Both the position numbers and the translations under genes were made by a program. 64,000 nt of DNA from Halopiger goleimassiliensis (GTDB lineage Archaea > Halobacteriota > Halobacteria > Halobacteriales > Natrialbaceae): assembly GCF_000455345.1 (NCBI RefSeq), contig NZ_HG315690.1, positions 2,245,360-2,309,359 on the forward strand, in the 5' to 3' direction. Every line of letters begins with the position of its first letter. The first letter of the stretch is position 1. Shown piece after piece: positions 1 through 64,000 of this stretch. The notes under the pieces are model-generated. The model searched no databases and was not told the DNA's origin. It was given only the letters and a program-made list of their open reading frames with translations.

Positions 1-239
1 GCGTCGGACCGTTCCGATTCGCCGTCGTCGGTCTCCGGTTCGTCGTCGGTCTCCGCATTCGTCTCCGGCTCAGGTTCGTCGCTTTCGGATTCGTCGGTGC
101 TATCACCGTTCCCGCTCCCAGTTCCGTTTCCGTCCCCATTCCCGGTGCCGTTGCCGTTACCGTCTTCACCGCCGGCACAGCCCGCGAGGACACTCGTGAG
201 TGCAACGCCGCTACCGAGCAGTAGCGTTCGACGATTCAT
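1..239 (-). CDS. Tat-type lipoprotein, N-terminal part only
   Basis: The gene starts at ATG 239 and runs off the left edge of the window. The first residues are MNRRTLLLGSGVAL, with a twin-arginine-like RR and a hydrophobic stretch. A lipobox (LAGC) follows, so the protein is probably exported by Tat and lipid-anchored outside the membrane, as is common in haloarchaea. After the Cys there is a low-complexity linker rich in Gly/Asn, then in Glu/Asp/Thr/Ser, typical of a spacer between the lipid anchor and a folded domain. That domain is outside the window, so the function cannot be told. It is often a solute-binding or hypothetical protein in such cases. Confidence 0.8.
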   Translation of the reverse strand, partial: MNRRTLLLGSGVALTSVLAGCAGGEDGNGNGTGNGDGNGTGSGNGDSTDESESDEPEPETNAETDDEPETDDGESERSD

Positions 240-500
240 ACCAGAAGATTGTCCGTTTTTGTGATAAGACTGCCGGTACGAGTGATCAGTGACGGCTCCC
301 AACAGCCCGACTCTGGGTGAACTGCGAGTTACTGGGGTGGCTCGAGCGATCCGAGTTCGGAGTCGATTACACGGCCGGCCGAGCGGAGGCCAGCACAGGC
401 GGACAGTTCAGGTGCGATCCGCGGAAGTCAACGGCAAAGCGCGACGCGTGTGGCAGTCAGTAGGTCGCCTCACCGTCCAAAGTACCGGTTACTCGCACGA

Positions 501-959
501 CTATTCGCTTTTGACGATCGCGAACCAGAAGTCCTCGACGTCCTGGACGAACTGGATGAAATCCTCGGTCTCGACGGGTTTCTGGATGTAAGCGTCGGCT
601 TCGAACCCGTTCGATTTCACGATGTCCTCGCCGGCGTCGGAACTGGTCAGCACGATCACGGGAATGTCGCTCAGTGCGTCAGTGTGTTTCAGTTCTGCGA
701 GAACGTCGTCGCTGCTCGTACCGGGGAGCTGCGGCTCGAGCAGGACGAGATCCACCGCCGGAGCGGACTCGTATGGACTGCGCTGGTGGACGAAATCCAG
801 GGCTGCCTCGCCGTCGGAGACGGTGTGGACCGCGTTCGCGAGTTTCGCGTCCTGAAACGTCTCCTCGAAGAGTCGCGTGTCGCCGGGATTCGGTTCGACG
901 AGGAGAACGTCGATCACCTCGCCGACGTCGTCGTCACCCCCGTTTTCCATGGAAGCCAT
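501..959 (-). CDS. Orphan single-domain response regulator with Glu at the phospho-acceptor site
   Basis: This 152-residue protein is almost entirely one CheY-like receiver domain. An N-terminal VLLVEPNPGD motif stands where VLLVEDNPGD is usual, followed by LVLLEPQLPG, then VIVLTSSD, and the conserved Lys in AYIQKP. The family's phospho-accepting Asp (LLD) is replaced by Glu, and one of the acidic pair residues is Pro, so normal phosphorylation is doubtful. No output domain or histidine kinase gene is next to it. Start 959 is supported by a TATA-like GCTTTTAGCC about 27 bp upstream, consistent with a leaderless transcript. Haloarchaea carry many such stand-alone receivers; partners are unknown. 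Confidence 0.9.
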   Translation of the reverse strand: MASMENGGDDDVGEVIDVLLVEPNPGDTRLFEETFQDAKLANAVHTVSDGEAALDFVHQRSPYESAPAVDLVLLEPQLPGTSSDDVLAELKHTDALSDIPVIVLTSSDAGEDIVKSNGFEADAYIQKPVETEDFIQFVQDVEDFWFAIVKSE

Positions 960-1803
960 AGTTGTGCCTGAAGCCGCAAGGCTAAAAGCCCAACTTTCAC
1001 GATCCTGATATTGTCGTATACGGAGATAGCAATTCCTCGATTGATCGCAAGTAGAAGTGGCGGTGAGACGTAGTGCGGCATCGACGTAACGAATACGCTA
1101 GCTGATTCGTTTTGGGTGCCGTGAGTGACAAACTTCGAGGATTACAACGTACGGCGGACCCGACTGCCGGCCGCCGGTTGGCGATGATACGTCGCTCCAC
1201 TACCGAAATAATTTTCAGAGTACGAGCAAAATAAAAGCCCGACGGAAGCGGGATGACGGGGTTGGATTCACTACAGCACTCCGGTCGTTCGTCCTTTCGG
1301 GATGCCGTTCCTGCTCGGCGGCAGTGAGTCCCGACACCCCGAATGACATTCCCGATCGAAACAATTAATAGTAATAGTCAGTAATAATCGAGTGCCCATC
1401 CAGACGAGTTCGTCTGGAGGCATCCCCCACCCGCTTGTCATCCCATCCCCGCCCCAGCGAACGTCTGTGGCTGGGACCGACAGATGGCGAGGCTCCCCCC
1501 ACCCCTCGTCATCGGATCGCAGTGCCAATGTGATCGAGCCACGAACGGAACGCGGACTCATCGATCGTCGATCGTTCCGCGCCGCCGGTTCTGATACCGT
1601 ACCGCCAGCAAGCGACCGGACGCGATGTCCGGCGGCAGCGGAGTTCGATCGGAACGATCGCTATCGTCACTGTCATACCGGTATCGCTGTCCGTTCGGAC
1701 CGCCTAAATCCCCTCTTCCGCCGCTTGAACTGCGTGAACAGTAATTGTTGTTGACGGACGTGGGTGAACTATTTGGTGACCGGTGGTGGGGTGACCAACA
1801 CGC
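960..1803. other. Intergenic region without a recognised gene
   Basis: These 844 bases lie between two divergently arranged genes. Short open frames exist on both strands, but none shows haloarchaeal codon preference or a recognisable motif. There is an AT-rich patch near 1365-1390 and another near 1205-1235 that could serve as promoters. I see no tRNA, repeat or clear transposon end. Confidence 0.5.
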
Positions 1804-2562
1804 GTGACGGTCGCTACGCTCGTCGAACGCTGTCTCTCCGTGCTGGGTTATCCAGCGGTGACACGCCATCTCCTCAACCGGTTCGGCGACCGGACGACGC
1901 TCGAGGTCGCGTCCTCGGCCCGACTCGCGAGAGGGTGTCTGTTGCGCGGCCGGGTCGACCTCGCGCCGCGAACGCGAGTGAGCCGCGGCTGTGTACTCAA
2001 CGGCGACGTGACGGTCGGTCGCGGGACGAACCTCGAGCCCGATTGCGAGGTCGTCGGCGACGTGTCGTTCGGCAACTACTGTGCGATCGCACGGGAGAGC
2101 ACCTTCCAGGAGCACAACCACCCGACTGACCGGGCGTCGCTGCAGTATCGGTTCTACGACGAGGTGCTCGACAGCGACCTCGAGTCCTCCTCCAAGGGGC
2201 CGATCGAGGTCGGCAGCGACGTCTGGATCGGCGCTCGAGCGACGATCCTCTCGGGGGTCACGGTCGGCCACGGCGCGGTCGTCGGGGCCGGTGCCGTCGT
2301 CACGGACGACGTCGAACCGTACGCGGTCGTCGCCGGCGTTCCGGCCGAACGGGTCAGGTGGCGGTTTCCGCCGGCGATACGCGAGCGATTGCTCGAGGTG
2401 GCGTGGTGGGAGCGGGACGAGGAGACGCTCCGAGCCCACCGGGACTTTTTCGAACGGGAACTGACCGATCCCGCGGACGTGCCAGCGTTCGATCGGCGTT
2501 CCGGGCGATCAACCGAGGGCGCTGATCACCGGACTCGCGCTCCAGGCGAAGTTCCCTCGTGA
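1804..2562 (+). CDS. Left-handed beta-helix (hexapeptide) acyltransferase
   Basis: A 252-residue protein with repeated hexapeptides of the [LIV]-G-x4 kind across residues 40-185 (for example [12 protein letters not shown] and the stretch around [12 protein letters not shown]). This is typical of the trimeric O-acetyltransferase family (CatB/maltose acetyltransferase/colanic acid acetyltransferase type). A His-containing loop (FQEHNHPT) lies at the position of the catalytic loop, and [19 protein letters not shown] is the family's usual C-terminal hallmark. The acceptor substrate cannot be predicted; sugars of surface polysaccharides or small molecules are likely. The start is GTG at 1804. The extra C-terminal 50 residues are charged and not part of the fold. 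Confidence 0.88.
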
Positions 2563-2571
2563 CGCCGATCC

Positions 2572-3276
2572 TCAGTACAGCGCGGAGAGTCCCAGCAGAA
2601 CCGCGACGCCGAGAACGACCCAGTCGACCCCTGCGAACGAGAGGCGGGGCAGCGTCGGGTTCCACGCGAAACACCGTGCCTGGAGGGCGAGAGAGAGCCG
2701 ATCCGCGCGATCGAACGTTCGCGAGAGGGCGAGGAGGCCGACCGTCGTCGTCCGATCGACGACGCTGCGTTCGGAGCCGAGTCGGGCAGCCAACGCCTCG
2801 CGGATGCGTCGGACGTCCGCCCAGAGAACGGGGAGAAAACGGAAGACGAGTGCGATGCCGATCCCCAGGGCCTGTCCCGGCTTCCCTGGAATCGTTCGCT
2901 GGATGGCGGCCCGGGACGCCCGAACGGGCGTCGAGCGGACGTAGGCAGCGCTGACCAGCAGAACGAGGAGCACCCGGTAGCTCGCGCGGGTGGAAGCGAG
3001 TCCGTCGGCGACGTCGATCCACGGCGGTCCCAGCGTGAGGGCCGCGACGATCGGCGCAACCGCGAGGATCGCGATCGCGTACCGGTACGCGTACAGCGCC
3101 GACAGCGGCGGAACCCGTGCCGCGGCGAGCAACGCGGCTGCGATCCCCGTGAGCGCGAGCAACGCTCGCGGACTCGTGTGGGCCAGCGCCGTGGCTGCGA
3201 ACCCGATCTGCACTGCGAGTTTCGACCGGGGATCGAGGCGGTGAGCGAGCGTGTCGTCGGGTTCGTAGGCGAGCAT
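2572..3276 (-). CDS. ecfT: ECF transporter transmembrane subunit EcfT (BioN/CbiQ-type)
   Basis: A 234-residue membrane protein with about five hydrophobic segments. It has a conserved N-terminal motif (HRLDPRSKL) and the two charged cytoplasmic helices typical of EcfT, including ALAARLGS, which couple to the ATPase. It forms the energising core of a biotin ECF importer with the ATPase and BioY encoded upstream. I chose ATG 3276, which lies 7 bp after the ecfA stop. A longer frame up to 3378 would overlap ecfA and lacks family similarity. The three genes are packed in the order bioY-ecfA-ecfT on the minus strand and are very likely one operon. Confidence 0.9.
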   Translation of the reverse strand: MLAYEPDDTLAHRLDPRSKLAVQIGFAATALAHTSPRALLALTGIAAALLAAARVPPLSALYAYRYAIAILAVAPIVAALTLGPPWIDVADGLASTRASYRVLLVLLVSAAYVRSTPVRASRAAIQRTIPGKPGQALGIGIALVFRFLPVLWADVRRIREALAARLGSERSVVDRTTTVGLLALSRTFDRADRLSLALQARCFAWNPTLPRLSFAGVDWVVLGVAVLLGLSALY

Positions 3277-3283
3277 CGGCAGA

Positions 3284-4000
3284 TCAGGTAGGTCGGGTAT
3301 CCCGGGGAACGCGAACCGCCAGTTCCTCGAGTTCCTCGAGCGCCCGGTCGGGCGCGTCGTCGAGCACGACGCGGCCATCCGCCATCGCGATCACGCGATC
3401 GGCCAGCCCCAGCACGTCCCGGAGGTCGTGAGTCGCGAGGACGATGCCGGTCCCGTCGGCTGCGAGCGCCTCGAGGCGCGAGAGCACCGACCGACGCGCC
3501 GGGTCGTCCAGCCCGGTGAACGGTTCGTCGAGCACGAGGTGCGAGGGGTCCATCGCGAGCGCGCCCGCGATGGCCACCCGGGCCTGCTCCCCGCCCGAGA
3601 GGCGGTCGATGCGATCGTCCGCGCGGCCCTCCATGTTGACTGCCGCGAGCGCCTCCGCGACGCGCCGGTCGATCGTCTCACGTTCGAGGCCGAGGTTCTC
3701 GGGACCGAACGCGACGTCCTCGCCCACCGTGGCCGCGACGAACTGGTCGCGCGGGTGCTGAAAGACCATGCCGACGGCCGAGCGCGCGGCGACCAGATCC
3801 TCGGCGGCGGGCGTGTCGTCGACCAGAACGGTCCCCTCGTCTGGCGTCAGCAGGCCGTTGCAGTGGCGCAACAGCGTGGTCTTGCCGCTGCCGTTCGCGC
3901 CCGCGAGCAACACGACTTCGCCGTCGTCGATCGTCAGGGAGACGTCCTCGAGGACGGGCACGTCGTCGAACGCGTAGGAAACCGACCGGAACTCGATCAT
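3284..4000 (-). CDS. ecfA: ECF transporter ATPase subunit EcfA (BioM/CbiO-type)
   Basis: A 238-residue ABC ATPase. Visible motifs are Walker A (AGANGSGKTT), the Q-loop (MVFQHPRDQF), the signature LSGGEQARVAI, Walker B (LVLDEPFTGLD) and the switch His (ATHDL). It powers substrate uptake together with EcfT (downstream) and the S-component BioY (upstream). The ATG at 4000 overlaps the bioY stop in an ATGA arrangement, implying translational coupling. Only one ATPase gene is present, so the transporter probably uses a homodimer, as in BioMNY systems. Confidence 0.94.
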   Translation of the reverse strand: MIEFRSVSYAFDDVPVLEDVSLTIDDGEVVLLAGANGSGKTTLLRHCNGLLTPDEGTVLVDDTPAAEDLVAARSAVGMVFQHPRDQFVAATVGEDVAFGPENLGLERETIDRRVAEALAAVNMEGRADDRIDRLSGGEQARVAIAGALAMDPSHLVLDEPFTGLDDPARRSVLSRLEALAADGTGIVLATHDLRDVLGLADRVIAMADGRVVLDDAPDRALEELEELAVRVPRDTRPT

Positions 4001-4593
4001 CAGCCCGATTCGTCGACGCCGACCGGTTGGATTCGGGCCGTCCGGACGATGGCGACGGCTGCGACCATCTTCAGCAGATCGCCGGGGATGAGCGGTGCGG
4101 CGACGACCGTGAACGCCTCGGTGAGGGTCGTCTCGGTCACCACCGCGAACCAGGTGAAGCCGGCGAGGTAGACGACGATGGTCGCCATCACCAGTCCCGC
4201 GAGAACGACGGGAACGGACACGTTCGCGGGGTCGCGGAGGTCCGTCCCGCGGTGGACGGCCACGCCGACGTGCAACGCGCCGACCGGGAACGACCAGAGG
4301 AACCCGCCGGTCTGTCCTAGCAGCACGCCGATACCGGTTTCAGTACCGGAGAACACCGGCGCACCGGCCGCTCCGGCGGCCAGGTAGATCACCATCGAGA
4401 TCGGTCCCCAGACCGGGCCGAGGTAGAGCCCGGCCAGGAAGACGACGAGCATCTGTAGCGTCCCGGGAACCGCGGAGATCGGAATCTCGATCGGCGCTGT
4501 CGCCCCCATCAGCGCCGCGACCAGCGCCGCGCGAGCGAACTGCCGGACGACGGCGTCGTCGACGAGTTCCACGTCGGACCGTTCGGTTGCCAT
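4000..4593 (-). CDS. bioY: BioY, biotin-binding S-component of an ECF transporter
   Basis: A 197-residue integral membrane protein with about six hydrophobic segments and the BioY-family signature around VPGTLQMLVVFLAGLYLG and YLAAGAAGAPVFSG. It captures biotin at the cell surface and hands it through the EcfA-EcfT module encoded next to it. The start is taken as ATG 4593 because the family N-terminus begins here; the open frame upstream to 4779 is not conserved-looking. An inverted repeat resembling the BirA operator lies 14 bp upstream, suggesting biotin-dependent repression of the whole operon. Confidence 0.93.
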   Translation of the reverse strand: MATERSDVELVDDAVVRQFARAALVAALMGATAPIEIPISAVPGTLQMLVVFLAGLYLGPVWGPISMVIYLAAGAAGAPVFSGTETGIGVLLGQTGGFLWSFPVGALHVGVAVHRGTDLRDPANVSVPVVLAGLVMATIVVYLAGFTWFAVVTETTLTEAFTVVAAPLIPGDLLKMVAAVAIVRTARIQPVGVDESG

Positions 4594-4606
4594 GCGTTCG
4601 GCTGGT

Positions 4607-4638
4607 CCGTAAACCCGATTCAAAACTTCGGTTTTCGA
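4607..4638 (-). promoter_or_regulatory. Putative BirA-type biotin operator overlapping the bioY promoter
   Basis: On the plus strand, CCGTAAACC (4607-4615) is followed by 14 bases and then GGTTTTCGA (4630-4638). The published BirA signal in bacteria and archaea is TTGTAAACC, a 14/15-base spacer, then GGTTTACAA. Each half here matches 7 of 9 positions and the spacer is 14. The site covers the TTTTGAA stretch about 26-34 bp upstream of the bioY ATG, where a TATA box would sit, so binding there would block transcription. Recognition is inferred from sequence only. Confidence 0.6.
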
Positions 4639-5010
4639 ATGCGCGACTCGAGCGACCGGATGCCCGACGCGCGACCACCGCGTGGAAAGCGATCGATTCC
4701 TCCCAGCACGACTGGCTTTCGGTCGATCCGAATCGAACGGGCCGGTAATCGATCGATATCCGAGTTCGTCGACGGACACCGTTTCAGACGGCCGTACACG
4801 AGGCGGTAATCCCGGCTTGTATCCGACAGCTAACCGTAACGACCGGCGCGCTTAAGCGTCGATTCGGTCCGGTGATGAGAGACGTATGCGAGCCAGGAGC
4901 ACGTCGGACGGATCACCGGGGGACTGGAGAATCGCGTGGCAGGGCGCTACGATCGGCGGTCGCCAGCGCTGGAACTCGCCGATTGTGAACCACCGAACGA
5001 GGGCGAGACG
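4639..5010. other. Intergenic region between bioY and the large repeat-protein gene
   Basis: No coding frame is convincing here. A TATA-like GCGCTTAAGCG near 4847-4857 on the plus strand could drive the large downstream gene, which would then have a leader of roughly 130 nt. No other element is recognised. Confidence 0.4.
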
Positions 5011-8000
5011 ATGAGCCGCGGGTGGTTCGGCACAGCGGTCGTCGCTGCAGTGATCGTTACGAGCGTCGTCGCCCTCCCGCTTCTCGGGGGCGGATTCTCC
5101 GGGATCGGCGACGGCGACGCCGGGACCGTCGAGGCCGACGGGGGCCTCGGGAGCGGCTTCCAAGAGGCTGCAAGCGAGCGGGCCAATGACGCCGTCGAAC
5201 CGACGGCGGTCGTACCGGCGGAGCTGGTCTCGCTCGAGGCTCCGGAGCGGACGGGCCGTGAGACCGCGGTCGGTGCGGGACAGGACGACGGTTCCCAAAC
5301 CGACGCTCACGCATCACTCGCCCAGGAGGACCCCGACCTCGCTGATGCGATCGAGGCGGGCGTCAACGACGGGATCGACGTCCTCCAGTCCCAGGGCGTC
5401 GAGGTGAGCCAGGAACAGCGCGCCGCGGCGCTCGAGGGAGCGAGCGAGTCGGTCGTCCAGCACCAGGCGGCGTCGGTCGAACAGGTGCAGTCGGCGACTG
5501 CGGGCGCGGTACAGGGGACGCTGCTCCAGGAGCAACGCGTCGACGTCGAGCAGGTGCAGGCTGCGGTCGGCGGTGCGACCGACGGCGCGCTCGGGCAACA
5601 CCAGGTGGCCGACGCGACCCACCTGCAACACGCCGCGAAGGGTGCGGCGTACGGCGCGCTCGAGCAGGAACAGCGCGTGACCGTCGAACAGATTCAGGTC
5701 GCGACGAGAGGGGCGGCAGCTGGTGCCGCGTCGCAAGCCGGCCAGGCCGGCGTCGAGCACAAGTCGGCGATCAGGGAAGCGGCCACGGGCGCGGCCTACG
5801 GCGCGCTCGAGGGCGAAATGGCGCTGACGGGAGAACAGCGCCAGCGCGTGACCGTCGAGCAGGTCCAGCACGCAGCGGCCGGCGGCGCGGCCGGGACGCT
5901 CGCGGAGAAAGGCAGTGACGCTGACTCCGAGGCTGACCAGCGACAGGACGCAGACGCCAAACAGATCCAGCTGGCCGCGAAGGGCGCGGCCAAGGGGTCG
6001 CTCGACCAGCGCCAGGGGGTGACGGTCGAGCAGACCCAGTCCGCGGCCTGGGGCGCGGGAGCCGGCGTCGTCAAGGGGATCCAGTCGGTCGAGATCGAAC
6101 AGGAACAGCGCGTCTCGAGCGGCGTCGTCACGGCGGCCGCCCACGGCGGCGCGAAGGGGGCGATCACCGCGGGGCAGAGCCAGGAGGCGAGCGTCGAGCA
6201 GATCCAAGGGGCCGCCGACGGGGCTGCCTTCGGCTCGCTCGTCCAGCACCAGGAGGTTTCGATCACCCAGGTCCAGCACGCGGCGATCGGCTCCGCGAAG
6301 GGGGCCGTGGAGACGGCGGTCCAGGAACAGGTCGTCGAGATCGAACAGATTCAGGCCGCCTCGGCGGGTGCCGGCCAGGGGACCGTCACCCAGACGCAGG
6401 TCGTCGACGTGACGCAGGTCCAGTCCCTCGCCCGCGGCGGTGCGAGCGGGGCGCTGACCCAGCACCAGACGGCGACGGTCGAACAGATCCAGACGGCCGC
6501 ACTGAGCGCCTGCCAGGAGACCGCCCGCGTCGTGCAGGACCAGCGGATCAGCGTCACGCAGCTCCAGACCGTGACCAGCGGGACGGCCGCCGACGCGGCC
6601 GGCTACGCCGCGGCCGAGGGCGTCACCGATCGGACGGAGATCGTCCAGCGGGTCGAGATCGAAATCGTCCAGCGCATCGAGGAGATCGACGAGCGCGAGG
6701 GGACGGCGTCGATCACGTTCTCCGATCAGGAGAGCGACGGCGAGACGGTCGTCGTCGACGACGTCGAACTCTCCGAGGGCGGCTTCGTCGCAATCTACGA
6801 CGGCGTCGCGGCCGCGCTCGAGCCGACCGACGTCAGGGGCGTCTCGAGCTACCTCGAGCCCGGCGACCGCGCCGATCTCGAGATCGAACTCGACGAGCCG
6901 CTCGAAGAGAGCGGGCCACTCGTGGCCGCCGTCCACCACGATACGACCGGCGACGAGACGTTCCAGTACGTCGAGACTAACGGCCTCGAGGACGACCCCT
7001 ACGTGACCGAGCGCGGTACGCCCGTAGCCGATAGCGCCGTCGTCACCCTCGACGCCGAACCAGCCGAACCGGAAGCGACGCTGACCGTCAGCGATCAGAC
7101 CGGTGATGGCGAGACCCTGCTCGTCGAGGAGGCGAGCGCGACGACCCAGTACGTCCTCTCGGCCGAATACGACGGCGACCGCAGCGACAGCGAGCCGTTC
7201 GACGCGAACGAATCCGTCGACGCGTTCGAACTCGATCTCGACCCGCCGCTCGAGGAGGACGCAACCGTCGACGTCTCGGTCCGCGACGCGGGCACGGACG
7301 AGGTGCTCGAGAACGAGTCGCTCGAGTACGCCCTCGAGCAAGCACCGACCGATCCCGAGGCGACGCTGACCGTCAGCGACCAGACGGGTACCGGCGAGTC
7401 GGTCCTCGTCGACGAGGCCAGCGCGACGGTTCCCTACGCCGTCGTCGTCCAGGCCCCGGACGGGGAGCTGATCGGTGAGAGCGTCCCCTTCGAAGCCGAC
7501 GAGACGGTCGAAAACGTCTCGGTCGGGCTCGATCCCGCGCTCGAGGAGAACGCCACGCTCGAGGTCTCCGTCATCTCGATGGGCGACGGCGACGCACCCG
7601 ATGGAGACGAGGCTCTGCCGGTCGCGGACGGCCAGATCGACGCTGACGACGATGCGGCGGCCGGGGACGGAGAGGTGCCGCCCGAGGGAACGGTCCTGGC
7701 CAGCGAGACGATCGAGTACGCGGTCGAGGGAGACACGTTCGAGGTCGCGTTCCCCACCTGCCAGCGCGGGGAGATCAGCGGCACCTTCGGGGACGGCGAC
7801 TCGGTGATCGTCGGCACCGGCTTCTACGAATCCGGCGGCTACGGCAACACGATGGGCGAGTACGGGATGACCGTCGGCGACGACGTCTCGGCTCCGCTCG
7901 AGGGGACCATCGTCTTCGAGGTCGGCGAGGCGTTCGACGTCGAGGAGACCGACGAGGGCGCGTTCGTCGAGGTGCCGCCCGGCGACTTCGGCGCGGCGAT

Positions 8001-9174
8001 CACCGGCATCGTCTCGCCCGAGGCGACGCCCGGATCGATGGACTACCCGAACCCCAACACCAGCGACTGTCTCGAGGAGGTCCGGCCCGAACTACCGACG
8101 ATCGACGTCGAGGAGATCGAACCGCTCGAGAACGGCGTCGAGGGCGCGACCGACGACGCCATCGACGTCACGTTCGGCTACGAGAACCCCAACGACGCCG
8201 AACTGCTCGTCGACAGCCAGTTCGTCGAGGGCACGGTCGACGCGGAACCGATCGACGCCCTCGAACCCGGCGAGGGCGAGTTCACCGTCACCTGGACGCC
8301 CGAAACTGGCGACGAGCGACTCGTCTGGGCGGTCGATATGGACCAGTACGACTACGACGAGGTGCTGACGGCCGCGACGCCACCCGCCGAAGAGATCGAT
8401 CCCACGGAACCCGCGGAGTTCACCGCCGAGATCCTCGAGACGAACAGCCCCGTCACGCAGGGCGACGCACTGACTGTCGAGACCGAGATCGCGAACGTCG
8501 GCGGCGAGGCGGACACCCAGTCCGTCGAGTTGGCGATCGACGGCGACGTGCGCGACGCGACCGACGTGACGCTCGAGCCCGAGGAGAGCGAAACGGTGGA
8601 GATGACCGCCGAGACCGACGATCTCGAGCCCGGCGAGTACCCGATCGCGGTCGCGACGGCGAACGTCACCGCCGAGACGACAGCGACGATCGAACCGCTC
8701 GAGGAGGACGGCGAGTTCGCCATCGTCGACCTCTCCGGGCCGCCGACCGCCATCGCCGGCCAGGAGGTGACCCTCGCCGTCACCCTCACGAACGAGGGCG
8801 GCGCGGACGAACAACCAGTCACCTACAGCGTCGACGGCGAGGTGCTCGCAGAGGAGTCCGTCGCGCTCGAACCCGGCGCGTTCACGACGCTCACCTTCTC
8901 CTCGACGCTGCCGCCCGGCGAGTCGACCCACACCGTCGCGACCGACGCCGACGAAGCGTCGACGACGATCACCGGACTCGAGGTGCCCGGGACGGACGCG
9001 GCCGACGACGGAGACGGAGCTACCGACGACGGCGAAACCGAGACGGGAGTCGGTAGCGACGACTCGAGCGCAGGAAACGCCGCCGACACGAGCGACGGCA
9101 CCGACGATGGCGTCGCGGCCGGATCGACCGACGAGACGGACAGCCAGGGCGACGCGAACGCCACCGCTGGCTGA
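5011..9174 (+). CDS. Large secreted protein: 23-residue Gln/Ala repeats, beta domains and an acidic tail
   Basis: A 1387-residue protein with one N-terminal hydrophobic segment (WFGTAVVAAVIVTSVVALPL), a signal peptide or membrane anchor. Residues about 130-540 hold some 14 imperfect repeats, most exactly 23 residues long, with a core like VEQVQ-AA-GAA-GAL-Q-Q. Next come three repeats beginning with a TVSDQTGDGET-like strand, resembling the haloarchaeal DUF7282-type beta domain. Around 1130-1310 are two CARDB-like adhesion modules (starting near TNSPVTQGDALTVE and GPPTAIAGQEVTLAV). The last 60 residues are Asp/Thr/Ser-rich without a C-terminal membrane segment. ATG 5011 is preferred to an upstream GTG at 4936 because it directly precedes the hydrophobic segment. 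A cell-surface structural or adhesive role is inferred. Confidence 0.85.
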   Translation: MSRGWFGTAVVAAVIVTSVVALPLLGGGFSGIGDGDAGTVEADGGLGSGFQEAASERANDAVEPTAVVPAELVSLEAPERTGRETAVGAGQDDGSQTDAHASLAQEDPDLADAIEAGVNDGIDVLQSQGVEVSQEQRAAALEGASESVVQHQAASVEQVQSATAGAVQGTLLQEQRVDVEQVQAAVGGATDGALGQHQVADATHLQHAAKGAAYGALEQEQRVTVEQIQVATRGAAAGAASQAGQAGVEHKSAIREAATGAAYGALEGEMALTGEQRQRVTVEQVQHAAAGGAAGTLAEKGSDADSEADQRQDADAKQIQLAAKGAAKGSLDQRQGVTVEQTQSAAWGAGAGVVKGIQSVEIEQEQRVSSGVVTAAAHGGAKGAITAGQSQEASVEQIQGAADGAAFGSLVQHQEVSITQVQHAAIGSAKGAVETAVQEQVVEIEQIQAASAGAGQGTVTQTQVVDVTQVQSLARGGASGALTQHQTATVEQIQTAALSACQETARVVQDQRISVTQLQTVTSGTAADAAGYAAAEGVTDRTEIVQRVEIEIVQRIEEIDEREGTASITFSDQESDGETVVVDDVELSEGGFVAIYDGVAAALEPTDVRGVSSYLEPGDRADLEIELDEPLEESGPLVAAVHHDTTGDETFQYVETNGLEDDPYVTERGTPVADSAVVTLDAEPAEPEATLTVSDQTGDGETLLVEEASATTQYVLSAEYDGDRSDSEPFDANESVDAFELDLDPPLEEDATVDVSVRDAGTDEVLENESLEYALEQAPTDPEATLTVSDQTGTGESVLVDEASATVPYAVVVQAPDGELIGESVPFEADETVENVSVGLDPALEENATLEVSVISMGDGDAPDGDEALPVADGQIDADDDAAAGDGEVPPEGTVLASETIEYAVEGDTFEVAFPTCQRGEISGTFGDGDSVIVGTGFYESGGYGNTMGEYGMTVGDDVSAPLEGTIVFEVGEAFDVEETDEGAFVEVPPGDFGAAITGIVSPEATPGSMDYPNPNTSDCLEEVRPELPTIDVEEIEPLENGVEGATDDAIDVTFGYENPNDAELLVDSQFVEGTVDAEPIDALEPGEGEFTVTWTPETGDERLVWAVDMDQYDYDEVLTAATPPAEEIDPTEPAEFTAEILETNSPVTQGDALTVETEIANVGGEADTQSVELAIDGDVRDATDVTLEPEESETVEMTAETDDLEPGEYPIAVATANVTAETTATIEPLEEDGEFAIVDLSGPPTAIAGQEVTLAVTLTNEGGADEQPVTYSVDGEVLAEESVALEPGAFTTLTFSSTLPPGESTHTVATDADEASTTITGLEVPGTDAADDGDGATDDGETETGVGSDDSSAGNAADTSDGTDDGVAAGSTDETDSQGDANATAG
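5410..6620 (+). repeat. Tandem imperfect 69-bp repeats encoding 23-residue Gln/Ala units
   Basis: The coding stretch contains about 14 units. Seven of them keep an exact spacing of 23 codons between successive V/I-x-Q-x-Q motifs, and several longer units contain small insertions. The DNA copies have diverged, so this is an old expansion rather than recent slippage. The motif places Gln at fixed spacing and small residues between them, which suggests a regular solenoid or paired helices. Confidence 0.8.
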
Positions 9175-9252
9175 GCGGCGAGTTACGGAAGAAGTCGGTA
9201 CGCTCGAGACGAGCGATCGAAAACGGTCGATCCACTCCTCTGTGGACGAGTC

Positions 9253-9543
9253 TTAGTGCTGGTGACCGGTCGCTTCGCCGAAGGTGACGCCGAAGCGCTC
9301 CTCGAAGAGGTCCATGACTAGTTCCTCCTGTGCCTCGAGGTCGTCGTCGGCCCCCTCGCCGTGGTGGACGAGGTGGTGAGCGCGGCTGGCGAAGGAGAGC
9401 AACACGACGTCGCCCACGGTTTCGGCCGTCCCCTGGTCACCTTCGGCGACGATATCGACGAGTCCGGCCGGTACTTCGACCTCGTCGGTCGTGTCGTCGT
9501 CGGCGCTGATCGAGAGCGTCACTGTCTCTACGTCGTCGGACAT
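9253..9543 (-). CDS. Small acidic conserved haloarchaeal protein
   Basis: A 96-residue soluble protein (MSDDVETVTLSIS...) with no membrane segment. It opens with a short beta-rich part, continues with EVEVPAGLVDIVAEGDQG and a His-containing stretch (SRAHHLVHHGEG), and ends ATGHQH. The clustered His residues might bind metal, but that is speculation. ATG 9543 fits the expected N-terminus; a longer frame upstream is an artefact of high GC. I cannot name a characterised family. It is followed on the same strand by two further small proteins, all separate transcription units by spacing. Confidence 0.75.
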   Translation of the reverse strand: MSDDVETVTLSISADDDTTDEVEVPAGLVDIVAEGDQGTAETVGDVVLLSFASRAHHLVHHGEGADDDLEAQEELVMDLFEERFGVTFGEATGHQH

Positions 9544-9673
9544 ACCCCAACCGTCGGGAAGCGTCCCTAAAGATGCTGTGGCTTGCATCGCGTTCCCGAC
9601 GGGACGGGGCCGGAGCGCGCTCGTCGAGCAGTCGCCGATCGGTCGCCGTTCAGTGGTCGCCGATCTGTCGTCG

Positions 9674-10141
9674 TCAGTCGTCGGCCTCCGCTGCTGCCGT
9701 TCGGACCGACTCCCACTTGCCCTGCGACTCGAGGTGGGCCTGGAGTTCGTCGGCGTACTCCTGGGTGAGCCGTTCGGCGGCTCGGCGCTGTTCCTCCTCG
9801 GAGGAGCCGCCCCCATCCCCACCGAGTCCGAGCGCGCCCTTGAGCGAATCGAGGACGCCCCCGGAGGAACCCCCCTGTTGGCGACCGCCGCCGGGACCCA
9901 TCGCACCCATCCCGGCGTCGACGTTCTCGAGTTCCGGGATGATCTGCTCGAGGTTGTCGGTGTTGGCGACGATGCGCGCCCGGTCCGGGTCCTCGGGGTG
10001 TTCGATCTCGAACTCCGTCGCGGTCATGATCAGACTCCACTGCTGGTTCGAAAACCGGGAGTTCGTGATCCGCGAGGCGAACTCCTGATCGACGGTCATC
10101 CGATCGCCGACGATCCGATCGGTCCACGGCGAGTCGCTCAT
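9674..10141 (-). CDS. DUF5799-like haloarchaeal protein
   Basis: A 155-residue protein beginning MSDSPWTDRIVGDRMTVDQE. The N-terminal half (FSNQQWSLIMTATEFEIEHP, then VANTDNLEQIIPELENV) is the conserved part of a family restricted to haloarchaea that I recall as DUF5799. A Gly/Ser/Gln-rich linker (GPGGGRQQGGSSGG) leads to a charged helical C-terminus, EEEQRRAAERLTQEYADELQ. No catalytic motif is visible and the role is unknown. Start 10141 is chosen because the conserved block begins there. Confidence 0.8.
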   Translation of the reverse strand: MSDSPWTDRIVGDRMTVDQEFASRITNSRFSNQQWSLIMTATEFEIEHPEDPDRARIVANTDNLEQIIPELENVDAGMGAMGPGGGRQQGGSSGGVLDSLKGALGLGGDGGGSSEEEQRRAAERLTQEYADELQAHLESQGKWESVRTAAAEADD

Positions 10142-10359
10142 GGCCGTTGGTTTGGCCAGTACGGGTATCAGCGTTTCCCTCCCTCGTGGCGGGGCGAGAC
10201 CGCGCTCGAGTGAGCGGCGTCGCTGCCGGCGTACCGAGTGGGTTCGGCCGTCCCATAGAGGGTGGCATCCGGGTCGGCCGACAGACGGCAGCCACCACGA
10301 CGTGGGGCCCGTGGACCTTCGATTCGCATCGGGGTCCGACGGAGGAGAAGACGGGACGG

Positions 10360-10635
10360 TCAAATCGGCTCGTCGGGGTCGTGGATTTCGGCCATTCGAG
10401 TCGTCTCGGTCGCGTACTGTTCTCGCCTGTCCTCGTCGTCGACGGTTCCCAGGTTCTCGGGATCGACGTCCAGCGCGGCGGTCGTCTCGCGGACGTCGGT
10501 GAAACTCGTCAGCGCGCGTTCTTTCCTGAAGTACCGTTCGCCATCGGGCGTCGCGTAGACGAGGATAATCAGGTTCTGTTCGTCGTCGGAGTACGTCCGC
10601 TCGACGAGCCAGACGCGGACCGTCTCGTCTCCCAT
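10360..10635 (-). CDS. Small conserved haloarchaeal protein
   Basis: A 91-residue protein, MGDETVRVWLVERTYSDDEQ, with a beta-strand-rich first half (NLIILVYATPDGERYFRKER) and an acidic C-terminus. It has no membrane segment, Cys pair or known catalytic motif. Codon use is typical of the chromosome, so it is very probably translated. I do not recognise a named family. It stands alone between a small conserved gene and the carbonic anhydrase gene. Confidence 0.75.
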   Translation of the reverse strand: MGDETVRVWLVERTYSDDEQNLIILVYATPDGERYFRKERALTSFTDVRETTAALDVDPENLGTVDDEDRREQYATETTRMAEIHDPDEPI

Positions 10636-10798
10636 AGCGCGGTGTTGGAGTGGAAGCGTGAAAGGCGTTCAGTTGGTGTGCTCCAAATCCGAGGGTAGCC
10701 CCTGGTCCTATCCGTACTGATCGATCTCGAGCGAGAGTAAGGGGCGGCGACCCGGTGGAGGACGGCCGTTTTCCTCGCGTCGACGGGTCGAGCGGGGA

Positions 10799-11299
10799 TC
10801 AATCCAGTCGTCGCGACGTCTCGGCGTACCGCCGCGAGAGTTCGACGTAGCGATCGGCCGTCGCCTCGAGGTGAGGGTCGTCGATCTCGGTCTTGGGTTC
10901 GGCCGGCGCGCCCGCGACGAGCGTCCCGGACGGCACGTCCGTGCCCTCGGTGACGACGCTGCCCGCCGCGACGACGGCCCCCTCGCCGACCGTCGCCCCG
11001 TCGAGGACGGTCGCGTTCATCCCGACCAGGGCGCGCTCCTCGACCGTCGCGTCGTGAACGATCGCGCTGTGGCCGACCGTCGCGCAGGGCGCGAGCGTCG
11101 CGTCTTCGTGGAGCACGGCGTTGTCCTGGACGTTCGCCCCCTCGCCGACGACGATCCGGCCGTGATCGCCCCGGAGGGTGGTGTTGGGCCAGACGCTGGC
11201 CTCGGCCTCGATCACGACGTCGCCGATGACGACCGCCGCTTCGTCGACGTAGGCCGACTCGGCGACCCGCGGTTCCGTTCCGTCGAACGAACGAAGCAT
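10799..11299 (-). CDS. Gamma-class carbonic anhydrase-like protein
   Basis: A 166-residue left-handed beta-helix protein of the gamma carbonic anhydrase/CaiE/PaaY family. Hexapeptide repeats run through residues 12-140. The three metal-binding His positions of the family are all present: one in NAVLHEDA and two in VGHSAIVHDA. It likely forms a trimer with Zn or Fe at subunit interfaces and hydrates CO2, although some relatives are acyl-CoA-related and inactive. I chose ATG 11299 (MLRSFDG); an in-frame ATG at 11338 would add 13 residues not typical of the family. Confidence 0.88.
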   Translation of the reverse strand: MLRSFDGTEPRVAESAYVDEAAVVIGDVVIEAEASVWPNTTLRGDHGRIVVGEGANVQDNAVLHEDATLAPCATVGHSAIVHDATVEERALVGMNATVLDGATVGEGAVVAAGSVVTEGTDVPSGTLVAGAPAEPKTEIDDPHLEATADRYVELSRRYAETSRRLD

Positions 11300-11561
11300 A
11301 CGGATCGGTGGCTCGAGCATCCCCTTGAACGTGGCCATCCGGGCCGCTCGCGGGTGGCAACGCATACCGCTTGCGGGTACCAATGTGTGTTGGCAGTAGT
11401 AATACGGATCGAGCCGTCGGACGATAATCTGCAGCGGATCACCAGGCTCACCCCGGCCACCGGTCCGCTGCCGCGTCATCCCCACCGCTTCCCACCGCTG
11501 TCGCAACCCCCACATCGTCTCCCCTTCCTCCCCCGTTTCCGGTCGTTCTTCGGGCCCTCGA

Positions 11562-11957
11562 TCAGACCGCGTCGCCCTCGAGCGTCGTCTCCGCGTGGAG
11601 CTCCGGCTTCAGGGCGTCGTGGACCTTGCAGAGTTCGTTCGCGCGCTCGACGATCTCCGCGGCCGTCTCGTCGTCGACCTCGGCCTCGACGCGGACGTCG
11701 AAGGAGATGGACGCGAGTTTGTCGTCGTCGTTGAGTTCACCGGTCGTCTCGATCTCGACCGTGCCGAGGTCCTCGACGCCGCGCTGCTGGCCGCCGACCC
11801 GAAGGGCGGGGACGTAACAGGAGCCGTAGGCGGCGAGCAAGGTCTCGAGGGTGTCCGGCGATTCTTCGCCCTGGGCGTCGATCGTCTGCTCGAACTCGCG
11901 GATCTCGTTCGTGGCGCTGTACCCCTCCTCGGAGACGGTGGTGACTTCCTTCGCCAT
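11562..11957 (-). CDS. OsmC-family peroxiredoxin-like protein
   Basis: A 131-residue protein of the OsmC/Ohr fold. The two conserved Cys are present, one in AYGSCYVPAL and one in ANELCKVHDALKP. In the family these form the redox-active pair that reduces organic hydroperoxides with a dithiol reductant. The domain covers the whole length, matching the usual 130-145 residues. The start is ATG 11957, giving MAKEVTTVSEEGY; the upstream extension is not conserved-looking. Oxidative-stress defence is the likely role, and the exact substrate is unknown. Confidence 0.92.
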   Translation of the reverse strand: MAKEVTTVSEEGYSATNEIREFEQTIDAQGEESPDTLETLLAAYGSCYVPALRVGGQQRGVEDLGTVEIETTGELNDDDKLASISFDVRVEAEVDDETAAEIVERANELCKVHDALKPELHAETTLEGDAV

Positions 11958-12052
11958 AGCAGTCGGGACGACGACAGCCGGCGGTGTAAACGTTGTTCTC
12001 GCGGCAGCGACGGTCACCGAAACCGAGGCGACGATCTGAAAAATCGGCGGCG

Positions 12053-12754
12053 TTACTCGAGTTCGAACGGCTCGTCGGCCTCGAGGACGTGGACGTCGGC
12101 GTCGGTCGCGCCGGCGAACTCCTCGGGATCCTGCTCGATCGGCGGGAAGGTGTCGTAGTGCTGCGGGAACGCGTGGTCAGCGCCGGTCCAGTCGACGGCG
12201 ACGCCGGCCTGCTGGGGTCCCATCGTGAAGTGGTCGCCGATCGGGACGATGGCCGCGTCGGGCTGGAGGTAGTCGCCGATGACGTCGCGCATCTCGGACA
12301 TCAGCGAGGTGTCGCCCGCGTTGTACAGCGTCGTCGCGTCGGCGTCGGTCGGTTCGCCGTCCGAGATCACGAAGCCCGCTGGCATGCCGCCACTCGCGTC
12401 GTTCTCGGTCATGATCCCGTTGGTGTGGTCGGCCCGGACCATCGTGACGGTCGCGTCGCCGGCCTCGACTGTCCCGCCGAGGTTCATCCCCATACCGCCG
12501 ACGGCGTCTTCGAACCCGAACTCGTCCTCGCAGTAGGAGACCAGTTCCGGCGTGGCGACCAGCGTCGCGTCCGAGAACGCCCCCGCGTCGGCGATGTGGT
12601 CGGCGTGGCCGTGGGTCAGCAGGACGTAGTCCGGCGTGTCGACGTCCGACGGCTCGAGATCCGTCTTCGGGTTGTCGAAGAACGGATCGATCAACAGCTC
12701 GGTTCCCCCGACGGTGACGTGCCACGTCGAGTGGCCATGCCAGGTGAGTTCCAT
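12053..12754 (-). CDS. UPF0173-type metal-dependent hydrolase (metallo-beta-lactamase fold)
   Basis: A 233-residue MBL-fold protein. The N-terminus [13 protein letters not shown] and the dimetal motif LTHGHADHI are typical of the UPF0173 (YtkL/UlaG-like) family, with later ligands in [14 protein letters not shown] and [15 protein letters not shown]. It is predicted to hydrolyse a small ester, lactone or phosphate substrate, but no substrate is established. It stands alone; the stop is about 95 bp from osmC on the same strand. Confidence 0.9.
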
Positions 12755-13036
12755 GGCATGCGAACCGTTGGGTGGTAGATACCTTAAATGTGGGTGAGAG
12801 CTCCCTCACGCCGTAACACTGGAGATTCACCGGGTTCGAGAACGGTGCCGTTCGTGAAGCCGTGGCTACCCACTCGTCCACCACGGACGTCGCTCCGATC
12901 CGCTGGTCCGTGGGATGGCCATCCGACCACCGAATCACTTTGTAACAAACCATTGATTTGGAATTTGTTCGTCCGCCCGTCGATCCTGCGTTTTCGAGGC
13001 CGATCTCGAGACGGATGACGGTTGGACGATCACCAC
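12755..13036. other. Intergenic region without a recognised gene
   Basis: This stretch follows the start of the minus-strand hydrolase. It contains the hydrolase promoter (CCTTAAATG on the plus strand near 12781-12789, read as CATTTAAGG on the minus strand). No open frame with haloarchaeal codon use is seen. Confidence 0.4.
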
Positions 13037-13215
13037 CATTTATGTGTCCGGTTTGGCAATCGATTCCTGCCGCAGGCGGACTGACACACCACGCATGCGG
13101 TCGATCGCACTCCGCGATCGTACTGGTCGAGCGAACGGTACGACCGGCCCCCCGGTCGGTCCCTCCGGCCATCGCCTTCGGGGCCCACGGCAGAGGGTGC
13201 ACCCTCGCAGCCCTC
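13037..13215 (+). ncRNA. Candidate small RNA with its own promoter and hairpins
   Basis: A TATA-like CATTTATGTG (about 13037-13046) points to a start near 13067. Downstream are a perfect 7-bp hairpin with a C4 loop (13141-13158) and a perfect 14-bp palindrome GAGGGTGCACCCTC (13193-13206). No reading frame here is convincing. This is an inference from promoter and structure only; no known RNA family is recognised. Confidence 0.25.
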
Positions 13216-13261
13216 GCTTCGATGCCGTGGCGTTTTTTAGACGGGACGCGTAGGCCGGGCT

Positions 13262-13525
13262 ATGCTCGCGCTGACGCTCGAGGAGTTCATGATGGAGTTG
13301 AACGAGGGATCGATCAAGAACGTCGGGCCGGCCAACAAGTCCGCGACTGTCAAACTGTTCGACGTCGAGTCGGCCGAAGCACGGGAGTTCGGCGACAAAC
13401 GGCTCAAACTCGTCTTCGAGGACGACGACGGCAACGAGGTGCAGGTCTCGCTGTTCCCCGAGGACGTCCGCGACATCGTCGACCAGGTGGAGGCCCTCGA
13501 GGACGACTCGCCGGTCTTCGAGTGA
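13262..13525 (+). CDS. Small conserved haloarchaeal protein
   Basis: An 87-residue acidic protein (MLALTLEEFMMELNEGSIKN...) with a central beta-rich part (ATVKLFDVESAEAREFGDKR) and an acidic helical end. There is a TATA box (GTTTTTTAGA) at about 13232-13241, so the ATG at 13262 fits a leaderless transcript. No catalytic motif or membrane segment is visible and the function is unknown. It precedes the RecJ-like gene on the same strand by 81 bp, but that gene has its own promoter. Confidence 0.8.
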   Translation: MLALTLEEFMMELNEGSIKNVGPANKSATVKLFDVESAEAREFGDKRLKLVFEDDDGNEVQVSLFPEDVRDIVDQVEALEDDSPVFE

Positions 13526-13574
13526 GTTGCCCGAGTGATACGTTACTGCGGTGAGTCGATCGCATTTCGACAAC

Positions 13575-13582
13575 CGTTTTAG
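13575..13582 (+). promoter_or_regulatory. TATA box of the RecJ-like gene
   Basis: The sequence GTTTTAGG preceded by CGACAACC resembles a haloarchaeal BRE plus TATA element. It lies about 26-30 bp upstream of the ATG at 13607, which implies a leaderless or nearly leaderless mRNA. Confidence 0.5.
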
Positions 13583-13606
13583 GACGAACCTGCTTGAAGC
13601 GAGTAG

Positions 13607-15754
13607 ATGGGTAACTGTATCATCTGCGGCACGCCCGTCGACGGCGAGATCTGCGAGAGCCACGAGGAAGACGCTGTCTTCGAATTCCGTGGCACTGCTC
13701 CCTCGCAGCTCACCCCCGGCCGATACTACCGGGGTACCGTCGACGGCTACGCCGACTTCGGCGTCTTCGTCGACGTCGGAGACCACGTGACCGGTCTGTT
13801 GCACAGAAGCGAACTGGATCAACGACTCGAGAGTCTCGACTGGGAGCCCGGCGACGACGTCTTCGTCCAGGTCCTGGACGTCCGGGACAACGGCAACGTC
13901 GATCTGGGCTGGTCGATCCGCCAGCGCGAACGCGAGTTCCGCGGCAAACTGATCGAGACGCCCGACGGCGAGGTCCGTCCCGAGGAGTTCGAGGACGAGA
14001 CCGACGACGCCGAACCCGCCGTCGAGTCCGACGCCGAGGACGAACCGACGCCCGAGGAGCCGACTGTCGACGAGACCGCCCCGGCAGACGAGTCCGGGAC
14101 CAGCGGCTCGGCCGAGGCCGTCGCCGCCGGCAGCGCCGCCGTCGCGACCGAATCGACAACGGCGACGGCGGGGACGGCGACCGACGACGCGGCCGACGCT
14201 ACGCCCGAGTCGGAACCGGCGCTCAAGCGCACGACGATCGACGCGATCGATACACAGGTCGGCTCCGTCGTCCGCCTCGAGGGCGAGATCACCGGGATCC
14301 GACAGACCAGCGGCCCGACGGTGTTCGAACTCCGCGACGAGACCGGCACCGTCGAGTGTGCGGCCTTCGAGGAGGCCGGCGTCCGCGCCTACCCCGCGGT
14401 CGAGGTCGACGACGTCGTCGCCCTCGAGGGCGAGGTCGAACGCCACCACGGCGACCTCCAGATCGAGACCGAGTCCCTGGAGGTGCTCGAGGGCGAGGAC
14501 CGCGAGTCGGTCCTCGACCGACTCGAGAGCGCCATCGAACAGCAGGCCCGCCCGACCGAGGTGTCGACCCTGGCCGAACACGGTGCGGTCACGTCGGTCG
14601 TCGGCCACCTCGCCGACGCGGCGACCGCGATTCGCCGCGCCGTCATGGAGGCGCGACCGGTCGTCGTCCGCCACGGCGCGACGGCCGACGGCTACGTCGC
14701 CGGCGCTGCCATCGAGCGGGCCGTCCTGCCGCTGATCCGCGAGAAGCACACCCGCGAGGATGCGGAGTACCACTACTTCGAGCGCCGACCGCTCGACAGC
14801 CGCGTCTACGGTATGGACGCCGCCACGGACGACGTCACCTCGATGCTCGAGGCCCGCGACCGCCACGGCGAACAGCTGCCGCTTGTCGTGCTCGTCGACG
14901 CCGGCTCGACCGAGGAGTCGATCGACGGCTACGAACTGCTCTCGCTGTACGGTGCCGAGGCCGTCGTCATCGACGACAGCCGCGCCGACGAGGCGGTCGC
15001 CGACGCGGTCTCGGTCGCCGTCGCACCGTCGCTCGAGGGGGCCGACGTCGCGGATCTCACCTCGACCGCGCTGGCCGCGAACGTCGCCGCCCACGTCAAC
15101 GAGGACGTCCGCGACGACCTCCGGCACCTCCCGGCGGTCAGCTACTGGGAGAACACCCCCGAGGCCTACAGCGAACTGGCCACCGAGGCCGGCTACGACG
15201 AGACCGCGATCAGCGAGCGGCGCGAAGCCGTCGCGCTCGAGGCCTACTACCAGTCCTACAAGGACAAGCGCAAGCTGGTTGCGGACCTGCTGTTCGACGG
15301 CGAGGCCGCCGCGACCGACGACCAGCCCGGCAACCTCGCGGCCCACGTCTCCGAACAGTTCCGCGCGAAACTCGAGACCGAACTCGAGACGGCCCGGGAG
15401 AACAGCACGATCCAGGGTCGGGACGGCGTCTCGATCACCATCCTCGATACGGACGCCTTTACCCACCGCTACAACTTCCCGACGACGGTGTTGTTGCTCG
15501 ACGAACTCCACCGACGCGAACGCGACCACGCCGACGATCCCTACGTGACGCTGGGCGTCGGCGACGACGATCTGCACGTCCGAACGACCGACGACGTCGA
15601 CGTCCGGGAGATCGGCGACGCGATCGCCGAACGCGTCCCGGACGCCGGCGTTCGCGTGGTCGGCGGTGCCGACGGCCACGTCGAGTTCCTCCCCGGCCAG
15701 CGCGAGGCCGTCCGGGAGGCCGCGATCGACGCACTCGTCGACGCACTCGCGTAA
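13607..15754 (+). CDS. RecJ/Cdc45-like DHH-superfamily protein with zinc ribbon, S1 and OB domains; catalytic motifs eroded
   Basis: A 715-residue multidomain protein. Residues 1-20 form a zinc knuckle (MGNCIICGTPVDGEICESH). Residues 35-95 are an S1 RNA-binding domain (YRGTVDGYADFGVFVDVGDH). Residues 125-205 form an acidic Ala/Glu/Thr linker, 215-305 an OB-fold (VVRLEGEITGIRQTSGPTVF), and the rest resembles a DHH phosphoesterase. Motif I reads RHGATADGYVAG rather than HxDADG, and the DHH motif reads VIDDSRAD rather than DHH, so nuclease activity is doubtful. In archaea, RecJ relatives associate with GINS and MCM, and inactive ones resemble eukaryotic Cdc45. A structural role in replication or repair is therefore an inference. 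Confidence 0.85.
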   Translation: MGNCIICGTPVDGEICESHEEDAVFEFRGTAPSQLTPGRYYRGTVDGYADFGVFVDVGDHVTGLLHRSELDQRLESLDWEPGDDVFVQVLDVRDNGNVDLGWSIRQREREFRGKLIETPDGEVRPEEFEDETDDAEPAVESDAEDEPTPEEPTVDETAPADESGTSGSAEAVAAGSAAVATESTTATAGTATDDAADATPESEPALKRTTIDAIDTQVGSVVRLEGEITGIRQTSGPTVFELRDETGTVECAAFEEAGVRAYPAVEVDDVVALEGEVERHHGDLQIETESLEVLEGEDRESVLDRLESAIEQQARPTEVSTLAEHGAVTSVVGHLADAATAIRRAVMEARPVVVRHGATADGYVAGAAIERAVLPLIREKHTREDAEYHYFERRPLDSRVYGMDAATDDVTSMLEARDRHGEQLPLVVLVDAGSTEESIDGYELLSLYGAEAVVIDDSRADEAVADAVSVAVAPSLEGADVADLTSTALAANVAAHVNEDVRDDLRHLPAVSYWENTPEAYSELATEAGYDETAISERREAVALEAYYQSYKDKRKLVADLLFDGEAAATDDQPGNLAAHVSEQFRAKLETELETARENSTIQGRDGVSITILDTDAFTHRYNFPTTVLLLDELHRRERDHADDPYVTLGVGDDDLHVRTTDDVDVREIGDAIAERVPDAGVRVVGGADGHVEFLPGQREAVREAAIDALVDALA

Positions 15755-15843
15755 GCTCCGTTCTCCTCCCCGCAGTCACCGCGCCTCGAGAGCGGCAGCG
15801 CTGTCGGTCGGCGCGGTACGCTCGACCCACGAGAGTGGGAGTG

Positions 15844-16206
15844 CTAGTCGTCGGACCGTTCGGCGTCGTCGTCCCGGTCCTCGATCAGCGCGGACTCGTC
15901 GGGCCAGGTGACGCTCCCGAGGAAGGGGACGCCGATCTTCTCGGCGGCGCGGGCGATCATGTGCGCGCCCGTCGGCACGGTCAGAAAGAGGAAGACCATC
16001 CCGATCAGCGCCGTCAACCCCTCGCTGCCCGGCCCGAAGTAGGCGAAGCCGGCGAGGAAGATCGCCGCCGTTCCCAGCGTCGTGGGCTTGCTCGTGGCGT
16101 GCATCCGGTTGTAGACGTTCGGGAGGCGGAGCATGCCGATCGTGCCGACCGTCAGGAAGAACACCCCGACGACGATCAGCGCGATCACGAGGGCGTCGCG
16201 GATCAT
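15844..16206 (-). CDS. mrpG: Mrp/Mnh Na+/H+ antiporter subunit G
   Basis: A 120-residue membrane protein with three hydrophobic helices and the MnhG/PhaG signature around LRLPNVYNRMHATSKPTTLG. It is the last gene of the seven-subunit mrp operon. Its ATG at 16206 overlaps the mrpF stop by 4 bp. The subunit is needed for assembly of the multi-subunit cation/proton antiporter in the cytoplasmic membrane. The C-terminal 25 residues are acidic and cytosolic. The gene ends convergently with the RecJ-like gene about 90 bp away. Confidence 0.94.
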   Translation of the reverse strand: MIRDALVIALIVVGVFFLTVGTIGMLRLPNVYNRMHATSKPTTLGTAAIFLAGFAYFGPGSEGLTALIGMVFLFLTVPTGAHMIARAAEKIGVPFLGSVTWPDESALIEDRDDDAERSDD

Positions 16207-16496
16207 TCGATCACCTCCCCCTCGGTGACGAACTTGGCGACCGCGACGGTCGCGATGAAGCCGATGATCGCGAGGACGAGGCTGACGGTGATGAACAGCC
16301 CGCGGTCGGTCTGGATGGCGAAGAGGACGGCGATGGCGACGACGTTGGTCGCGATGGCGTCGAGCGCCACCACCCGGTCGGGGTTCGTCGGCCCCCGGAT
16401 CACCCGGTAGCTACAAAAGACACAGAGCGCACTGACGACGATCACCGCCGCAGCGACGACGGCGTCGAGGGTGACGAGCCCGACGAGGTCACTCAT
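16203..16496 (-). CDS. mrpF: Mrp/Mnh Na+/H+ antiporter subunit F
   Basis: A 97-residue membrane protein with three hydrophobic segments and the conserved MrpF stretch VIRGPTNPDRVVALDAIATN. ATG 16496 (MSDLVGL) lies inside the last codons of mrpE, giving an overlap typical of this operon; a start at 16505 would add three residues. It is a small subunit of the Mrp antiporter complex that exports Na+ in exchange for H+. Confidence 0.93.
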   Translation of the reverse strand: MSDLVGLVTLDAVVAAAVIVVSALCVFCSYRVIRGPTNPDRVVALDAIATNVVAIAVLFAIQTDRGLFITVSLVLAIIGFIATVAVAKFVTEGEVIE

Positions 16497-17112
16497 CGTC
16501 GACACCTCCGCTGTCGCCGTCCGTCCGGGTTTCGCTTTCCAACCGCTCCTCGTGGTCGCCGCCGGAGACGACGATCGGTCGCGGTTCGTCCGCCGGCGAG
16601 GCCTCCTCGTCGAACATCTCGAGGGCGTACCCCTCCCAGGTTCGGATCGGCTCGACGATGGCCTCCGGATCGCGGCCGTCGACCGCGTGGACGTACAGCG
16701 CGTTGGCCTCCTCGACGTAGTCGAGCGTGACCGTCCCGGGCGTGAGCGTGACGCTGTTGGCGATGGTCGTGATCGCGAGGTCGGTCTCGACCCGCAGCGG
16801 CACCAGGATGACTTCCGGTTCGATCGGCATCCCGGGCGCGAGCACCCGATACACCATGTCCACGTTGGCGCGGAGGACCTCCCAGACGAACGTCGCGAGG
16901 TACAGCGCCGCGTAGGGCAGCGCGCGGACGTCCCTGCGGACGTTGATGTACTTCGCGTAGAGTCGCCGGAAGAGGAACGCGGTCGGCAAGCCGACGACCA
17001 GCCCGAAGAGGAACTGCCCGAACAGCGCCGACGCCGTGAGTTCGACCCCGCGGACGAAGATCCACAGGACGGCGAAGACCACGCCGGCGATCGGCCAGGT
17101 GCGGGTCGTCAC
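16489..17112 (-). CDS. mrpE: Mrp/Mnh Na+/H+ antiporter subunit E
   Basis: A 207-residue protein with two or three N-terminal membrane segments (IAGVVFAVLWIFVRG; LFGLVVGLPTAFLFRRL) and the MrpE cytoplasmic domain (VLVPLRVETDLAITTIANS, LTPGTVTLDY). The C-terminal 40 residues form an acidic tail that is longer than in bacterial MrpE. Its start overlaps the mrpD stop by 4 bp and its end overlaps mrpF, so the subunits are probably translated in a coupled way. Confidence 0.93.
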   Translation of the reverse strand: MTTRTWPIAGVVFAVLWIFVRGVELTASALFGQFLFGLVVGLPTAFLFRRLYAKYINVRRDVRALPYAALYLATFVWEVLRANVDMVYRVLAPGMPIEPEVILVPLRVETDLAITTIANSVTLTPGTVTLDYVEEANALYVHAVDGRDPEAIVEPIRTWEGYALEMFDEEASPADEPRPIVVSGGDHEERLESETRTDGDSGGVDDE

Positions 17113-18812
17113 TGGCCATCACCTCCCGGCAGTTCGTCGGCGGGGGTCGGATCCACGGCGTCGACGTACGCCTCGGCGTCCAGCGCGGCCGACGCCGCCG
17201 CGTCGGCGAACTCGTAGACCGGCTGGAAGCCGACGCCGACCACGACGATGGCCGCCGCGAGCGCGACGACGACGCCAACCTGCACGTGATCGAGCGTCGC
17301 GTCCTCGACCGCGGGGGTCCGGGCACCCCAGAAGCTGTTGTTCCACGTTCGCGTCGCGTACGCGATGGTCAACAGCGACCCCACCAACAGGAGGGCGATC
17401 ACCGCCCACGCCTGGGCTCGAGCCGCGGCGTCGAAGACGAGGAACTTGCCGAAAAAGCCCGACAGCGGCGGGATGCCGACGAGTGCGAGCGCGCCGACGA
17501 AGAAGGCACCCCCGAGCGCCGGCGAGCGGCCCGCCAGTCCCCCGAGGTCGGCCAGTCGGCTCGTTCCGGTCGCCGAACGGATCGTCCCGACCGCCAGGAA
17601 CAACAGCCCCTTCGCCAGCGTGTGGTTGAGCGCGTAGACGAGCGCGGCGACGATCGCGAACTGGCGCACCGCGGGCGTCGTCGCCGCGATGGCCACCGGC
17701 AGCGCGATGAAGCCGACCTGGCCGATGCTCGAGTACGCGAGCACGCCCTCGATGGAGTCCCGACCCACGGCCCCGAGGCCGCCGACGACGATGCTCGCGG
17801 CGGCCATCACGAACAGCGCCGCGCCGACGTACGCGAGCGGGGAGTCGCCGGCGATCGCCAGCTCCGTCCCCGGTACGGCGAGTTCGACGGGCACCTCGGC
17901 GTCGGCGAAGACGGTAAAGGAGAGCCGGATGATCGCGTAGATGCCGACCTTCTTGGTCGCGCCGGCGAGCAAGGCGGCGATCTGGGGCGGCGCGGCCCGG
18001 TAGGCCGTCGGGATCCAGAACTGGAACGGGACGAGCCCGGCCTTGATCGCGAACACCGACAGCAGCATGGCGAAGAGGCCGACGACCGGTGCCGGCTCGA
18101 GGCCGTAGGCCGCCGGGTCGGCGAGTCGTTGCGAGAGGTCGGCCATGTTGAGCGTCCCGGTCGTCGCGTAGATGCCACCGACGCCCAGCAGGAAGACCGC
18201 GCTCGCGAGCAGGTTGAGCGCGACGTACCAGAAGGCGGCGCGGGTGTGCTGGGGGCCGCCGTAGTAGGCGACGAAGATGTAACTCGCCATCAACATCACC
18301 TCGAACCAGACGAAGAGGTTGAACAGGTCGCCGGTGAGGAACGCGCCGGTGACGCCAAGCGCCAGGAAGTGAAACAGCGGGAAGTAGTAGCTCCGTCGGT
18401 CGATCTCGGGCAGCACGCGCGTCGAGTAGACCAGCGACGCGATTCCCAAGATAGCGACCATCGTGAGCATGAACGCCGAGAGACCGTCGGCGACGAGCGT
18501 GATGCCGAACGGCGCGGGGAGGCCGCCGACCTGGTAGGTCGCGGCCCCCGGCGCGTCGGGCGCGAGCACGACGTACCAGTCGATGGCGGCGACGGCGACC
18601 GCGTAGGCCGCCCCGCCCGCGAGGCTCACGCCGATGCGGGCCCGCGGCCAGCGGCCGAGCAGGAGGCTCAGGACCGCCGCCACGAGGACCACGAGCATCG
18701 GCGCGATCACCAGTTGGGATTCGGTGCCGACCGCCGTTGCGGACAGCGGCGTCAGGGTCGCCTCGAGCGAACTCGTCAGCGTCGGAACGATCTGTTGCGT
18801 CGGAATCGTCAT
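17109..18812 (-). CDS. mrpD: Mrp/Mnh Na+/H+ antiporter subunit D (NuoN-like proton channel)
   Basis: A 567-residue membrane protein with about 14 predicted helices, homologous to the proton-pumping subunits of complex I. Family landmarks are visible: the Glu-bearing helix in LFVWFEVMLMASYI, the Lys-bearing helix in FAIKAGLVPFQFWIPTAYRAAPPQ, and the TKKVGIYAIIRL segment. It forms one of the two large ion-translocating subunits of the Mrp antiporter. The ATG at 18812 overlaps the mrpC stop. An acidic soluble tail of about 20 residues ends the protein. Confidence 0.95.
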   Translation of the reverse strand: MTIPTQQIVPTLTSSLEATLTPLSATAVGTESQLVIAPMLVVLVAAVLSLLLGRWPRARIGVSLAGGAAYAVAVAAIDWYVVLAPDAPGAATYQVGGLPAPFGITLVADGLSAFMLTMVAILGIASLVYSTRVLPEIDRRSYYFPLFHFLALGVTGAFLTGDLFNLFVWFEVMLMASYIFVAYYGGPQHTRAAFWYVALNLLASAVFLLGVGGIYATTGTLNMADLSQRLADPAAYGLEPAPVVGLFAMLLSVFAIKAGLVPFQFWIPTAYRAAPPQIAALLAGATKKVGIYAIIRLSFTVFADAEVPVELAVPGTELAIAGDSPLAYVGAALFVMAAASIVVGGLGAVGRDSIEGVLAYSSIGQVGFIALPVAIAATTPAVRQFAIVAALVYALNHTLAKGLLFLAVGTIRSATGTSRLADLGGLAGRSPALGGAFFVGALALVGIPPLSGFFGKFLVFDAAARAQAWAVIALLLVGSLLTIAYATRTWNNSFWGARTPAVEDATLDHVQVGVVVALAAAIVVVGVGFQPVYEFADAAASAALDAEAYVDAVDPTPADELPGGDGQ

Positions 18813-19162
18813 TCGCGATCACCCAGGTCGGAGACGTCGAGCGTGTCGTGTTCCTCGTAGACCCGATACGACAGCACGAGCGCGAAGGCGGTCATGCCGA
18901 AGCCGATGACGATGGCGGTAAGCACGAGCGCCTGCACGAGCGGATCGGCCGTCTCCGGCACGTGGTCGCCGTGGCCCGCGAGGACCGGCACGGCGTCGGC
19001 GGTACTCTCGGCGATTCCCGCCATCGACAACAGGTAGACGTTGGCCGCCTGGCTGATGATCGCCAGCCCCCAGACGACTCGGACCAGGTCCCGCCGGAGC
19101 AACAGGAAAGTCCCGAGGGCGAACAGCGCGCCGATCACCGCGGCGAGGACGACGGCCGTCAT
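18809..19162 (-). CDS. mrpC: Mrp/Mnh Na+/H+ antiporter subunit C (NuoK-like)
   Basis: A 117-residue membrane protein with three helices and NuoK/MrpC features (GTFLLLRRDLVRVVWGLAII, then LTAIVIGFGMTAFALVLSYR). It starts at ATG 19162, overlapping mrpB by 4 bp. It is a core membrane subunit of the Mrp complex, lying between subunits A and D. A longer open frame starting at 19636 in this register is only a shadow of mrpB. Confidence 0.94.
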   Translation of the reverse strand: MTAVVLAAVIGALFALGTFLLLRRDLVRVVWGLAIISQAANVYLLSMAGIAESTADAVPVLAGHGDHVPETADPLVQALVLTAIVIGFGMTAFALVLSYRVYEEHDTLDVSDLGDRE

Positions 19163-19626
19163 TCTGCACCCACCACCGAGAGGATCGTCAGTAGTCCCCC
19201 GACCACCACGCAGTAGACGCCGAGGTCGAACGCCAGCGCGCTGGCGATCTCGACGTGATGGTAGATCGGGACGCCCTCGAATTCCCAGTAGTCCTGGGTG
19301 AGGAAGGGCAGGTCGAACAGCAGTGGGACGAGGCCGCTGGCGACGGCGATCGCCAGGCCGTACTCGAAGACCCGCCGGTAGGCCGGGACGACGCGGTCTC
19401 TCGAGGGCTCCTTGCCCGGTTCGACGTCTCGGGCGAGGACGGCCCGCTCGAGGAAGTCGAGCCCGAACGCCAGGTAGATGATCGCGAACGCGGTCGTCGT
19501 CAGGACGCCGCCGATGAAGCCGCCGCCCGGGAGGTTGTGGCCCTCTACGAATAGCGAGATCGAGACCACCAGGATGATCGGGACGATCACGCGGGCGGTC
19601 GTCCGCATGATGACGCTGGTCGTCAC
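19159..19626 (-). CDS. mrpB: Mrp/Mnh Na+/H+ antiporter subunit B
   Basis: A 155-residue membrane protein with four helices and the MnhB domain motif LFVEGHNLPGGGFIGGVLTT. In this family the subunit is called B; related sequence is also fused at the end of some MrpA proteins. The ATG at 19626 lies 52 bp after the mrpA stop, the only real gap in the operon, which might allow separate translation. The stop overlaps mrpC. Confidence 0.94.
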   Translation of the reverse strand: MTTSVIMRTTARVIVPIILVVSISLFVEGHNLPGGGFIGGVLTTTAFAIIYLAFGLDFLERAVLARDVEPGKEPSRDRVVPAYRRVFEYGLAIAVASGLVPLLFDLPFLTQDYWEFEGVPIYHHVEIASALAFDLGVYCVVVGGLLTILSVVGAE

Positions 19627-19678
19627 CGCGGCTCACCTCCCGTTCGGGGGCGTGCTCGAGGTCGAATCGCGTCGACGA

Positions 19679-22045
19679 TCACTCCTCGTCACCTCCGGAA
19701 CGCATGACGATCAGAGTCAGGATCGAGATGGCGGCCATCGCGACCACCGCGAGTTCGCCGAGCGTATCGAAGCCCCGGAAGTCCACGAGGATCACGTTGA
19801 CGATGTTCGTCCCGCCGCCCTCGGGAACGGCCATCCTGGCGTACTCGCTGGCGATCTCCGTAGGGCCGTCCGGTCGGGCGTCGGTCGAGGCCAGCACCGC
19901 CACGAAGACGGTCGCGCCCACGGTCAGCGAGACGGCGGCGTCGCGGGCGTACTTGCCGAGGCTGACCTCGTAGTACTCGGGAATTTCCTCGATCACCAGC
20001 AGGAAGATCAACAGGACGAGCGTCTCGACGACCAGCTGGGTCAGCGCCAGGTCGGGCGCGCTCGCGAGGATGTAGAAGATGGCGACCATGAATCCCAGAA
20101 TCGAGAGCGTGAGCACGCCGGCGATGTGCGTCCGCGAGAGCGCGACCGCCAGGCCCGCGATCACGGCGACGAGCAGGACCAGCGCGACCGCCGGCGGCGC
20201 GTCGATCCCGAACAGTTCGTGAGGAACGATGGCCCGTGCCGCTGCGAACCCCGCGAGCGCAAGCGCTGCCGTGGCGAGCAACGTCCACGTCGCGTACGTC
20301 CGGAGCAACCCGTTGTGGACGCGCGCGCCGAACCAGGCACCGGCGCTCGTCAGGTTACCGACGACCGCGTCGTACCACCAGTTCGCCGCGAGCGGCGGTG
20401 CAGTTCGCGGAATCGCCCGGATCCCCCGATGGAGCCGATCGTAGACGGGGAACGCCAGCACCCCGACCCCGATCGTGACCGCGCTCATCGCCGCGGCGGG
20501 GGAAAGCGACGTCGGAACCCCGACGTGCATCTCGTGGGTCTCGAGGGCGGTCGCGTCGACGCCCGACTGGACGATGGCGTCGATCGCTACCTGGGGCCTG
20601 ACGCTGACGACGAGGGCGAGCGCGGCGAGGACGGCCGGCGAGAGCACGAGCGTGGTCGCGGGCCGATGGACGTGACCGAGACCGTCCGGCCGGTCGCCGA
20701 AGAACAGCGAGAGGAACTTCAGCGAGTACAGCACGGTGAAGATGCTCCCGAAGACGGCGACGGCGGGGTAGAGCCACCCTAGCACGCCGATGTCGTGGTA
20801 GTGGCTCGCCTCGACGGCCGCCTCGAAGAGCAACTCTTTCGAGTAGAAGCCGTTGAACGGCGGAATGCCCGCCATGCTGAGCGCGACGACGACGGTGATC
20901 AACGCCGTGATCGGGAGGTCGCGGCGGAGGCCGCCGAGTTCGCGGACGTCTCTGGTGCCGGCCTCGTGGGCGACGATCCCGGCGACGAGAAACAGCGTCG
21001 CTTTGAATAGCGCGTGGTTCAGCAGGTGGAAGACGCCCGTCTCAGCGCCGTAGACGGACGTGAACCCGAATCCGGCGACCATCAGGCCGAGATGGCTGGC
21101 CGTCGAGTAGGCCAGCAGTTCCTTGATGTCCGTCGCGGCGACGGCCATGATCGCACAGACGGTCATCGTCGTCAGCCCCAGCGTCGCGAACAGGAACAGC
21201 CACTCCTCGCCGACGAGAATGGGGCGCACGCGGCCGATAAAGTAGACCCCGACCTTCACCATCGTCGCGGAGTGTAAGAACGCGGAGACGGGCGTCGGCG
21301 CGGCCATCGCGTTCGGTAACCAGAAGTGGAGGGGGACCTGCGCCGACTTCGTTCCCGCACCGATCGCGAACAGCGCGAGCACGGGAACGAACAGTCCCTG
21401 TTCCCGGAGTCCCGCAGCCATGGCGTCGGCGTTCTCGAGCATCGCGGCCAGATCGAAGGTGAAGGCGGCCTCGGTCGCGAGGACGTCGCCTGCGACCAGC
21501 GACAGGAGGAGCAGTCCGACCAGCAGGAAGAGGCCGCCGCCGACGGTGACGAACATCGCCATCCGGGCGGCGTACTGCGAGGAGTCGTCGGCCGTGTAGT
21601 GACCGATCAGGACGAACGAGCAGAGGCTGGTCAGTTCCCAGAAGAGGAAGATCGCGATCAGGTCCGCCGCCAGCGCGACGCCGACGATCGATCCCATGAA
21701 CGCGAGCAGAGCGGCGTAGAAGCGCGGCAGGTTCGACTCGCCGTGCATGTACGCCGGCGAGTAGCAGAAGATGAGCGTCCCGATGCCACAGGCCAGCATC
21801 GCGAACAACAAGGCCCAGCCGTCGACGTAGAAGCGCAGCGCGATCTCGAGCGAGGGGATCCACGGGAGGTCGACGACGCCCTCGGCTCCGTACTGGGTGG
21901 CCAGCAGGAGGAAACTCGCGAGCGCGACCGCGGCCCCGGCGTAGCCGGTCCGCTCGCCGAGGAGCCGATACAGGATCGGCGTCGCCGCGGCGGCGAGGAA
22001 CGGCAGGGCGACGGCAGCCAACACGACCGGCAACTCGGGCGGCAT
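19679..22045 (-). CDS. mrpA: Mrp/Mnh Na+/H+ antiporter subunit A (NuoL-like) with fused MbhD/MbhE-like C-terminus
   Basis: A 788-residue membrane protein and the first gene of the operon. The NuoL-like part includes LFWELTSLCSFVLIGHY, the Lys helix in GAGTKSAQVPLHFWLPNAM and the His-rich helix near LNHALFKATLFLVAG. After about residue 590 there are further helices of the MbhD/MbhE type, ending DFRGFDTLGELAVVAMAA, as is usual for complete MrpA. It is the main ion-translocating subunit for Na+ extrusion and pH homeostasis. A TATA-like TTTAAGT about 30 bp upstream supports a leaderless start at 22045. Confidence 0.95.
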   Translation of the reverse strand: MPPELPVVLAAVALPFLAAAATPILYRLLGERTGYAGAAVALASFLLLATQYGAEGVVDLPWIPSLEIALRFYVDGWALLFAMLACGIGTLIFCYSPAYMHGESNLPRFYAALLAFMGSIVGVALAADLIAIFLFWELTSLCSFVLIGHYTADDSSQYAARMAMFVTVGGGLFLLVGLLLLSLVAGDVLATEAAFTFDLAAMLENADAMAAGLREQGLFVPVLALFAIGAGTKSAQVPLHFWLPNAMAAPTPVSAFLHSATMVKVGVYFIGRVRPILVGEEWLFLFATLGLTTMTVCAIMAVAATDIKELLAYSTASHLGLMVAGFGFTSVYGAETGVFHLLNHALFKATLFLVAGIVAHEAGTRDVRELGGLRRDLPITALITVVVALSMAGIPPFNGFYSKELLFEAAVEASHYHDIGVLGWLYPAVAVFGSIFTVLYSLKFLSLFFGDRPDGLGHVHRPATTLVLSPAVLAALALVVSVRPQVAIDAIVQSGVDATALETHEMHVGVPTSLSPAAAMSAVTIGVGVLAFPVYDRLHRGIRAIPRTAPPLAANWWYDAVVGNLTSAGAWFGARVHNGLLRTYATWTLLATAALALAGFAAARAIVPHELFGIDAPPAVALVLLVAVIAGLAVALSRTHIAGVLTLSILGFMVAIFYILASAPDLALTQLVVETLVLLIFLLVIEEIPEYYEVSLGKYARDAAVSLTVGATVFVAVLASTDARPDGPTEIASEYARMAVPEGGGTNIVNVILVDFRGFDTLGELAVVAMAAISILTLIVMRSGGDEE

Positions 22046-22074
22046 CTAGTTTCGATAAGCTTCCGAGACAGTGT

Positions 22075-22082
22075 ACTTAAAT
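22075..22082 (-). promoter_or_regulatory. TATA box of the mrp operon
   Basis: ATTTAAGT on the minus strand, preceded by a CACG-containing element, is centred about 33 bp upstream of the mrpA ATG. No other promoter is obvious within the seven-gene cluster, whose genes mostly overlap by 4 bp. Confidence 0.5.
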
Positions 22083-22243
22083 CGTGGCCTTTCGGTTCCA
22101 GCTACGTGCCGCCGGCGGGGAGATAGAGCGGATTTCGGTCCGTCCCGGCGCGACTCGCCTCGCACCGGGTTCGCGGCACGGCGTCCTCGATCGCGGACGA
22201 ACGGAAACGAGAGTATATGTCGCTCGAGCCGGTACGATCGACC

Positions 22244-22870
22244 ATGGTGACGACGCGGCGACGACTGTGTTCCGCGGTCGGGGCGGCCGTCCTCGCGGGA
22301 TTCGCGGGGTGTATCGGCGATTCGGGCGACGACTCCGAGACCGGGTCCGAAGCCGACCCCGACGACTCCGAGACCGGGTCCGAAGCCGACCCCGACGACT
22401 CCGAGACCGGGTCCGAAGCCGACCCCGACGACTCCGAGACCGGGTCCGAAGCCGACCCCGAAACCGACGCGGCGGGGTGGGCCTGGTCCGGCACGCTCCC
22501 CGTCGAAACCGTCGTCCAGCACTACGATCCCTCCTGTAGCTGCTGTTCGCGGTACGCCAGCTATCTCGAGGACCACGGGCTCGCGGTCGAACGCGAAGAG
22601 ACCGACGACCGCGGCGCGGTCCTGAACGAACTCGGCGTCCCGGACGACGCCGCCAGCTGTCACACCGTCGAGGTCGGTTCGTACCTGGTAGAGGGCCACG
22701 TCCCGCTCGAGGCCGTCGAGGAGTTGCTCGCCGAGGAGCCGGACGTCGACGGGATCGCCGCCCCGGGCATGCCGCGCAACTCGCCGGGAATGGGGCCGCC
22801 GGGCGACGAACCGCTTTCGATCTACAGCTTCGACGAATCGGGCACGGTTTCGGAGTTCACGACCGTCTGA
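22244..22870 (+). CDS. DUF411 lipoprotein (predicted copper/metal-binding)
   Basis: A 208-residue protein from ATG 22244. It has a twin-arginine signal (TTRRRLCSAVGAA) with lipobox FAGC, so it is predicted to be lipid-anchored outside the cell. Residues about 28-72 are four identical 11-residue acidic repeats. The rest is a DUF411 domain: PSCSCCSRYASYLEDHG, VPDDAASCHTVEVGSYLVEGHVP and APGMPRNSPGMGPP. In the family the CxCC motif and Met-rich loop are thought to bind copper or other soft metals, and many members neighbour efflux genes, but here none is adjacent. An upstream ATG at 22217 is less suitable for a signal peptide. Confidence 0.88.
   Translation: MVTTRRRLCSAVGAAVLAGFAGCIGDSGDDSETGSEADPDDSETGSEADPDDSETGSEADPDDSETGSEADPETDAAGWAWSGTLPVETVVQHYDPSCSCCSRYASYLEDHGLAVEREETDDRGAVLNELGVPDDAASCHTVEVGSYLVEGHVPLEAVEELLAEEPDVDGIAAPGMPRNSPGMGPPGDEPLSIYSFDESGTVSEFTTV
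22328..22459 (+). repeat. Four perfect 33-bp tandem repeats in the DUF411 lipoprotein gene
   Basis: A 33-bp unit is repeated four times without a single mismatch and encodes an 11-residue acidic unit (DDSETGSEADP). Identity at the DNA level, including third codon positions, indicates recent or ongoing expansion by slippage or unequal crossing-over. It lengthens the spacer between the lipid anchor and the metal-binding domain. Confidence 0.95.
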
Positions 22871-22911
22871 GGTCCGTCGGTTGCGTCCACGACGCCGCTG
22901 GTTCGCGAGCG

Positions 22912-23376
22912 TTACTCGTCGCGCTCGTCGGTTCGATCGTCGTCCGGGCCGACCGCGTTGCCCTCGGCTTCGGCGACGGCCGCGACCATGTTGCCGACCG
23001 TCTGCTCGAGTTCGGTCGTGACCGTTCCTGCCGCCAGTCGATCGAGGACGAACGACCAGAACGAGTCGAAGGTGTACCGCGTCGTCACGTCGACGGTCGC
23101 TTCGTCGCCGTCGTCGACGGTGATCGTCGTCTCCCGGTGGGCGAACATCTCGCCGCCGTCGACGAACGTGTACGCGTAGCCGCGCTCGAGTTCGTCGAAC
23201 GCGATCCGCATCTCGGTGTCCTCGAAGGCGACGGTGAACTCCTCGCCGTGGCCCGTCGTCTCGTGGGAGCGGATCTCGTAGATCTCGGCGGCCTCGAGGA
23301 TCCGCCGCGGCGACATGTACTCGAGGAGAGCCGAAGACGAGGGCTCGATCACGTACGAGGTCTCGATCTCTCGCAT
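22912..23376 (-). CDS. SRPBCC (START-like) domain protein
   Basis: A 154-residue protein beginning MREIETSYVIEPSSSALLEY. The alternating strands (EFTVAFEDTEMRIAFDELER, HRETTITVDDGDEATVDVTT) and a long C-terminal helix match the helix-grip fold of the SRPBCC/polyketide cyclase family, which binds hydrophobic ligands. No ligand can be proposed. The C-terminal 15 residues are charged. ATG 23376 is the only start giving the family N-terminus. The gene is divergent from elp3, sharing about 165 bp of upstream DNA. Confidence 0.8.
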   Translation of the reverse strand: MREIETSYVIEPSSSALLEYMSPRRILEAAEIYEIRSHETTGHGEEFTVAFEDTEMRIAFDELERGYAYTFVDGGEMFAHRETTITVDDGDEATVDVTTRYTFDSFWSFVLDRLAAGTVTTELEQTVGNMVAAVAEAEGNAVGPDDDRTDERDE

Positions 23377-23543
23377 CGGTTTCCGTTTCGATCCAGCGAG
23401 TGAAAACCACACGCGTTCGTCCGCGTGTCGCTCTGGACGAAACGAACGTCGATCCAACGGGAGCCAGGACGACCGGAATCCGCGTCGGCCCGGCAGAGCG
23501 ATGTCCGACACGCTTATTCGCGACCGGCGACCAGTCCCGTGTA

Positions 23544-25331
23544 GTGAGTACCGAGACGCCCGATTCCGACGCGGACCCGACGGAGACCGAGGCGTTCCAG
23601 CAGGTCTGTGAGACGCTCGTCGAGCGGATCCTCGCGGGCGAGATCGACCGCGACGAGGTCGAGAAGGCCAAACTCGAGGCCTGCTCGGAGCACTCGGCCC
23701 CGAAGGTACCCAAGAACTCCGAACTGCTGGACTACGCACCCCAGGAGCACCGCGAGGACTTGGAGGCGGTGCTCCAGCGCAAACCCGTCCGCACCGCATC
23801 GGGCGTCTCGCCGGTCGCGATCATGACCTCGCCCGAGCGGTGTCCCCACGGGAAGTGTCTGTACTGTCCCGGCGGTCCCGACTCCGAGTTCTCCTCCTCG
23901 CAGAGCTACACGGGCGAGGAGCCGGCGGCGGCCCGCGGGGTCCAGAACGATTACGATCCGTACGGGCAGGTCACGCTCCGGCTGGAGCAACTCCGGGAGA
24001 TCGGCCACCCCGTCGACAAGGTCGAACTCATCCTGATGGGCGGCACGATGACCGCCCGCTCGCACGACTACCAGGAGTGGTTCGTCAAGCGCGCGCTCGA
24101 GGCGATGAACGACTACGACGTCGAGAAGGAGCCCGAACCGGCCGAGGGCGAGAGCTTCGCGCAGGACCCCGAGGAGTACGAGTTCCGGTATCTGGAGGAC
24201 GTGATCGCCGAGAACGAGACCGCGGACGTCCGCAACATCGGGACGACCTTCGAGACCAAACCCGACTGGTGCGACCCCGAGCAGATAGATCGCATGCTCG
24301 ATCTGGGTGGGACGAAGGTCGAGGTCGGCGTCCAGACGACCTACGAGCGGATCAACCGCGAGATGCACCGCGGCCACGGCGTCCAGGAGTCGATGGACGC
24401 CAACCGCCGCCTGCGTGACTCGGCGTTCAAGGTCGGCTTCCACATGATGCCCGGCCAGCCCGGAATGTCCAAGGAGATGTGCCTCGAGGACTTCCGGCGC
24501 ATCTTCGAAGAGGAGGAGTGGAAGCCCGATTATTTGAAAATCTACCCGATGCTGATCGTCCGGGACACGGCGACCTACGACTGGTGGCACCGGGGCGAGT
24601 TCGAGCCGCTGGGCAACGAGGAGGCCGCCGAGCTGATCGCCGAGATCAAGGACATGATCCCCCGGTACACGCGCCTGCAGCGCGTCCAGCGGGACATCCC
24701 CGCCGACTTCATCGACGCCGGCGTCTGGAAATCCAACCTCCGGCAACTCGCCCGCCAGCGCATGGAGGAACACGGCTGGTCTTGCGACTGCATCCGCTGT
24801 CGCGAGGTCGGGATGAACGACGAGGAGCCCGAGAGCGTCGACCTCGACGTGATGACCTACGACGCCTGCGGCGGCACGGAACACTTCATCTCGTTCGAGG
24901 ACTTCGACAAGGACCTTCTGGTCGGATTCTGCCGACTGCGGTTCCCGAGCGGTGAGCCGAGCGGAGTCGATCGAAAGCCGGGAAGCGGCTTTCGTGATGA
25001 CGAGAGAGCTTCGCTCTCTCGAACCACGAGGCGATCCTCGTCGGACCCGTCCAACGTAGATCCCGTTCGGCCGGAACTCGAGAACGCCGCCCTGGTGCGC
25101 GAACTCCACGTCTACGGCTCCGAGGTCGCGATGGGCGACGAGGGCGAAGACGAGACGGGCCAACACCAGCACCAGGGCTACGGTCGCCGACTGATGGAGC
25201 GAGCCGAGGAACTCGCTGCCGACGCCGGCTACGACAAGGTCAGCGTCATCTCCGGCATCGGTGCCCGCGAGTACTACCGCGAGAAACTCGGCTACCACCA
25301 GGACGGGCCGTACGTGAGCAAGCGGCTCTGA
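23544..25331 (+). CDS. elp3: Elp3: tRNA uridine-34 carboxymethyl modification enzyme (radical SAM + GNAT)
   Basis: A 595-residue protein. The radical SAM cluster Cys are C100, C105 and C108 in ERCPHGKCLYCPGG, and the C-terminal acetyltransferase domain ends with GYGRRLMERAEELAADAG and REYYREKLGYHQDGPYVSKRL. The enzyme uses acetyl-CoA and SAM to start cm5U-type modification of wobble uridines in tRNA. Archaeal Elp3 acts without the other Elongator subunits. The start GTG 23544 is supported by a TATA box (GCTTATTCG, about 23512-23520) giving a leaderless mRNA; the upstream ATG frame has no family similarity. An insertion of about 36 residues, Arg/Ser-rich and encoded by palindromic DNA, separates the central part from the GNAT domain. 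Confidence 0.95.
   Translation: MSTETPDSDADPTETEAFQQVCETLVERILAGEIDRDEVEKAKLEACSEHSAPKVPKNSELLDYAPQEHREDLEAVLQRKPVRTASGVSPVAIMTSPERCPHGKCLYCPGGPDSEFSSSQSYTGEEPAAARGVQNDYDPYGQVTLRLEQLREIGHPVDKVELILMGGTMTARSHDYQEWFVKRALEAMNDYDVEKEPEPAEGESFAQDPEEYEFRYLEDVIAENETADVRNIGTTFETKPDWCDPEQIDRMLDLGGTKVEVGVQTTYERINREMHRGHGVQESMDANRRLRDSAFKVGFHMMPGQPGMSKEMCLEDFRRIFEEEEWKPDYLKIYPMLIVRDTATYDWWHRGEFEPLGNEEAAELIAEIKDMIPRYTRLQRVQRDIPADFIDAGVWKSNLRQLARQRMEEHGWSCDCIRCREVGMNDEEPESVDLDVMTYDACGGTEHFISFEDFDKDLLVGFCRLRFPSGEPSGVDRKPGSGFRDDERASLSRTTRRSSSDPSNVDPVRPELENAALVRELHVYGSEVAMGDEGEDETGQHQHQGYGRRLMERAEELAADAGYDKVSVISGIGAREYYREKLGYHQDGPYVSKRL
24945..25058 (+). repeat. Palindromic insertion inside elp3
   Basis: Three perfect hairpins follow each other. 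24972-24994 has 9-bp arms and a 5-nt loop, 25001-25021 has 9-bp arms and a 3-nt loop, and 25027-25040 has 5-bp arms and a 4-nt loop. A CGAGCGG direct repeat precedes them. The DNA is in frame with elp3 and encodes an Arg/Ser/Asp-rich segment that has no counterpart in typical Elp3. This looks like a captured small palindromic (REP/MITE-like) element. Confidence 0.7.
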
Positions 25332-25452
25332 CGGCCGGTAAGCGACTTTTCGGAGTCCGAGGGCGGGAGTCGCCGACCGCGAGATGGTGGCAGGTAAAAC
25401 AGCTCTTGTAGTTCACTCAGGGGTTTTCCTATTCCGGTCCGATCGTTCCCGT

Positions 25453-25782
25453 ATGTCCGCTCATCGATTCGGTATTCGTCCCCCGGAACGCCGGGACGCC
25501 GGCTTCGCCGGTTCCTGGCTCCTCGCGCTCGTCCTGCTCGTTCCAGTGCAGGTCGTTTCGCTGGTCAGCTTCGACGAGTCCGGCCTCGATACGCACGTTC
25601 CCGACCTCGTCTTCATGGCAGTCGTCCCCGCAGTAGTACTCGCTGGCGTTCCAACCCTGGTCGCAGCACGGATCTATAGCCGTCGAACTGCCTTTGCAGT
25701 CGCCGTCGTCTCCCTCGTCGTCTTTACCCCTCTCGCTGCAGTTACGATGGGGTTCTATCGGTTGTGTGGGCCGGGCTGCTGA
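25453..25782 (+). CDS. Small membrane protein of unknown function
   Basis: A 109-residue protein with three hydrophobic segments: SWLLALVLLVPVQVVSLV, LVFMAVVPAVVLAGVPTLVA and AFAVAVVSLVVFTPLAAVTM. The N-terminus (MSAHRFGIRPPERRDAG) is basic and probably cytoplasmic, and the short C-terminus ends FYRLCGPGC with two Cys. ATG 25453 is preferred because a TATA-like TTTTCCTATTC lies about 28 bp upstream. No family is recognised. Confidence 0.65.
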   Translation: MSAHRFGIRPPERRDAGFAGSWLLALVLLVPVQVVSLVSFDESGLDTHVPDLVFMAVVPAVVLAGVPTLVAARIYSRRTAFAVAVVSLVVFTPLAAVTMGFYRLCGPGC

Positions 25783-25850
25783 CGAACGTTACCCGACGCC
25801 CGGTCGTCAGACGGTTCTTGCGACCGACCGCGTCTCCCGCAGAACGCTCG

Positions 25851-26072
25851 CTAACAGCGTTCGCCCCAGTCCCGCCAGTCGAGGTCGTCGTGCAGTCGCA
25901 CCTCCACCTCGAGGCTACAGTCCGGACAGTAGAACGCGACCGAACGGCGGCCGGGTTCGAACTCCTCCCACTCGTCGTGGGCCTCACAGCCGACGCGGAG
26001 CCCGCGCTCCTCGCCCTCGAGGTCCTCGATCCGGTACGGTCCCACCGTCCCGAGCGCGTCGGTACCGGTCAT
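25851..26072 (-). CDS. Small protein with a CxxC motif
   Basis: A 73-residue acidic protein. One CPDC pair occurs in SVAFYCPDCSLEVEVRLHDD, and another Cys lies in RVGCEAHDEWEEF with a nearby His, so a single zinc site is plausible. The last residues are DWRDWGERC. Such one-domain zinc-finger-like proteins are numerous in haloarchaea, and few have known roles. The start ATG 26072 gives a compact protein with typical codon use. Confidence 0.7.
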   Translation of the reverse strand: MTGTDALGTVGPYRIEDLEGEERGLRVGCEAHDEWEEFEPGRRSVAFYCPDCSLEVEVRLHDDLDWRDWGERC

Positions 26073-26151
26073 GTCGTCGGGTACGACGTCGGGTGCCGTA
26101 ACTCCTCGCCCGACTGTGGACCGTTGGTGGCGACCCCGATCCCCGAACGGC

Positions 26152-26817
26152 TCAAAAGCCCAGGTCCTCGTCGATCAACACGAGTTGCGTCCGATCGTCG
26201 ACCCGCTCGTACTCGAGCGAGACGAGTTTGCCGACGACGCTGCCCTGTCCGTACACCTCCTGTGCGCGGGCGTCCTCGAGCGGGAGGGCGTACTCGCGGA
26301 CGCGCTCGACGGCCGCCTCCCAATCGGCTTCGATCTTGTTCGTCCCCGCGACGAGGACGAGCGAGTCGGCACCGAAAGGCCACGCGCCGACGGCATTACC
26401 CAGTGCGTTCGCTCCCAGAATCTCGCCGCTCTCGGCGATGGCGTTGACGCCGTCGAAGAAGACGTCGGCGGTGGTGGCCTCGCGCCGTCGATCGAACCGC
26501 TCGGCGTCGTCGTCGATCTCCTCGAGCGCGTTCCCCACGTAGTCGAAGCCCTCGGCGGCGGCGAGGTGGTCGGTGAAGCCGATCTCCTCGAGCGTCGTCG
26601 AGTGGCCGTCCATCACTTCCGCACCCTCGGGAATCCGGTCGGCGAGGTGGTCGTGAGCCGCGTCCCCGTCGTCGAAGACGTGGACGTCGATGTTCCGCTC
26701 TTCGACGTTGGAGACGACCGTCTCGAGCGTCTCCTCATCGGGTCGGTCGTCGAACCGTTCGGGGTCGACCTCGAGGTCGTCGACGAAGTCCGCTTTCGTG
26801 TAGTAGTCGGGAGCCAT
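26152..26817 (-). CDS. LUD-domain protein (lactate utilisation/DUF162 family)
   Basis: A 221-residue protein of the LUD (LutC/YkgG) fold. Typical blocks are VMDGHSTTLEEIGF, FFDGVNAIAESGEILGANALGNAVGAW and SLVLVAGTNKIEADWEAAVERVREYALP. LutC relatives act with LutA/LutB in L-lactate oxidation, but those genes are not adjacent. Several stand-alone LUD proteins have no established activity. The N-terminal region (TKADFVDDLEVDPERF) is charged and helical. A precise function is therefore not assigned. Confidence 0.87.
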   Translation of the reverse strand: MAPDYYTKADFVDDLEVDPERFDDRPDEETLETVVSNVEERNIDVHVFDDGDAAHDHLADRIPEGAEVMDGHSTTLEEIGFTDHLAAAEGFDYVGNALEEIDDDAERFDRRREATTADVFFDGVNAIAESGEILGANALGNAVGAWPFGADSLVLVAGTNKIEADWEAAVERVREYALPLEDARAQEVYGQGSVVGKLVSLEYERVDDRTQLVLIDEDLGF

Positions 26818-27066
26818 CCGTCGAGCGATAGTACGTCGTCGGCCAGGGTCAATGACGGGCCTGAATACTCCTGAATGCTTACGGGTAGTGACAGGGTCCC
26901 ACGATCCGGCTCCACCGTGAGACGAACTACTGGCCCCAATACCGGCGTGTGGGCGTTATCCACCGCAATGGATCGAACCAGCGTGAAGAAACCAGTATTG
27001 GTTTCTATCCGGCAATAGTGTGTCCTTTATCAGTTACTAACGGAACTCCCCCCGAAACGGAACGAT
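26818..27066. other. Promoter-containing intergenic region
   Basis: Divergent start regions of the LUD gene (minus) and the DUF2061 gene (plus). A TATA-like CCTTTATCAG near 27023-27032 precedes the plus-strand gene. A second AT-rich stretch near 26990-27010 is also present. No additional gene is seen. Confidence 0.4.
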
Positions 27067-27300
27067 ATGGGTCACGGCGTGATTTCTCGGTCTACCCTCC
27101 AGGCTCGAAAGCGGGCTATCGTCAAAACCCTCTGTTATCGGCTGTTTATGCTGCTGATTACAGTGACTGTCGCGTGGGTGGTCACCGGAGACGTAGGTGA
27201 CGCGCTCAATATCGGTCTCGTCACGAACCTGTTGAAAACGGGAACCTACTACGTGTACGAACGAACGTGGGACCACATCACCTGGGGTGTGACAGCCTGA
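27067..27300 (+). CDS. DUF2061 membrane protein
   Basis: A 77-residue protein with the DUF2061 pattern: RKRAIVKTLCYRLFMLLITV, then a second hydrophobic segment (NIGLVTNLLKTGTYYVYERTW) ending in the conserved WDHITWG. The family occurs in bacteria and archaea as a small inner-membrane protein, sometimes near sulfur-assimilation genes, and its activity is unknown. Here no such genes are adjacent. Its length is typical of the family. Confidence 0.88.
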   Translation: MGHGVISRSTLQARKRAIVKTLCYRLFMLLITVTVAWVVTGDVGDALNIGLVTNLLKTGTYYVYERTWDHITWGVTA

Positions 27301-27415
27301 CGGGTGAGGGGCCACACCTCGCCGTCCACCAGCGCGAGTGAAATCCCTCTGTTGACACGCGAATCCTCGCTCGAGACACGGGCTATCGAACGACCAAGCG
27401 TTGCCCGCACGGCCA

Positions 27416-28264
27416 TCACACCGCGAGCACCGTATCCACGACCAGCATCAGCGCGAATCCGGCGACGAACGCCGCAGTCGAGGTGTCGGCGTAGCCGTGA
27501 CCGTGGCTCGAGGGAACGAGTTCCCGGAAAACGACGGCGATCATCGCGCCCGCGGCGAAGCCGGCGGCGAACGGGAAGAGGCCGGCGACGACGGCGACGG
27601 CCCCGAACCCGACTCCGGCGGCGATCGGTTCGGGAACGGCACCCGACAGCGTCGTATACAACAGCGTCCGCGGCCCGGAGACCCCCGCGCGGACGGCGGG
27701 GACGGCCATCGCGAAGCCGTCGGGGACGTTCTGGACGGCGATGGCCGTCGCGATGGCGAACCCGAGGGCCGTCTCCCCACTGGCGAAGGCGATGCCGACC
27801 GCCAGTCCTTCGGGGACGTTGTGGATTGTGACCGTCGCGCCGACCAGCGCGGCCCGCCGGAGGTCGTCCCCGACGGGGTCGGACGGGTTCGGATCGTCGC
27901 TTTTCGTGCGCTCGAGGCGCCCGGCGAGCGTCGGCAGGTCACCCGCGGGATCGCGCACCCGGGTCCCCTCGACCTGTTCACCCCGAAACAGCAGGTGGAC
28001 GTGCGGAAAGAGCGCGTTGGCCCCGAGCAGGAAGCCGCCGCCGACGACGATGCCGCCGACGACCTCGAACGGCGACCCCAGTTCGAGGCCCGGAAGCACG
28101 AGCGCGAACACGGCCGCGCCGACCATGATCCCCGCGGCCAGGCCCAGCGACCCGTCGTAGACGCGATGGCTCACGCGGTTCGTCACTAGCAGCGGCACCG
28201 CTCCGATTCCGGTGGCCGCACCGGCCGCCAGCGCAACCAACAGGACCGTCTCGATCGTCGTCAC
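27416..28264 (-). CDS. ZIP-family divalent metal transporter
   Basis: A 282-residue membrane protein with eight predicted helices. The ZIP metal-site motif HNVPEGLAVG in helix IV and the partner AVQNVPDGFAMA in helix V are present, and a loop of about 35 charged residues lies between helices III and IV. It is predicted to import Zn2+, Mn2+ or Fe2+ across the cytoplasmic membrane. In helix V the usual His/Glu is partly substituted (NVPDG), which may change selectivity. The start is uncertain: GTG 28264 gives a good first helix, while GTG 28273 and TTG 28303 are alternatives. Confidence 0.88.
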   Translation of the reverse strand: MTTIETVLLVALAAGAATGIGAVPLLVTNRVSHRVYDGSLGLAAGIMVGAAVFALVLPGLELGSPFEVVGGIVVGGGFLLGANALFPHVHLLFRGEQVEGTRVRDPAGDLPTLAGRLERTKSDDPNPSDPVGDDLRRAALVGATVTIHNVPEGLAVGIAFASGETALGFAIATAIAVQNVPDGFAMAVPAVRAGVSGPRTLLYTTLSGAVPEPIAAGVGFGAVAVVAGLFPFAAGFAAGAMIAVVFRELVPSSHGHGYADTSTAAFVAGFALMLVVDTVLAV

Positions 28265-28427
28265 GAGCGGCACTACGGCCGGCCGAGGGAAAAAGTTCGT
28301 CAACCTTGACCGTTCGACCGGTGGTCCGGAGGAGGGTTGCCACGTCGATCGGAGTCGGCACGTCGAAGGCGCTCGAGCCGACTCAGTGCCCGTCAGGGTC
28401 CTGCAGGACGCCCGTGAAATCCCGACG

Positions 28428-28997
28428 TCACGCGTCCCGACAGGGTTCCCACAGCGACGGCGGCCCCGTCGTGGCGTCGCCCCGCTTGAGGTCCCTCCGG
28501 AGGTCGTACGCCCGGTACCCGTCGTCGTCGACGAGGCGGTCCGCGAACTCCGGCGGGACCGTCACTCGTCGACACTCGCCCGACACGAGCAGGCCGTCCG
28601 GACCGAACGTGAACTCCACGTCGTAGTATCGAACGCCAGCGTCGCGCTCGCGGAGCGTGGGATGGATCGCAGCGAGGACGTCTGCGACGTACTCGAGCGC
28701 GAACTCCGTCCCCGGCGCGTCGACCGTCTCGAGGTCCACCCTGACGACCGGCGCGTAGACGGGACTCGACGTCTCGCCATCGTCGACGCGCTCTACGACG
28801 GCGAGACGACGGACGGTCGGGGCCGTCTCGAGGTGCGACCCTCTGCCGGGCGGCAGTGCCGCGGCGAGTCGCTCGTCGAGGGTGGACCGGAGGGCGCGGT
28901 CCTCGCCGGGGCGGTTACGGACCCGACGGCGATGGACGAGGACCGCGACGAGGGCGACCACGGCGAGGAGTCCGACCGCGACGAGTGTGACGCGCAT
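28428..28997 (-). CDS. Membrane-anchored protein of unknown function
   Basis: A 189-residue protein with one N-terminal membrane segment (VTLVAVGLLAVVALVAVLVH) followed by Arg-rich residues, so the rest is probably cytoplasmic. The soluble part is alternately helical and beta, containing RVDLETVDAPGTEFALEYVA and VRYYDVEFTFGPDGLLVSGE. No known catalytic motif is seen. Codon use is normal for the chromosome. It is divergent from the aIF5A gene. Confidence 0.75.
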   Translation of the reverse strand: MRVTLVAVGLLAVVALVAVLVHRRRVRNRPGEDRALRSTLDERLAAALPPGRGSHLETAPTVRRLAVVERVDDGETSSPVYAPVVRVDLETVDAPGTEFALEYVADVLAAIHPTLRERDAGVRYYDVEFTFGPDGLLVSGECRRVTVPPEFADRLVDDDGYRAYDLRRDLKRGDATTGPPSLWEPCRDA

Positions 28998-29105
28998 CCG
29001 GCGGTGGTTGCCGGGCCACGACGATTGAAGTTTTCCCCGTGCTCGGAGACCGGGATCCGGCGCGTGTGACGTGTTAGCTGGGCGGAATCGAAGACGAGCG
29101 ATTCC

Positions 29106-29117
29106 AAACGGTTTATG
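29106..29117 (+). promoter_or_regulatory. Promoter of the aIF5A-agmatinase operon
   Basis: AAACGGTTTATG, a BRE-like purine stretch followed by a TATA box, is centred about 28 bp upstream of the aIF5A ATG at 29142. This fits a leaderless transcript. Confidence 0.55.
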
Positions 29118-29141
29118 GCCGTCGGTTGATTACCCCGGGAC

Positions 29142-29516
29142 ATGGCGAAACAGCAGACCGAAGTTCGCGACCTCCAGGAAGGCAGCTACGTAATGATCGA
29201 CGACGCCGCGTGCAAGATCAACTCCTACTCGACGGCGAAGCCCGGGAAACACGGCAGCGCCAAGGCCCGCATCGAGGCCGAGGGCGTCTTCGACGGCAAG
29301 AAGCGATCGCTCTCCCAGCCGGTCGACGCGAAGATATGGGTGCCGATCATCGACCGGAAACAGGGACAGGTCGTCTCGGTCGACGGCGACGACATGCAGG
29401 TCATGGACTTAGAGACCTACGAGACGATCACGATGCGCGTCCCCGAGGACGCCGACGTCTCGCCCGACGACGAGATCGAGTACCTCGAGCTCGAGGACCA
29501 GCGCAAGATCGTCTGA
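29142..29516 (+). CDS. eif5A: Translation factor aIF5A
   Basis: A 124-residue protein equal in length to archaeal IF5A. The N-terminal SH3-like domain carries the modification loop [11 protein letters not shown], where K36 is the residue converted to deoxyhypusine/hypusine in the family. The C-terminal OB domain follows ([20 protein letters not shown]). It binds the ribosomal E-site region and relieves stalling at difficult peptide motifs. Its stop codon overlaps the ATG of an agmatinase-family gene, and deoxyhypusine synthase lies 6 kb downstream, so the protein and parts of its modification pathway are clustered. Confidence 0.97.
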
Positions 29517-30370
29517 TGTTTCCCGGGGCGACCGACTACCGGACGAACGGGTCCGACGCCGGCCACGCGGCCGATTCGGAGGACGCGAACTTCGTGGTCG
29601 TCGGTGCGCCCCTGGACGCCTCGACGACCTTTCAGCCGGGGACCCGCTTCGGTCCCCGACGGATCAGGACGTTTGCGGAACCGTTCGACGACTACGATCG
29701 TCGAACGGGGCTTCACTTTTCGGAACTGGGCGTCGCCGACCACGGTGACGTCCGCGCGTGGGACGACGTGGCCGACTACCTCGAGTGGCTCGAGGGCACC
29801 CTGCGCGACGTCGTCCGTGACGATGCCGTCCCCCTCCTGCTGGGCGGTGAACACACCGTCTCGCTGGCGGGCGTCCGCGCCGTCGACCCCGACGTCGTGG
29901 TCTGTCTGGACGCCCACCTCGACCTGTACGACGCCTACGACGGCAACGAACTCTCCCACGCCGCCGTCACCAGACGGATCCTCGAGGTCGAGGGCGTCGA
30001 GGAGGCCGTCCTCCTCGGGGTCCGGACGGGCAGCGAGGCCGAGTGGGAACGAGCAGCGGCCGACGACGTGACCGTCGTCCCACCCGAGGACGTGCGCGAC
30101 TGGTCGCTCCCCGACGACCTCGCCGCCCGGAACTGTTACCTGACCGTCGATATCGACGCCGCGGACCCTGCCTACGCCCCTGGAACCGGGACGACGGAAC
30201 CGTTCGGCCTCGAGCCACGCGAACTGCGGGACGTGGTCCGACAGGTCGCCTCCCACGCCAACGGGTTCGACGTGGTCGAGGTCAACGACCGGGACGACGG
30301 GCAGGCGGCCGCCCTCGCCGGAAAACTCCTGCGCGAGTTCGTCTTCGAACACGCCAGCGTCTCGTTCTGA
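29516..30370 (+). CDS. speB: Agmatinase/arginase-family ureohydrolase
   Basis: A 284-residue ureohydrolase. Metal-binding motifs are present: GGEHTVS, CLDAHLDLYDAY and TVDIDAADPAYAPGTGTTEP, the two-Mn centre of agmatinases and arginases. The ATG at 29516 overlaps the aIF5A stop (ATGA type), so the two are almost certainly co-transcribed and coupled. Agmatinase splits agmatine to putrescine and urea. In haloarchaea, work on the hypusine pathway proposed that agmatine rather than spermidine feeds eIF5A modification and that this enzyme acts in that route. I infer this role from the overlap. Confidence 0.92.
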   Translation: MFPGATDYRTNGSDAGHAADSEDANFVVVGAPLDASTTFQPGTRFGPRRIRTFAEPFDDYDRRTGLHFSELGVADHGDVRAWDDVADYLEWLEGTLRDVVRDDAVPLLLGGEHTVSLAGVRAVDPDVVVCLDAHLDLYDAYDGNELSHAAVTRRILEVEGVEEAVLLGVRTGSEAEWERAAADDVTVVPPEDVRDWSLPDDLAARNCYLTVDIDAADPAYAPGTGTTEPFGLEPRELRDVVRQVASHANGFDVVEVNDRDDGQAAALAGKLLREFVFEHASVSF

Positions 30371-30576
30371 CGGCCCCCGTGCCGTCACCGGGGAATCCAC
30401 CCTGTGACAGAACCTAGTCCAACGAGGGTTCTCGACGAAGCACGTAGCGTTTCGATTTTTATGTCAGCGATAGGTACGCTATCGATGACTGATGAGCGAG
30501 GAGCAGACATGGCTACAGCACCCGACCGATCGTCCGTCGAGACGACGAATCGAAGACGGTACCCCGTATCGACCGT

Positions 30577-32508
30577 ATGTCTGACCGGACGGCAGCGGCC
30601 ACCGATCGGGCGACGCGGATCGACGAGCTACGAGAGCAGACCGCGTTGACCGCCGACGAACGCCAGGAACTGGCGGAGTTACTCGTCGAAGCCGCGGACG
30701 AAGCGGGTTCCGACGGGGCGATAGAGACGGAACGCGACCACATCGCGACGCTCCAGGAGCTCTCGGACGATGGTGCCGATTCCGACCTCAGGCCGGCGGT
30801 CGCTCGAGCGCTCGCCAACGCGACGGACTGGGCCGGTCGCGGCGAACAGTTCAGAGAGCGATGTTCGGCCGAACGGGTTCGAGCGGACGTCCGTCGGCTC
30901 GAAACGCTCCACGAGACGTACGGTGACGTTGCAGAACAGTACGGCCGCGGCCTCAGTCACGCGGTGGCGATGGAGGGTGACGAGGGGGATCTGAACGCCG
31001 CAGCGGAGGCGCTTTCGCGGCTCGAAGCGCTCTACGACGGGTCCTCGGCGGTAATCGCCCGTCACGTAGCTGCCGGGCACGTGGCGGACGCCCGGAACCA
31101 CGTCGTCAGCCGACTCGACGAGGACGGGGGCCTGGCAGGGAGAGAGCACGACGCCCTCGACCGTATCGAGGAGCTCTACGAAGCCCACGAAACCGACGGC
31201 GTCGCAGCCGAGTTGAGCTGGATCGTGGCCCTCTCGTCGATTACGTACCGGATGGACGACGACTGGGAGGCCCAGGAACGACAGATCGACCGCCTGAGAT
31301 CGCTTTACGGCCGCCACCCCGTCGACGAGATCGCCGAGGCGTTCATCACCGCAGTCGCGGCGATCGCCGAGGACGCGGACGAACACGAGCGGATCGACGC
31401 GATGGAACGCTACTCGGAGGAAGCCAAACGACGATACGAGGATCACCCGACCGACGACGTCGCCTCGAGACTGGCGGAGTTGCACAAGGAGCGGGTCAGG
31501 TCCTACTGTGGCGTCGACCGACTCGATCCGGCGGCGTCGGTCTGCGATCGACTGGATACGCTCCACGAGACACATTCCGACGCGGTGGCGACCCCGTATT
31601 CGTGGGCGTTACTGTCCCTCGTCCACGCCCAGGTCGACGACGGGCGCATTCAGCGCGCGGAGAAGACGCTCTCGACGTTCGAGTCGCTCTACGAGGCACA
31701 TCCCGACGTCGATCGCGTTACGACGAACTTCTCGAGGGCGTTGATCGACGAACTGTACGAACAGTACGTCGAAACCGATCAGTACGAACTCGCTCGACAG
31801 AAGTTCGAGCATCCGGCTGCGACGGAACGACTCGAAACGCGACGACCGTCCGACGTGACCTGGCCGGAGTACGACGGTGACGAACGGTTTGCGATCCAGA
31901 CGCTGGCGGAGAAGCTGCCGTCGATGGACGACGTCGATGTCGACGACCGCGCCCCGAATGGCGTTCGATCCGTGTCGGCGACCGTGATCCTGCTCCTGTG
32001 TACGGGGCCGTTGCTGGGAGCGTTCGTCGCGTTCGACCAGTCACTTGGGCTCATCGAATCCCTCGGCCCGTACGTCCCGTCCGGATTCTGGTGGTGGGTC
32101 CTCCTGATCGGTGTCTCTGTCGTCGTCGGCGGACTGTTCTCCGCGGCGAAGGTCGCACCGAGTAAATCGGTCGCGTTCCCGATGTTCGTCGCAATCGGGC
32201 CGCTCGAGTTCGTCGTTCGGCCGGCGACTCCCCGTGAAGGAGTCACGTCCTCGGTGCTAGAAGGCGCACTGATCGGTGTCATCGCGTGTGCCCTCCTGTG
32301 GGTGCCGCTGTGGGGCGGATACCTGGTCGTCGGACTGCTCATCTGGGTCCTCGTCGCGGTGGGACTGATCGGTGCCTCCGCCTTCCTGCTGAAGCTCGAC
32401 GCCGTCAGCCCGGCGGTCAGCACGCTCGTTCCACCGCAAACCGTCGAGTCCCTCGACGTCACCCCGATAGAGGCCGAACGACTCACCCGCGAACTCACCC
32501 GCCTCTGA
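30577..32508 (+). CDS. Helical-repeat membrane protein of unknown function
   Basis: A 643-residue protein. Residues about 90-420 contain roughly seven helical repeats with a core like LETLHETYGD, IEELYEAHETD, LRSLYGRHPVD, LDTLHETHSD and FESLYEAHPDVD, each followed by a helix with small residues (ELSWIVAL, PYSWALLSL). This suggests a TPR-like solenoid. Residues about 465-610 hold four membrane segments (SATVILLLCTGPLLGAFVAF; WWVLLIGVSVVVGGLFSAAK and two more). The C-terminus is short and charged. I do not recognise a family. A scaffold or sensor attached to the membrane is conceivable. It lies between the aIF5A-agmatinase pair and an amidase. Confidence 0.8.
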   Translation: MSDRTAAATDRATRIDELREQTALTADERQELAELLVEAADEAGSDGAIETERDHIATLQELSDDGADSDLRPAVARALANATDWAGRGEQFRERCSAERVRADVRRLETLHETYGDVAEQYGRGLSHAVAMEGDEGDLNAAAEALSRLEALYDGSSAVIARHVAAGHVADARNHVVSRLDEDGGLAGREHDALDRIEELYEAHETDGVAAELSWIVALSSITYRMDDDWEAQERQIDRLRSLYGRHPVDEIAEAFITAVAAIAEDADEHERIDAMERYSEEAKRRYEDHPTDDVASRLAELHKERVRSYCGVDRLDPAASVCDRLDTLHETHSDAVATPYSWALLSLVHAQVDDGRIQRAEKTLSTFESLYEAHPDVDRVTTNFSRALIDELYEQYVETDQYELARQKFEHPAATERLETRRPSDVTWPEYDGDERFAIQTLAEKLPSMDDVDVDDRAPNGVRSVSATVILLLCTGPLLGAFVAFDQSLGLIESLGPYVPSGFWWWVLLIGVSVVVGGLFSAAKVAPSKSVAFPMFVAIGPLEFVVRPATPREGVTSSVLEGALIGVIACALLWVPLWGGYLVVGLLIWVLVAVGLIGASAFLLKLDAVSPAVSTLVPPQTVESLDVTPIEAERLTRELTRL

Positions 32509-32621
32509 TCCGATTCGTCCTCACGATCTACGGCGGCGATCACGGACGCGTGGCAGTTTTGCCGGCACTGAGTAGGACCCGTCTGGACTCGCGATCGAAA
32601 CCAGACCCGACCGCTGTGGAT

Positions 32622-33539
32622 TCAGAACGGATCGGAGAGGTACGCCTTCGGAACGGCGTTGCGGACGGTCACCAGCGGATCGACCACCTGGCTGATCTCC
32701 AGGCCGCCGACGAGGCTCGAGAACATGTACGCGTCGGTGGTGTCGAAGCCGTGCTCGGCCGACAACAGGTCGATCGCGTCCCGGTTCGCCAGTTGGCAGG
32801 CTTCCTCGAGCGTCTCCGCGCTGGCGACCGGCTTCCAGGCGTCGGGCGTCTCGATCAGCGGTCGCTCGAGGTCGATCCCGGGGTCCTCGAGCACCTCGAC
32901 CGTGGCGTCGATCTCGCAGGCGATCTCCGACCCCGTCCCGCACATCTCGCCGTCGGCCATGGCGGCCTTGCAGTCGCCCATCGCGAGCAGCGCACCCGCC
33001 TGGAAGACCGGGAAGTAGACGACGTTGCCGCCGGTCAGATCCGTCGTATCGAGGTTGCCCCCGTGGTCGTGGGGAACGAGCGTCGTGTACGACTCCGCGT
33101 CGGGTGCCACGCCGATCGTTCCGATGACGGGATCGATCGGGACCTCGCAGTCCTCGAACGTGATCGTCGGATCGCCGTCCCCGTCCTCAACGGGCGTGAT
33201 CCGGCTCCTCGGGGCTTCGATCTCGTCGTCCCCGTCGAGCAAGCCGAAGCCGTCGATGGTGATGACCCGCCCGCGGTCCTCGGCGACGCGCATCGCCTCG
33301 ATCTCGACCCGCAGGACGTCGCCGGGTTCGGCCCCCTCGACCGCGATCGGTCCCGTGGCGGCGTTGACCTCTTCCGGCACGGAGTCGATCAGGTCCGACT
33401 CCGCCTGGACCGAGCCGTCCAAGCTGTCCCGGGTCTCGATCGTCACCTGCGCGCCCGATTCGACGGTCTCGATCGGCTCGAGATCGGGCGTGAACTCGTA
33501 GATCGCACCGTCCTCGTGGGAGATCGTCTCGCGCGACAT
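32622..33539 (-). CDS. Acetamidase/formamidase family protein
   Basis: A 305-residue protein of the FmdA/AmdA family. Landmarks include ETVESGAQVTIETRDSLDG at the N-terminus, VEGAEPGDVLRVEI, and the block MGDCKAAMADGEMCGTGSEI, whose counterpart in the family is GDxHAAxGDGE. Members hydrolyse formamide or acetamide to ammonia and the acid. Replacement of the usual His by Lys in that block may alter activity. ATG 33539 gives the expected N-terminus (MSRETISHEDGAIYEF). The gene is divergent from the transporter gene at 33658. Confidence 0.9.
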   Translation of the reverse strand: MSRETISHEDGAIYEFTPDLEPIETVESGAQVTIETRDSLDGSVQAESDLIDSVPEEVNAATGPIAVEGAEPGDVLRVEIEAMRVAEDRGRVITIDGFGLLDGDDEIEAPRSRITPVEDGDGDPTITFEDCEVPIDPVIGTIGVAPDAESYTTLVPHDHGGNLDTTDLTGGNVVYFPVFQAGALLAMGDCKAAMADGEMCGTGSEIACEIDATVEVLEDPGIDLERPLIETPDAWKPVASAETLEEACQLANRDAIDLLSAEHGFDTTDAYMFSSLVGGLEISQVVDPLVTVRNAVPKAYLSDPF

Positions 33540-33657
33540 ACTCGAGCGAACGGTCGCGGAGACGGTAAAACGACGGCTCGCCGACGGCCATGCCGGAATC
33601 CTCACAGGAAGGCGCGAGAACCACGTTCCGTAAGGCACGCGAGCCGTAATCACGGGT

Positions 33658-34647
33658 GTGGATCTCGTCGAACGATACCAGTCGGCGCTCGTCCTCGTCG
33701 CCGTCGTCGGCGGCCTGGCGCTCGGGCAGGTACCCGGCGTTCCCGCCGTCGCCGATCGGCTGATCCTGCCGTTCCTGATGGTGATGCTGTTCGCGGCGTT
33801 CACCGGCATCGCCCTCTCCCGACTCCGGGCGGCGTTCGGGAATCGCCGCGTGCTCGGCTCGAGCCTGCTGATCAACTTCCTCTGGAATCCGCTTGTGGCC
33901 GTCGCTCTCGGGGCCGCCTTCCTTCGCGACCAGCCGGCGCTGTGGGTCGGGCTCGTCATGCTGCTGGTGACGCCGTGTACGGACTGGTATCTCGTCTTCA
34001 CCGATCTCGCGGACGGCGACGTCCCGCTGGCGACGTCGCTTCTGCCCTACAACCTCGTGTTGCAACTCGTCTTGCTGCCGGTGTACCTGTACGTCTTCGC
34101 GGGCGAACTCGTCGTGGTGCCCCTGGACGTGTTGGTAGAGAGCGTCGTCTTCGTCCTCGTCGTCCCGCTCGTCGTGGGTGCGGCGGTTCGCGTCGCTCTG
34201 ATCCGTCTTCGGGGAAAACGGTGGTTCACGCGGCAGTTCGTTCCGTTCCTCGGGCCGGTCCAGATCGTCTTCCTGAGCCTCGCCATCGGCGCGATGTTCG
34301 CCTCGCAGGGGGCCGTCATCCGCGAGAACCCCGGGTTGCTCGCGTTGCTCGCGCTGCCCGTGATCGCGTTCTACGCGATCACGCTCGGCGTCGGCTTCAG
34401 CGTCGGTCGCCTGCTGTCGTTCTCCTACGGGGAGCAGGTCTGTCTGAACAACACGATCCTCTCGCGGAACTCCCCCACGGCCCTCGCCATCGCGGTCGTC
34501 GCGTTCCCCCACGAACCGCTCGTCCCGCTCGCGCTGGTCATCGGGCCGCTGCTCGAGTTACCGCTCCTGGGGGTCGTCGCTCGCATCCACCTCTCGATGC
34601 GGGATCGGGAGTGGTGGCCCGTCGATCCCGCCGCGGCGGGTGACTGA
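33658..34647 (+). CDS. ACR3-type arsenite efflux/bile acid:sodium symporter superfamily permease
   Basis: A 329-residue membrane protein with ten predicted helices. The ACR3-like block LVTPCTDWYLVFTDLADGDV contains the conserved Cys, and VCLNNTILSRNSPTALAIAV matches the second half-repeat of the fold. ACR3 proteins export arsenite by proton antiport, while distant members transport other organic anions. No arsR or arsenate reductase gene is adjacent, so the substrate remains uncertain. The start is GTG 33658. Confidence 0.85.
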   Translation: MDLVERYQSALVLVAVVGGLALGQVPGVPAVADRLILPFLMVMLFAAFTGIALSRLRAAFGNRRVLGSSLLINFLWNPLVAVALGAAFLRDQPALWVGLVMLLVTPCTDWYLVFTDLADGDVPLATSLLPYNLVLQLVLLPVYLYVFAGELVVVPLDVLVESVVFVLVVPLVVGAAVRVALIRLRGKRWFTRQFVPFLGPVQIVFLSLAIGAMFASQGAVIRENPGLLALLALPVIAFYAITLGVGFSVGRLLSFSYGEQVCLNNTILSRNSPTALAIAVVAFPHEPLVPLALVIGPLLELPLLGVVARIHLSMRDREWWPVDPAAAGD

Positions 34648-34713
34648 CAGCGAGGTCTTGACCGGCAGTCCGCGATCGCAAGGATACAAACGACGGCGGC
34701 CGTACGTGCGCCC

Positions 34714-35487
34714 ATGACGATGGACCTCTCGGCGATCGTCGACCGACTCGACGACCGACTGCGGACCGACGACTTCGCGGACCTCGACGCCAGCGCCAAC
34801 GGCCTGCAGGTCGGCCCCGACGAGAAACAGGTCGAACGCGTCGCCGTCGCCGTCGACGGCGTCGCGGAGACCTTCGAGCGCGCCATCGAGGCCGACGCCG
34901 ACCTGCTCGTCACCCACCACGGGGTCTCCTGGGGCGGCTTCGATCGCGTCACCGGCCGCACCTACGACCGTCTCGAGCCCCTGCTCGCGAACGACCTCGC
35001 GCTGTACGTCTCGCACCTCCCGCTCGACGGCCACCAGGAACTCGGCAACGCCGCCGGCGTGGCCGACGTGCTCGGCCTCGAGGACCGCTCGCCGTTCGGC
35101 GAACTCGGCCCCGAGTATATCGGACAGCGGGGGACTGCCCCCGAACCCTACAGCCGCGAGCAGTTGTGCGACGAACTCGAGGACGAACTCCGGACGGGCG
35201 ACAGACCCGTTCGGTGTCTCGAGTTCGGTCCGGACGAGGTCGAGGACGTGGCGATCGTCACCGGCAGCGGCACCGACTGGCTCGACGAGGCCGTCGCCGC
35301 CGGCGCGGACGCGCTCGTGACCGGCGAGGGCAAACACCAGGTCTACCACGAGGCCCGCGAAGCGGGCATCAACGTCGTGCTCGCCGGTCACTACGCGACC
35401 GAGACGTTCGGCGTGCGGGCGCTACAGGACCTCGTCGAGGACTGGGGTCTCGAGACGACCTACCTGGAGTCGCCGACCGGCCTGTAA
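34714..35487 (+). CDS. Nif3-like dinuclear metal centre protein
   Basis: A 257-residue NIF3/YbgI/GTP cyclohydrolase I type 2-like protein. The metal-binding motifs are LLVTHHGVSWGG near residue 70 and VLAGHYATETFGV near the C-terminus, and SANGLQVGPD is the family's N-terminal block. Family members form toroidal hexamers with a two-metal site. Their physiological reaction is not settled. It precedes the deoxyhypusine synthase gene by about 60 bp on the same strand and may be co-transcribed with it. Confidence 0.93.
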   Translation: MTMDLSAIVDRLDDRLRTDDFADLDASANGLQVGPDEKQVERVAVAVDGVAETFERAIEADADLLVTHHGVSWGGFDRVTGRTYDRLEPLLANDLALYVSHLPLDGHQELGNAAGVADVLGLEDRSPFGELGPEYIGQRGTAPEPYSREQLCDELEDELRTGDRPVRCLEFGPDEVEDVAIVTGSGTDWLDEAVAAGADALVTGEGKHQVYHEAREAGINVVLAGHYATETFGVRALQDLVEDWGLETTYLESPTGL

Positions 35488-35548
35488 GAAAGACGGGCAT
35501 CGATACCGGATCGCGGCGTTCAAACGGCTGGCTCGCCGAGGAGAAGGC

Positions 35549-36631
35549 ATGACCGACGATCACGACAGCGGCAGTGACGCCGCGGCTGACGGCAACAGCG
35601 AGGACGAGGGCCACCACGATCCCGAGCGGGAGACGTTCTCGCACGACCCTGTCGCTCACGCCGAAGTCCGTGCCGGGATGACCGTCGGCGAACTCGCCGA
35701 CGAGTACGGCAACGCAGGGGTCGGCGCGGCGGACCTCCACGAAGCCGTCCACGTGACCGAGTCGATGTTCGCCGACGACGTGACCGTCTTCTTCTCGCTC
35801 GCGGGCGCGATGGTCCCCGCGGGGATGCGCCGGATCGTCGCTGACCTCATCCGGGACGGTTACGTCGACGTGCTGGTCACGACCGGCGCGAACCTCACCC
35901 ACGATGCTATCGAGGCCATCGGCGGCAAACACCACCACGGGGAGGTCACCGCCGAGGGCAAGACCGAACGCGAGCACGACGAGACCTTGCGCGACGAGGG
36001 CGTCGACCGCATCTACAACGTCTACCTCCCACAGGAGTACTTCGCGACGTTCGAGTCGCACCTCCGCGAGGAAGTTTTCCCCGTGCTCGAGGGAGAGTGT
36101 GAGGCGGACGGTCCCGTCTCGATCCAGCGGCTCACCGAAGAACTCGGTCGCGCGAACGCGGCGGTGAACGAACGCGACGACGTCGACGAGGACCCCGGCA
36201 TCGCCGCGGCGGCCTACGAGTCGGACGTGCCGATCTACTGTCCCGCCGTCCAGGACTCCGTCCTCGGCCTCCAGGCGTGGATGTACTCCCAGACCTCGCC
36301 GTTCTCGCTGGACGCGCTCGCGGACATGACGCCGCTGACCGACATCGCGTTCGAGGCCGACGAGGCCGGCGCGTTCGTCGTCGGCGGCGGCGTCCCGAAG
36401 AACTTCACCCTCCAGACGATGCTCGTCACCCCCCGCGCGTACGACTACGCCGTCCAGTTGACGATGGATCCCAAACAGACCGGCGGCCTCTCCGGCGCGA
36501 CGCTGGACGAGGCCCGCTCGTGGGGCAAACTCGAGAAAGACGCCGAGAACGTCTCGGTCTACGGCGACGCGACGATCTCGCTGCCGCTGGTGGTGGCCGC
36601 CGTCCGCGAACGACTCGAGGGGGACGACTGA
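35549..36631 (+). CDS. dys: Deoxyhypusine synthase
   Basis: A 360-residue protein of the DHS family. Visible are the block FFSLAGAMVPAGMRRIVADLI, the NAD-binding stretch LVTTGANLTHD, IYCPAVQDSVLG and VVGGGVPKNF. The catalytic Lys at about residue 327 lies in EARSWGKLEKD, the residue that carries the aminobutyl group. The enzyme transfers an aminobutyl moiety to K36 of aIF5A, whose gene is 6 kb upstream. An acidic N-terminal extension of about 35 residues is typical of haloarchaea. Confidence 0.96.
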   Translation: MTDDHDSGSDAAADGNSEDEGHHDPERETFSHDPVAHAEVRAGMTVGELADEYGNAGVGAADLHEAVHVTESMFADDVTVFFSLAGAMVPAGMRRIVADLIRDGYVDVLVTTGANLTHDAIEAIGGKHHHGEVTAEGKTEREHDETLRDEGVDRIYNVYLPQEYFATFESHLREEVFPVLEGECEADGPVSIQRLTEELGRANAAVNERDDVDEDPGIAAAAYESDVPIYCPAVQDSVLGLQAWMYSQTSPFSLDALADMTPLTDIAFEADEAGAFVVGGGVPKNFTLQTMLVTPRAYDYAVQLTMDPKQTGGLSGATLDEARSWGKLEKDAENVSVYGDATISLPLVVAAVRERLEGDD

Positions 36632-36677
36632 GACGCGGTGGACTCCGGAGAGGGAGCGATCGACCACCGAGTCGACG

Positions 36678-36995
36678 TTACGACTCGACGCGCTCGAGGA
36701 CGATGCGTTCCTGGAAGCCGCCTCGTTCCGCAGCCTTCTCCGCTCGGAGCGCCTCGAGTTCGTCCGCGGTGAGGCCCTCGAACTCCCGGATCGCGCGGAC
36801 GACCTCGAGGATATCCGCCAGCTCCTCGGGGGATCGATCCTCGGCGTACTCTGTGACTTCCTCGCGGAGCTTCTCGACGAGGTAGGCTGCGTACTCGTCG
36901 TCATCGCTCGCGGTCCGGACGACCGGGGTCTCGCCGTTTTCCTCGATGATTGCCGGAATCTCGTCTCGAACGAGTTTGTCGTATTCACGGGCCAT
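36678..36995 (-). CDS. MazG/HisE-like nucleoside triphosphate pyrophosphohydrolase
   Basis: A 105-residue all-helical protein. The N-terminal YDKLVRDEIPAIIEENG and the metal-binding EKLREEVTEYAED with a downstream EELADILEVVRAI form the EExxE...D pattern of MazG-like pyrophosphatases, often annotated phosphoribosyl-ATP pyrophosphohydrolase. The N-terminal KLVRDxIP motif is that of the house-cleaning subfamily, so hydrolysis of non-canonical NTPs is more likely than histidine biosynthesis. ATG 36995 is the only start giving this motif. Confidence 0.88.
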   Translation of the reverse strand: MAREYDKLVRDEIPAIIEENGETPVVRTASDDDEYAAYLVEKLREEVTEYAEDRSPEELADILEVVRAIREFEGLTADELEALRAEKAAERGGFQERIVLERVES

Positions 36996-37051
36996 AACCG
37001 ACGATATCGCGCCGGTGCCGTGAACGTTCAGTGTCGGTCGCTGCCGGGGTC

Positions 37052-37933
37052 CTACTCGCGGCGATCCGACGGCTCGAACTCGTAGCTCTCCCCGTGCTCG
37101 AGGTACTCGACGCGGTCCTCGAGTCCGGCCTTCTCGACGGCAGCCTTGAAGTTCGACAGCGGGGAGCGGAACACCTCGTAGTCGTTGTAGTGGATCAGGA
37201 TCGCGACGTCCGGATCGATCAGGTCGACGGCCTCGACGCCCTGTGCGGCGTCCATCGTCAGGAGGACGCCGAGGATCCGCGTCCCGCCGAGGTGGAAGAG
37301 TCCGAGGTCGATGTCGGGGTAGCGCTCCGGGATCTCCTCGAGCGCGTCGTACACGAGGGTGTCTCCCGAGACGTAGAGGCGAAGCAGCGGCGGGTCCTCC
37401 GGCGAGGCGTCGGCGGGGTGGAACTCGAGCATGCTGCCCATCACCGGCGGCAGCCCCTTCGAGACCACCGGCGGGCCGTGGCGACCGGGCAGCGCCGTGA
37501 TCGAGAGCCGGGCGTCGCCCTTCCGAACGCGACACTCCTCCCAGGTCTCGAGCGGGTGGGTCTCGCGAAAGCCCTTCGCGGCCAGTTCCGCCGCGGCGTG
37601 GGGCGTCGTCACGATCGGCAGTTCGGGGTCCAGTTTCTCCTCGGCGACCCGGTCGAAGTGATCACCGTGGTAGTGCGACAGGAGGACGAAATCGATCGCC
37701 GGGAGCTCCTCGATCTCGAGGGCCGGATCGGTTCGCCGCCGGGAGGTGATCCCGTAGCCCAGGTGGACGTGATCACCGCTGTGGAGGAAGTTCGGGTCCG
37801 TGAGAAGCGTGAATCCGGCGTACTCGAGGATCACCGTCGCGGTTCCGACGAAGAAGATCGATCCCTGCTCGAGGTCGGCCTCCTCGGCGTCGGTCGTCGG
37901 TAACTCGAGGTCCACGGCGTGGTCCAGACTCAT
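37052..37933 (-). CDS. Metallo-beta-lactamase-fold hydrolase
   Basis: A 293-residue MBL-fold protein. The dimetal motif LLSHYHGDHFD, further ligands in LPGRHGPP and YVSGDTLVYDA, and a late His in ILIHYNDYEVF resemble the UlaG/N-acyl-phosphatidylethanolamine phospholipase D-like branch. The substrate is unknown. The ATG at 37933 gives MSLDHAVDLELP; longer frames upstream are not conserved-looking. It is separated from the NTP pyrophosphohydrolase by 56 bp on the same strand. Confidence 0.9.
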   Translation of the reverse strand: MSLDHAVDLELPTTDAEEADLEQGSIFFVGTATVILEYAGFTLLTDPNFLHSGDHVHLGYGITSRRRTDPALEIEELPAIDFVLLSHYHGDHFDRVAEEKLDPELPIVTTPHAAAELAAKGFRETHPLETWEECRVRKGDARLSITALPGRHGPPVVSKGLPPVMGSMLEFHPADASPEDPPLLRLYVSGDTLVYDALEEIPERYPDIDLGLFHLGGTRILGVLLTMDAAQGVEAVDLIDPDVAILIHYNDYEVFRSPLSNFKAAVEKAGLEDRVEYLEHGESYEFEPSDRRE

Positions 37934-38046
37934 GGACGGTCCTCCACCGCCGCCCCGTTTCAACCCCATTCGGACTGCGCCGGACACTCCGTCCCGTTGA
38001 CCGAACGGGGACCGTATCGACCCGTTCGTGGGTCTGCAGCGACCGA

Positions 38047-38547
38047 TCAGACCACGCCCAGCAGCGAGAAGCCGAACACCGAGCCGGCGGTCAGCAGGAC
38101 CGTCCAGACCGCGATGCCGACGGTCATCCACGCCGCCGTTCGCCGGACGGGACTACCCGCGAGCAACGCGACGAGCGTGGCGACGTGGACCCCGGTGAGA
38201 ACCGGCGAACCGAGGGCGAGACCGGGCAGTCCGTAGGCGTTCCACAGCCGCCGGGCTCGCGCGTATCTGTCGCTCGAGTCCGGGTCCGGGTCGGAGCGAC
38301 GCGACCGCCACCAGGCCCGAAGCCGCTGGTGGACGACGACGAGCGCGTACACCGACGCGACGTTGCCGACGAACGCGACCACGGCCGTCGTCACGGGGTC
38401 GAGTCCCAGGCCGATCGCGATCGGCACGACGACGAGAATCTCGACGACCGGGATCGCCGCGAGGACGAACACCAGCGCGTACTGGAAGAGACCGCCCGAC
38501 TCCTCGAGTAGCGATCCCACGTCGATGGCCGCCTGTACTACCGTCAT
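38047..38547 (-). CDS. Small multidrug export protein family (PF06695-type) membrane protein
   Basis: A 166-residue membrane protein with four or five helices and the family pattern VFVLAAIPVVEILVVVPIAIG, VVAFVGNVASVYALVVV, and a Gly/Pro-rich C-terminal half (YGLPGLALGSPVLTGVHVAT). The family name "small multi-drug export" comes from weak similarity and transport has not been well shown. A basic cytoplasmic loop with Asp/Ser repeats (RRSDPDPDSSDR) splits the protein. The start ATG 38547 lies next to the divergent flavoprotein gene. Confidence 0.82.
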   Translation of the reverse strand: MTVVQAAIDVGSLLEESGGLFQYALVFVLAAIPVVEILVVVPIAIGLGLDPVTTAVVAFVGNVASVYALVVVHQRLRAWWRSRRSDPDPDSSDRYARARRLWNAYGLPGLALGSPVLTGVHVATLVALLAGSPVRRTAAWMTVGIAVWTVLLTAGSVFGFSLLGVV

Positions 38548-38721
38548 GTGTTTCGGGGACGCGTCGGTGGAGTTCCGTCACACCGTAGGCACCAATGCCG
38601 CCAAATAGGTGCCGTTCCGAAATCTGGCGAGAGCCACGGGGTCGAATCCGGACGGCCTCGGCGTTCGAGGGGGCATACGCACCCCACAGCGTCAACTCCC
38701 TCCGGAGTGGAGGGCCGGGCG

Positions 38722-39816
38722 ATGAGTGACCGTTCGATTCCGAGCTACGAGGTCGTCGTGATCGGCGGGGGACCTGCCGGGCTGACGACCGCGCTCTACA
38801 CGACCCGTCTGGGCCATCCCACGGCCGTCTTCGAGAAGGAGGGCGGTCGCCACGCGATGGTCGATCACGTCCACAACCTGCTGGGCGTCTCGGAGGACGT
38901 CTCCGGCCAGCAGCTCGCCACCCACGCCGTCGACCAGCTCGAGCACTACGGCGGCGACTTCTACCCCGACGCCGTCGAGTCGGTCTCGATGCCCGACGAC
39001 GAGGAGCCGCGGTTCCGTCTCGAGTCGACCCACGCCACCGTCGACGCCGATCGGGTCGTCTTCGCAACGGGCTTTCGGGACCGAAGTCCGGACGTCCCCG
39101 AACTCGAGCGGTTCACGGGTCGGGGCCTGCACTACTGTCTGCACTGTGACGCCTACACCCTCGGGGACGGCCCCGTCTTCGTGCTCGGACACGACGAACA
39201 CGCGGCCCACGTCGTGATGACGATGCTGAACTTCACCGCCGACGTGGACCTGCTGCTGGACGACCGGGAACCTGTGTGGGACGACGAGACCGCCACCCAA
39301 CTCGAGGCTCATCCCGTCGACCTCGTCGACACGGCCGTCGTCTCGGCCTACGCGGACGAGAGCCTCGAGGCGCACGAACCGCCGTGGCTGGGCGGCCTCG
39401 CGTTCGCCGACGGAACCGAACACGACTACCTGGGTGGCTTCGCCATGTACGGCAGCGCCTACAACGCCGACCTGGCGGCCGATCTGGGCTGTGACCTGCG
39501 CGACGACGGCGCGATCGCCGTCAACGAGAACCGCGAAACCAGCGTCGACGGCGTCTACGCCGTCGGTGACGTCACCCACGGGCAGAACCAGACCACCATC
39601 GCCATCGGCGACGGCGCGTACGCCGGCCTGGCGATCCACAAGGACCTCCGGACGTTCCCGAAATCGGTCGAGGCGCTCGATGAGGTGGATTCGGACGGCG
39701 ATGGGGTACCCCTCGAGGCACCGGGGAGTCCGCCCGACCTCCGCGCACAGATGCGCTGCGTGCGGGACCTCGAGACGCATCCGGGACTGCGGGAGCCGTC
39801 TCCCGGTCGGGACTGA
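38722..39816 (+). CDS. Thioredoxin-reductase-like FAD-dependent oxidoreductase
   Basis: A 364-residue flavoprotein. The FAD motif VVIGGGPAGLTTALYTTRLG opens the protein, and a redox-active Cys pair CLHC lies in the position of TrxR's CATC. The C-terminal FAD block VYAVGDVTHGQNQTTIAIGDG is typical. The second dinucleotide motif (VFVLGHDEHAAHVVM) departs from GxGxxA, so NADPH binding may be weak or replaced by another electron donor. A C-terminal extension of about 50 residues contains an extra Cys. ATG 38722 directly precedes the FAD motif. Confidence 0.9.
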   Translation: MSDRSIPSYEVVVIGGGPAGLTTALYTTRLGHPTAVFEKEGGRHAMVDHVHNLLGVSEDVSGQQLATHAVDQLEHYGGDFYPDAVESVSMPDDEEPRFRLESTHATVDADRVVFATGFRDRSPDVPELERFTGRGLHYCLHCDAYTLGDGPVFVLGHDEHAAHVVMTMLNFTADVDLLLDDREPVWDDETATQLEAHPVDLVDTAVVSAYADESLEAHEPPWLGGLAFADGTEHDYLGGFAMYGSAYNADLAADLGCDLRDDGAIAVNENRETSVDGVYAVGDVTHGQNQTTIAIGDGAYAGLAIHKDLRTFPKSVEALDEVDSDGDGVPLEAPGSPPDLRAQMRCVRDLETHPGLREPSPGRD

Positions 39817-39855
39817 GCGTCGTGGAGCGACTCGAGACTCGATTCGAGCGAGTCG

Positions 39856-40263
39856 TTAGTACGTTCGATACGTGGTCGAGCCGACGTCGATCCGGACCAG
39901 CGTGTTCTCGCTGTAGGCCTCCGGCTCGGCGTCGTACTTCGCGTTGATCCGCTCGCGGGCCCGCTCGGTCGCCGCCTCGTCCTCGACGACCGTCGCCGTT
40001 CCGAGCAGCGTCACCATCCAGCGCGCCTGGCCGGCCTCGTCGGCCTGAATCGAGAGCGCGACCCGCGGGTTCTTCCGAACGTTCGCCAGTTTCCGGCCCG
40101 TCGTGACGATCTCCACGGTACCCTCGGCGTACCGGTACCAGACCGGTGCGACGTGCGGTCGCCCCTCGAGACACGTCCCGAGGTGGGCCATCACCGGTTC
40201 GTCCTCTAAGAGTTGCTCCGCTTCCGGTGGGACGTTCGACACGAACCAAGTGTGGGTAGCCAC
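39856..40263 (-). CDS. Pyridoxamine 5'-phosphate oxidase-like (split-barrel, F420/FMN) protein
   Basis: A 135-residue split-barrel protein. The blocks LGTCLEGRPHVAPVWYRYAE, IVTTGRKLANVRKNPRVALS and WMVTLLGTATVVEDEAA match PPOX-class flavin- or F420-binding proteins. The reaction and cofactor are not defined by sequence. The start is GTG 40263, directly giving the usual N-terminus. It is convergent with the flavoprotein gene, with about 40 bp between stops, so a shared pathway is possible but not shown. Confidence 0.87.
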   Translation of the reverse strand: MATHTWFVSNVPPEAEQLLEDEPVMAHLGTCLEGRPHVAPVWYRYAEGTVEIVTTGRKLANVRKNPRVALSIQADEAGQARWMVTLLGTATVVEDEAATERARERINAKYDAEPEAYSENTLVRIDVGSTTYRTY

Positions 40264-40321
40264 GGCGAAAAGGGATCGGCATGCCGATTCCGCCCCATCT
40301 ACTCCGTGCGAGGCCGGCCGA

Positions 40322-41059
40322 TCAGCCCGTCGCCCGGAGTCGGTCGACGTCGAGTCGCGCGTAGTGCCACACGGTTCCGGTCAGGCCGCTGTCGGCGATC
40401 CGTCGGCCCGAACTGTCGACCAGTACCTCGCGGCGGTAGGCCGTCGGATACCGCCGGGCGAGCCGTCGGCTGAACGCCGTGTCCTCGTTGGAAACGTCGG
40501 GAAATCCGCCGACTTCCTCGAAGGCCCGGCGATGGACCAGCGTGTTGAACCCCGGCAGAATCGGCCGCTCGAGCCGCGAGAAGAGGTGGTTGATCGTCGC
40601 CTCCATCAGCTTCGCCCGGTACGGCCCCGTGATCCGGCAGTAGGAACTCGCCGCCGCGAGTCCCTCCCGTTCGGTGAAGCCGACCAGTTCGGTGAGGTAG
40701 TCGGGTCGGACGCGCGTGTCGGCGTCGACGAACGCCAGCCACTCACCGTCCGCACTGTCGGCACCGAGGTTCCGCGCGGCGGCGATGCTCGAGCCACCCT
40801 CCTGGCGGACGGTCGCCCCGTACTCGCGGGCGATGGCGGGCGTGGCGTCGCTCGAGTCGCCGTCGACGACGAGCACCTCGTAGACGTAGTCGGTGTCGAG
40901 GGCGACGAGGCTCTCGAGCGTCTCCCGGAGGTAGTCGGCCTCGTTGCGCGCAGGGACGACGAAACTGACGTCAGGATCACGGTCGTCGGGAATCGAGGGG
41001 AGCGTTGTCGCGGTCCCCGTCGCGCCCGTCCGCCCCGTCGTCGACGACTCGTCGCTCAT
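40322..41059 (-). CDS. Family 2 glycosyltransferase
   Basis: A 245-residue GT-A fold enzyme. The N-terminal block DVSFVVPARNEADYLRETLE, nucleotide-binding VVDGDSSDAT, the DxD motif AFVDADTRVRPDY and the acceptor motif VSNEDTAFSRRL are in the standard order. It lacks a membrane domain, although a hydrophobic patch near the C-terminus could associate with membrane. It transfers a sugar from a nucleotide or dolichol donor; acceptor unknown. ATG 41059 is chosen, giving a Ser/Thr-rich 20-residue leader. Upstream lies a perfect palindrome ATGATATATCAT at 41185-41196. Confidence 0.9.
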   Translation of the reverse strand: MSDESSTTGRTGATGTATTLPSIPDDRDPDVSFVVPARNEADYLRETLESLVALDTDYVYEVLVVDGDSSDATPAIAREYGATVRQEGGSSIAAARNLGADSADGEWLAFVDADTRVRPDYLTELVGFTEREGLAAASSYCRITGPYRAKLMEATINHLFSRLERPILPGFNTLVHRRAFEEVGGFPDVSNEDTAFSRRLARRYPTAYRREVLVDSSGRRIADSGLTGTVWHYARLDVDRLRATG

Positions 41060-41184
41060 CGTCGCCCTCTCCGGTCGCTGACTCCTTAATTCGTCACGGT
41101 TTCGCCCGCTCGAGTGGGGAATACCGTCTCGAGAGTCTCTGGACGTATCGTGCGTGTTATTCTCACCCACTATCGCACGTCCGG

Positions 41185-41196
41185 ATGATATATCAT
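41185..41196. promoter_or_regulatory. Perfect 12-bp palindrome ATGATATATCAT
   Basis: The palindrome stands in the region upstream of both the glycosyltransferase gene (minus) and the small gene at 41316 (plus). A TTTATGTA box follows at about 41201-41208. It could be an operator, but no known regulator site is recognised. Confidence 0.3.
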
Positions 41197-41315
41197 GAAC
41201 GTTTATGTACGAGGAGCGTATAGACGGAGGTACACAGATGTCGGTCGTACACGTAGGAGCCTGATTCGTTCTCGACGAGTACCGTTTGCCGACCGCGCGA
41301 CCGAACCCGACCGAC

Positions 41316-41510
41316 ATGAGCACCCGACCGCCACGATTTCACACCGACGCCGAACCGTCTCCCAACCACACAGCGACGCGACCGCAGACGCCGCCCACCT
41401 CGAGCGCGACCGCTCGAGCACCGCAGACGTTCTCCCACCGGAGCGGGTCGCGACTGCAGAACCTCGTCGACGAGTTCAACGCCGCTATGCCCGGTTCCCG
41501 GAGCGAGTAG
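41316..41510 (+). CDS. Small hypothetical protein, possible
   Basis: A 64-residue frame (MSTRPPRFHTDAEPSPNHTA...) with strong C/G at third positions, unlike the shadow frames around it. It is rich in Pro, Thr, Ser and Ala in the first 45 residues and ends with a helical piece, SGSRLQNLVDEFNAAMPGSR. No membrane segment or Cys is present. An in-frame ATG at 41286 would add ten residues. Promoter distance is not ideal. It is the last gene-like frame before the low-GC accessory region. Confidence 0.45.
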   Translation: MSTRPPRFHTDAEPSPNHTATRPQTPPTSSATARAPQTFSHRSGSRLQNLVDEFNAAMPGSRSE

Positions 41511-41626
41511 TCGACCGCCGGACTCGAGTCCAAACCGTCTTTGTCGGGGGTGTCCTACGCTCGAGTGGCCGATGACGACGCACCCGCTCCGAGCCGGACT
41601 CGGCACCCGGTGACGACGAGCCCTAT

Positions 41627-41640
41627 GAGTGCCGAGGCCA
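41627..41640 (+). repeat. GAGTGCCGAGGCCA, copy 1 (left junction candidate)
   Basis: The same 14 bases recur at 53030-53043 and 55203-55216 in the same orientation. This copy lies exactly where high-GC DNA on its left changes to low-GC DNA on its right. It may be an attachment-site core of the integrated element. Confidence 0.5.
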
Positions 41641-42005
41641 GCTTTCTATCCATACATTTACGAGAAGAAGTGAACGAACGTCATAGAATCGCGTCTGCTA
41701 CCCTCTGCGGGAGGACAGTCGTAATCAAAAGGCGAATAGAGTACACTCTGAGGCGTCACATGGGCATAGTCACTCATCGACCTCTCAGAGAAGACCGTGA
41801 TTGACCGGATGAACGTGGGGATAGATGTACTGGACATACACTTCGACAAATGTTCGGAACGGGTGAAGCTGGAAAAGCATCGGTTATACCTCGAAGACAC
41901 CTAATCATCCGTCACAGATATCACAGGTTATTTTTGACTTGTTATTGCAAATCAGAGCACAGAGTTTCTTCACTAGATCAAGCATTTAATTCTGCTAGTC
42001 TCTAA
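41641..42005. other. Degenerate intergenic region at the left end of the accessory segment
   Basis: GC falls sharply here. From 41772 to 41904 (plus strand) one frame without an ATG reads like real protein, including KTVIDRMNVGIDVLDIHFDK and ending RLYLEDT at a TAA. It is probably a fragment of a decayed gene, perhaps a transposase, but I cannot assign a family. The AT-rich stretch 41905-42000 includes CATTTAATTC, a TATA-like element for the next gene. Confidence 0.4.
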
Positions 42006-43025
42006 GTGGAACTGGTAGTTAATACTTTTAGGAAGGATTTTGTAGCATCTATCGTGAGTTCGACGGTCGACATCTATTCGGAAACATCGGGTGAATTGGT
42101 GAACGAAGATACAGGTTTTCTCAGTAACGTAGGTGACAACCTCGAGTTCGAGATCGACAACGTCTACATCGCTAAACGAGGTGGAGGAGAGGACAGTTAC
42201 CTGAACGGATCCTATTTCGAATTCGACCTGGATCGCCGTGCGATGCACGATGAGAAGGTCATCGCACCCAAACCAGTACAAGAGATCGTTCAGTGGTGTG
42301 CTCCCGATATCATTCTCGTAGTCGATGAGGAACCGGTCCTTTCAGTTGAGACGACATACCACGAACTTACCTACAATAATATCGCCCAACGCATCCCTCG
42401 GCAGGTAAAGCCAGCCATGGAAGGCGTACCGAGCGTAATCTTCCAAAAGGTCGAGTCATATGATACAGACACGGCATATCTCACGTGGTTTGCTGAAACC
42501 TTCCGGAAAGCAAACCAGATCTACGATCCACCGTGCCTCGCCCTCATGTTTACCGAAGAGGATCATGACGAGAAAGCTGATCGACTCGCTAATCTCTGTA
42601 ATTGGGCGGTCAACAGTAACCAGAACGGATCGATGGAGACTGTCACACAGACAGTCGAAGACATCGCTTCAGATTTTGACCCCGAGTCTATCCTCAAAAC
42701 AAAGAACGGACGACGACGGAGCTGGATTCGGGTTGACAACGATTATGTTACCTCAATACCAGGCCCAAATCCAGATCGGCAAGGATGGCGGACAAAAGGA
42801 ACCGGGAATCTCGACCCGTATCCAGGCATGGCGAAGATGTCAGAGATACTCTTCGCATATAACGAGGAAGGTGAGAAAATCCGCGATCTTCGTATATTCT
42901 TCCGAAACCTCCCGAGCGACTTCTGGTGGTTCCAGGAGAACGAAGACGAACTATATTATCGCTTGATGAAGGAATTCGCAGACGAACTCTACTACGCTGA
43001 TCAGAGCGACCAAATCGACGTGTAG
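42006..43025 (+). CDS. Putative restriction-endonuclease-like protein
   Basis: A 339-residue soluble protein starting at GTG 42006. A PD-(D/E)xK-like core is suggested by CAPDIILVVDEEPVLSVETTYHE, a PD followed by a hydrophobic strand and an acidic residue. A conserved-looking NNIAQRIPRQVKPAMEGVPS stretch follows, similar to blocks in several endonuclease-like families. The catalytic Lys would have to be replaced by Thr (ETT), so activity is uncertain. The gene is the first of four (two nuclease-like, two DNA methyltransferases) and has lower GC than the chromosome. A restriction role is inferred from motif plus context. Confidence 0.6.
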   Translation: MELVVNTFRKDFVASIVSSTVDIYSETSGELVNEDTGFLSNVGDNLEFEIDNVYIAKRGGGEDSYLNGSYFEFDLDRRAMHDEKVIAPKPVQEIVQWCAPDIILVVDEEPVLSVETTYHELTYNNIAQRIPRQVKPAMEGVPSVIFQKVESYDTDTAYLTWFAETFRKANQIYDPPCLALMFTEEDHDEKADRLANLCNWAVNSNQNGSMETVTQTVEDIASDFDPESILKTKNGRRRSWIRVDNDYVTSIPGPNPDRQGWRTKGTGNLDPYPGMAKMSEILFAYNEEGEKIRDLRIFFRNLPSDFWWFQENEDELYYRLMKEFADELYYADQSDQIDV

Positions 43026-43111
43026 ACCTCAAACCACGCGGTGGTTCTTGTATAGTCATATAAGCAAGAGGGAAAGACGTATGCTATTCGTGTCCCACTT
43101 TTCGGGGAGAC

Positions 43112-43546
43112 GTGATACGTCGAACTCAATCCCTAGCGATCCGCGAAATCAAGATTTGGTTGGAAGACCACAACCATGACGTGTTATATACTGATCAACC
43201 TGGTAGCAGTCGTGGGGGTATCGGCGATCGAGCAAATCTGAATCTAGCTTTCGAGCATCTGTATGATCGTACTCCAGATATCGTCGCGATAGACGCTGAC
43301 AACAATCTCGTCATTGTAGAGGTCGACAAGCGGTTTGACGAGGCTTTGGAAGAGAAATTCAATTTGTACTACAGTAAGCGCGATGCTCTCCTTGAACGAC
43401 TCGGGGACGAACTCAATCGAGAAATTACTGGGCTCATCTTCGGATTTGGAACTTGGAATACATCTCGACCAGAAGTTGACACTCAATATGATCCGTTCTA
43501 TCGGTTCTATTTACGCGAGGAAGACGCGAGGGCAGTGAGAGTCTGA
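43112..43546 (+). CDS. Small PD-(D/E)xK nuclease-like protein
   Basis: A 144-residue protein from GTG 43112, preceded by a GGGGAG ribosome-binding sequence. The centre reads TPDIVAIDADNNLVIVEVDK, a PD then E-x-D-K arrangement on a strand, matching the core of small PD-(D/E)xK nucleases such as VSR- or Holliday-junction-type folds. The N-terminal helix (AIREIKIWLEDHNHDVLYTD) is compatible. It ends 58 bp before a methyltransferase gene on the same strand. It may be the cleavage or repair partner of that modification system. Confidence 0.6.
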   Translation: MIRRTQSLAIREIKIWLEDHNHDVLYTDQPGSSRGGIGDRANLNLAFEHLYDRTPDIVAIDADNNLVIVEVDKRFDEALEEKFNLYYSKRDALLERLGDELNREITGLIFGFGTWNTSRPEVDTQYDPFYRFYLREEDARAVRV

Positions 43547-43604
43547 CCACCATATCACAATTTATATTCGATGACGCAGATATCGTTTCTGGTAAGGACT
43601 TAAT

Positions 43605-44771
43605 ATGGAGTTCGAGACTCTCGACGAGAAAGATTGGAGCACGATAAAGGATAGCAGTAGTAAAGAACTCACCCACGATATTCACCCGTACTTTGCTAAG
43701 TTCTCACCAGAAATCCCTCGTTACCTGATTCGAGAATATACCGACGAAGGAGATGCTGTCCTCGATCCTTTCAGTGGTTCTGGAACTACTCTAGTTGAGA
43801 GCTTATCCCTGGGACGCAATGCGATCGGTGTAGACGCAAATCCACTCGCCTGCTTGATTGCTAAAGTAAAAACAACGAAGCTTCAAGATGGCGACCGTCG
43901 CCTCACCCGAGAAGTCATCTCTGATATATCGACAGATGTCAATAGCCTATACGGTCAACAAAATCTCCTCGGCAAGTCGTTCGAGGAGCCTGAGATACCG
44001 GAATTCCATAATAGAGACGACTGGTTCAATAAAAACGTACAAAAAGAGTTAGCAGTCATCAAACGGCGGATTGAGAAGGTACAGAATGAACGAGTATACG
44101 ATGTTCTACGTATCGCCTTCTCTCGAATTATTGTTGGTGTTTCAAACCAGGATAGTGAATCACGATATACGCAGGTAGAGAACGACATAGATAACAAAGA
44201 ATGCCTTGAGAGGTTCACTGAGCAGGCAAATCATATTCTGGATAAGCTTCGAAGTCTTGAGGCAGAAGTGCCCGAGTCGGTTGAGGCCGAGATCTACAAT
44301 GAGGACTCACGAGAGATGGAAGGCGTCCCGAGTGATTGTGCAGATTTCGTCGTTACGAGTCCACCGTATCTCAACTCTTGGGACTACGGGCTGTATCATA
44401 AGTTCCGATTCAAGTGGCTCGACTTGGACGTGGACACGTTCAATCAGCGTGAGATCGGGCGTCATCTCCGACGTAAGGGCGACAAAGTCAGCAGATACAG
44501 GAACGATATGTCCGCTGTTCTAGGAAACGTCGCACGGGTTCTCCGTGATGATGGATGTGCTGTCATCGTAAACGCTACTTCTGTCGTTGATGGTGAACAC
44601 ATCGATACAAACGAGATTCTTATCGAAGAAGCCCAGAAACACGGCCTTACATTAGGGAATTCGGTGAGCAAAGAAGTATACGGGCCTCACTTTGGAATGC
44701 GGGCAAATAGTGATAAAATGGAAGAAAATCAAAAAATCGAAAAGATGCTCGTGTTTCACGAGGAGGACTGA
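43605..44771 (+). CDS. DNA methyltransferase, N4-cytosine type (first of a pair)
   Basis: A 388-residue SAM-dependent DNA methyltransferase. Motif X-like HDIHPYFAKFSPEIPRYLI is followed by the SAM-binding motif I, LDPFSGSGTTLVESL, and later by catalytic motif IV, VVTSPPYLNSWDY. TSPPY is characteristic of amino-methylating enzymes, most often m4C. The order X-I-IV places the target recognition region between or after these motifs. Codon use is AT-richer than the chromosome. The stop at 44769-44771 is one base from the stop of the second, convergent methyltransferase. Confidence 0.9.
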   Translation: MEFETLDEKDWSTIKDSSSKELTHDIHPYFAKFSPEIPRYLIREYTDEGDAVLDPFSGSGTTLVESLSLGRNAIGVDANPLACLIAKVKTTKLQDGDRRLTREVISDISTDVNSLYGQQNLLGKSFEEPEIPEFHNRDDWFNKNVQKELAVIKRRIEKVQNERVYDVLRIAFSRIIVGVSNQDSESRYTQVENDIDNKECLERFTEQANHILDKLRSLEAEVPESVEAEIYNEDSREMEGVPSDCADFVVTSPPYLNSWDYGLYHKFRFKWLDLDVDTFNQREIGRHLRRKGDKVSRYRNDMSAVLGNVARVLRDDGCAVIVNATSVVDGEHIDTNEILIEEAQKHGLTLGNSVSKEVYGPHFGMRANSDKMEENQKIEKMLVFHEED

Positions 44772-44772
44772 A

Positions 44773-46236
44773 TTAGGCCTGTAGAATGAGTACTGTTTCG
44801 TAGTCGATCTTCCCGCCGGTACTTCGTCGACCGGTTTGCAATTGCACCTTTCGATAGTAGTGTTTGAAATCCGTAACAGAATCGAAGCCAACGCTCTCAG
44901 CGATCGAGCTTAGGTACTTTGCTGTCGGAATGTACTCGTTCCGAATTTCGTTGTCACCGACAACAATGACACAGTAGGCGTCCTCCTTCAGAACGCGGTT
45001 AAGCGACTCAAATGCTTCTTCCATCCCCGTGAAGTACTGATAGAGGATGAATGCTCGAATCTTGTCTTTCCGTTCGCCCTTCTCGAATATTTTCTTGATT
45101 TGTCCGTCAATCGATTCGTATCCAGTCAGACGCAGCTCGTCATAGTAGTCCTTTGTAACTGCCCGCTCGGTCATTCCGACGTATTCCCGTCGATGCTCCT
45201 TATAGGAGTCTTGATCGAAGAAATCAAGAAAGATGAGACTTCGTCTATGAGCCATCGTGTAGTCGATAGCGTTGATGTACGGTGGCGAAGTGACTACGAG
45301 ATCAACCGAGTTCTCTTCAAGTGACTGAGTCCGTGCGTCCTCCCCGACTACTTTAGAGAAAAGGCCGTCGCCTCCACACTTCTTAGCAAACTCGACGGCG
45401 CCTCGCTGATTCTTCTCGACAGTGCTCTCGAATAGATCAATGGTTTCCGGAAGTCCATCTTCGAATTTATCTTCGTCTTTTCGGACCTTGATCTGGTTCT
45501 CATCTTGATACGAGACAGTATCGACGATTGAAGAAAGGTTGATTAAATAGAATTTTTCTAACAGCTCCCGGTTCTGCTCTGAGATCTCAACAGGTGGATC
45601 AAAATTCAGAATATGGCGCTTGATCTTCACTAAATCCGCAATCGCCTGTTCTGGGAACCAAAAGTCCCAGTTAATCGGCGGGTTGAAATATTCGTTCTCG
45701 TCAGTCAGTTCCTCCTCAGTCGTATCGTTTCGAATGTTGGACAGTAGCTTTCGAGAACACGCTTTTAGACGTGCAGGATCCTCCGGGAAGAGCGGATTAC
45801 TCTTCACTTCAGCCATCATCTGGGCTAATGGACTGATGTCCGTGCCGTATGAGTTAAGTCCACACAATCGGGCTTCGACCATCGTCGTTCCACAGCCCAC
45901 GAATGGATCGTAAACCGTATCTCCTTGATCTAATTCTGCTAGACGAAATGCCCAGCGTGGTATCTGAGGAACGAATTTGGCGGGATACGTGTGCATTCCA
46001 TGCGTGTAGTCAGTAACTTCGTCACCGACACTGTCGGCGAATGTTATGCCCTCGATCCTGGATAATCCCTCAGTTGGGAATTTATATACTTCCAATACCT
46101 CATCAGTGTTGATTTTTTGCTCTGCCTGACCAGATTCTCCTAGAAATCCCTCTAAGCTAGTCTGTTGAGATCCACCTGAGACAGCGTCTTTGAGATCGAT
46201 TGATTTACTGATATCGTAGTCATCACTTCGTGGCAT
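44773..46236 (-). CDS. DNA methyltransferase, N4-cytosine type (second of a pair)
   Basis: A 487-residue DNA methyltransferase with the same layout as its neighbour: motif X-like THGMHTYPAKFVPQIPRWAF, motif I VYDPFVGCGTTMVEARL and motif IV VVTSPPYINAIDY. A longer central region (residues 170-310) is probably for target recognition. A good ribosome-binding sequence (GGAGG) lies nine bases before the ATG at 46236. Two different methyltransferases in one system usually modify the two strands of an asymmetric site, which is the most likely explanation here. Confidence 0.9.
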   Translation of the reverse strand: MPRSDDYDISKSIDLKDAVSGGSQQTSLEGFLGESGQAEQKINTDEVLEVYKFPTEGLSRIEGITFADSVGDEVTDYTHGMHTYPAKFVPQIPRWAFRLAELDQGDTVYDPFVGCGTTMVEARLCGLNSYGTDISPLAQMMAEVKSNPLFPEDPARLKACSRKLLSNIRNDTTEEELTDENEYFNPPINWDFWFPEQAIADLVKIKRHILNFDPPVEISEQNRELLEKFYLINLSSIVDTVSYQDENQIKVRKDEDKFEDGLPETIDLFESTVEKNQRGAVEFAKKCGGDGLFSKVVGEDARTQSLEENSVDLVVTSPPYINAIDYTMAHRRSLIFLDFFDQDSYKEHRREYVGMTERAVTKDYYDELRLTGYESIDGQIKKIFEKGERKDKIRAFILYQYFTGMEEAFESLNRVLKEDAYCVIVVGDNEIRNEYIPTAKYLSSIAESVGFDSVTDFKHYYRKVQLQTGRRSTGGKIDYETVLILQA

Positions 46237-46237
46237 T

Positions 46238-46387
46238 CTACGAATCCTCCTGTTGCCATCGACTGTTTTTTGCTTTCACCGTGCGATACTTCACGAAATT
46301 TTTTCCTCGCATCACGATGCTTTGTGCTCCGTCTTGAACCTTATAATTACCAGAAGTAATCGTTGGGGTAGAAGTGATTGATTTCAT
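46238..46387 (-). CDS. Possible 49-residue basic protein upstream of the second methyltransferase
   Basis: A short frame (MKSITSTPTITSGNYKVQDG...) ends one base before the methyltransferase ATG and contains that gene's ribosome-binding site. It is basic with a Lys/Arg-rich middle (MRGKNFVKYRTVKAKNSRW). It could be a leader peptide or a small control protein, or simply chance. A start at 46432 is also possible. Confidence 0.3.
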   Translation of the reverse strand: MKSITSTPTITSGNYKVQDGAQSIVMRGKNFVKYRTVKAKNSRWQQEDS

Positions 46388-46764
46388 ATTCGGAGATCGT
46401 CGATTGTGAGGATACTTCTGCACTGTATTCAAGAATTGTCGCCCCCGACCAGATAAAGGTATATATGTATCTTACCTCAGGAGAGCGAATTAGACAGCGG
46501 TCACCAGAGTCGACTAACTGAGGTTGCAGTCGAACAGACTGCACAGTTAGTCTATGAACGCAGATCAAAGAGACTCCGACAAGACGCGGTTTCGTGGCGA
46601 TGTGGTGAGGAATACATCGAATAGCACCTCAACTCGCAGAGACAGGCATCTCTTGACGAGACAACGAACTAGTCGCAGAACAGGTATCACTCTGAAATAA
46701 CGGAATCCCGATTGCTACGAGTCTCGATTTCCGGAATAGCGTAGTCCGATGAGGTGCTGCTTCG
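46388..46764. other. Low-GC intergenic region
   Basis: No convincing gene. The sequence holds an AT-rich stretch with TATATATG (about 46460-46470), likely a promoter for the minus-strand methyltransferase operon. No repeats or RNA genes are recognised. Confidence 0.4.
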
Positions 46765-47202
46765 TTACTTTTTGTCGTGAGTCAGGAGATCAACAAGTAC
46801 CTCCGAGTCACAGTCGTATGGGCTCGGGAGCGCGTCTACGAAGGCCCGCACGAATCCTTCGGTCCCCGGATCGACAACGATCTCGGCGTCGGCGTGAACT
46901 GTCTCACCATTCTCGTAGGTCGTAGGCACGAGCACGGGAACTCCCTCTTCAAGATACTCTTGTGAGACATCGTGTAATGCGTCACTCTCCGTATCGAGGT
47001 TTCCGTTCGTATCAATCGTCCCGACGACCTTGCCCTGATCATGATTAATTATCTCGACCTCTACAGCCTCATGCTCTTCGTCCTTCGTGTGCTCTTGTGC
47101 CGCCTCCGCGATTGCCCACCCGAAGTCCTCTTCCATCCACCGCACGATCTCGGCAGAGTCAGCATCAGGGAGTGGGCGTTCCGGTTGGTTTGATTCGTCC
47201 AT
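46765..47202 (-). CDS. Acidic hypothetical protein
   Basis: A 145-residue soluble, very acidic protein starting MDESNQPERPLPDADSAEIV. The first half is helical (WMEEDFGWAIAEAAQEHTKDE), the middle beta-rich (EVEIINHDQGKVVGTIDTNG), and the end FVRAFVDALPSPYDCDSEVL. No catalytic motif is visible. It belongs to the accessory segment, downstream (minus strand) of a small partial-looking gene. No function is proposed. Confidence 0.6.
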   Translation of the reverse strand: MDESNQPERPLPDADSAEIVRWMEEDFGWAIAEAAQEHTKDEEHEAVEVEIINHDQGKVVGTIDTNGNLDTESDALHDVSQEYLEEGVPVLVPTTYENGETVHADAEIVVDPGTEGFVRAFVDALPSPYDCDSEVLVDLLTHDKK

Positions 47203-47245
47203 GGTAGTATATTATTCTTGTCTATATTTAGTCGCTGGTGATGTT

Positions 47246-47476
47246 TTACTCGTCGCCTCTGAGTGCCCATAGCGCCATGTCGAGCCTGCGAAGACTCACG
47301 TCGTACTCGTTCGCGATCGCCCAACATGCTCCGAGAGACAGTAAGTAGTCCTCATCAGTCGGGTTATCGGGCATCTCGTCGGGTAAATACCCGTTCTCGT
47401 GCAGCACGTCCCACGCCTTCCAGTCGAGAACGGTGACGCGGCCTGGATTCATAAACAGGAGAAATGCAGACCCCAC
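47246..47476 (-). CDS. Short protein, probably a 5'-truncated remnant
   Basis: A 76-residue frame with no ATG; GTG 47476 is the only usable start before an upstream stop. The sequence FLLFMNPGRVTVLDWKAWDV and CWAIANEYDVSLRRLDMALW looks like the C-terminal half of a helical protein; the NPxRVTVLDWxAW pattern recalls HhH-GPD-like glycosylase ends, but this is weak. The region just upstream is AT-rich, so either a truncated gene or a small intact gene is possible. Confidence 0.45.
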   Translation of the reverse strand: MGSAFLLFMNPGRVTVLDWKAWDVLHENGYLPDEMPDNPTDEDYLLSLGACWAIANEYDVSLRRLDMALWALRGDE

Positions 47477-47546
47477 GAGATAGACTACTTTAGATTTTAT
47501 TTCATTTTTCCGACATAATCATCGCACTATCGGTGCGATATCCTCT

Positions 47547-47816
47547 ATGCGATACTCCACTCGTTGGATGACTATCTGCGACGAGCGTATCCTCGAACGT
47601 CTATCGGAGGTCGAGACAGACAGGCAGAAAGGCATGGCTGACAGTGGGGACGTACGCTTCAATTGGAAGTACATCGGAGAGCGTTATCGAAAATTGACTG
47701 ACTACGGGATGCTCCAGCATCTCGGCAATGGTGTTTATCGAATCACAGAAGTCGGAGAGCAGTATCTTGAGGGCGAGGTTGATGCAGAAGAGCTCGAATC
47801 CGACGAATCGGACTAA
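47547..47816 (+). CDS. PhiH1-repressor-like winged-helix DNA-binding protein
   Basis: An 89-residue winged-helix protein. The pattern RWMTICDERILERLSE, then IGERYRKLTDYGMLQHLGNG and VYRITEVGEQYLEGE, is that of the haloarchaeal phage PhiH1 repressor family: helix, recognition helix, then a beta wing. Such proteins regulate mobile-element genes. The gene has an AT-rich promoter region at 47480-47520 shared with the divergent small gene at 47246. The acidic tail EELESDESD is typical of haloarchaea. Confidence 0.82.
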   Translation: MRYSTRWMTICDERILERLSEVETDRQKGMADSGDVRFNWKYIGERYRKLTDYGMLQHLGNGVYRITEVGEQYLEGEVDAEELESDESD

Positions 47817-47921
47817 TGAACGGCTGTCCCTTATTGTAGACCGAAGAGACTCGCGCGAGAAGCGAGAGCAACAGGACCTCCCGAGGGATACATCGGAACG
47901 AACGAGGAATCGCAGAGACGG

Positions 47922-48446
47922 TTAGTCTACCGTATCAAAAAATTCGCGAGCTTCGTCGGGCGATAGGGGTGCTTCAAAATCTGGATTATCCGCGCTCAGT
48001 TCCGATGGGTCGCGCCATCGGCTCTCGATATCCGGCGGTTCGTCCAATCCACAGTCTGAGCCTGGTCTGACGAGCTGGTATTTCTTTTCGCCCGTTCCAG
48101 TGTGTTTCCAACCTCTGCCTCCGCGTGACCCTTCAAACGGAATCCAGATTCCCGTTGTATCTTCCACCCCATTATCAGTCATACTCAACGTCCTCACTCC
48201 TTCTACTGGACCGTGTTCCTCACGATACGATTCGGGATCTCGTCGGTACTGATGGCGAGCCCGAGCCCATTCGTGCAGCTTGGCCCGTTTTTTCTTCGAC
48301 TTCTCCTCGGCCCGACGAATCTTCGGTGGTTTGTACTCTTCACTATCTCGCCTTGCCTTGCGACGAAGATAGGCCTCCTCTTTGTACTGTTCCTCCTTTC
48401 GCATCATCTTCCACTTGTCCGAGAGGGACTGGTTCCACGAACTCAT
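47922..48446 (-). CDS. Hypothetical protein with a highly basic helical N-terminus
   Basis: A 174-residue protein. Residues 1-85 are unusually rich in Lys/Arg/Glu (YLRRKARRDSEEYKPPKIRR, EEKSKKKRAKLHEWARARHQ) and probably form a long charged helix able to bind nucleic acid. The second half contains a GSRGGRGWKHTGTGEKKYQ stretch and an acidic end. Such basic composition is unusual in a haloarchaeon. No family is recognised. ATG 48446 is preferred to TTG 48449. Confidence 0.6.
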   Translation of the reverse strand: MSSWNQSLSDKWKMMRKEEQYKEEAYLRRKARRDSEEYKPPKIRRAEEKSKKKRAKLHEWARARHQYRRDPESYREEHGPVEGVRTLSMTDNGVEDTTGIWIPFEGSRGGRGWKHTGTGEKKYQLVRPGSDCGLDEPPDIESRWRDPSELSADNPDFEAPLSPDEAREFFDTVD

Positions 48447-48968
48447 CAACGGGGGTTAGTGACCACCGTAGATAACGTGTACGAGCCAAAAATGACCCCG
48501 CATTTAGGAAGAGAATGTAACATGGCATTGAATAGGATGCTGTGTTCTCCACCCCGTCGACACCCGGCCGGATCGAGTTTTTTACTAGCTACATACGTAG
48601 CTAGCTTTTTTAGCTGTATACGATAGAGAAGTAGTGATTGTAGAATCGTATAGGGGATGTCAACCATATTTCTCCTACACCCGTCTTCCCACTCGTTGTT
48701 AAATAGCTCAAACCTATCTAACGAAAGTGTCTAACGTCTAAGCAATAGCAGAGAGGAGCTGATGGAACACACGGACCCATAGTAACGAACGCGAGCACGC
48801 CACCTTGCTCTTCGGTCTCCGCGAGGCGAACGCAGAGGCAACGACTCGGACTAGTAGAGAGACCGGTCACGAAGCGAGAAGGTGAACCTCTATATCGGCG
48901 ATTTAAGCAGATTTGAAATATGATTTTCTTTCACCAAGCCTACTAGCGACTTCCCCGAGCGCCACGGC
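48447..48968. other. Intergenic region with a perfect inverted repeat
   Basis: The region has no credible gene. A perfect inverted repeat CTAGCTAC-ATAC-GTAGCTAG lies at 48585-48604, followed by CTTTTTTAGC; it may be a terminator or operator. Much of the remainder is low-GC with stop codons in every frame. Confidence 0.4.
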
Positions 48969-49358
48969 ATGCCTGTCCACTACTACCAGACGTGTGGTGC
49001 AGAGCTTGACGACAACGCCTCGTACTGTCCCGAGTGTGGTACTGTAGTCAGGGATGGCCACAACATAGACGCAGGCGACGACACGACCTCAAAGGACAGC
49101 GACCCATGGGACTGGTCAGACCCGCGGGCCCCGGTTCAGTCACCTCGTCACGTCGTTGGCTCCTTGAATCTCCTTGGTTTCGTCTCGTTCCTGCTCGCCA
49201 TTGGTCTCAACGCGGTGGGTCTGCCTATCACCGCGCTCCCGCATCCTATCCCTATCGCCCTATTCGCTTTCTAGGCGGGCGTCCTAGTGGTCGGGCTGGC
49301 ACCCTGGTGCCTCCTGCACGTCACCGGCAACGTTATCGGATTCTTCAAACCCAAATAA
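48969..49358 (+). pseudogene. Zinc-ribbon membrane protein interrupted by an in-frame TAG
   Basis: The frame begins MPVHYYQTCGAELDDNASYC with a second CPEC pair. This is the common haloarchaeal N-terminal zinc ribbon, except that the first Cys of the usual YCxxCG is Tyr. A hydrophobic region follows (LLGFVSFLLAIGLNAVGLPI). After FAF, a TAG at 49272-49274 interrupts the frame, which then continues for 27 codons with sensible membrane sequence (AGVLVVGLAPWCLLHVTGNV) and ends at TAA 49356-49358. This looks like a recently inactivated gene; a truncated product is possible. Confidence 0.7.
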
Positions 49359-49623
49359 CCTGACCGCAGAGACGACAGTAGACTCCTCGCTCTCGGGAAG
49401 CAGGTTCTATCCGTCCCATCGCGGGGGCCGTAGGTGCAGATAGGGAGAGCGTGTCGTCTCTTGACGGAGACACGAAAGCAGGCATACCGATAACCCCCAA
49501 TCGGGATCGTGTCATGAACTGGTGATTACTTTCACCCCGCTCCGACAACCGTTTTCAGGATAGTAAACAAGACGAGATATGTGAATTGAACTGCTCCCTC
49601 CGGTCGTCGTTGAGAATTTAGAC

Positions 49624-49908
49624 GTGATTTCATTGATATTGCTAGATTTACTTGTTGAGAAGAAGTACATCAGTAGACCGGCCATCTGGACGAACGTCGC
49701 AGCTATCAACCTCCATTTGTACGAGTACCAGTTTGTCAGCGAGTGGTTCACCTGGTATGCGAACATCGGGATTCTCGTCGTTGGGCTCGCACTCTACACA
49801 TACAAATTCGATGAGTCGCTACCAGACTGGTACTATACTCTCGCTTGGGCGTACTCGTCAATCCCCATCGCAGCGATAGCAGACTTTACATGGAGCGGTG
49901 CTCTTTGA
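49624..49908 (+). CDS. Small membrane protein, possible
   Basis: A 94-residue frame starting at GTG 49624 with two or three hydrophobic segments (ISLILLDLLV; YANIGILVVGLALYTY; AWAYSSIPIAAIADFTW) and many aromatic residues. It has no recognisable family. It lies in low-GC DNA near the integrase, and its codon use differs from core genes, so it could be an accessory-element gene or a chance frame. Confidence 0.4.
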   Translation: MISLILLDLLVEKKYISRPAIWTNVAAINLHLYEYQFVSEWFTWYANIGILVVGLALYTYKFDESLPDWYYTLAWAYSSIPIAAIADFTWSGAL

Positions 49909-50068
49909 ATCACGGTCAGAAACGTATTAAGGTACTCCTTGTTAGACCAAAGACATTCGTTGTCTCTCACGGTCCAGTGTTCATCTGATGGAACACGGGC
50001 ACCCGTCCAGTCGACTTGCTTCACGACCGCATCTCTTGCGTCTCCGCGAAGTGTTCGACGAGGCGAGG

Positions 50069-51001
50069 TTACAAATCTAGGGACTTGATACACTCGAGAT
50101 ATTCCTGTCGGGTGTCGTCACGGTCAACCCGAGTGTAGACGTCCATCGTTCGGTTGTTCGCGTCACCACGGATGTGCTGGAGAATGTGGTCTTTCATCCC
50201 CTGATTCCGCATCAGCGTTGTGAACACCGTCCGAAACGTGTGAGGGGTGAACTTGCGGTGGAAGCGCGTCTCGCCCTCGTCCATTACTTCTGCCTCGATC
50301 GCAGCGTCACGAACGGCCCGCTGCACCTGCGTCGTATTCACACGGTTCCCCCGGACGCTCAGGAATAGGTACTCGGAGTCGTTGTCCGGGCGAACGAGTC
50401 GATACCGCTTGATGGCGTGCTTCACCTCCTCGTCCACAGGGACGACCGTTTGACTGCCACCCTTGCGCTCACGGAGGCGAATAAATCCGTCGTCAAGCAT
50501 CAGGTCGTCCCGTTCGATTTCGAGCGCCTCCCGGATGCGGCATCCCGTCTTCGCCAGCACGACGGCAATCGCCTTGTTCCGTGGGTCAGCGATGTTGTGG
50601 ACGATTTTCTTTGCATTCTCCCACGTCGCACAGTCAGGACGCTCGCGGTACTTCTGTGGGATTTCTTCGAGGACGACTGCCGCAGGATTGCCGGTGATGT
50701 TCTTGAACCGCGGGCGCTTCATCGCCCACCCGTAGAACGACGAGAGCGATTCGAGATACCGTCGTTTCGTGTTCTGCGAAAGGTCGCGGGCAGCGAGTGA
50801 TCCGATGTAGTCCTCGATATGACGTACCTCAACCTCTCCGGGTTCGAGATCAGGGAACTCCTCGTGAAAGAATGCTTTCAGGGTACGGGAGTAGGCATTG
50901 AGCGTCCGACGGCTCCGGCCCATTGCCTGCTTGCGTTCAATGAAATCATTGACTGCATCGTGCTTGTTTTCATAGATCTTCTCGCGGCTTTCTCCAGTCA
51001 T
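50069..51001 (-). CDS. Tyrosine recombinase/integrase
   Basis: A 310-residue integrase with an N-terminal SAM-like DNA-binding domain (residues 12-95) and a C-terminal catalytic domain. The active-site set is complete: R155 in GCRIREAL, K180 in RERKGG, H254 and R257 in PHTFRTVF, H276 in LQHIRGD, and nucleophile Y289 in DVYTRVD. It would integrate or excise a mobile element at an att site. Its start overlaps the end of the upstream coiled-coil gene by 4 bp, so the two are translationally coupled. It sits within the low-GC segment, supporting an integrative element. Confidence 0.92.
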   Translation of the reverse strand: MTGESREKIYENKHDAVNDFIERKQAMGRSRRTLNAYSRTLKAFFHEEFPDLEPGEVEVRHIEDYIGSLAARDLSQNTKRRYLESLSSFYGWAMKRPRFKNITGNPAAVVLEEIPQKYRERPDCATWENAKKIVHNIADPRNKAIAVVLAKTGCRIREALEIERDDLMLDDGFIRLRERKGGSQTVVPVDEEVKHAIKRYRLVRPDNDSEYLFLSVRGNRVNTTQVQRAVRDAAIEAEVMDEGETRFHRKFTPHTFRTVFTTLMRNQGMKDHILQHIRGDANNRTMDVYTRVDRDDTRQEYLECIKSLDL

Positions 51002-51531
51002 ACCTCAACCACCTCCTGTTCGTCGCTATCGTGAGCGAGACGCCAACCATAGCCCTGTTTATACTCAACTTCACCCTCTTCCGCAAGATCGAATAATTGG
51101 TCCTCAACAGCGTCCTTAACAATACCTGTCAGTACACCACTATCCGTGACCTGATGGAGAATTTTATCGAGTGGCTGGTAGCGTTCATTAAGGAAGGTAG
51201 TGACGAACTCTTCATGGGCGATATCGATCTCCCCAGATTCCTTGTCCCTCTCTTCCTCGAGTTCTTCCTGCAATTGTTCGACTTTCATTTCTAATTCCTT
51301 GACTTTCGGTTCATTCTGACTATACGTGAGAAATCCCTCTTGCCGGGCGGCACGAGCCTCCTGTATTAACTCGTAGAGATATTTGCTACGACTGCCGTAC
51401 CCCTTCTCTTCTGCTTCTTTCATCCATTCTTCGGCATGCTTTCGACTGGGGTACAAGGCAACATAGGTTGTCTCTTCGGATAATCCGACTTCTTCTTCCC
51501 ATTCACACTGTTGAGACTCTTCTTCAACCAT
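50998..51531 (-). CDS. Coiled-coil protein coupled to the integrase
   Basis: A 177-residue protein. Residues about 20-60 (TTYVALYPSRKHAEEWMKEA, GSRSKYLYELIQEAR) look like a small DNA-binding or ribbon-helix-helix-like domain. Residues 75-105 form a coiled coil (VKELEMKVEQLQEELEEERD), and the C-terminus contains a helix pair and a wing-like end (GEVEYKQGYGWRLAH). It shares the ATGA junction with the integrase gene, which implies a joint role, perhaps as recombination directionality factor or regulator. This is inference from position. Confidence 0.7.
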   Translation of the reverse strand: MVEEESQQCEWEEEVGLSEETTYVALYPSRKHAEEWMKEAEEKGYGSRSKYLYELIQEARAARQEGFLTYSQNEPKVKELEMKVEQLQEELEEERDKESGEIDIAHEEFVTTFLNERYQPLDKILHQVTDSGVLTGIVKDAVEDQLFDLAEEGEVEYKQGYGWRLAHDSDEQEVVEV

Positions 51532-51743
51532 TTGTATAATACATCAGATAGTTTTGCCTAGAGGTTCCTAGGTATTGTGGATAGACACACCGGATATGGC
51601 GACTGAGAGTATAGTAAGTACTCGAGTACGAGTGGAAACCAGGCGACCATCCACCGGGATATCTGCATGTCATGCATGTCGGATGGGAAGACACTGTTCC
51701 CGAGATAAGTTCACGACAGGCGTCCTAAGCGGGGAGACTCCCG

Positions 51744-52135
51744 ATGAAACCGAGGAACCCGTTCGTCTTCGAGGAGTTGGTCGCCGCAGTCCTGTGAGCG
51801 ATGAGATACCACGCAAAGAAAACGCAAGACAGTCAGGACCACGGTATCGACGTGGTCGCTCATCCCGACTCGTTGGGGTTCGAAGAACCATATATCAAGG
51901 TCCAAGTCAAACGCCAACAGTCGAAGGTCGGTTCCCCGGACATGCGAGCGTTCATGGGAACCCTCGGAAATGGCGAACGGGACCTGTTCGTTTCAACTGG
52001 TAGCTATACAAGTGAAGCACAAGATACAGCACGGAATGTCGAACAGCGGGTCACGCTCATTGGCGGGATGAGTTCATTGACCTCTTGATTCACTACTACG
52101 ACGACCTCGATTCCGAGTATCAGGCGACACGTTGA
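51744..52135 (+). pseudogene. Mrr-type restriction endonuclease, degenerate
   Basis: The frame starts MKPRNPFVFEELVAAVL, then hits TGA (51795-51797), and continues AMRYHAKKTQDSQDHGIDVV with the PD-(D/E)xK core GIDVVAHPD...IKVQVKRQ, typical of Mrr nucleases that cut modified DNA. After RVTLIGG a frameshift occurs; the shifted frame reads DEFIDLLIHYYDDLDSEYQ to TGA 52133-52135. An in-frame stop plus a frameshift make a functional product unlikely. A shorter frame from ATG 51801 could give a fragment of 95 residues. Confidence 0.82.
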
Positions 52136-52248
52136 AACAGGTCTATATACCCTCGCAGGACCTTCCTCTTGAAGAATAGATTGACTCAGCCGATTTCAGA
52201 ATAGCGGGCGACACTAATTGTTATTTGACCCCACAATCATTTGGGACT

Positions 52249-52932
52249 ATGGCGGATATTCAACAGGAAATATGGGAGAACTCAAAGCATGGCGAAGGAG
52301 CGTGTAGGGGGTGTCCAAAGGCCGGGAGCGAATACAATCATCCGGGGTTCTTCAATTACGAGGCAGATATTCTTATTATAGAGGAGGCACCCTCGTTCCC
52401 CCACTTCGATTTCGCCGACTATGATAGGTCTGGTGATTACGAATGGTATAGGACCTTCTACGAGGAAGAACATCTGGACTCCATTCTTTCTTGGCCTCCT
52501 GTCAGGCTGTTTCTCCGACCAATATTTGAACCATTAGGCTTTGAAGTGTCCGACATAATCGAGGAAGTCTACATGACGAGTAGCGTGAAGTGTCCTGTCA
52601 AAAACCGCAAATTCGATGAACCATTCACATCGTGCCGGTCCTATCTTGAACAGGAAATCATAGAGATAGACCCTGAGGTAATCATTACTGCAGGCAAGTT
52701 AGCGACCGAAGGAACTGCTGGGCTATTAGGGGTCTCACCCACGCAAATACGTGACCTCAGTATTTCTAAGCCGGAGTGGTGGGGCTTAAGCAAGTTCGAC
52801 ACTAGCCCGCCGCTGATTCATATCCCTCATTGGGGATATTACGACAACCACAATCGACTGACCGATGAGGAATGGGACGAGTGTCTCCACTCGGTACGTG
52901 AGGGACTACGAGATACAATATATACGGACTGA
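52249..52932 (+). CDS. Divergent Fe-S uracil-DNA glycosylase-superfamily protein
   Basis: A 227-residue protein from ATG 52249. Four Cys are placed like the iron-sulfur ligands of family 4/5 uracil-DNA glycosylases: two in ACRGCPKAG and two in VKCPVKNRKFDEPFTSC. ILIIEEAP replaces the usual IGEAPG, and YMTSSVKC stands for the NVVKC block. The C-terminal HIPHWGYY may replace the usual HPS motif. Key catalytic loops are therefore altered, and the substrate may differ. An upstream TTG start is less likely. It lies in the accessory segment beside the Mrr pseudogene. Confidence 0.75.
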   Translation: MADIQQEIWENSKHGEGACRGCPKAGSEYNHPGFFNYEADILIIEEAPSFPHFDFADYDRSGDYEWYRTFYEEEHLDSILSWPPVRLFLRPIFEPLGFEVSDIIEEVYMTSSVKCPVKNRKFDEPFTSCRSYLEQEIIEIDPEVIITAGKLATEGTAGLLGVSPTQIRDLSISKPEWWGLSKFDTSPPLIHIPHWGYYDNHNRLTDEEWDECLHSVREGLRDTIYTD

Positions 52933-53253
52933 GACGCCAAACCTCGCAGATGCAGAACTCCCAAACTACGGACTGAGTGTGCTCGACAGAGCCGCTAAAC
53001 ACATTTACTATGGATAGATTGTGAGTCGTGAGTGCCGAGGCCACTGATGTACAGGTACCAACGAAACGTGCTGGTTCTTCGAACCAGTACGGACCACAAT
53101 CCGTACCGGTAGCCAATCACGACGAAGCTTATCAGCCATGACTACGTTTCAATATTACAACTAGAGTGGTCGGTCAACCGACCGTGTAATCTGGAACTCC
53201 GCCTCGAGCACATTCGAAAGCGATATTCCAGCAGGATTGACAGATGAGACACC
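52933..53253. other. Intergenic region containing the second 14-bp repeat
   Basis: No gene is seen. The region carries copy 2 of the 14-bp repeat at 53030-53043 and a short perfect hairpin, TGGTTCTTCGAACCA, at 53071-53085. AT content declines to the right. Confidence 0.4.
53030..53043 (+). repeat. GAGTGCCGAGGCCA, copy 2 (right junction candidate)
   Basis: Identical to 41627-41640 and 55203-55216 and in the same orientation. With copy 1 it encloses about 11.4 kb that contains the integrase, the restriction-modification genes and most of the low-GC DNA. Confidence 0.5.
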
Positions 53254-55035
53254 ATGGGCGTGGAGGACGCCAGCGATATTGATGTGGCAAACAGTGACGT
53301 CATGGAGTGGGCGAAAGCGCACAGTGACGCGTTGCGGTTTCACACCTTGCGCGGAATGGCATCCGATAACGACCGGGAGATATCGCACAACGGAGAGCAG
53401 CGCTTCTGGAAGGTATTTCCCAACCGAAGAATCGTCTTCAGTTGGTTGCTGACGCTGGCTCTCGTCGTCGTCGTTCCGGGGCTCGCTCTCGAGGCAACAG
53501 GGTTCGACCGAATACTGTTCGACGGGACTCTGCCAGCAGCGCTCGACTCCATCTGGTCGTTTCTCGTGTTCACGCTAGCACTCTACGACTGTACAGTACT
53601 CTCCGTGATCACGACGTACGTGACGTTGCCGCCACCTCCATTCACCGGGGTGCATAGACGACAGTTTCTGAGAAGTTGGGTTTCAAACTGCCTGATCGGG
53701 CTGGGTATCTTCGTCGCTTACGGCACTCTCTTCTATCTTGTTATCGGCCTGCTCGCAGTTCTGTCGGTTGCATTAGCTGCTTTTGTGGCGGGAATCCTCT
53801 TCGCGTACACCGTCAGTCGAGTCCTGTGGCGGCTGATTGACCCCGAGCGGGAGGCCGACACGGTGCCACGGTGGGTCCTTGCCGGCGTGCTCGCCGCGTT
53901 CGTCGGCGGGATACTCGTCAATGGCGGTATCGCGGGGAGTTGGACACTCGCTGACTGGGGTATCGCGCTGGTCGCCGGAACGATGATCGTGCTAACGTTT
54001 TCGAACACAAGCGCGCTCCCACAGGGCGTCTTTATGGAGGAACTCATTGCGCTGGAAATCCTCCTTCAGGGTAACGAGCGTCTCACAGACCTGCACGATC
54101 GCAAACGACGACTGGAAGAACGCGCTCCGGACGAGCTACGTATTACCCTCACGCTCCCGGAGCGACTCGAGACGGTCGACGACGCCGAGGAACTCCTCAA
54201 CGCGTCAACCCGGTCCTACAACGAGCGGTGGCTGGATATCTACGAATCGTACGTCGATCACTACCTCGAACTGGAGTCGATGCTCGAAACGAGCGCCGTG
54301 GAGCAGATCGAAACTGGCGACGAGGACGCCGTCGAGACGGTGCTCGCCAGTTTCGCGGAGTGTCTTCACCCATACCACTACACGAGATCAACGAACGCTC
54401 AGGAGGGGGTCGATGTCTTCGGGCACATGGTCGAGGCATACGGAGATGGGGATATCGAGGAAGTCGAAGATCTCTACGGGAGCAGCCTCGTGGAGTATCT
54501 CACAAGCGTTGACGGCCCAGTGGATAGCGATCTCGAATCGGTGTTGGCGTTGTTCGATCCCCCGGCGGACATCCGCGACGATTTCGATATCGGTTCGGAG
54601 ACGATCGAGCGGGCCGACGACCTGCTCGATTACTTCGACTCCTCCTATCGGTCGCTTGTAGTTCGGGCACCCGAGGAGCTAACAATCGACATTCCAATCG
54701 ACGTTCCGGACGGCTCGCCCGAGATGAGCATCCAGGAAGCCGGTGCGTTCCTCGCAGCAGAACCCGGGTCCCGGTTCGAGGCATGGGTAGCTGTGTACAA
54801 TACCTACATCGCCGCCTACAGGCGTCTCGAGCGGACCCTCGAGGATTCCGTCCCGGAGACGGCGGAACAACCGGCCAGTTCCCTCGAAGCGGTCCTCTGT
54901 CGGCTGGCCCAACGGCTGGAACCAGCAGGATACGACGAACATAGGGAGGCAGAGGCCGCGACAGAGCTTTTTGAGGCTGCTGTCGACGCCTACGTTGACG
55001 GGACTGCCGCTCCCGACGAATCGTCGGTGCTGTAG
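53254..55035 (+). CDS. Membrane protein with two copies of an uncharacterised module
   Basis: A 593-residue protein. Residues 60-250 contain five or six membrane helices (VFSWLLTLALVVVVPGLALE, FVAYGTLFYLVIGLLAVL and others). The cytoplasmic C-terminal half holds two related modules, about 291-400 and 472-584. Each begins with a strand such as APDELRITLTLPERL or APEELTIDIPIDVP, continues through a Tyr-rich helix (IYESYVDHYLELESMLE; VYNTYIAAYRRLERTLE), then FAECLHPYHY or LAQRLEPAGY, and ends F-(x)7-YxDG. The same module occurs once in the protein at 62639 and in the partial gene at the right edge. No known family or catalytic residue is recognised. Function unknown. Confidence 0.82.
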   Translation: MGVEDASDIDVANSDVMEWAKAHSDALRFHTLRGMASDNDREISHNGEQRFWKVFPNRRIVFSWLLTLALVVVVPGLALEATGFDRILFDGTLPAALDSIWSFLVFTLALYDCTVLSVITTYVTLPPPPFTGVHRRQFLRSWVSNCLIGLGIFVAYGTLFYLVIGLLAVLSVALAAFVAGILFAYTVSRVLWRLIDPEREADTVPRWVLAGVLAAFVGGILVNGGIAGSWTLADWGIALVAGTMIVLTFSNTSALPQGVFMEELIALEILLQGNERLTDLHDRKRRLEERAPDELRITLTLPERLETVDDAEELLNASTRSYNERWLDIYESYVDHYLELESMLETSAVEQIETGDEDAVETVLASFAECLHPYHYTRSTNAQEGVDVFGHMVEAYGDGDIEEVEDLYGSSLVEYLTSVDGPVDSDLESVLALFDPPADIRDDFDIGSETIERADDLLDYFDSSYRSLVVRAPEELTIDIPIDVPDGSPEMSIQEAGAFLAAEPGSRFEAWVAVYNTYIAAYRRLERTLEDSVPETAEQPASSLEAVLCRLAQRLEPAGYDEHREAEAATELFEAAVDAYVDGTAAPDESSVL

Positions 55036-55202
55036 AGGAGTTCGTCACGCCGACCGATTCACCACTTCGTGGTGAGGATCTCAACCGACTCGGTACGAGG
55101 ATGCGTCGGGCCGACATCGGCATGCACTGAGTACCCGGGCTAGTCATCGGTCATCTATGTATCACGACGGTCAGCCAGCGTACTGGTACATCGTCGGCGT
55201 TC

Positions 55203-55216
55203 GAGTGCCGAGGCCA
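55203..55216 (+). repeat. GAGTGCCGAGGCCA, copy 3
   Basis: Third identical, same-orientation copy. It lies 15 bp beyond the end of the GIY-YIG-like pseudogene. With copy 2 it encloses a 2.2-kb segment carrying only the membrane protein gene at 53254. Confidence 0.5.
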
Positions 55217-55230
55217 TCGGTTTACCCGTA

Positions 55231-55826
55231 TTAGACAGCTATTGTTTTCTCGACTTTTTCTTCTAAACCATCAAGGAAATCAGAATTATAGCATTCCTCT
55301 CCCTGATTCACGTTCCATAGTCCGAATTGACGGACCTTCTCGCTCCAACTGTGGTTCCCGAGCCATTCATCGGAGCGAGCGTCAGTTGGTGACTTCTGGT
55401 AGTTACTGACCAGTGCGATGGCGTTTCGTTCGAGATAGATCCGTTCACTTCCGGGACCTAACTCGTCATCTACCTTGATCCAAAGAAACGGAAACGCCGG
55501 AGATACTCGCTTATTTGCCGCTCTATCTCGAGTTCTTCGAGGCGAAGTTCTCGGCCTGCACTCGAGCCGTCCCCCATTCGGGATATTTTTCCTGGCATCC
55601 GTCGCGGTCGATCATTGCCTCACCGACTCGTTTTCGAAATACAGAGCCTCGATGAGTTCCACTTCCATCGTATGTTTCACTCGTTGCTCCTCAATACATT
55701 CGCAGTCGATCCCAGAGTGATACACTGCTTCCCTCCGAAACAGCCAGAGTGCCGATACGGGTCACGCGAAGTTGATCATTCGGATTTTGGGTTTCATCCG
55801 GAGCAAAGAAGAAATAGACTCCATGG
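55231..55826 (-). pseudogene. GIY-YIG-like protein, multiply disrupted
   Basis: Reading the minus strand from about 55826 gives HGVYFFFAPDETQNPNDQLR, VTRIGTLAVSEGSS, then TGA, then HRGSVFRKRVGEAMIDRDGC and further stops. After a frameshift the other frame reads FPFLWIKVDDELGPGSERIY, LERNAIALVSNYQ, SDEWLGNHS and VRQFGLWNVNQG, ending at TAA 55231-55233. The order and spacing match, from memory, a haloarchaeal/bacterial GIY-YIG-type protein of about 250 residues. The gene has at least three stops and one frameshift, so it is dead. Its 5' end is degenerate, so the left (upstream) limit is approximate. Confidence 0.7.
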
Positions 55827-55878
55827 AAGGATCAGACGAGAGGTTAAATCGTAATATCTAATGGGTTAAAATTAACAT

Positions 55879-56811
55879 ATGAAGACGAGTATCTTCTCGC
55901 ATCGTACCAGAGTACTGTTGGTAAATCGATATGGAACGGATACTGGAGTTACGAACTTCGTAATGAGATACGATTTTGTCGAATCGGACCAAATCAAACA
56001 GTTGGACGCAGAATATACGACCACCGGGTCACCAGAAACCAGACGGCAACTGGCGGACGCACTTGCAGAGAACGCGATACGGGAGTTCGAACACGGAATC
56101 TTCGGTACCGCAGGCAAAGAGATGCGCGAACGGTTGGCGCAACTTCATGAGGAAGCCGACGGGGAGACGGGTATCACGGTCAATCTTGCCGAGACGCTCG
56201 AGGCTGAAGTTCGTCACAATTTCGAGCGAAGTCCCTCGACGAATCCGCTGCCACCGTCCAAACAGCGACAGCGGGTGGCCGACCTTCTTGACCTCGCTGA
56301 AGAGTGTAACGACGGACGCGTTAGGAGCGCAGCAACAGTTGCCGTCGAAGGAGTTATCGAAGACTACAGACTGCCGGAACTGTCGAACAACAGACTTCGT
56401 GTGGAAGTAGACGAACTCGATGCAACTATTGAACTGTTCGAGCGCATCGTCGAACTGAACCTCGATGTCGATGGGAAAGCCGTGCTCTCTGAAATGCAGT
56501 CACACCGTGAAACCGCCAAACAAGAGGCGAAGAAAGCCGAAATAAAATCACATATATTCAACAAATATGTGCTGTTCTTACTCGTTTTCCTCCCACCAGT
56601 CTTCACTTCCTATCTCGGTATTATGATGATTACCGGCCATAGCCCAGCGGAAATATTTACGAACTACCTCACATATAACCTCAATCCAGCATATCGAGTT
56701 GGAGAAATTGCTGGGCTAATCGTCGTAGGACTCGAGTTTATACTGCTCAAACTCTACTTCTGGTATCGAAAACGGACAGAGTTGGATAAAATTCGGAATC
56801 AGTACCTGTAG
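55879..56811 (+). CDS. Helical-repeat membrane protein of unknown function
   Basis: A 310-residue protein. Residues 40-220 are helical and charged, with repeats of the kind RERLAQLHEEADGETGITVN, VADLLDLAEECNDGRVRSAA and ATIELFERIVELN, recalling the solenoid of the 643-residue protein at 30577. Two C-terminal membrane segments follow (YVLFLLVFLPPVFTSYLGIM; GEIAGLIVVGLEFILLKLYF). DNA is clearly AT-richer than the core genome. Its last 96 bp overlap, on the opposite strand, the abnormal 3' end of the amidase gene. Start ATG 55879 follows an AT-rich promoter; ATG 55966 (MRYDFVES) is an alternative. Confidence 0.72.
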   Translation: MKTSIFSHRTRVLLVNRYGTDTGVTNFVMRYDFVESDQIKQLDAEYTTTGSPETRRQLADALAENAIREFEHGIFGTAGKEMRERLAQLHEEADGETGITVNLAETLEAEVRHNFERSPSTNPLPPSKQRQRVADLLDLAEECNDGRVRSAATVAVEGVIEDYRLPELSNNRLRVEVDELDATIELFERIVELNLDVDGKAVLSEMQSHRETAKQEAKKAEIKSHIFNKYVLFLLVFLPPVFTSYLGIMMITGHSPAEIFTNYLTYNLNPAYRVGEIAGLIVVGLEFILLKLYFWYRKRTELDKIRNQYL

Positions 56812-57726
56812 GTTCGTCTGGTTCTCACCGAGCGACAGCGACCGAACTCCGGCGTCGGCTTCGAAGTCGATCCCGTCGAGATCCAGCCAGAAAACGTTCA
56901 GTGAGAGCGCCGACTCGAAGTAGTAGCGTCGGTCACGGTGATCGGCGACCGTGCGCCAACGCGTCGAGGAGATATGCGGCGCGTCCGTCGTACTGATCCC
57001 GTACGGCACGGAGACGTTGCGGATCGCGCCGAAGACGCTCGCCGTTGCGGTTCGACGGTTCTGGGTCTGCGGGATCGCGTCCACGTAGAAACTCGCGCGG
57101 GCGAATCGGTCAGCCGGACGATTCGTTCCCGGCAACATGACCGTTCCACCGATCTCAGACCAGTACTCGTCGAGTGCGAGCTGTTGGTCGAACGTCGGGG
57201 AATTCGTCATCACCTGATACTCCCGACCGTGGTGGATCGTCAACTCGCCGTCGACGTACTCGAGGATGGCACTATCACCCGTGGCGTCCGAGATAGACAG
57301 GTGTAGGGTGGCCAACCGGCCTTTGTCCGGGATTTCGTCGGAAACGACCACGAACTCTTCGTTTCGGTGGTTCTCGACTGCCTCGGCTACCGTCGCGAAG
57401 TTGTCGAGGACGTACTGCGCCCACAGCGAGATCGACAGTCCAGGTCTGTCGCCAGTCCACTCAGGATAGTCGGATTCGGTGAGCCACAGGACGTTCGCAA
57501 CCAGACCCGCCTCGTTCATCCCGTCGGTCGTCGCGATGTCGTACGCGGATGCGACGACACTGCCGTACTCGGCGGTCCACTGTATCGAGGCCGGACCGAC
57601 TTCGCCCGTTCGCTCCACTCCGCGCGGGAACGCCCAAATGTTCGTTCCGATCTCGCCGTGCCAGTCTATCGACCGGCCAGTGAGCACGAGATTCTCGGGT
57701 GCGATATACACTAATCGCGTACACAT
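56716..57726 (-). CDS. Ntn-hydrolase amidase (choloylglycine hydrolase/penicillin V acylase family) with replaced C-terminus
   Basis: A 336-residue reading frame of the linear C-N amide hydrolase family. The nucleophile Cys follows the initiator Met (MCTRLVYIAPEN), and TGRSIDW with the downstream Arg/Asp is typical, as are the blocks TDGMNEAGL, YVDGELTIHHGREYQVMTNS and LPGTNRPADRFARAS. It would self-activate by removing Met and cleave amide bonds of N-acyl compounds. The family-like part ends near SLSLGENQ (about 56818). The last 33 residues are the antisense of the neighbouring low-GC gene, so the original end and stop were lost at a junction. Confidence 0.88.
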   Translation of the reverse strand: MCTRLVYIAPENLVLTGRSIDWHGEIGTNIWAFPRGVERTGEVGPASIQWTAEYGSVVASAYDIATTDGMNEAGLVANVLWLTESDYPEWTGDRPGLSISLWAQYVLDNFATVAEAVENHRNEEFVVVSDEIPDKGRLATLHLSISDATGDSAILEYVDGELTIHHGREYQVMTNSPTFDQQLALDEYWSEIGGTVMLPGTNRPADRFARASFYVDAIPQTQNRRTATASVFGAIRNVSVPYGISTTDAPHISSTRWRTVADHRDRRYYFESALSLNVFWLDLDGIDFEADAGVRSLSLGENQTNLQVLIPNFIQLCPFSIPEVEFEQYKLESYDD

Positions 57727-57941
57727 CTACGGGCTCTCTCCGGTCGCTCGGCCGTTGTGTGCCATAGGCCGGATCATACTGCTGCTCTACTTCGATCAGG
57801 AACATAAGTTGCATTCGGACCAGCTGATACCTTCTCGCGGGAATGGGACCGTCTCACGAGTTCGGAACCGAGGGCGACGATCGGATTGGCGACATGCCTA
57901 GAAATCGGCCAAATCGTGTCGGCTACAATATCACCGTACTG

Positions 57942-58301
57942 TCAAGCAGTGAGATCAGCCGGCGTGTGACGATTCACCTGGCCCGAGAATTCGTTCGATA
58001 CGGCGTTCGTAGCCGTCCTCGCTTTCGAGTGATCCAGTCGCCTACCGTCTCCAGACCAAAATCTGACGACGAAGTCGGCTCGAGGGTTCGACTCCACGTA
58101 CCTGACTGGATCCCCGTCTTTGGCGACGCCGGGGATCGAATGTCGCGGGGGTTCGCTCTCGAACCAGTCGGCCACGGGTCCCTTGTCTGAAAACCGGGCG
58201 AGATCGAGGTGGGCTGCTTCGTACGCCAGCAGCCACGCGACGTGCTCGGCCATGCTCTCGTCTCGGATGCGAACGTTGTCGACTGACCCCCTCCCAGACA
58301 T
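57942..58301 (-). CDS. Small conserved-looking haloarchaeal protein
   Basis: A 119-residue protein beginning MSGRGSVDNVRIRDESMAEH. The central part (VAWLLAYEAAHLDLARFSDK, PVADWFESEPPRHSIPGVAK, SNPRADFVVRFWSGDG) is soluble with conserved-looking Trp and His residues, and the C-terminus is basic. It is divergent from the membrane-protein gene at 58354, sharing about 50 bp. The frame continues much further upstream on this strand, but only this part looks like a protein. No function is known. Confidence 0.6.
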   Translation of the reverse strand: MSGRGSVDNVRIRDESMAEHVAWLLAYEAAHLDLARFSDKGPVADWFESEPPRHSIPGVAKDGDPVRYVESNPRADFVVRFWSGDGRRLDHSKARTATNAVSNEFSGQVNRHTPADLTA

Positions 58302-58353
58302 CGGCGTAACGGGAGGGGAAAGGTCAAATAGCTCGGCAGTGGACTGACAGGTC

Positions 58354-58974
58354 GTGAGCGATAGCCGCCCGGTACCGTTCTCGCCCGTCGGGTTCGCCAT
58401 CGCCCTCGTGGCGGTATCTGTCGGAACAGCCGCAGGACTGGCACTGCTCCCTGCCTTCGGTTCCTTCCTCGGAATGCTCGGCGGCGGAGTTGTCGCCGGG
58501 CTGGCCATCGAGGATCGCCCCCTGATAGAGGCGGGCCTCGCCGCCGTCCTCGCGAATCTCGGCGTCCTCGCCGCGGCGGCGGGTATCGGAACCGGGATCG
58601 TCGCCGCTGTGACCGCGCTCGGGTCGATCGCACCCACGACGCTGCTCGGATCGATCGTCCTCAGCTTCGCCGTCGGCGCGTTCGGCGCGCACTTCGGGGA
58701 CGACCTGCGGGACGGGCTGACCGAACCCGTCGAGGAGTCCTCTCCTCGAGTGACCACGTCCGGCTCTCGCTCGTCACCTGTCGCAGAATCAGCCGCCACC
58801 GACGCTGTCGACGAGACGGAGCGACACGAACCGGCCGCTGACGAAACTCGAGGGAGCGAGACCGAGGGGACTGGGTCCAACGTCGAACGCCGGTCAGAAC
58901 GATCAGAATCCACTGACGACCGCGAGACCGAGCGATCCGAATCCCGCGACGACCTCGAGCTGGACCGCAACTAA
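58354..58974 (+). CDS. Glycine/alanine-rich membrane protein with an acidic tail
   Basis: A 206-residue protein from GTG 58354. Four hydrophobic segments occupy residues 10-115 (VGFAIALVAVSVGTAAGLAL, FLGMLGGGVVAGLAI, AAVLANLGVLAAAAGIGTGI, LLGSIVLSFAVGAFGAHFG). The cytoplasmic tail of 80 residues is Glu/Arg/Ser/Asp-rich with many ER/ESR pairs. It resembles the numerous four-helix, Gly-rich haloarchaeal membrane proteins of unknown role. A TCAAATAG element about 22 bp upstream may be its promoter. Confidence 0.78.
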   Translation: MSDSRPVPFSPVGFAIALVAVSVGTAAGLALLPAFGSFLGMLGGGVVAGLAIEDRPLIEAGLAAVLANLGVLAAAAGIGTGIVAAVTALGSIAPTTLLGSIVLSFAVGAFGAHFGDDLRDGLTEPVEESSPRVTTSGSRSSPVAESAATDAVDETERHEPAADETRGSETEGTGSNVERRSERSESTDDRETERSESRDDLELDRN

Positions 58975-59017
58975 CCGGTTCCAGACGCGAGGGTGGCTTC
59001 CGGATCTCGGGTGTGCT

Positions 59018-59027
59018 GGATTTATTA
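59018..59027 (+). promoter_or_regulatory. TATA box of the subtilisin-like protease gene
   Basis: ATTTATTAGT lies about 26-35 bp upstream of the ATG at 59053, predicting a leaderless transcript. Confidence 0.5.
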
Positions 59028-59052
59028 GTGAGACGAAAGAATAACCGACCAC

Positions 59053-60270
59053 ATGGGCAGACGAGCGTGGTCCCGCCGCGACCTGTTGAAGACGGCCGGG
59101 ACGGGCACACTCGGACTCGGCGTCGGTGCCGCGGTCTACAAGTGGATGGACCGGTACATCGTCGGCACGAGATCGGCCGACGGCGCTGACGCGGCTGCGT
59201 CAGTATCCGACGGCCGGACCGGGGAAGCCGATCTCAGGGACCACACGTCGTTGAAACTGGTCTGGGGCATTTTCTCGAGGGATCGACTCGAGTCCCTGCT
59301 CGCCCGCGACGACGTAGCCTTCGTCCAGCCCGATCACACCCTGACGCGCGTCTCCACGCAGGCCGACGAGCGGGACGAGGGACAGACGCTCCCGTGGGGG
59401 GTCGACCGGATCGACGCCGAGATCGTCCACGCGGAGGGTGTCCTGGGGGATGGCGTCGACGTCGGCGTCATCGACCACGGCATCGACGCGACCCATCCCG
59501 ACCTCGAGGCCACCCTGGCGGACCCGGACGACGACGCCAACCACGAGTCGTGGGTCGACTGCGAGGGCTGCGAACAGCCGTGGTCGGACGAGCAGGGACA
59601 CGGGACCCACGTGGCAGGAACCATCGCCGCGGGGGACGGGGACAGCGGCGTCGTCGGCGTCGCCCCCGAGGCGCGTCTGCACGCGCTGAAGGTCTGCGGC
59701 GGCGCTGGTGGCTGTCGCGCCTCCGCCATCGTCGAGGCGATCCGGTACGCCGCCGACCAGGACTGGGACGTGATCAACCTCAGCCTCGGCTCCCCGCGGG
59801 AGTCCCCCGCACTACAAGCCGCCGGCCAGTACGCCCTCGAGGCGGGCGTCCTGCCGGTCGCCGCCGCGGGCAATCGGGGCGCACCGGACTCCGTGGGCTA
59901 CCCGGCCGCCTACGACGAGTTCGTCGCGGTTTCGGCCACCGACGTCGACGACGAGATCGCCGACTTCTCCTCGACCGGACCCGAGGTCGACGTCGCGGCC
60001 CCCGGCGTCGACGTCTGTTCGACGCTCGTCGACGGCTACGGCGACCGAAGCGGAACCTCGATGGCAGCCCCCCACGTCGCGGGGGCCGCTGCCCTCCTCC
60101 TGGCCGACGGCTACAGCCCTTCCGAAACCCGGGAGCGACTCCTCGAGACCGCCGAAGACCTCGGCGTGGGCGGCACCGAACAGGGCGCTGGACTGGTCGA
60201 CGTCGCGGCGGCGCTCGGGTACGACTCGAGCGACGACGGCCCCGCCACGCGCCCGAACTGTCCGGCCTGA
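59053..60270 (+). CDS. Subtilisin-like serine protease (halolysin type), Tat-exported
   Basis: A 405-residue S8 family protease. The N-terminus RRAWSRRDLLKTAGTGTL is a clear Tat signal. Residues about 60-105 look like a short I9-type propeptide, and the catalytic domain follows. The catalytic triad is D141 in GVIDHGID, H183 in GHGTHVAG and S336 in GTSMAAPH, with oxyanion residue N274 in AAAGNRG. Four Cys (170, 173 and 215, 221) could form disulfides near the active site. Unlike classical halolysins it lacks a long C-terminal extension. It is expected to be secreted folded and to digest extracellular protein. Confidence 0.95.
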   Translation: MGRRAWSRRDLLKTAGTGTLGLGVGAAVYKWMDRYIVGTRSADGADAAASVSDGRTGEADLRDHTSLKLVWGIFSRDRLESLLARDDVAFVQPDHTLTRVSTQADERDEGQTLPWGVDRIDAEIVHAEGVLGDGVDVGVIDHGIDATHPDLEATLADPDDDANHESWVDCEGCEQPWSDEQGHGTHVAGTIAAGDGDSGVVGVAPEARLHALKVCGGAGGCRASAIVEAIRYAADQDWDVINLSLGSPRESPALQAAGQYALEAGVLPVAAAGNRGAPDSVGYPAAYDEFVAVSATDVDDEIADFSSTGPEVDVAAPGVDVCSTLVDGYGDRSGTSMAAPHVAGAAALLLADGYSPSETRERLLETAEDLGVGGTEQGAGLVDVAAALGYDSSDDGPATRPNCPA

Positions 60271-60426
60271 CGCGGTGCCGACCGACGGGCATCCGTTTGG
60301 AGCGGATCGTGGACTCGCGAGGCGACGGGACGGATGGAGGTGACGACCCGCTCGAGTCCGAACCGATCCGTTACGGAGAGTGGTTCCACAGCCAGAATTA
60401 TCCGTCGTTGATCCGAACGACGGACG

Positions 60427-60972
60427 ATGCCTGGCGCTGCATTCCTCACCGGGGAAGCGATCACGCTCCGGGTGCCGGAACCCGAAGACCGCGAGTTTCT
60501 CGCGAGAAACGAAAACGATCCCCGCGTTCGAGCGACCCGAACTGCGGCCTCCCCCTCCGGGACGGAAGACGTAGAGCGGTACATCGGGGGAACCCTGGGG
60601 CAAAGCGACGACACGATCGCGTTGCTCGTCTGCAAGGACGGCGAACCGGTCGGCCTCGTGTTACTGATCCGCGAAAAGCCGGGCGATCGACGATATCGCC
60701 GCGGCGAACTCGCGTTCTGGATCGCGCCCGACGAACAGGGGAACGGCTACGCGACGGACGCGAGTCGGCTCGTACTCGAGTACGCGTTCGAGACCCTCGG
60801 CCTCCACAAGGTCGTCGCCAAAGCCTTCGCGGCGAACCACGCCTCACAGGGCGTCCTCGAATCGCTCGGGTTCGAGCAGGAGGGGACGTTCCGGAACGAG
60901 GTCTACGTCGACGGCGAGTGGCAGGACTGGTATCGATACGGCCTGCTGCGGTCCGAACGGGACGCGGCCTGA
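60427..60972 (+). CDS. GNAT N-acetyltransferase (RimJ/RimL type)
   Basis: A 181-residue GNAT protein. The opening GEAITLRVPEPEDREFLARN is the family's first strand and helix. The acetyl-CoA-binding motif reads ELAFWIAPDEQGNGYATDAS, and HKVVAKAFAANHASQGVLESLGFEQEGTFR is the typical C-terminal half. RimJ/RimL relatives acetylate protein N-termini or small amines or antibiotics; the substrate here is unknown. Length is normal. ATG 60427 is near a TATA-like GAATTATCC at about 60395. Confidence 0.92.
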   Translation: MPGAAFLTGEAITLRVPEPEDREFLARNENDPRVRATRTAASPSGTEDVERYIGGTLGQSDDTIALLVCKDGEPVGLVLLIREKPGDRRYRRGELAFWIAPDEQGNGYATDASRLVLEYAFETLGLHKVVAKAFAANHASQGVLESLGFEQEGTFRNEVYVDGEWQDWYRYGLLRSERDAA

Positions 60973-61111
60973 AGCCGTGGGAGTTCGACGGGGTAGCGGG
61001 CTAATCCAATCGGATCCTAGATACGTCGTCCGGGGATCCGTCCGACGGTTCGGAAGACGATACACTCGTCGGCCCGATTAGTATAAGTATTCGTACTATC
61101 CTCCATCCCCC

Positions 61112-61693
61112 ATGGGACTCTTCGACGTCGACGAGAACGTACATCTCGAGAACGCCGATCTGGACTGCGAACCGCAAAACGAGTTCGCAAATAAGAAAGA
61201 AGTAAAGAGAATCGACAAGTATCTCGACCCGGGCGAGAAGGTCCACTTCCTCGCCCGGAGCGCGGGCGAACAGTTCGAGATCGACGGCGACGACGTCGAC
61301 GACGTCCTCGCACAGCGGACTGCCGCGACGGACAAACGCATCGTCGTCAAGAAGAAGAAAAACCCGTTCGGGTACGAATCCCAGAGCATCCGATACGAGA
61401 ACATCTCTTCGGTGAATCTGAGCACCGGCCTCGTCAAGAAGAAACTCCGGATCGAGACGGCCTCGAAGGTCTACGGCATCGGCGTCGGGAAACTCTCGGA
61501 CGACGCGGCCGAGGCGATGTGTGATTTCGTCCGGACGAAGATGTCAAAAGCCCAGGGGTCGGACAGCGAGAGCGGCGCAAACGAGGACGATCCGCTGGAC
61601 AAACTCGAGCGACTGGGCGACCTGAAAGAAGACGGCGCCATCTCCGAGGCGGAGTTCGAGGAGAAAAAGGCCGAGTTGCTCGAGCAGATCTAG
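61112..61693 (+). CDS. PH-like domain plus SHOCT domain protein
   Basis: A 193-residue soluble protein. Residues 30-135 form a bacterial/archaeal PH-like domain (LDPGEKVHFLARSAGEQFE, then TDKRIVVKKKKNPFGYESQS and IRYENISSVNLSTGLVKKKL). The C-terminal 35 residues are a SHOCT domain (DKLERLGDLKEDGAISEAEF, ending EKKAELLEQI), a short oligomerisation motif. The combination is common in haloarchaea and of unknown function. A TATA-like TTAGTATAAG lies about 30 bp upstream. It is convergent and nearly overlapping with the next gene. Confidence 0.87.
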   Translation: MGLFDVDENVHLENADLDCEPQNEFANKKEVKRIDKYLDPGEKVHFLARSAGEQFEIDGDDVDDVLAQRTAATDKRIVVKKKKNPFGYESQSIRYENISSVNLSTGLVKKKLRIETASKVYGIGVGKLSDDAAEAMCDFVRTKMSKAQGSDSESGANEDDPLDKLERLGDLKEDGAISEAEFEEKKAELLEQI

Positions 61694-62124
61694 AAGAAGA
61701 GAACGAGGAGGACGAGCAGGAGGAAGACGGCACCGACCAGATAGGCGAGCGCGTTGGACTCGCCGAACGCGCCGCTGCCGATCGCGTCGGATCCCGCGGC
61801 GATCTCTCTCGGCAACCGGCCGGTGTACGGCGGCGTTTCGGACGGCAGTCCGTGGATCGACTCTGTACAGTCCTCACAGACGACGTACGCCGACACGGTC
61901 GGCAGTTCCGTGGCGTCCTGATCGAGTTCGAACTGGATTTCCTCGTCCCAGTTGCCGGCCTCTTCGGACTCGCGGCTCACCGACCCTTCACCCAGGACCA
62001 CGGCGTATCCCCGCGGCTCTACGACGTCGTCGGGAACGTCGTCGAGCGCGACCTCGGTGTCACAGACGTGACAGCGATCGGTCGCGTAGGACCGTTCCTC
62101 GGTGACGGCTGTTTTCCTCGACAT
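61690..62124 (-). CDS. Cys-rich protein with C-terminal membrane anchor
   Basis: A 144-residue protein. A CHVC pair (ATDRCHVCDTEVALDDVPDD) and a second pair, VVCEDCTES, flank a beta-rich acidic middle, suggesting one zinc site. The C-terminus is a single hydrophobic helix (ALAYLVGAVFLLLVLLVLFF), so the soluble part is membrane-tethered. It starts 3 bp after the stop of a related Cys-rich gene, and the two form an operon. Both share the order CxxC, hydrophobic beta stretch, CxxC. Function unknown. Confidence 0.75.
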   Translation of the reverse strand: MSRKTAVTEERSYATDRCHVCDTEVALDDVPDDVVEPRGYAVVLGEGSVSRESEEAGNWDEEIQFELDQDATELPTVSAYVVCEDCTESIHGLPSETPPYTGRLPREIAAGSDAIGSGAFGESNALAYLVGAVFLLLVLLVLFF

Positions 62125-62126
62125 GG

Positions 62127-62435
62127 TCACTCCGCGAAGCCGTAGACGGCATCGGCACAGGACCGACACATGTGTTGCTCGAGGAGGTCCCCATCCGACT
62201 CGCCGAGGAACCACTTCACGAGAACCGTCGGCGTTCGGTACGTCTTCACTCGAGCCGTGCGATCCGTTCGTTCGACGGTCATGTGCTCGCCGCCACCGAC
62301 GACGACGGTCACCCCCTCCGGAAGGTCGTCGACGTTGTCGACGTCGTCGTCCACGAACACCGCCTCACCGCAGTGGACGCACGTCGCCGTCTCGTATTCG
62401 ACCGTCTTCGATATTGCCGTCTCCCGGTGTTCCAT
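62127..62435 (-). CDS. Small Cys-rich (zinc-binding) protein
   Basis: A 102-residue protein with two Cys pairs, CVHC in YETATCVHCGEAVFVDDDVD and CRSC in EQHMCRSCADAVYGF. It is similar in plan to the downstream membrane-anchored protein (VDNVDDLPEGVTVVVGGGEH corresponds to DDVPDDVVEPRGYAVVLGEG) but lacks the membrane helix. ATG 62435 gives the compact protein MEHRETAISKTVEYETA. The pair may act together or be a duplication; function unknown. Confidence 0.75.
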   Translation of the reverse strand: MEHRETAISKTVEYETATCVHCGEAVFVDDDVDNVDDLPEGVTVVVGGGEHMTVERTDRTARVKTYRTPTVLVKWFLGESDGDLLEQHMCRSCADAVYGFAE

Positions 62436-62599
62436 GACTGCCGGTCGCCCAGAGGGACTATTAAGATTGTTGCAGTTGGCCTCGTACGAGGAGAGACGAG
62501 TTCCCGAGCACTGAGTCAGCCTACTGTCAGCCATAATTCGTCACTGCCAGGAACGACATTCAGCACGACCCGGGGTTTCGTTTTCCGTGATCAAATAAG

Positions 62600-62610
62600 A
62601 TATAAATAGA
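62600..62610 (+). promoter_or_regulatory. TATA box of the membrane protein gene at 62639
   Basis: GATATAAATAG, a strong TATA-type element, lies about 29-39 bp upstream of the ATG at 62639. Confidence 0.5.
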
Positions 62611-62638
62611 GTTAGTTGAAACGAGTAATCGGTATACT

Positions 62639-63850
62639 ATGGGGGATGTAATGGACGAACTGTCGTGGTCGGAGCGATCGACCTACCAGGGAATCGCTTT
62701 CGGACGAATATTTCCGCGCCGTTACACGTTTCTCTCGACGCTCCTTTCCGTGCTGATCGGGTGGGTCGGCGGAGTTGCAGCGCTCCTGTACTTCGGTTTC
62801 ATCGACAGTGTGACGGACGTGAGCAGTACTGGCGAGTTGGCATCGGTATGGGCATTCGGCGTCTTTTTCCTGTGTATCGGACTCGGTTGTGGCCTGAGCG
62901 CCTACCTCTGTTTTGGGCTGCTCTCACCGTCGGACATTCGAAACGAACTCGGAACTCTCAGAAACCCGGGCTACTACGTCGGTTACACGGGGATGCTGGT
63001 TGGTCTCGGGACCGTCGTCTTCGGGATCGTGCTCTTCATCGATTCCCTCTCGGCGGTATTGGCTGTTATCGTCGCTGCGTTCATCGCTACGTTCCGATAC
63101 ATAAACGACGGGTACATCATGTATTACGGTCGGAACAGGCGACAGACGATGGCGCTTTCAGCAGTCGTGCTCGTCGTTCCGATCCTCGGCTTCGGTGGCC
63201 TGTATTTGACGGGGCTGTTGCCGGACTGGTCATACAGCGAGTGGGCCGTCGGACTCATGTACGCGACGGCCGCGTACGTCGGAATTACCGGACCAGCCAA
63301 TGCCGCTGCTACCGTCGTCGACGACGAGATCGACCTCGTCGGCGGGACGGTCGCCTGTATCGACGCGTTCGAAGCGAGGAACGAAGCGTTGAAAGAAAAC
63401 GCCCCGGAAGGCGTGACGATCGACGTCGAACTCCCAGCATCGCCGGAGACGTACAGCGAGAGCATCGAGGCGATGGAAACCATTTCGACGACGGAGTATC
63501 CGGCGCTGTTCGACGCGTACGAGACGTACATCGCCGCCTACGACCGACTCCAGTCGGAGATCGACGGGACGGTCGAATCGCGAGCAGTCACCGGCGACGG
63601 GGACGAACTCGGGACGTTCGTGGCGCGACTGGCCCGGAACGTGCATCCGACCTACTACTCGGACAGCGAAGCGGCGAAGACGGCAGCGGAGACGCTTTCG
63701 TCCGTCGTCGACAACTACGTGAACGGATATCTCGAGGAGATCGCAGCAGATGTCGACCCAGCACAGCGCGAGCGACTCGGTGACGAGGAAGGGCCGGACG
63801 GAGAGCAGTTGCGTGCGATTCGGACCCAGTTCGACGCTGCATACGCCTGA
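62639..63850 (+). CDS. Membrane protein with one copy of the uncharacterised module
   Basis: A 403-residue protein. Residues 28-225 contain six membrane helices (FLSTLLSVLIGWVGGVAALL, GYTGMLVGLGTVVFGIVLF, AVVLVVPILGFGGLYLTGLL and others). Residues 255-363 match the module duplicated in the protein at 53254: APEGVTIDVELPASP, LFDAYETYIAAYDRLQSEID, FVARLARNVHPTYY and SSVVDNYVNGY. The C-terminal 40 residues are charged. GC is somewhat lower than the core. It is convergent with a partial gene carrying the same module; function unknown. Confidence 0.82.
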   Translation: MGDVMDELSWSERSTYQGIAFGRIFPRRYTFLSTLLSVLIGWVGGVAALLYFGFIDSVTDVSSTGELASVWAFGVFFLCIGLGCGLSAYLCFGLLSPSDIRNELGTLRNPGYYVGYTGMLVGLGTVVFGIVLFIDSLSAVLAVIVAAFIATFRYINDGYIMYYGRNRRQTMALSAVVLVVPILGFGGLYLTGLLPDWSYSEWAVGLMYATAAYVGITGPANAAATVVDDEIDLVGGTVACIDAFEARNEALKENAPEGVTIDVELPASPETYSESIEAMETISTTEYPALFDAYETYIAAYDRLQSEIDGTVESRAVTGDGDELGTFVARLARNVHPTYYSDSEAAKTAAETLSSVVDNYVNGYLEEIAADVDPAQRERLGDEEGPDGEQLRAIRTQFDAAYA

Positions 63851-64000
63851 GCGCGCAAATTCCCGGAACTGGTCGACGGCCGTCTCGAACCGGTCGACCG
63901 CCGCGTTCGCTTCGTCGACGTCGTCGTCACTGCTCGGTTCGGCCTGCGCGGCGAGTGCGGCTAACAGCGGTTCGAGCGCGTCGTCGGCCGACGAGTCGCG
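63851..64000 (-). CDS. Partial gene with the same module, running off the right edge
   Basis: From the right edge, the minus strand reads RDSSADDALEPLLAALAAQA, EPSSDDDVDEANAAVDRFET and AVDQFREFARSG with clear haloarchaeal codon use. This resembles the last part of the module in the proteins at 53254 and 62639 (LEAVLCRLAQRLEPAG...). The frame has no stop before it enters the opposite gene and remains open to 63230, so its natural end appears lost or overlaps the neighbour. The left limit given is where convincing coding sequence ends. Confidence 0.5.

Follow-up and report, generated by a model that had tools for sequence, protein, structure and literature searches.

The 64,000-nucleotide stretch of Halopiger goleimassiliensis DNA analysed here (the window) carries four adjoining genes, named A, B, C and D, which most likely form a complete, mobile Type II restriction-modification (R-M) cassette belonging, like BtsI and BsrDI, to the heterodimeric Type IIS/IIT enzymes; against viruses it would cleave foreign DNA while marking that of the host. 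This reading is based on gene content, homology, synteny, the conservation of the block as a unit and purifying selection, and in fact DNA methyltransferase genes are physically linked here to nuclease genes, as is characteristic of a Type II R-M system. An earlier note, made from the letters alone, had proposed an R-M system probably acting on an asymmetric site, and this part of it is well supported. The complex of A and B, the division of the two strands between them, the methylated base and a site shared with the methyltransferases are all predicted. The features are as follows, with strands in brackets.

41779-46467 (no strand assigned): whole conserved cassette, 86-87% in blastn over about 4.7 kb against Halorientalis pallida (L031) and Halapricum hydrolyticum (L012/L030)
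41779-41904 (+): C-terminal stub of a tyrosine integrase gene, 41 codons and a stop, found by tblastn with the L012 integrase
42054-43025 (+): A, putative large nuclease subunit, 323 aa, from a 7-homologue alignment, hhalign, PADLOC via homologues and fold matches to BsmI
43112-43546 (+): B, putative small nuclease subunit, 144 aa, from an AF2 model and hhalign against a B-like family
43605-44771 (+): C, amino-methyltransferase, 388 aa, from Pfam N6_N4_Mtase and PADLOC MTase_II
44773-46236 (-): D, second amino-methyltransferase, 487 aa, from Pfam N6_N4_Mtase, PADLOC MTase_II and BLASTP against C

All four open reading frames are present where they had been placed before, in the order A, B and C on the forward strand and D on the reverse. 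Motifs and coordinates bear out the two methyltransferases described as convergent, with X-I-IV order, TSPPY and stops one base apart, the single base being 44772. Both of the frames described as encoding proteins of 339 and 144 residues exist as well, while the first of them is shortened: it had been opened at 42006, and its start is moved to the GTG at 42054, which gives 323 aa, because this GTG is common to all three copies of the cassette; 5' of it the reading frames of the three copies open at different places. The cassette lies on the left margin of an island of low GC content, about 47-56% from 42 to 58 kb compared with mostly 63-71% to the left, and its predicted proteins are acidic, with pI 4.3-4.9; the masses of A and B are 37.3 and 16.9 kDa.

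When a five-sequence alignment of A was scanned against 84,980 genomes, near-identical copies were found in Halorientalis pallida F13-25 and Halapricum hydrolyticum, and the near homologues all fall within Halobacteria. Outside the block of 41779-46467, DNA comparison reveals sequence that is unrelated or more diverged between the window and both other copies, and beyond the integrase end little else is common to the window and H. pallida apart from the four genes. For pairs among the three copies, A, C and D give dN/dS values of 0.05-0.07 and B gives 0.08-0.11; B also diverges faster (amino acid identity 85-90% versus 92-95% for the other three), and none of the four genes has a frameshift or stop in any copy. 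Since dN/dS is as low as 0.05-0.11 in every gene, all four encode proteins maintained by strong purifying selection; together with the keeping of the block as a unit in three genera, this argues for a functional cassette that moves between haloarchaeal genera as one unit. Among haloarchaea it is rare: of the 391 genomes sampled from the class, a close A together with B is present in 2, the window's own and one other.

On its left side the block begins with the C-terminal part of a gene for a tyrosine integrase; the stub in the window is 66% identical to residues 310-350 of the H. hydrolyticum integrase (tblastn, E 4e-11). The same integrase is intact in H. hydrolyticum (L012, Pfam Phage_integrase) and frameshifted in H. 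pallida (L031). Just left of the island and the stub lies an sR-tMet C/D-box guide RNA gene (41567-41639), and a search for a second copy of this gene as an integration-site repeat gave only matches of 14-15 bases. Moreover, between window 46666-49345 and L012 7069-11492 the island genes, for acidic small proteins and a zinc-ribbon protein, are about 70% identical, and a D5-type helicase gene is also present in this L012 region, which suggests that the window island and the H. hydrolyticum element are related integrated elements. No relatives of A, B or C turned up in scans of IMG/VR, and these gave no sign of a viral source.

The two nuclease subunits are of unequal size with D and E conserved in both, on which their catalytic sites are predicted. 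In A the core consists of P84 and D85, 13 residues and then E99-T-T, with no Lys at E+2; the positions invariant in a seven-sequence alignment include P84, D85, E99, N109, Q112, R113, R116 and a C-terminal DPY.G. Genome searches revealed homologues of A, of 319-416 aa, in seven other haloarchaea and also in one Acidobacteria MAG and one Alphaproteobacteria MAG, and the window-type A aligns with the archaeal homologues, which are linked to m5C methyltransferases, with an hhalign probability of 97.8% over the core. Four of the haloarchaeal homologues match the PADLOC profile PDLC03392, 'Type II nicking endonuclease' (E 1.9e-6 to 0.0046), while the window A itself does not match it, and the link runs only through homologues that are 21-30% identical overall. 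Searches of Pfam, NCBIfam, PHROGs and PDB sequences gave no convincing match for A or B; a plasmid tblastn with A and two homologues gave no match, and no homology is detectable between A and the family of B. Fold matches of A have to be taken with care because its AF2 model is of low confidence, with a mean pLDDT of 49 and about 52-72 in the core. The best four in PDB are all BsmI, with probability 0.84-0.98 and E 0.02-0.1, the next falling to 0.38, and the BsmI match is only suggestive.

The core of B consists of D56, 13 residues and then E70-V-D-K73, with the Lys one position off, and both D56 and E70 are kept in all three copies. Its AF2 model has a mean pLDDT of 76 and finds many PD-(D/E)xK nucleases among its PDB neighbours; SdaI, archaeal NucS/EndoMS and Nt.BspD6I appear there with modest scores (best E 0.0075). 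A comparison by hhalign of the window-type B with the B-like family found beside A homologues was not significant with the first set of sequences; after more sequences were added, its score of 29.4 was above all of 100 column shuffles (maximum 22.1), with the relation being remote at 15-22% identity and 37% probability. With D and E conserved in both and the fold of B, the two smaller proteins do look like nucleases of the PD-(D/E)xK type, as had been suggested.

The methyltransferases C and D are paralogues with 28% identity (BLASTP), and both have the motif order X, I, IV, with HDIHPYFAKF, DPFSGSGT and TSPPY in C and HGMHTYPAKF, DPFVGCGT and TSPPY in D. Both match Pfam N6_N4_Mtase above its cut-off (9.8e-23 for C, 9.5e-14 for D), and each matches many PADLOC MTase_II models (5.7e-59 and 1.5e-57, respectively). 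The TSPPY motif is usual in N4-cytosine enzymes, without being a proof of the modified base; with TSPPY and DPF.G.GT in both, C and D are probably m4C-type amino-methyltransferases. Their closest relatives on plasmids include pairs of tandem methyltransferases that adjoin a phospholipase-D-type nuclease in Roseibium, Rhizobium and Methylobacterium, a gene content which we take to be that of BfiI-type systems. At 33-36% identity to C and 25-27% to D, these rank with the nearest relatives that have two methyltransferases, although the nuclease is unrelated and the pairs are tandem there whereas C and D are convergent. Such pairs therefore serve more than one kind of nuclease.

Around the relatives of A and B a different arrangement is found. 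At every locus checked, in haloarchaea (L013-L019), the Acidobacteria MAG (L032) and the Alphaproteobacteria MAG (L035), an A homologue is followed by a small PD-(D/E)xK protein of 144-175 aa related to B, in which the D...ExK core is kept as ECK, ELK or ESK, and the two always adjoin a DNA methyltransferase, which is a single m5C enzyme. These triads thus have homologues of both window nuclease genes, the large one followed by the small one as here, but have one m5C methyltransferase, HhH-GPD-fused in some loci, in place of C and D; no Pfam family covers their nuclease parts. Several of them have a winged-helix gene upstream. The m5C methyltransferases at L018 8456-10297 and L019 8439-10703 end in an HhH-GPD base-excision domain, so that a methyltransferase and a glycosylase-like repair domain are combined in one chain; the L018 fusion also has an EndoIII-type iron-sulphur motif. 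At L013 7055-8368 (genome G353), the two nuclease genes are separated by a TnpB-type gene on the opposite strand, which encodes a Cas12f1-like TNB domain. It is possible, though less likely than not, that A and B represent a two-subunit nuclease family without Pfam or NCBIfam entry, present in archaea and bacteria and coupled interchangeably to an m4C-type pair or to a single m5C methyltransferase, and that the window version, which lacks the canonical catalytic Lys in either subunit, has an altered active site.

A described arrangement with which the cassette can be compared is that of BtsI, where the large subunit BtsIB recognises GCAGTG and nicks the bottom strand, the small subunit BtsIA is inactive alone and contributes the cutting of the top strand, and two methyltransferases act, one per strand (PMC2909958). 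From concentrations given there both in mg/ml and in uM, masses of about 37.8 kDa for BtsIB and 18.6 kDa for BtsIA follow, and the BtsIB motif is published as P57, D58 and E72 with no Lys named (PMC2909958). The absence of the usual catalytic Lys from A, to which the earlier note drew attention, is confirmed, but it is not anomalous, because the BtsIB motif likewise names only P, D and E. The further suggestion in that note of a new type of system is not supported: a large and a small nuclease with two strand-specific methyltransferases is the arrangement already described for BtsI and BsrDI (PMC2909958, PMC4081073), as Type IIS/IIT. What remains most novel is the association of one A/B pair with two different methyltransferase arrangements, together with the lack of a canonical Lys in both subunits of the window version.

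In view of the match to BtsI in gene number, subunit sizes, D-to-E distance and absent Lys, a model can be proposed for the window cassette. A is predicted to bind an asymmetric DNA sequence and to nick one strand via its PD-(D/E)xK site. B, a small PD-(D/E)xK-like nuclease, would by itself have little or no DNA specificity and would cut the opposite strand only when bound to A, so that the pair would break both strands at the site or right next to it. In the host chromosome this site would be methylated by C on one strand and by D on the other, probably at N4 of cytosine, which would block cutting there by A and B. In favour of this reading are the keeping of the four-gene block as a unit under low dN/dS and the recurrence, in the archaeal and bacterial sequences, of an A-family gene followed by a putative small nuclease gene beside a methyltransferase; the PADLOC nicking profile reached via homologues, the PD-to-E spacing, the subunit sizes, the paired methyltransferases and the weak BsmI fold match point to it as well. 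Against it, the window A stays below the PADLOC profile and its model is poor, B is very remote from its relatives with its Lys displaced, and A/B relatives elsewhere pair with a single m5C methyltransferase, not with two amino-methyltransferases.

Part of this evidence might also be read as A alone being the restriction enzyme, as a homodimer or a single chain, with B an accessory or regulatory protein of degenerate nuclease fold. The off-register Lys in E-V-D-K and the faster divergence of B fit such a role; however, B keeps D56 and E70 in every copy, its partners elsewhere retain the D...ExK core and follow A at every locus checked, and in BtsI and BspD6I it is the small subunit that provides the second cut, so we regard this explanation as unlikely. 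That C and D could be a BfiI-like unit, with A and B a separate modification-dependent or independent defence module adjacent by chance, is brought to mind by the plasmid relatives of C and D, which stand in tandem beside a phospholipase-D-type nuclease and not beside A/B-like genes. Such an accident is very improbable considering that the four genes stay together as a single block across three genera, that little more than the integrase end is shared with H. pallida besides, and that A/B homologues always adjoin a DNA methyltransferase. Still less credible is a decayed cassette in which restriction is dead and the methyltransferases persist as orphans: A without the canonical Lys and B with a displaced one would suit it, but A and B have dN/dS values almost as low as those of C and D in every pair, and no frameshift or stop has accumulated in the three copies.

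As a probable heterodimeric Type IIS/IIT system, the cassette seems to extend the small group of restriction enzymes with a natural strand-specific nicking large subunit by an archaeal branch adapted to salt, and strand-specific nicking enzymes are useful tools. Moreover, the same nuclease pair is found with different kinds of methyltransferase, two m4C-type here and one m5C elsewhere, and a whole R-M cassette moves between haloarchaeal genera beside an integrase. The terms Type IIS, IIT, heterodimer and asymmetric do not occur in a survey devoted to R-M systems of archaea (PMC10609329), and the heterodimeric Type IIS/IIT kind therefore seems little noticed in archaea.

Among the known enzymes, BtsI, BsrDI and BspD6I are placed by a review in Type IIT, whose systems generally have two methyltransferases (PMC4081073). 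The window cassette resembles BtsI and BsrDI in a large subunit of about 37-38 kDa, predicted to recognise the site and nick, in a small subunit of about 17-19 kDa, predicted to act on the second strand, and in two methyltransferases, and the D-to-E distance in the large subunit is 14 both in A (D85-E99) and in BtsIB (D58-E72); this likeness is drawn from published descriptions, sizes and motif spacing. It differs from them in being archaeal, in its acidic halophilic proteins and in the convergent C and D. BsmI and Mva1269I are single-chain Type IIT enzymes with two catalytic sites for separate strands, and for BsmI separate top-nicking and bottom-nicking mutants exist; in spite of the fold matches, weak as the model of A is, they have one chain of about 670 residues where the window has two subunits. 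Nt.BspD6I/BspD6I likewise combines a large nickase with a small subunit, and Nt.BspD6I also appears among the PDB neighbours of the B model, whereas the BspD6I large subunit has 604 aa with an N-terminal DNA-binding domain and gives no sequence match.
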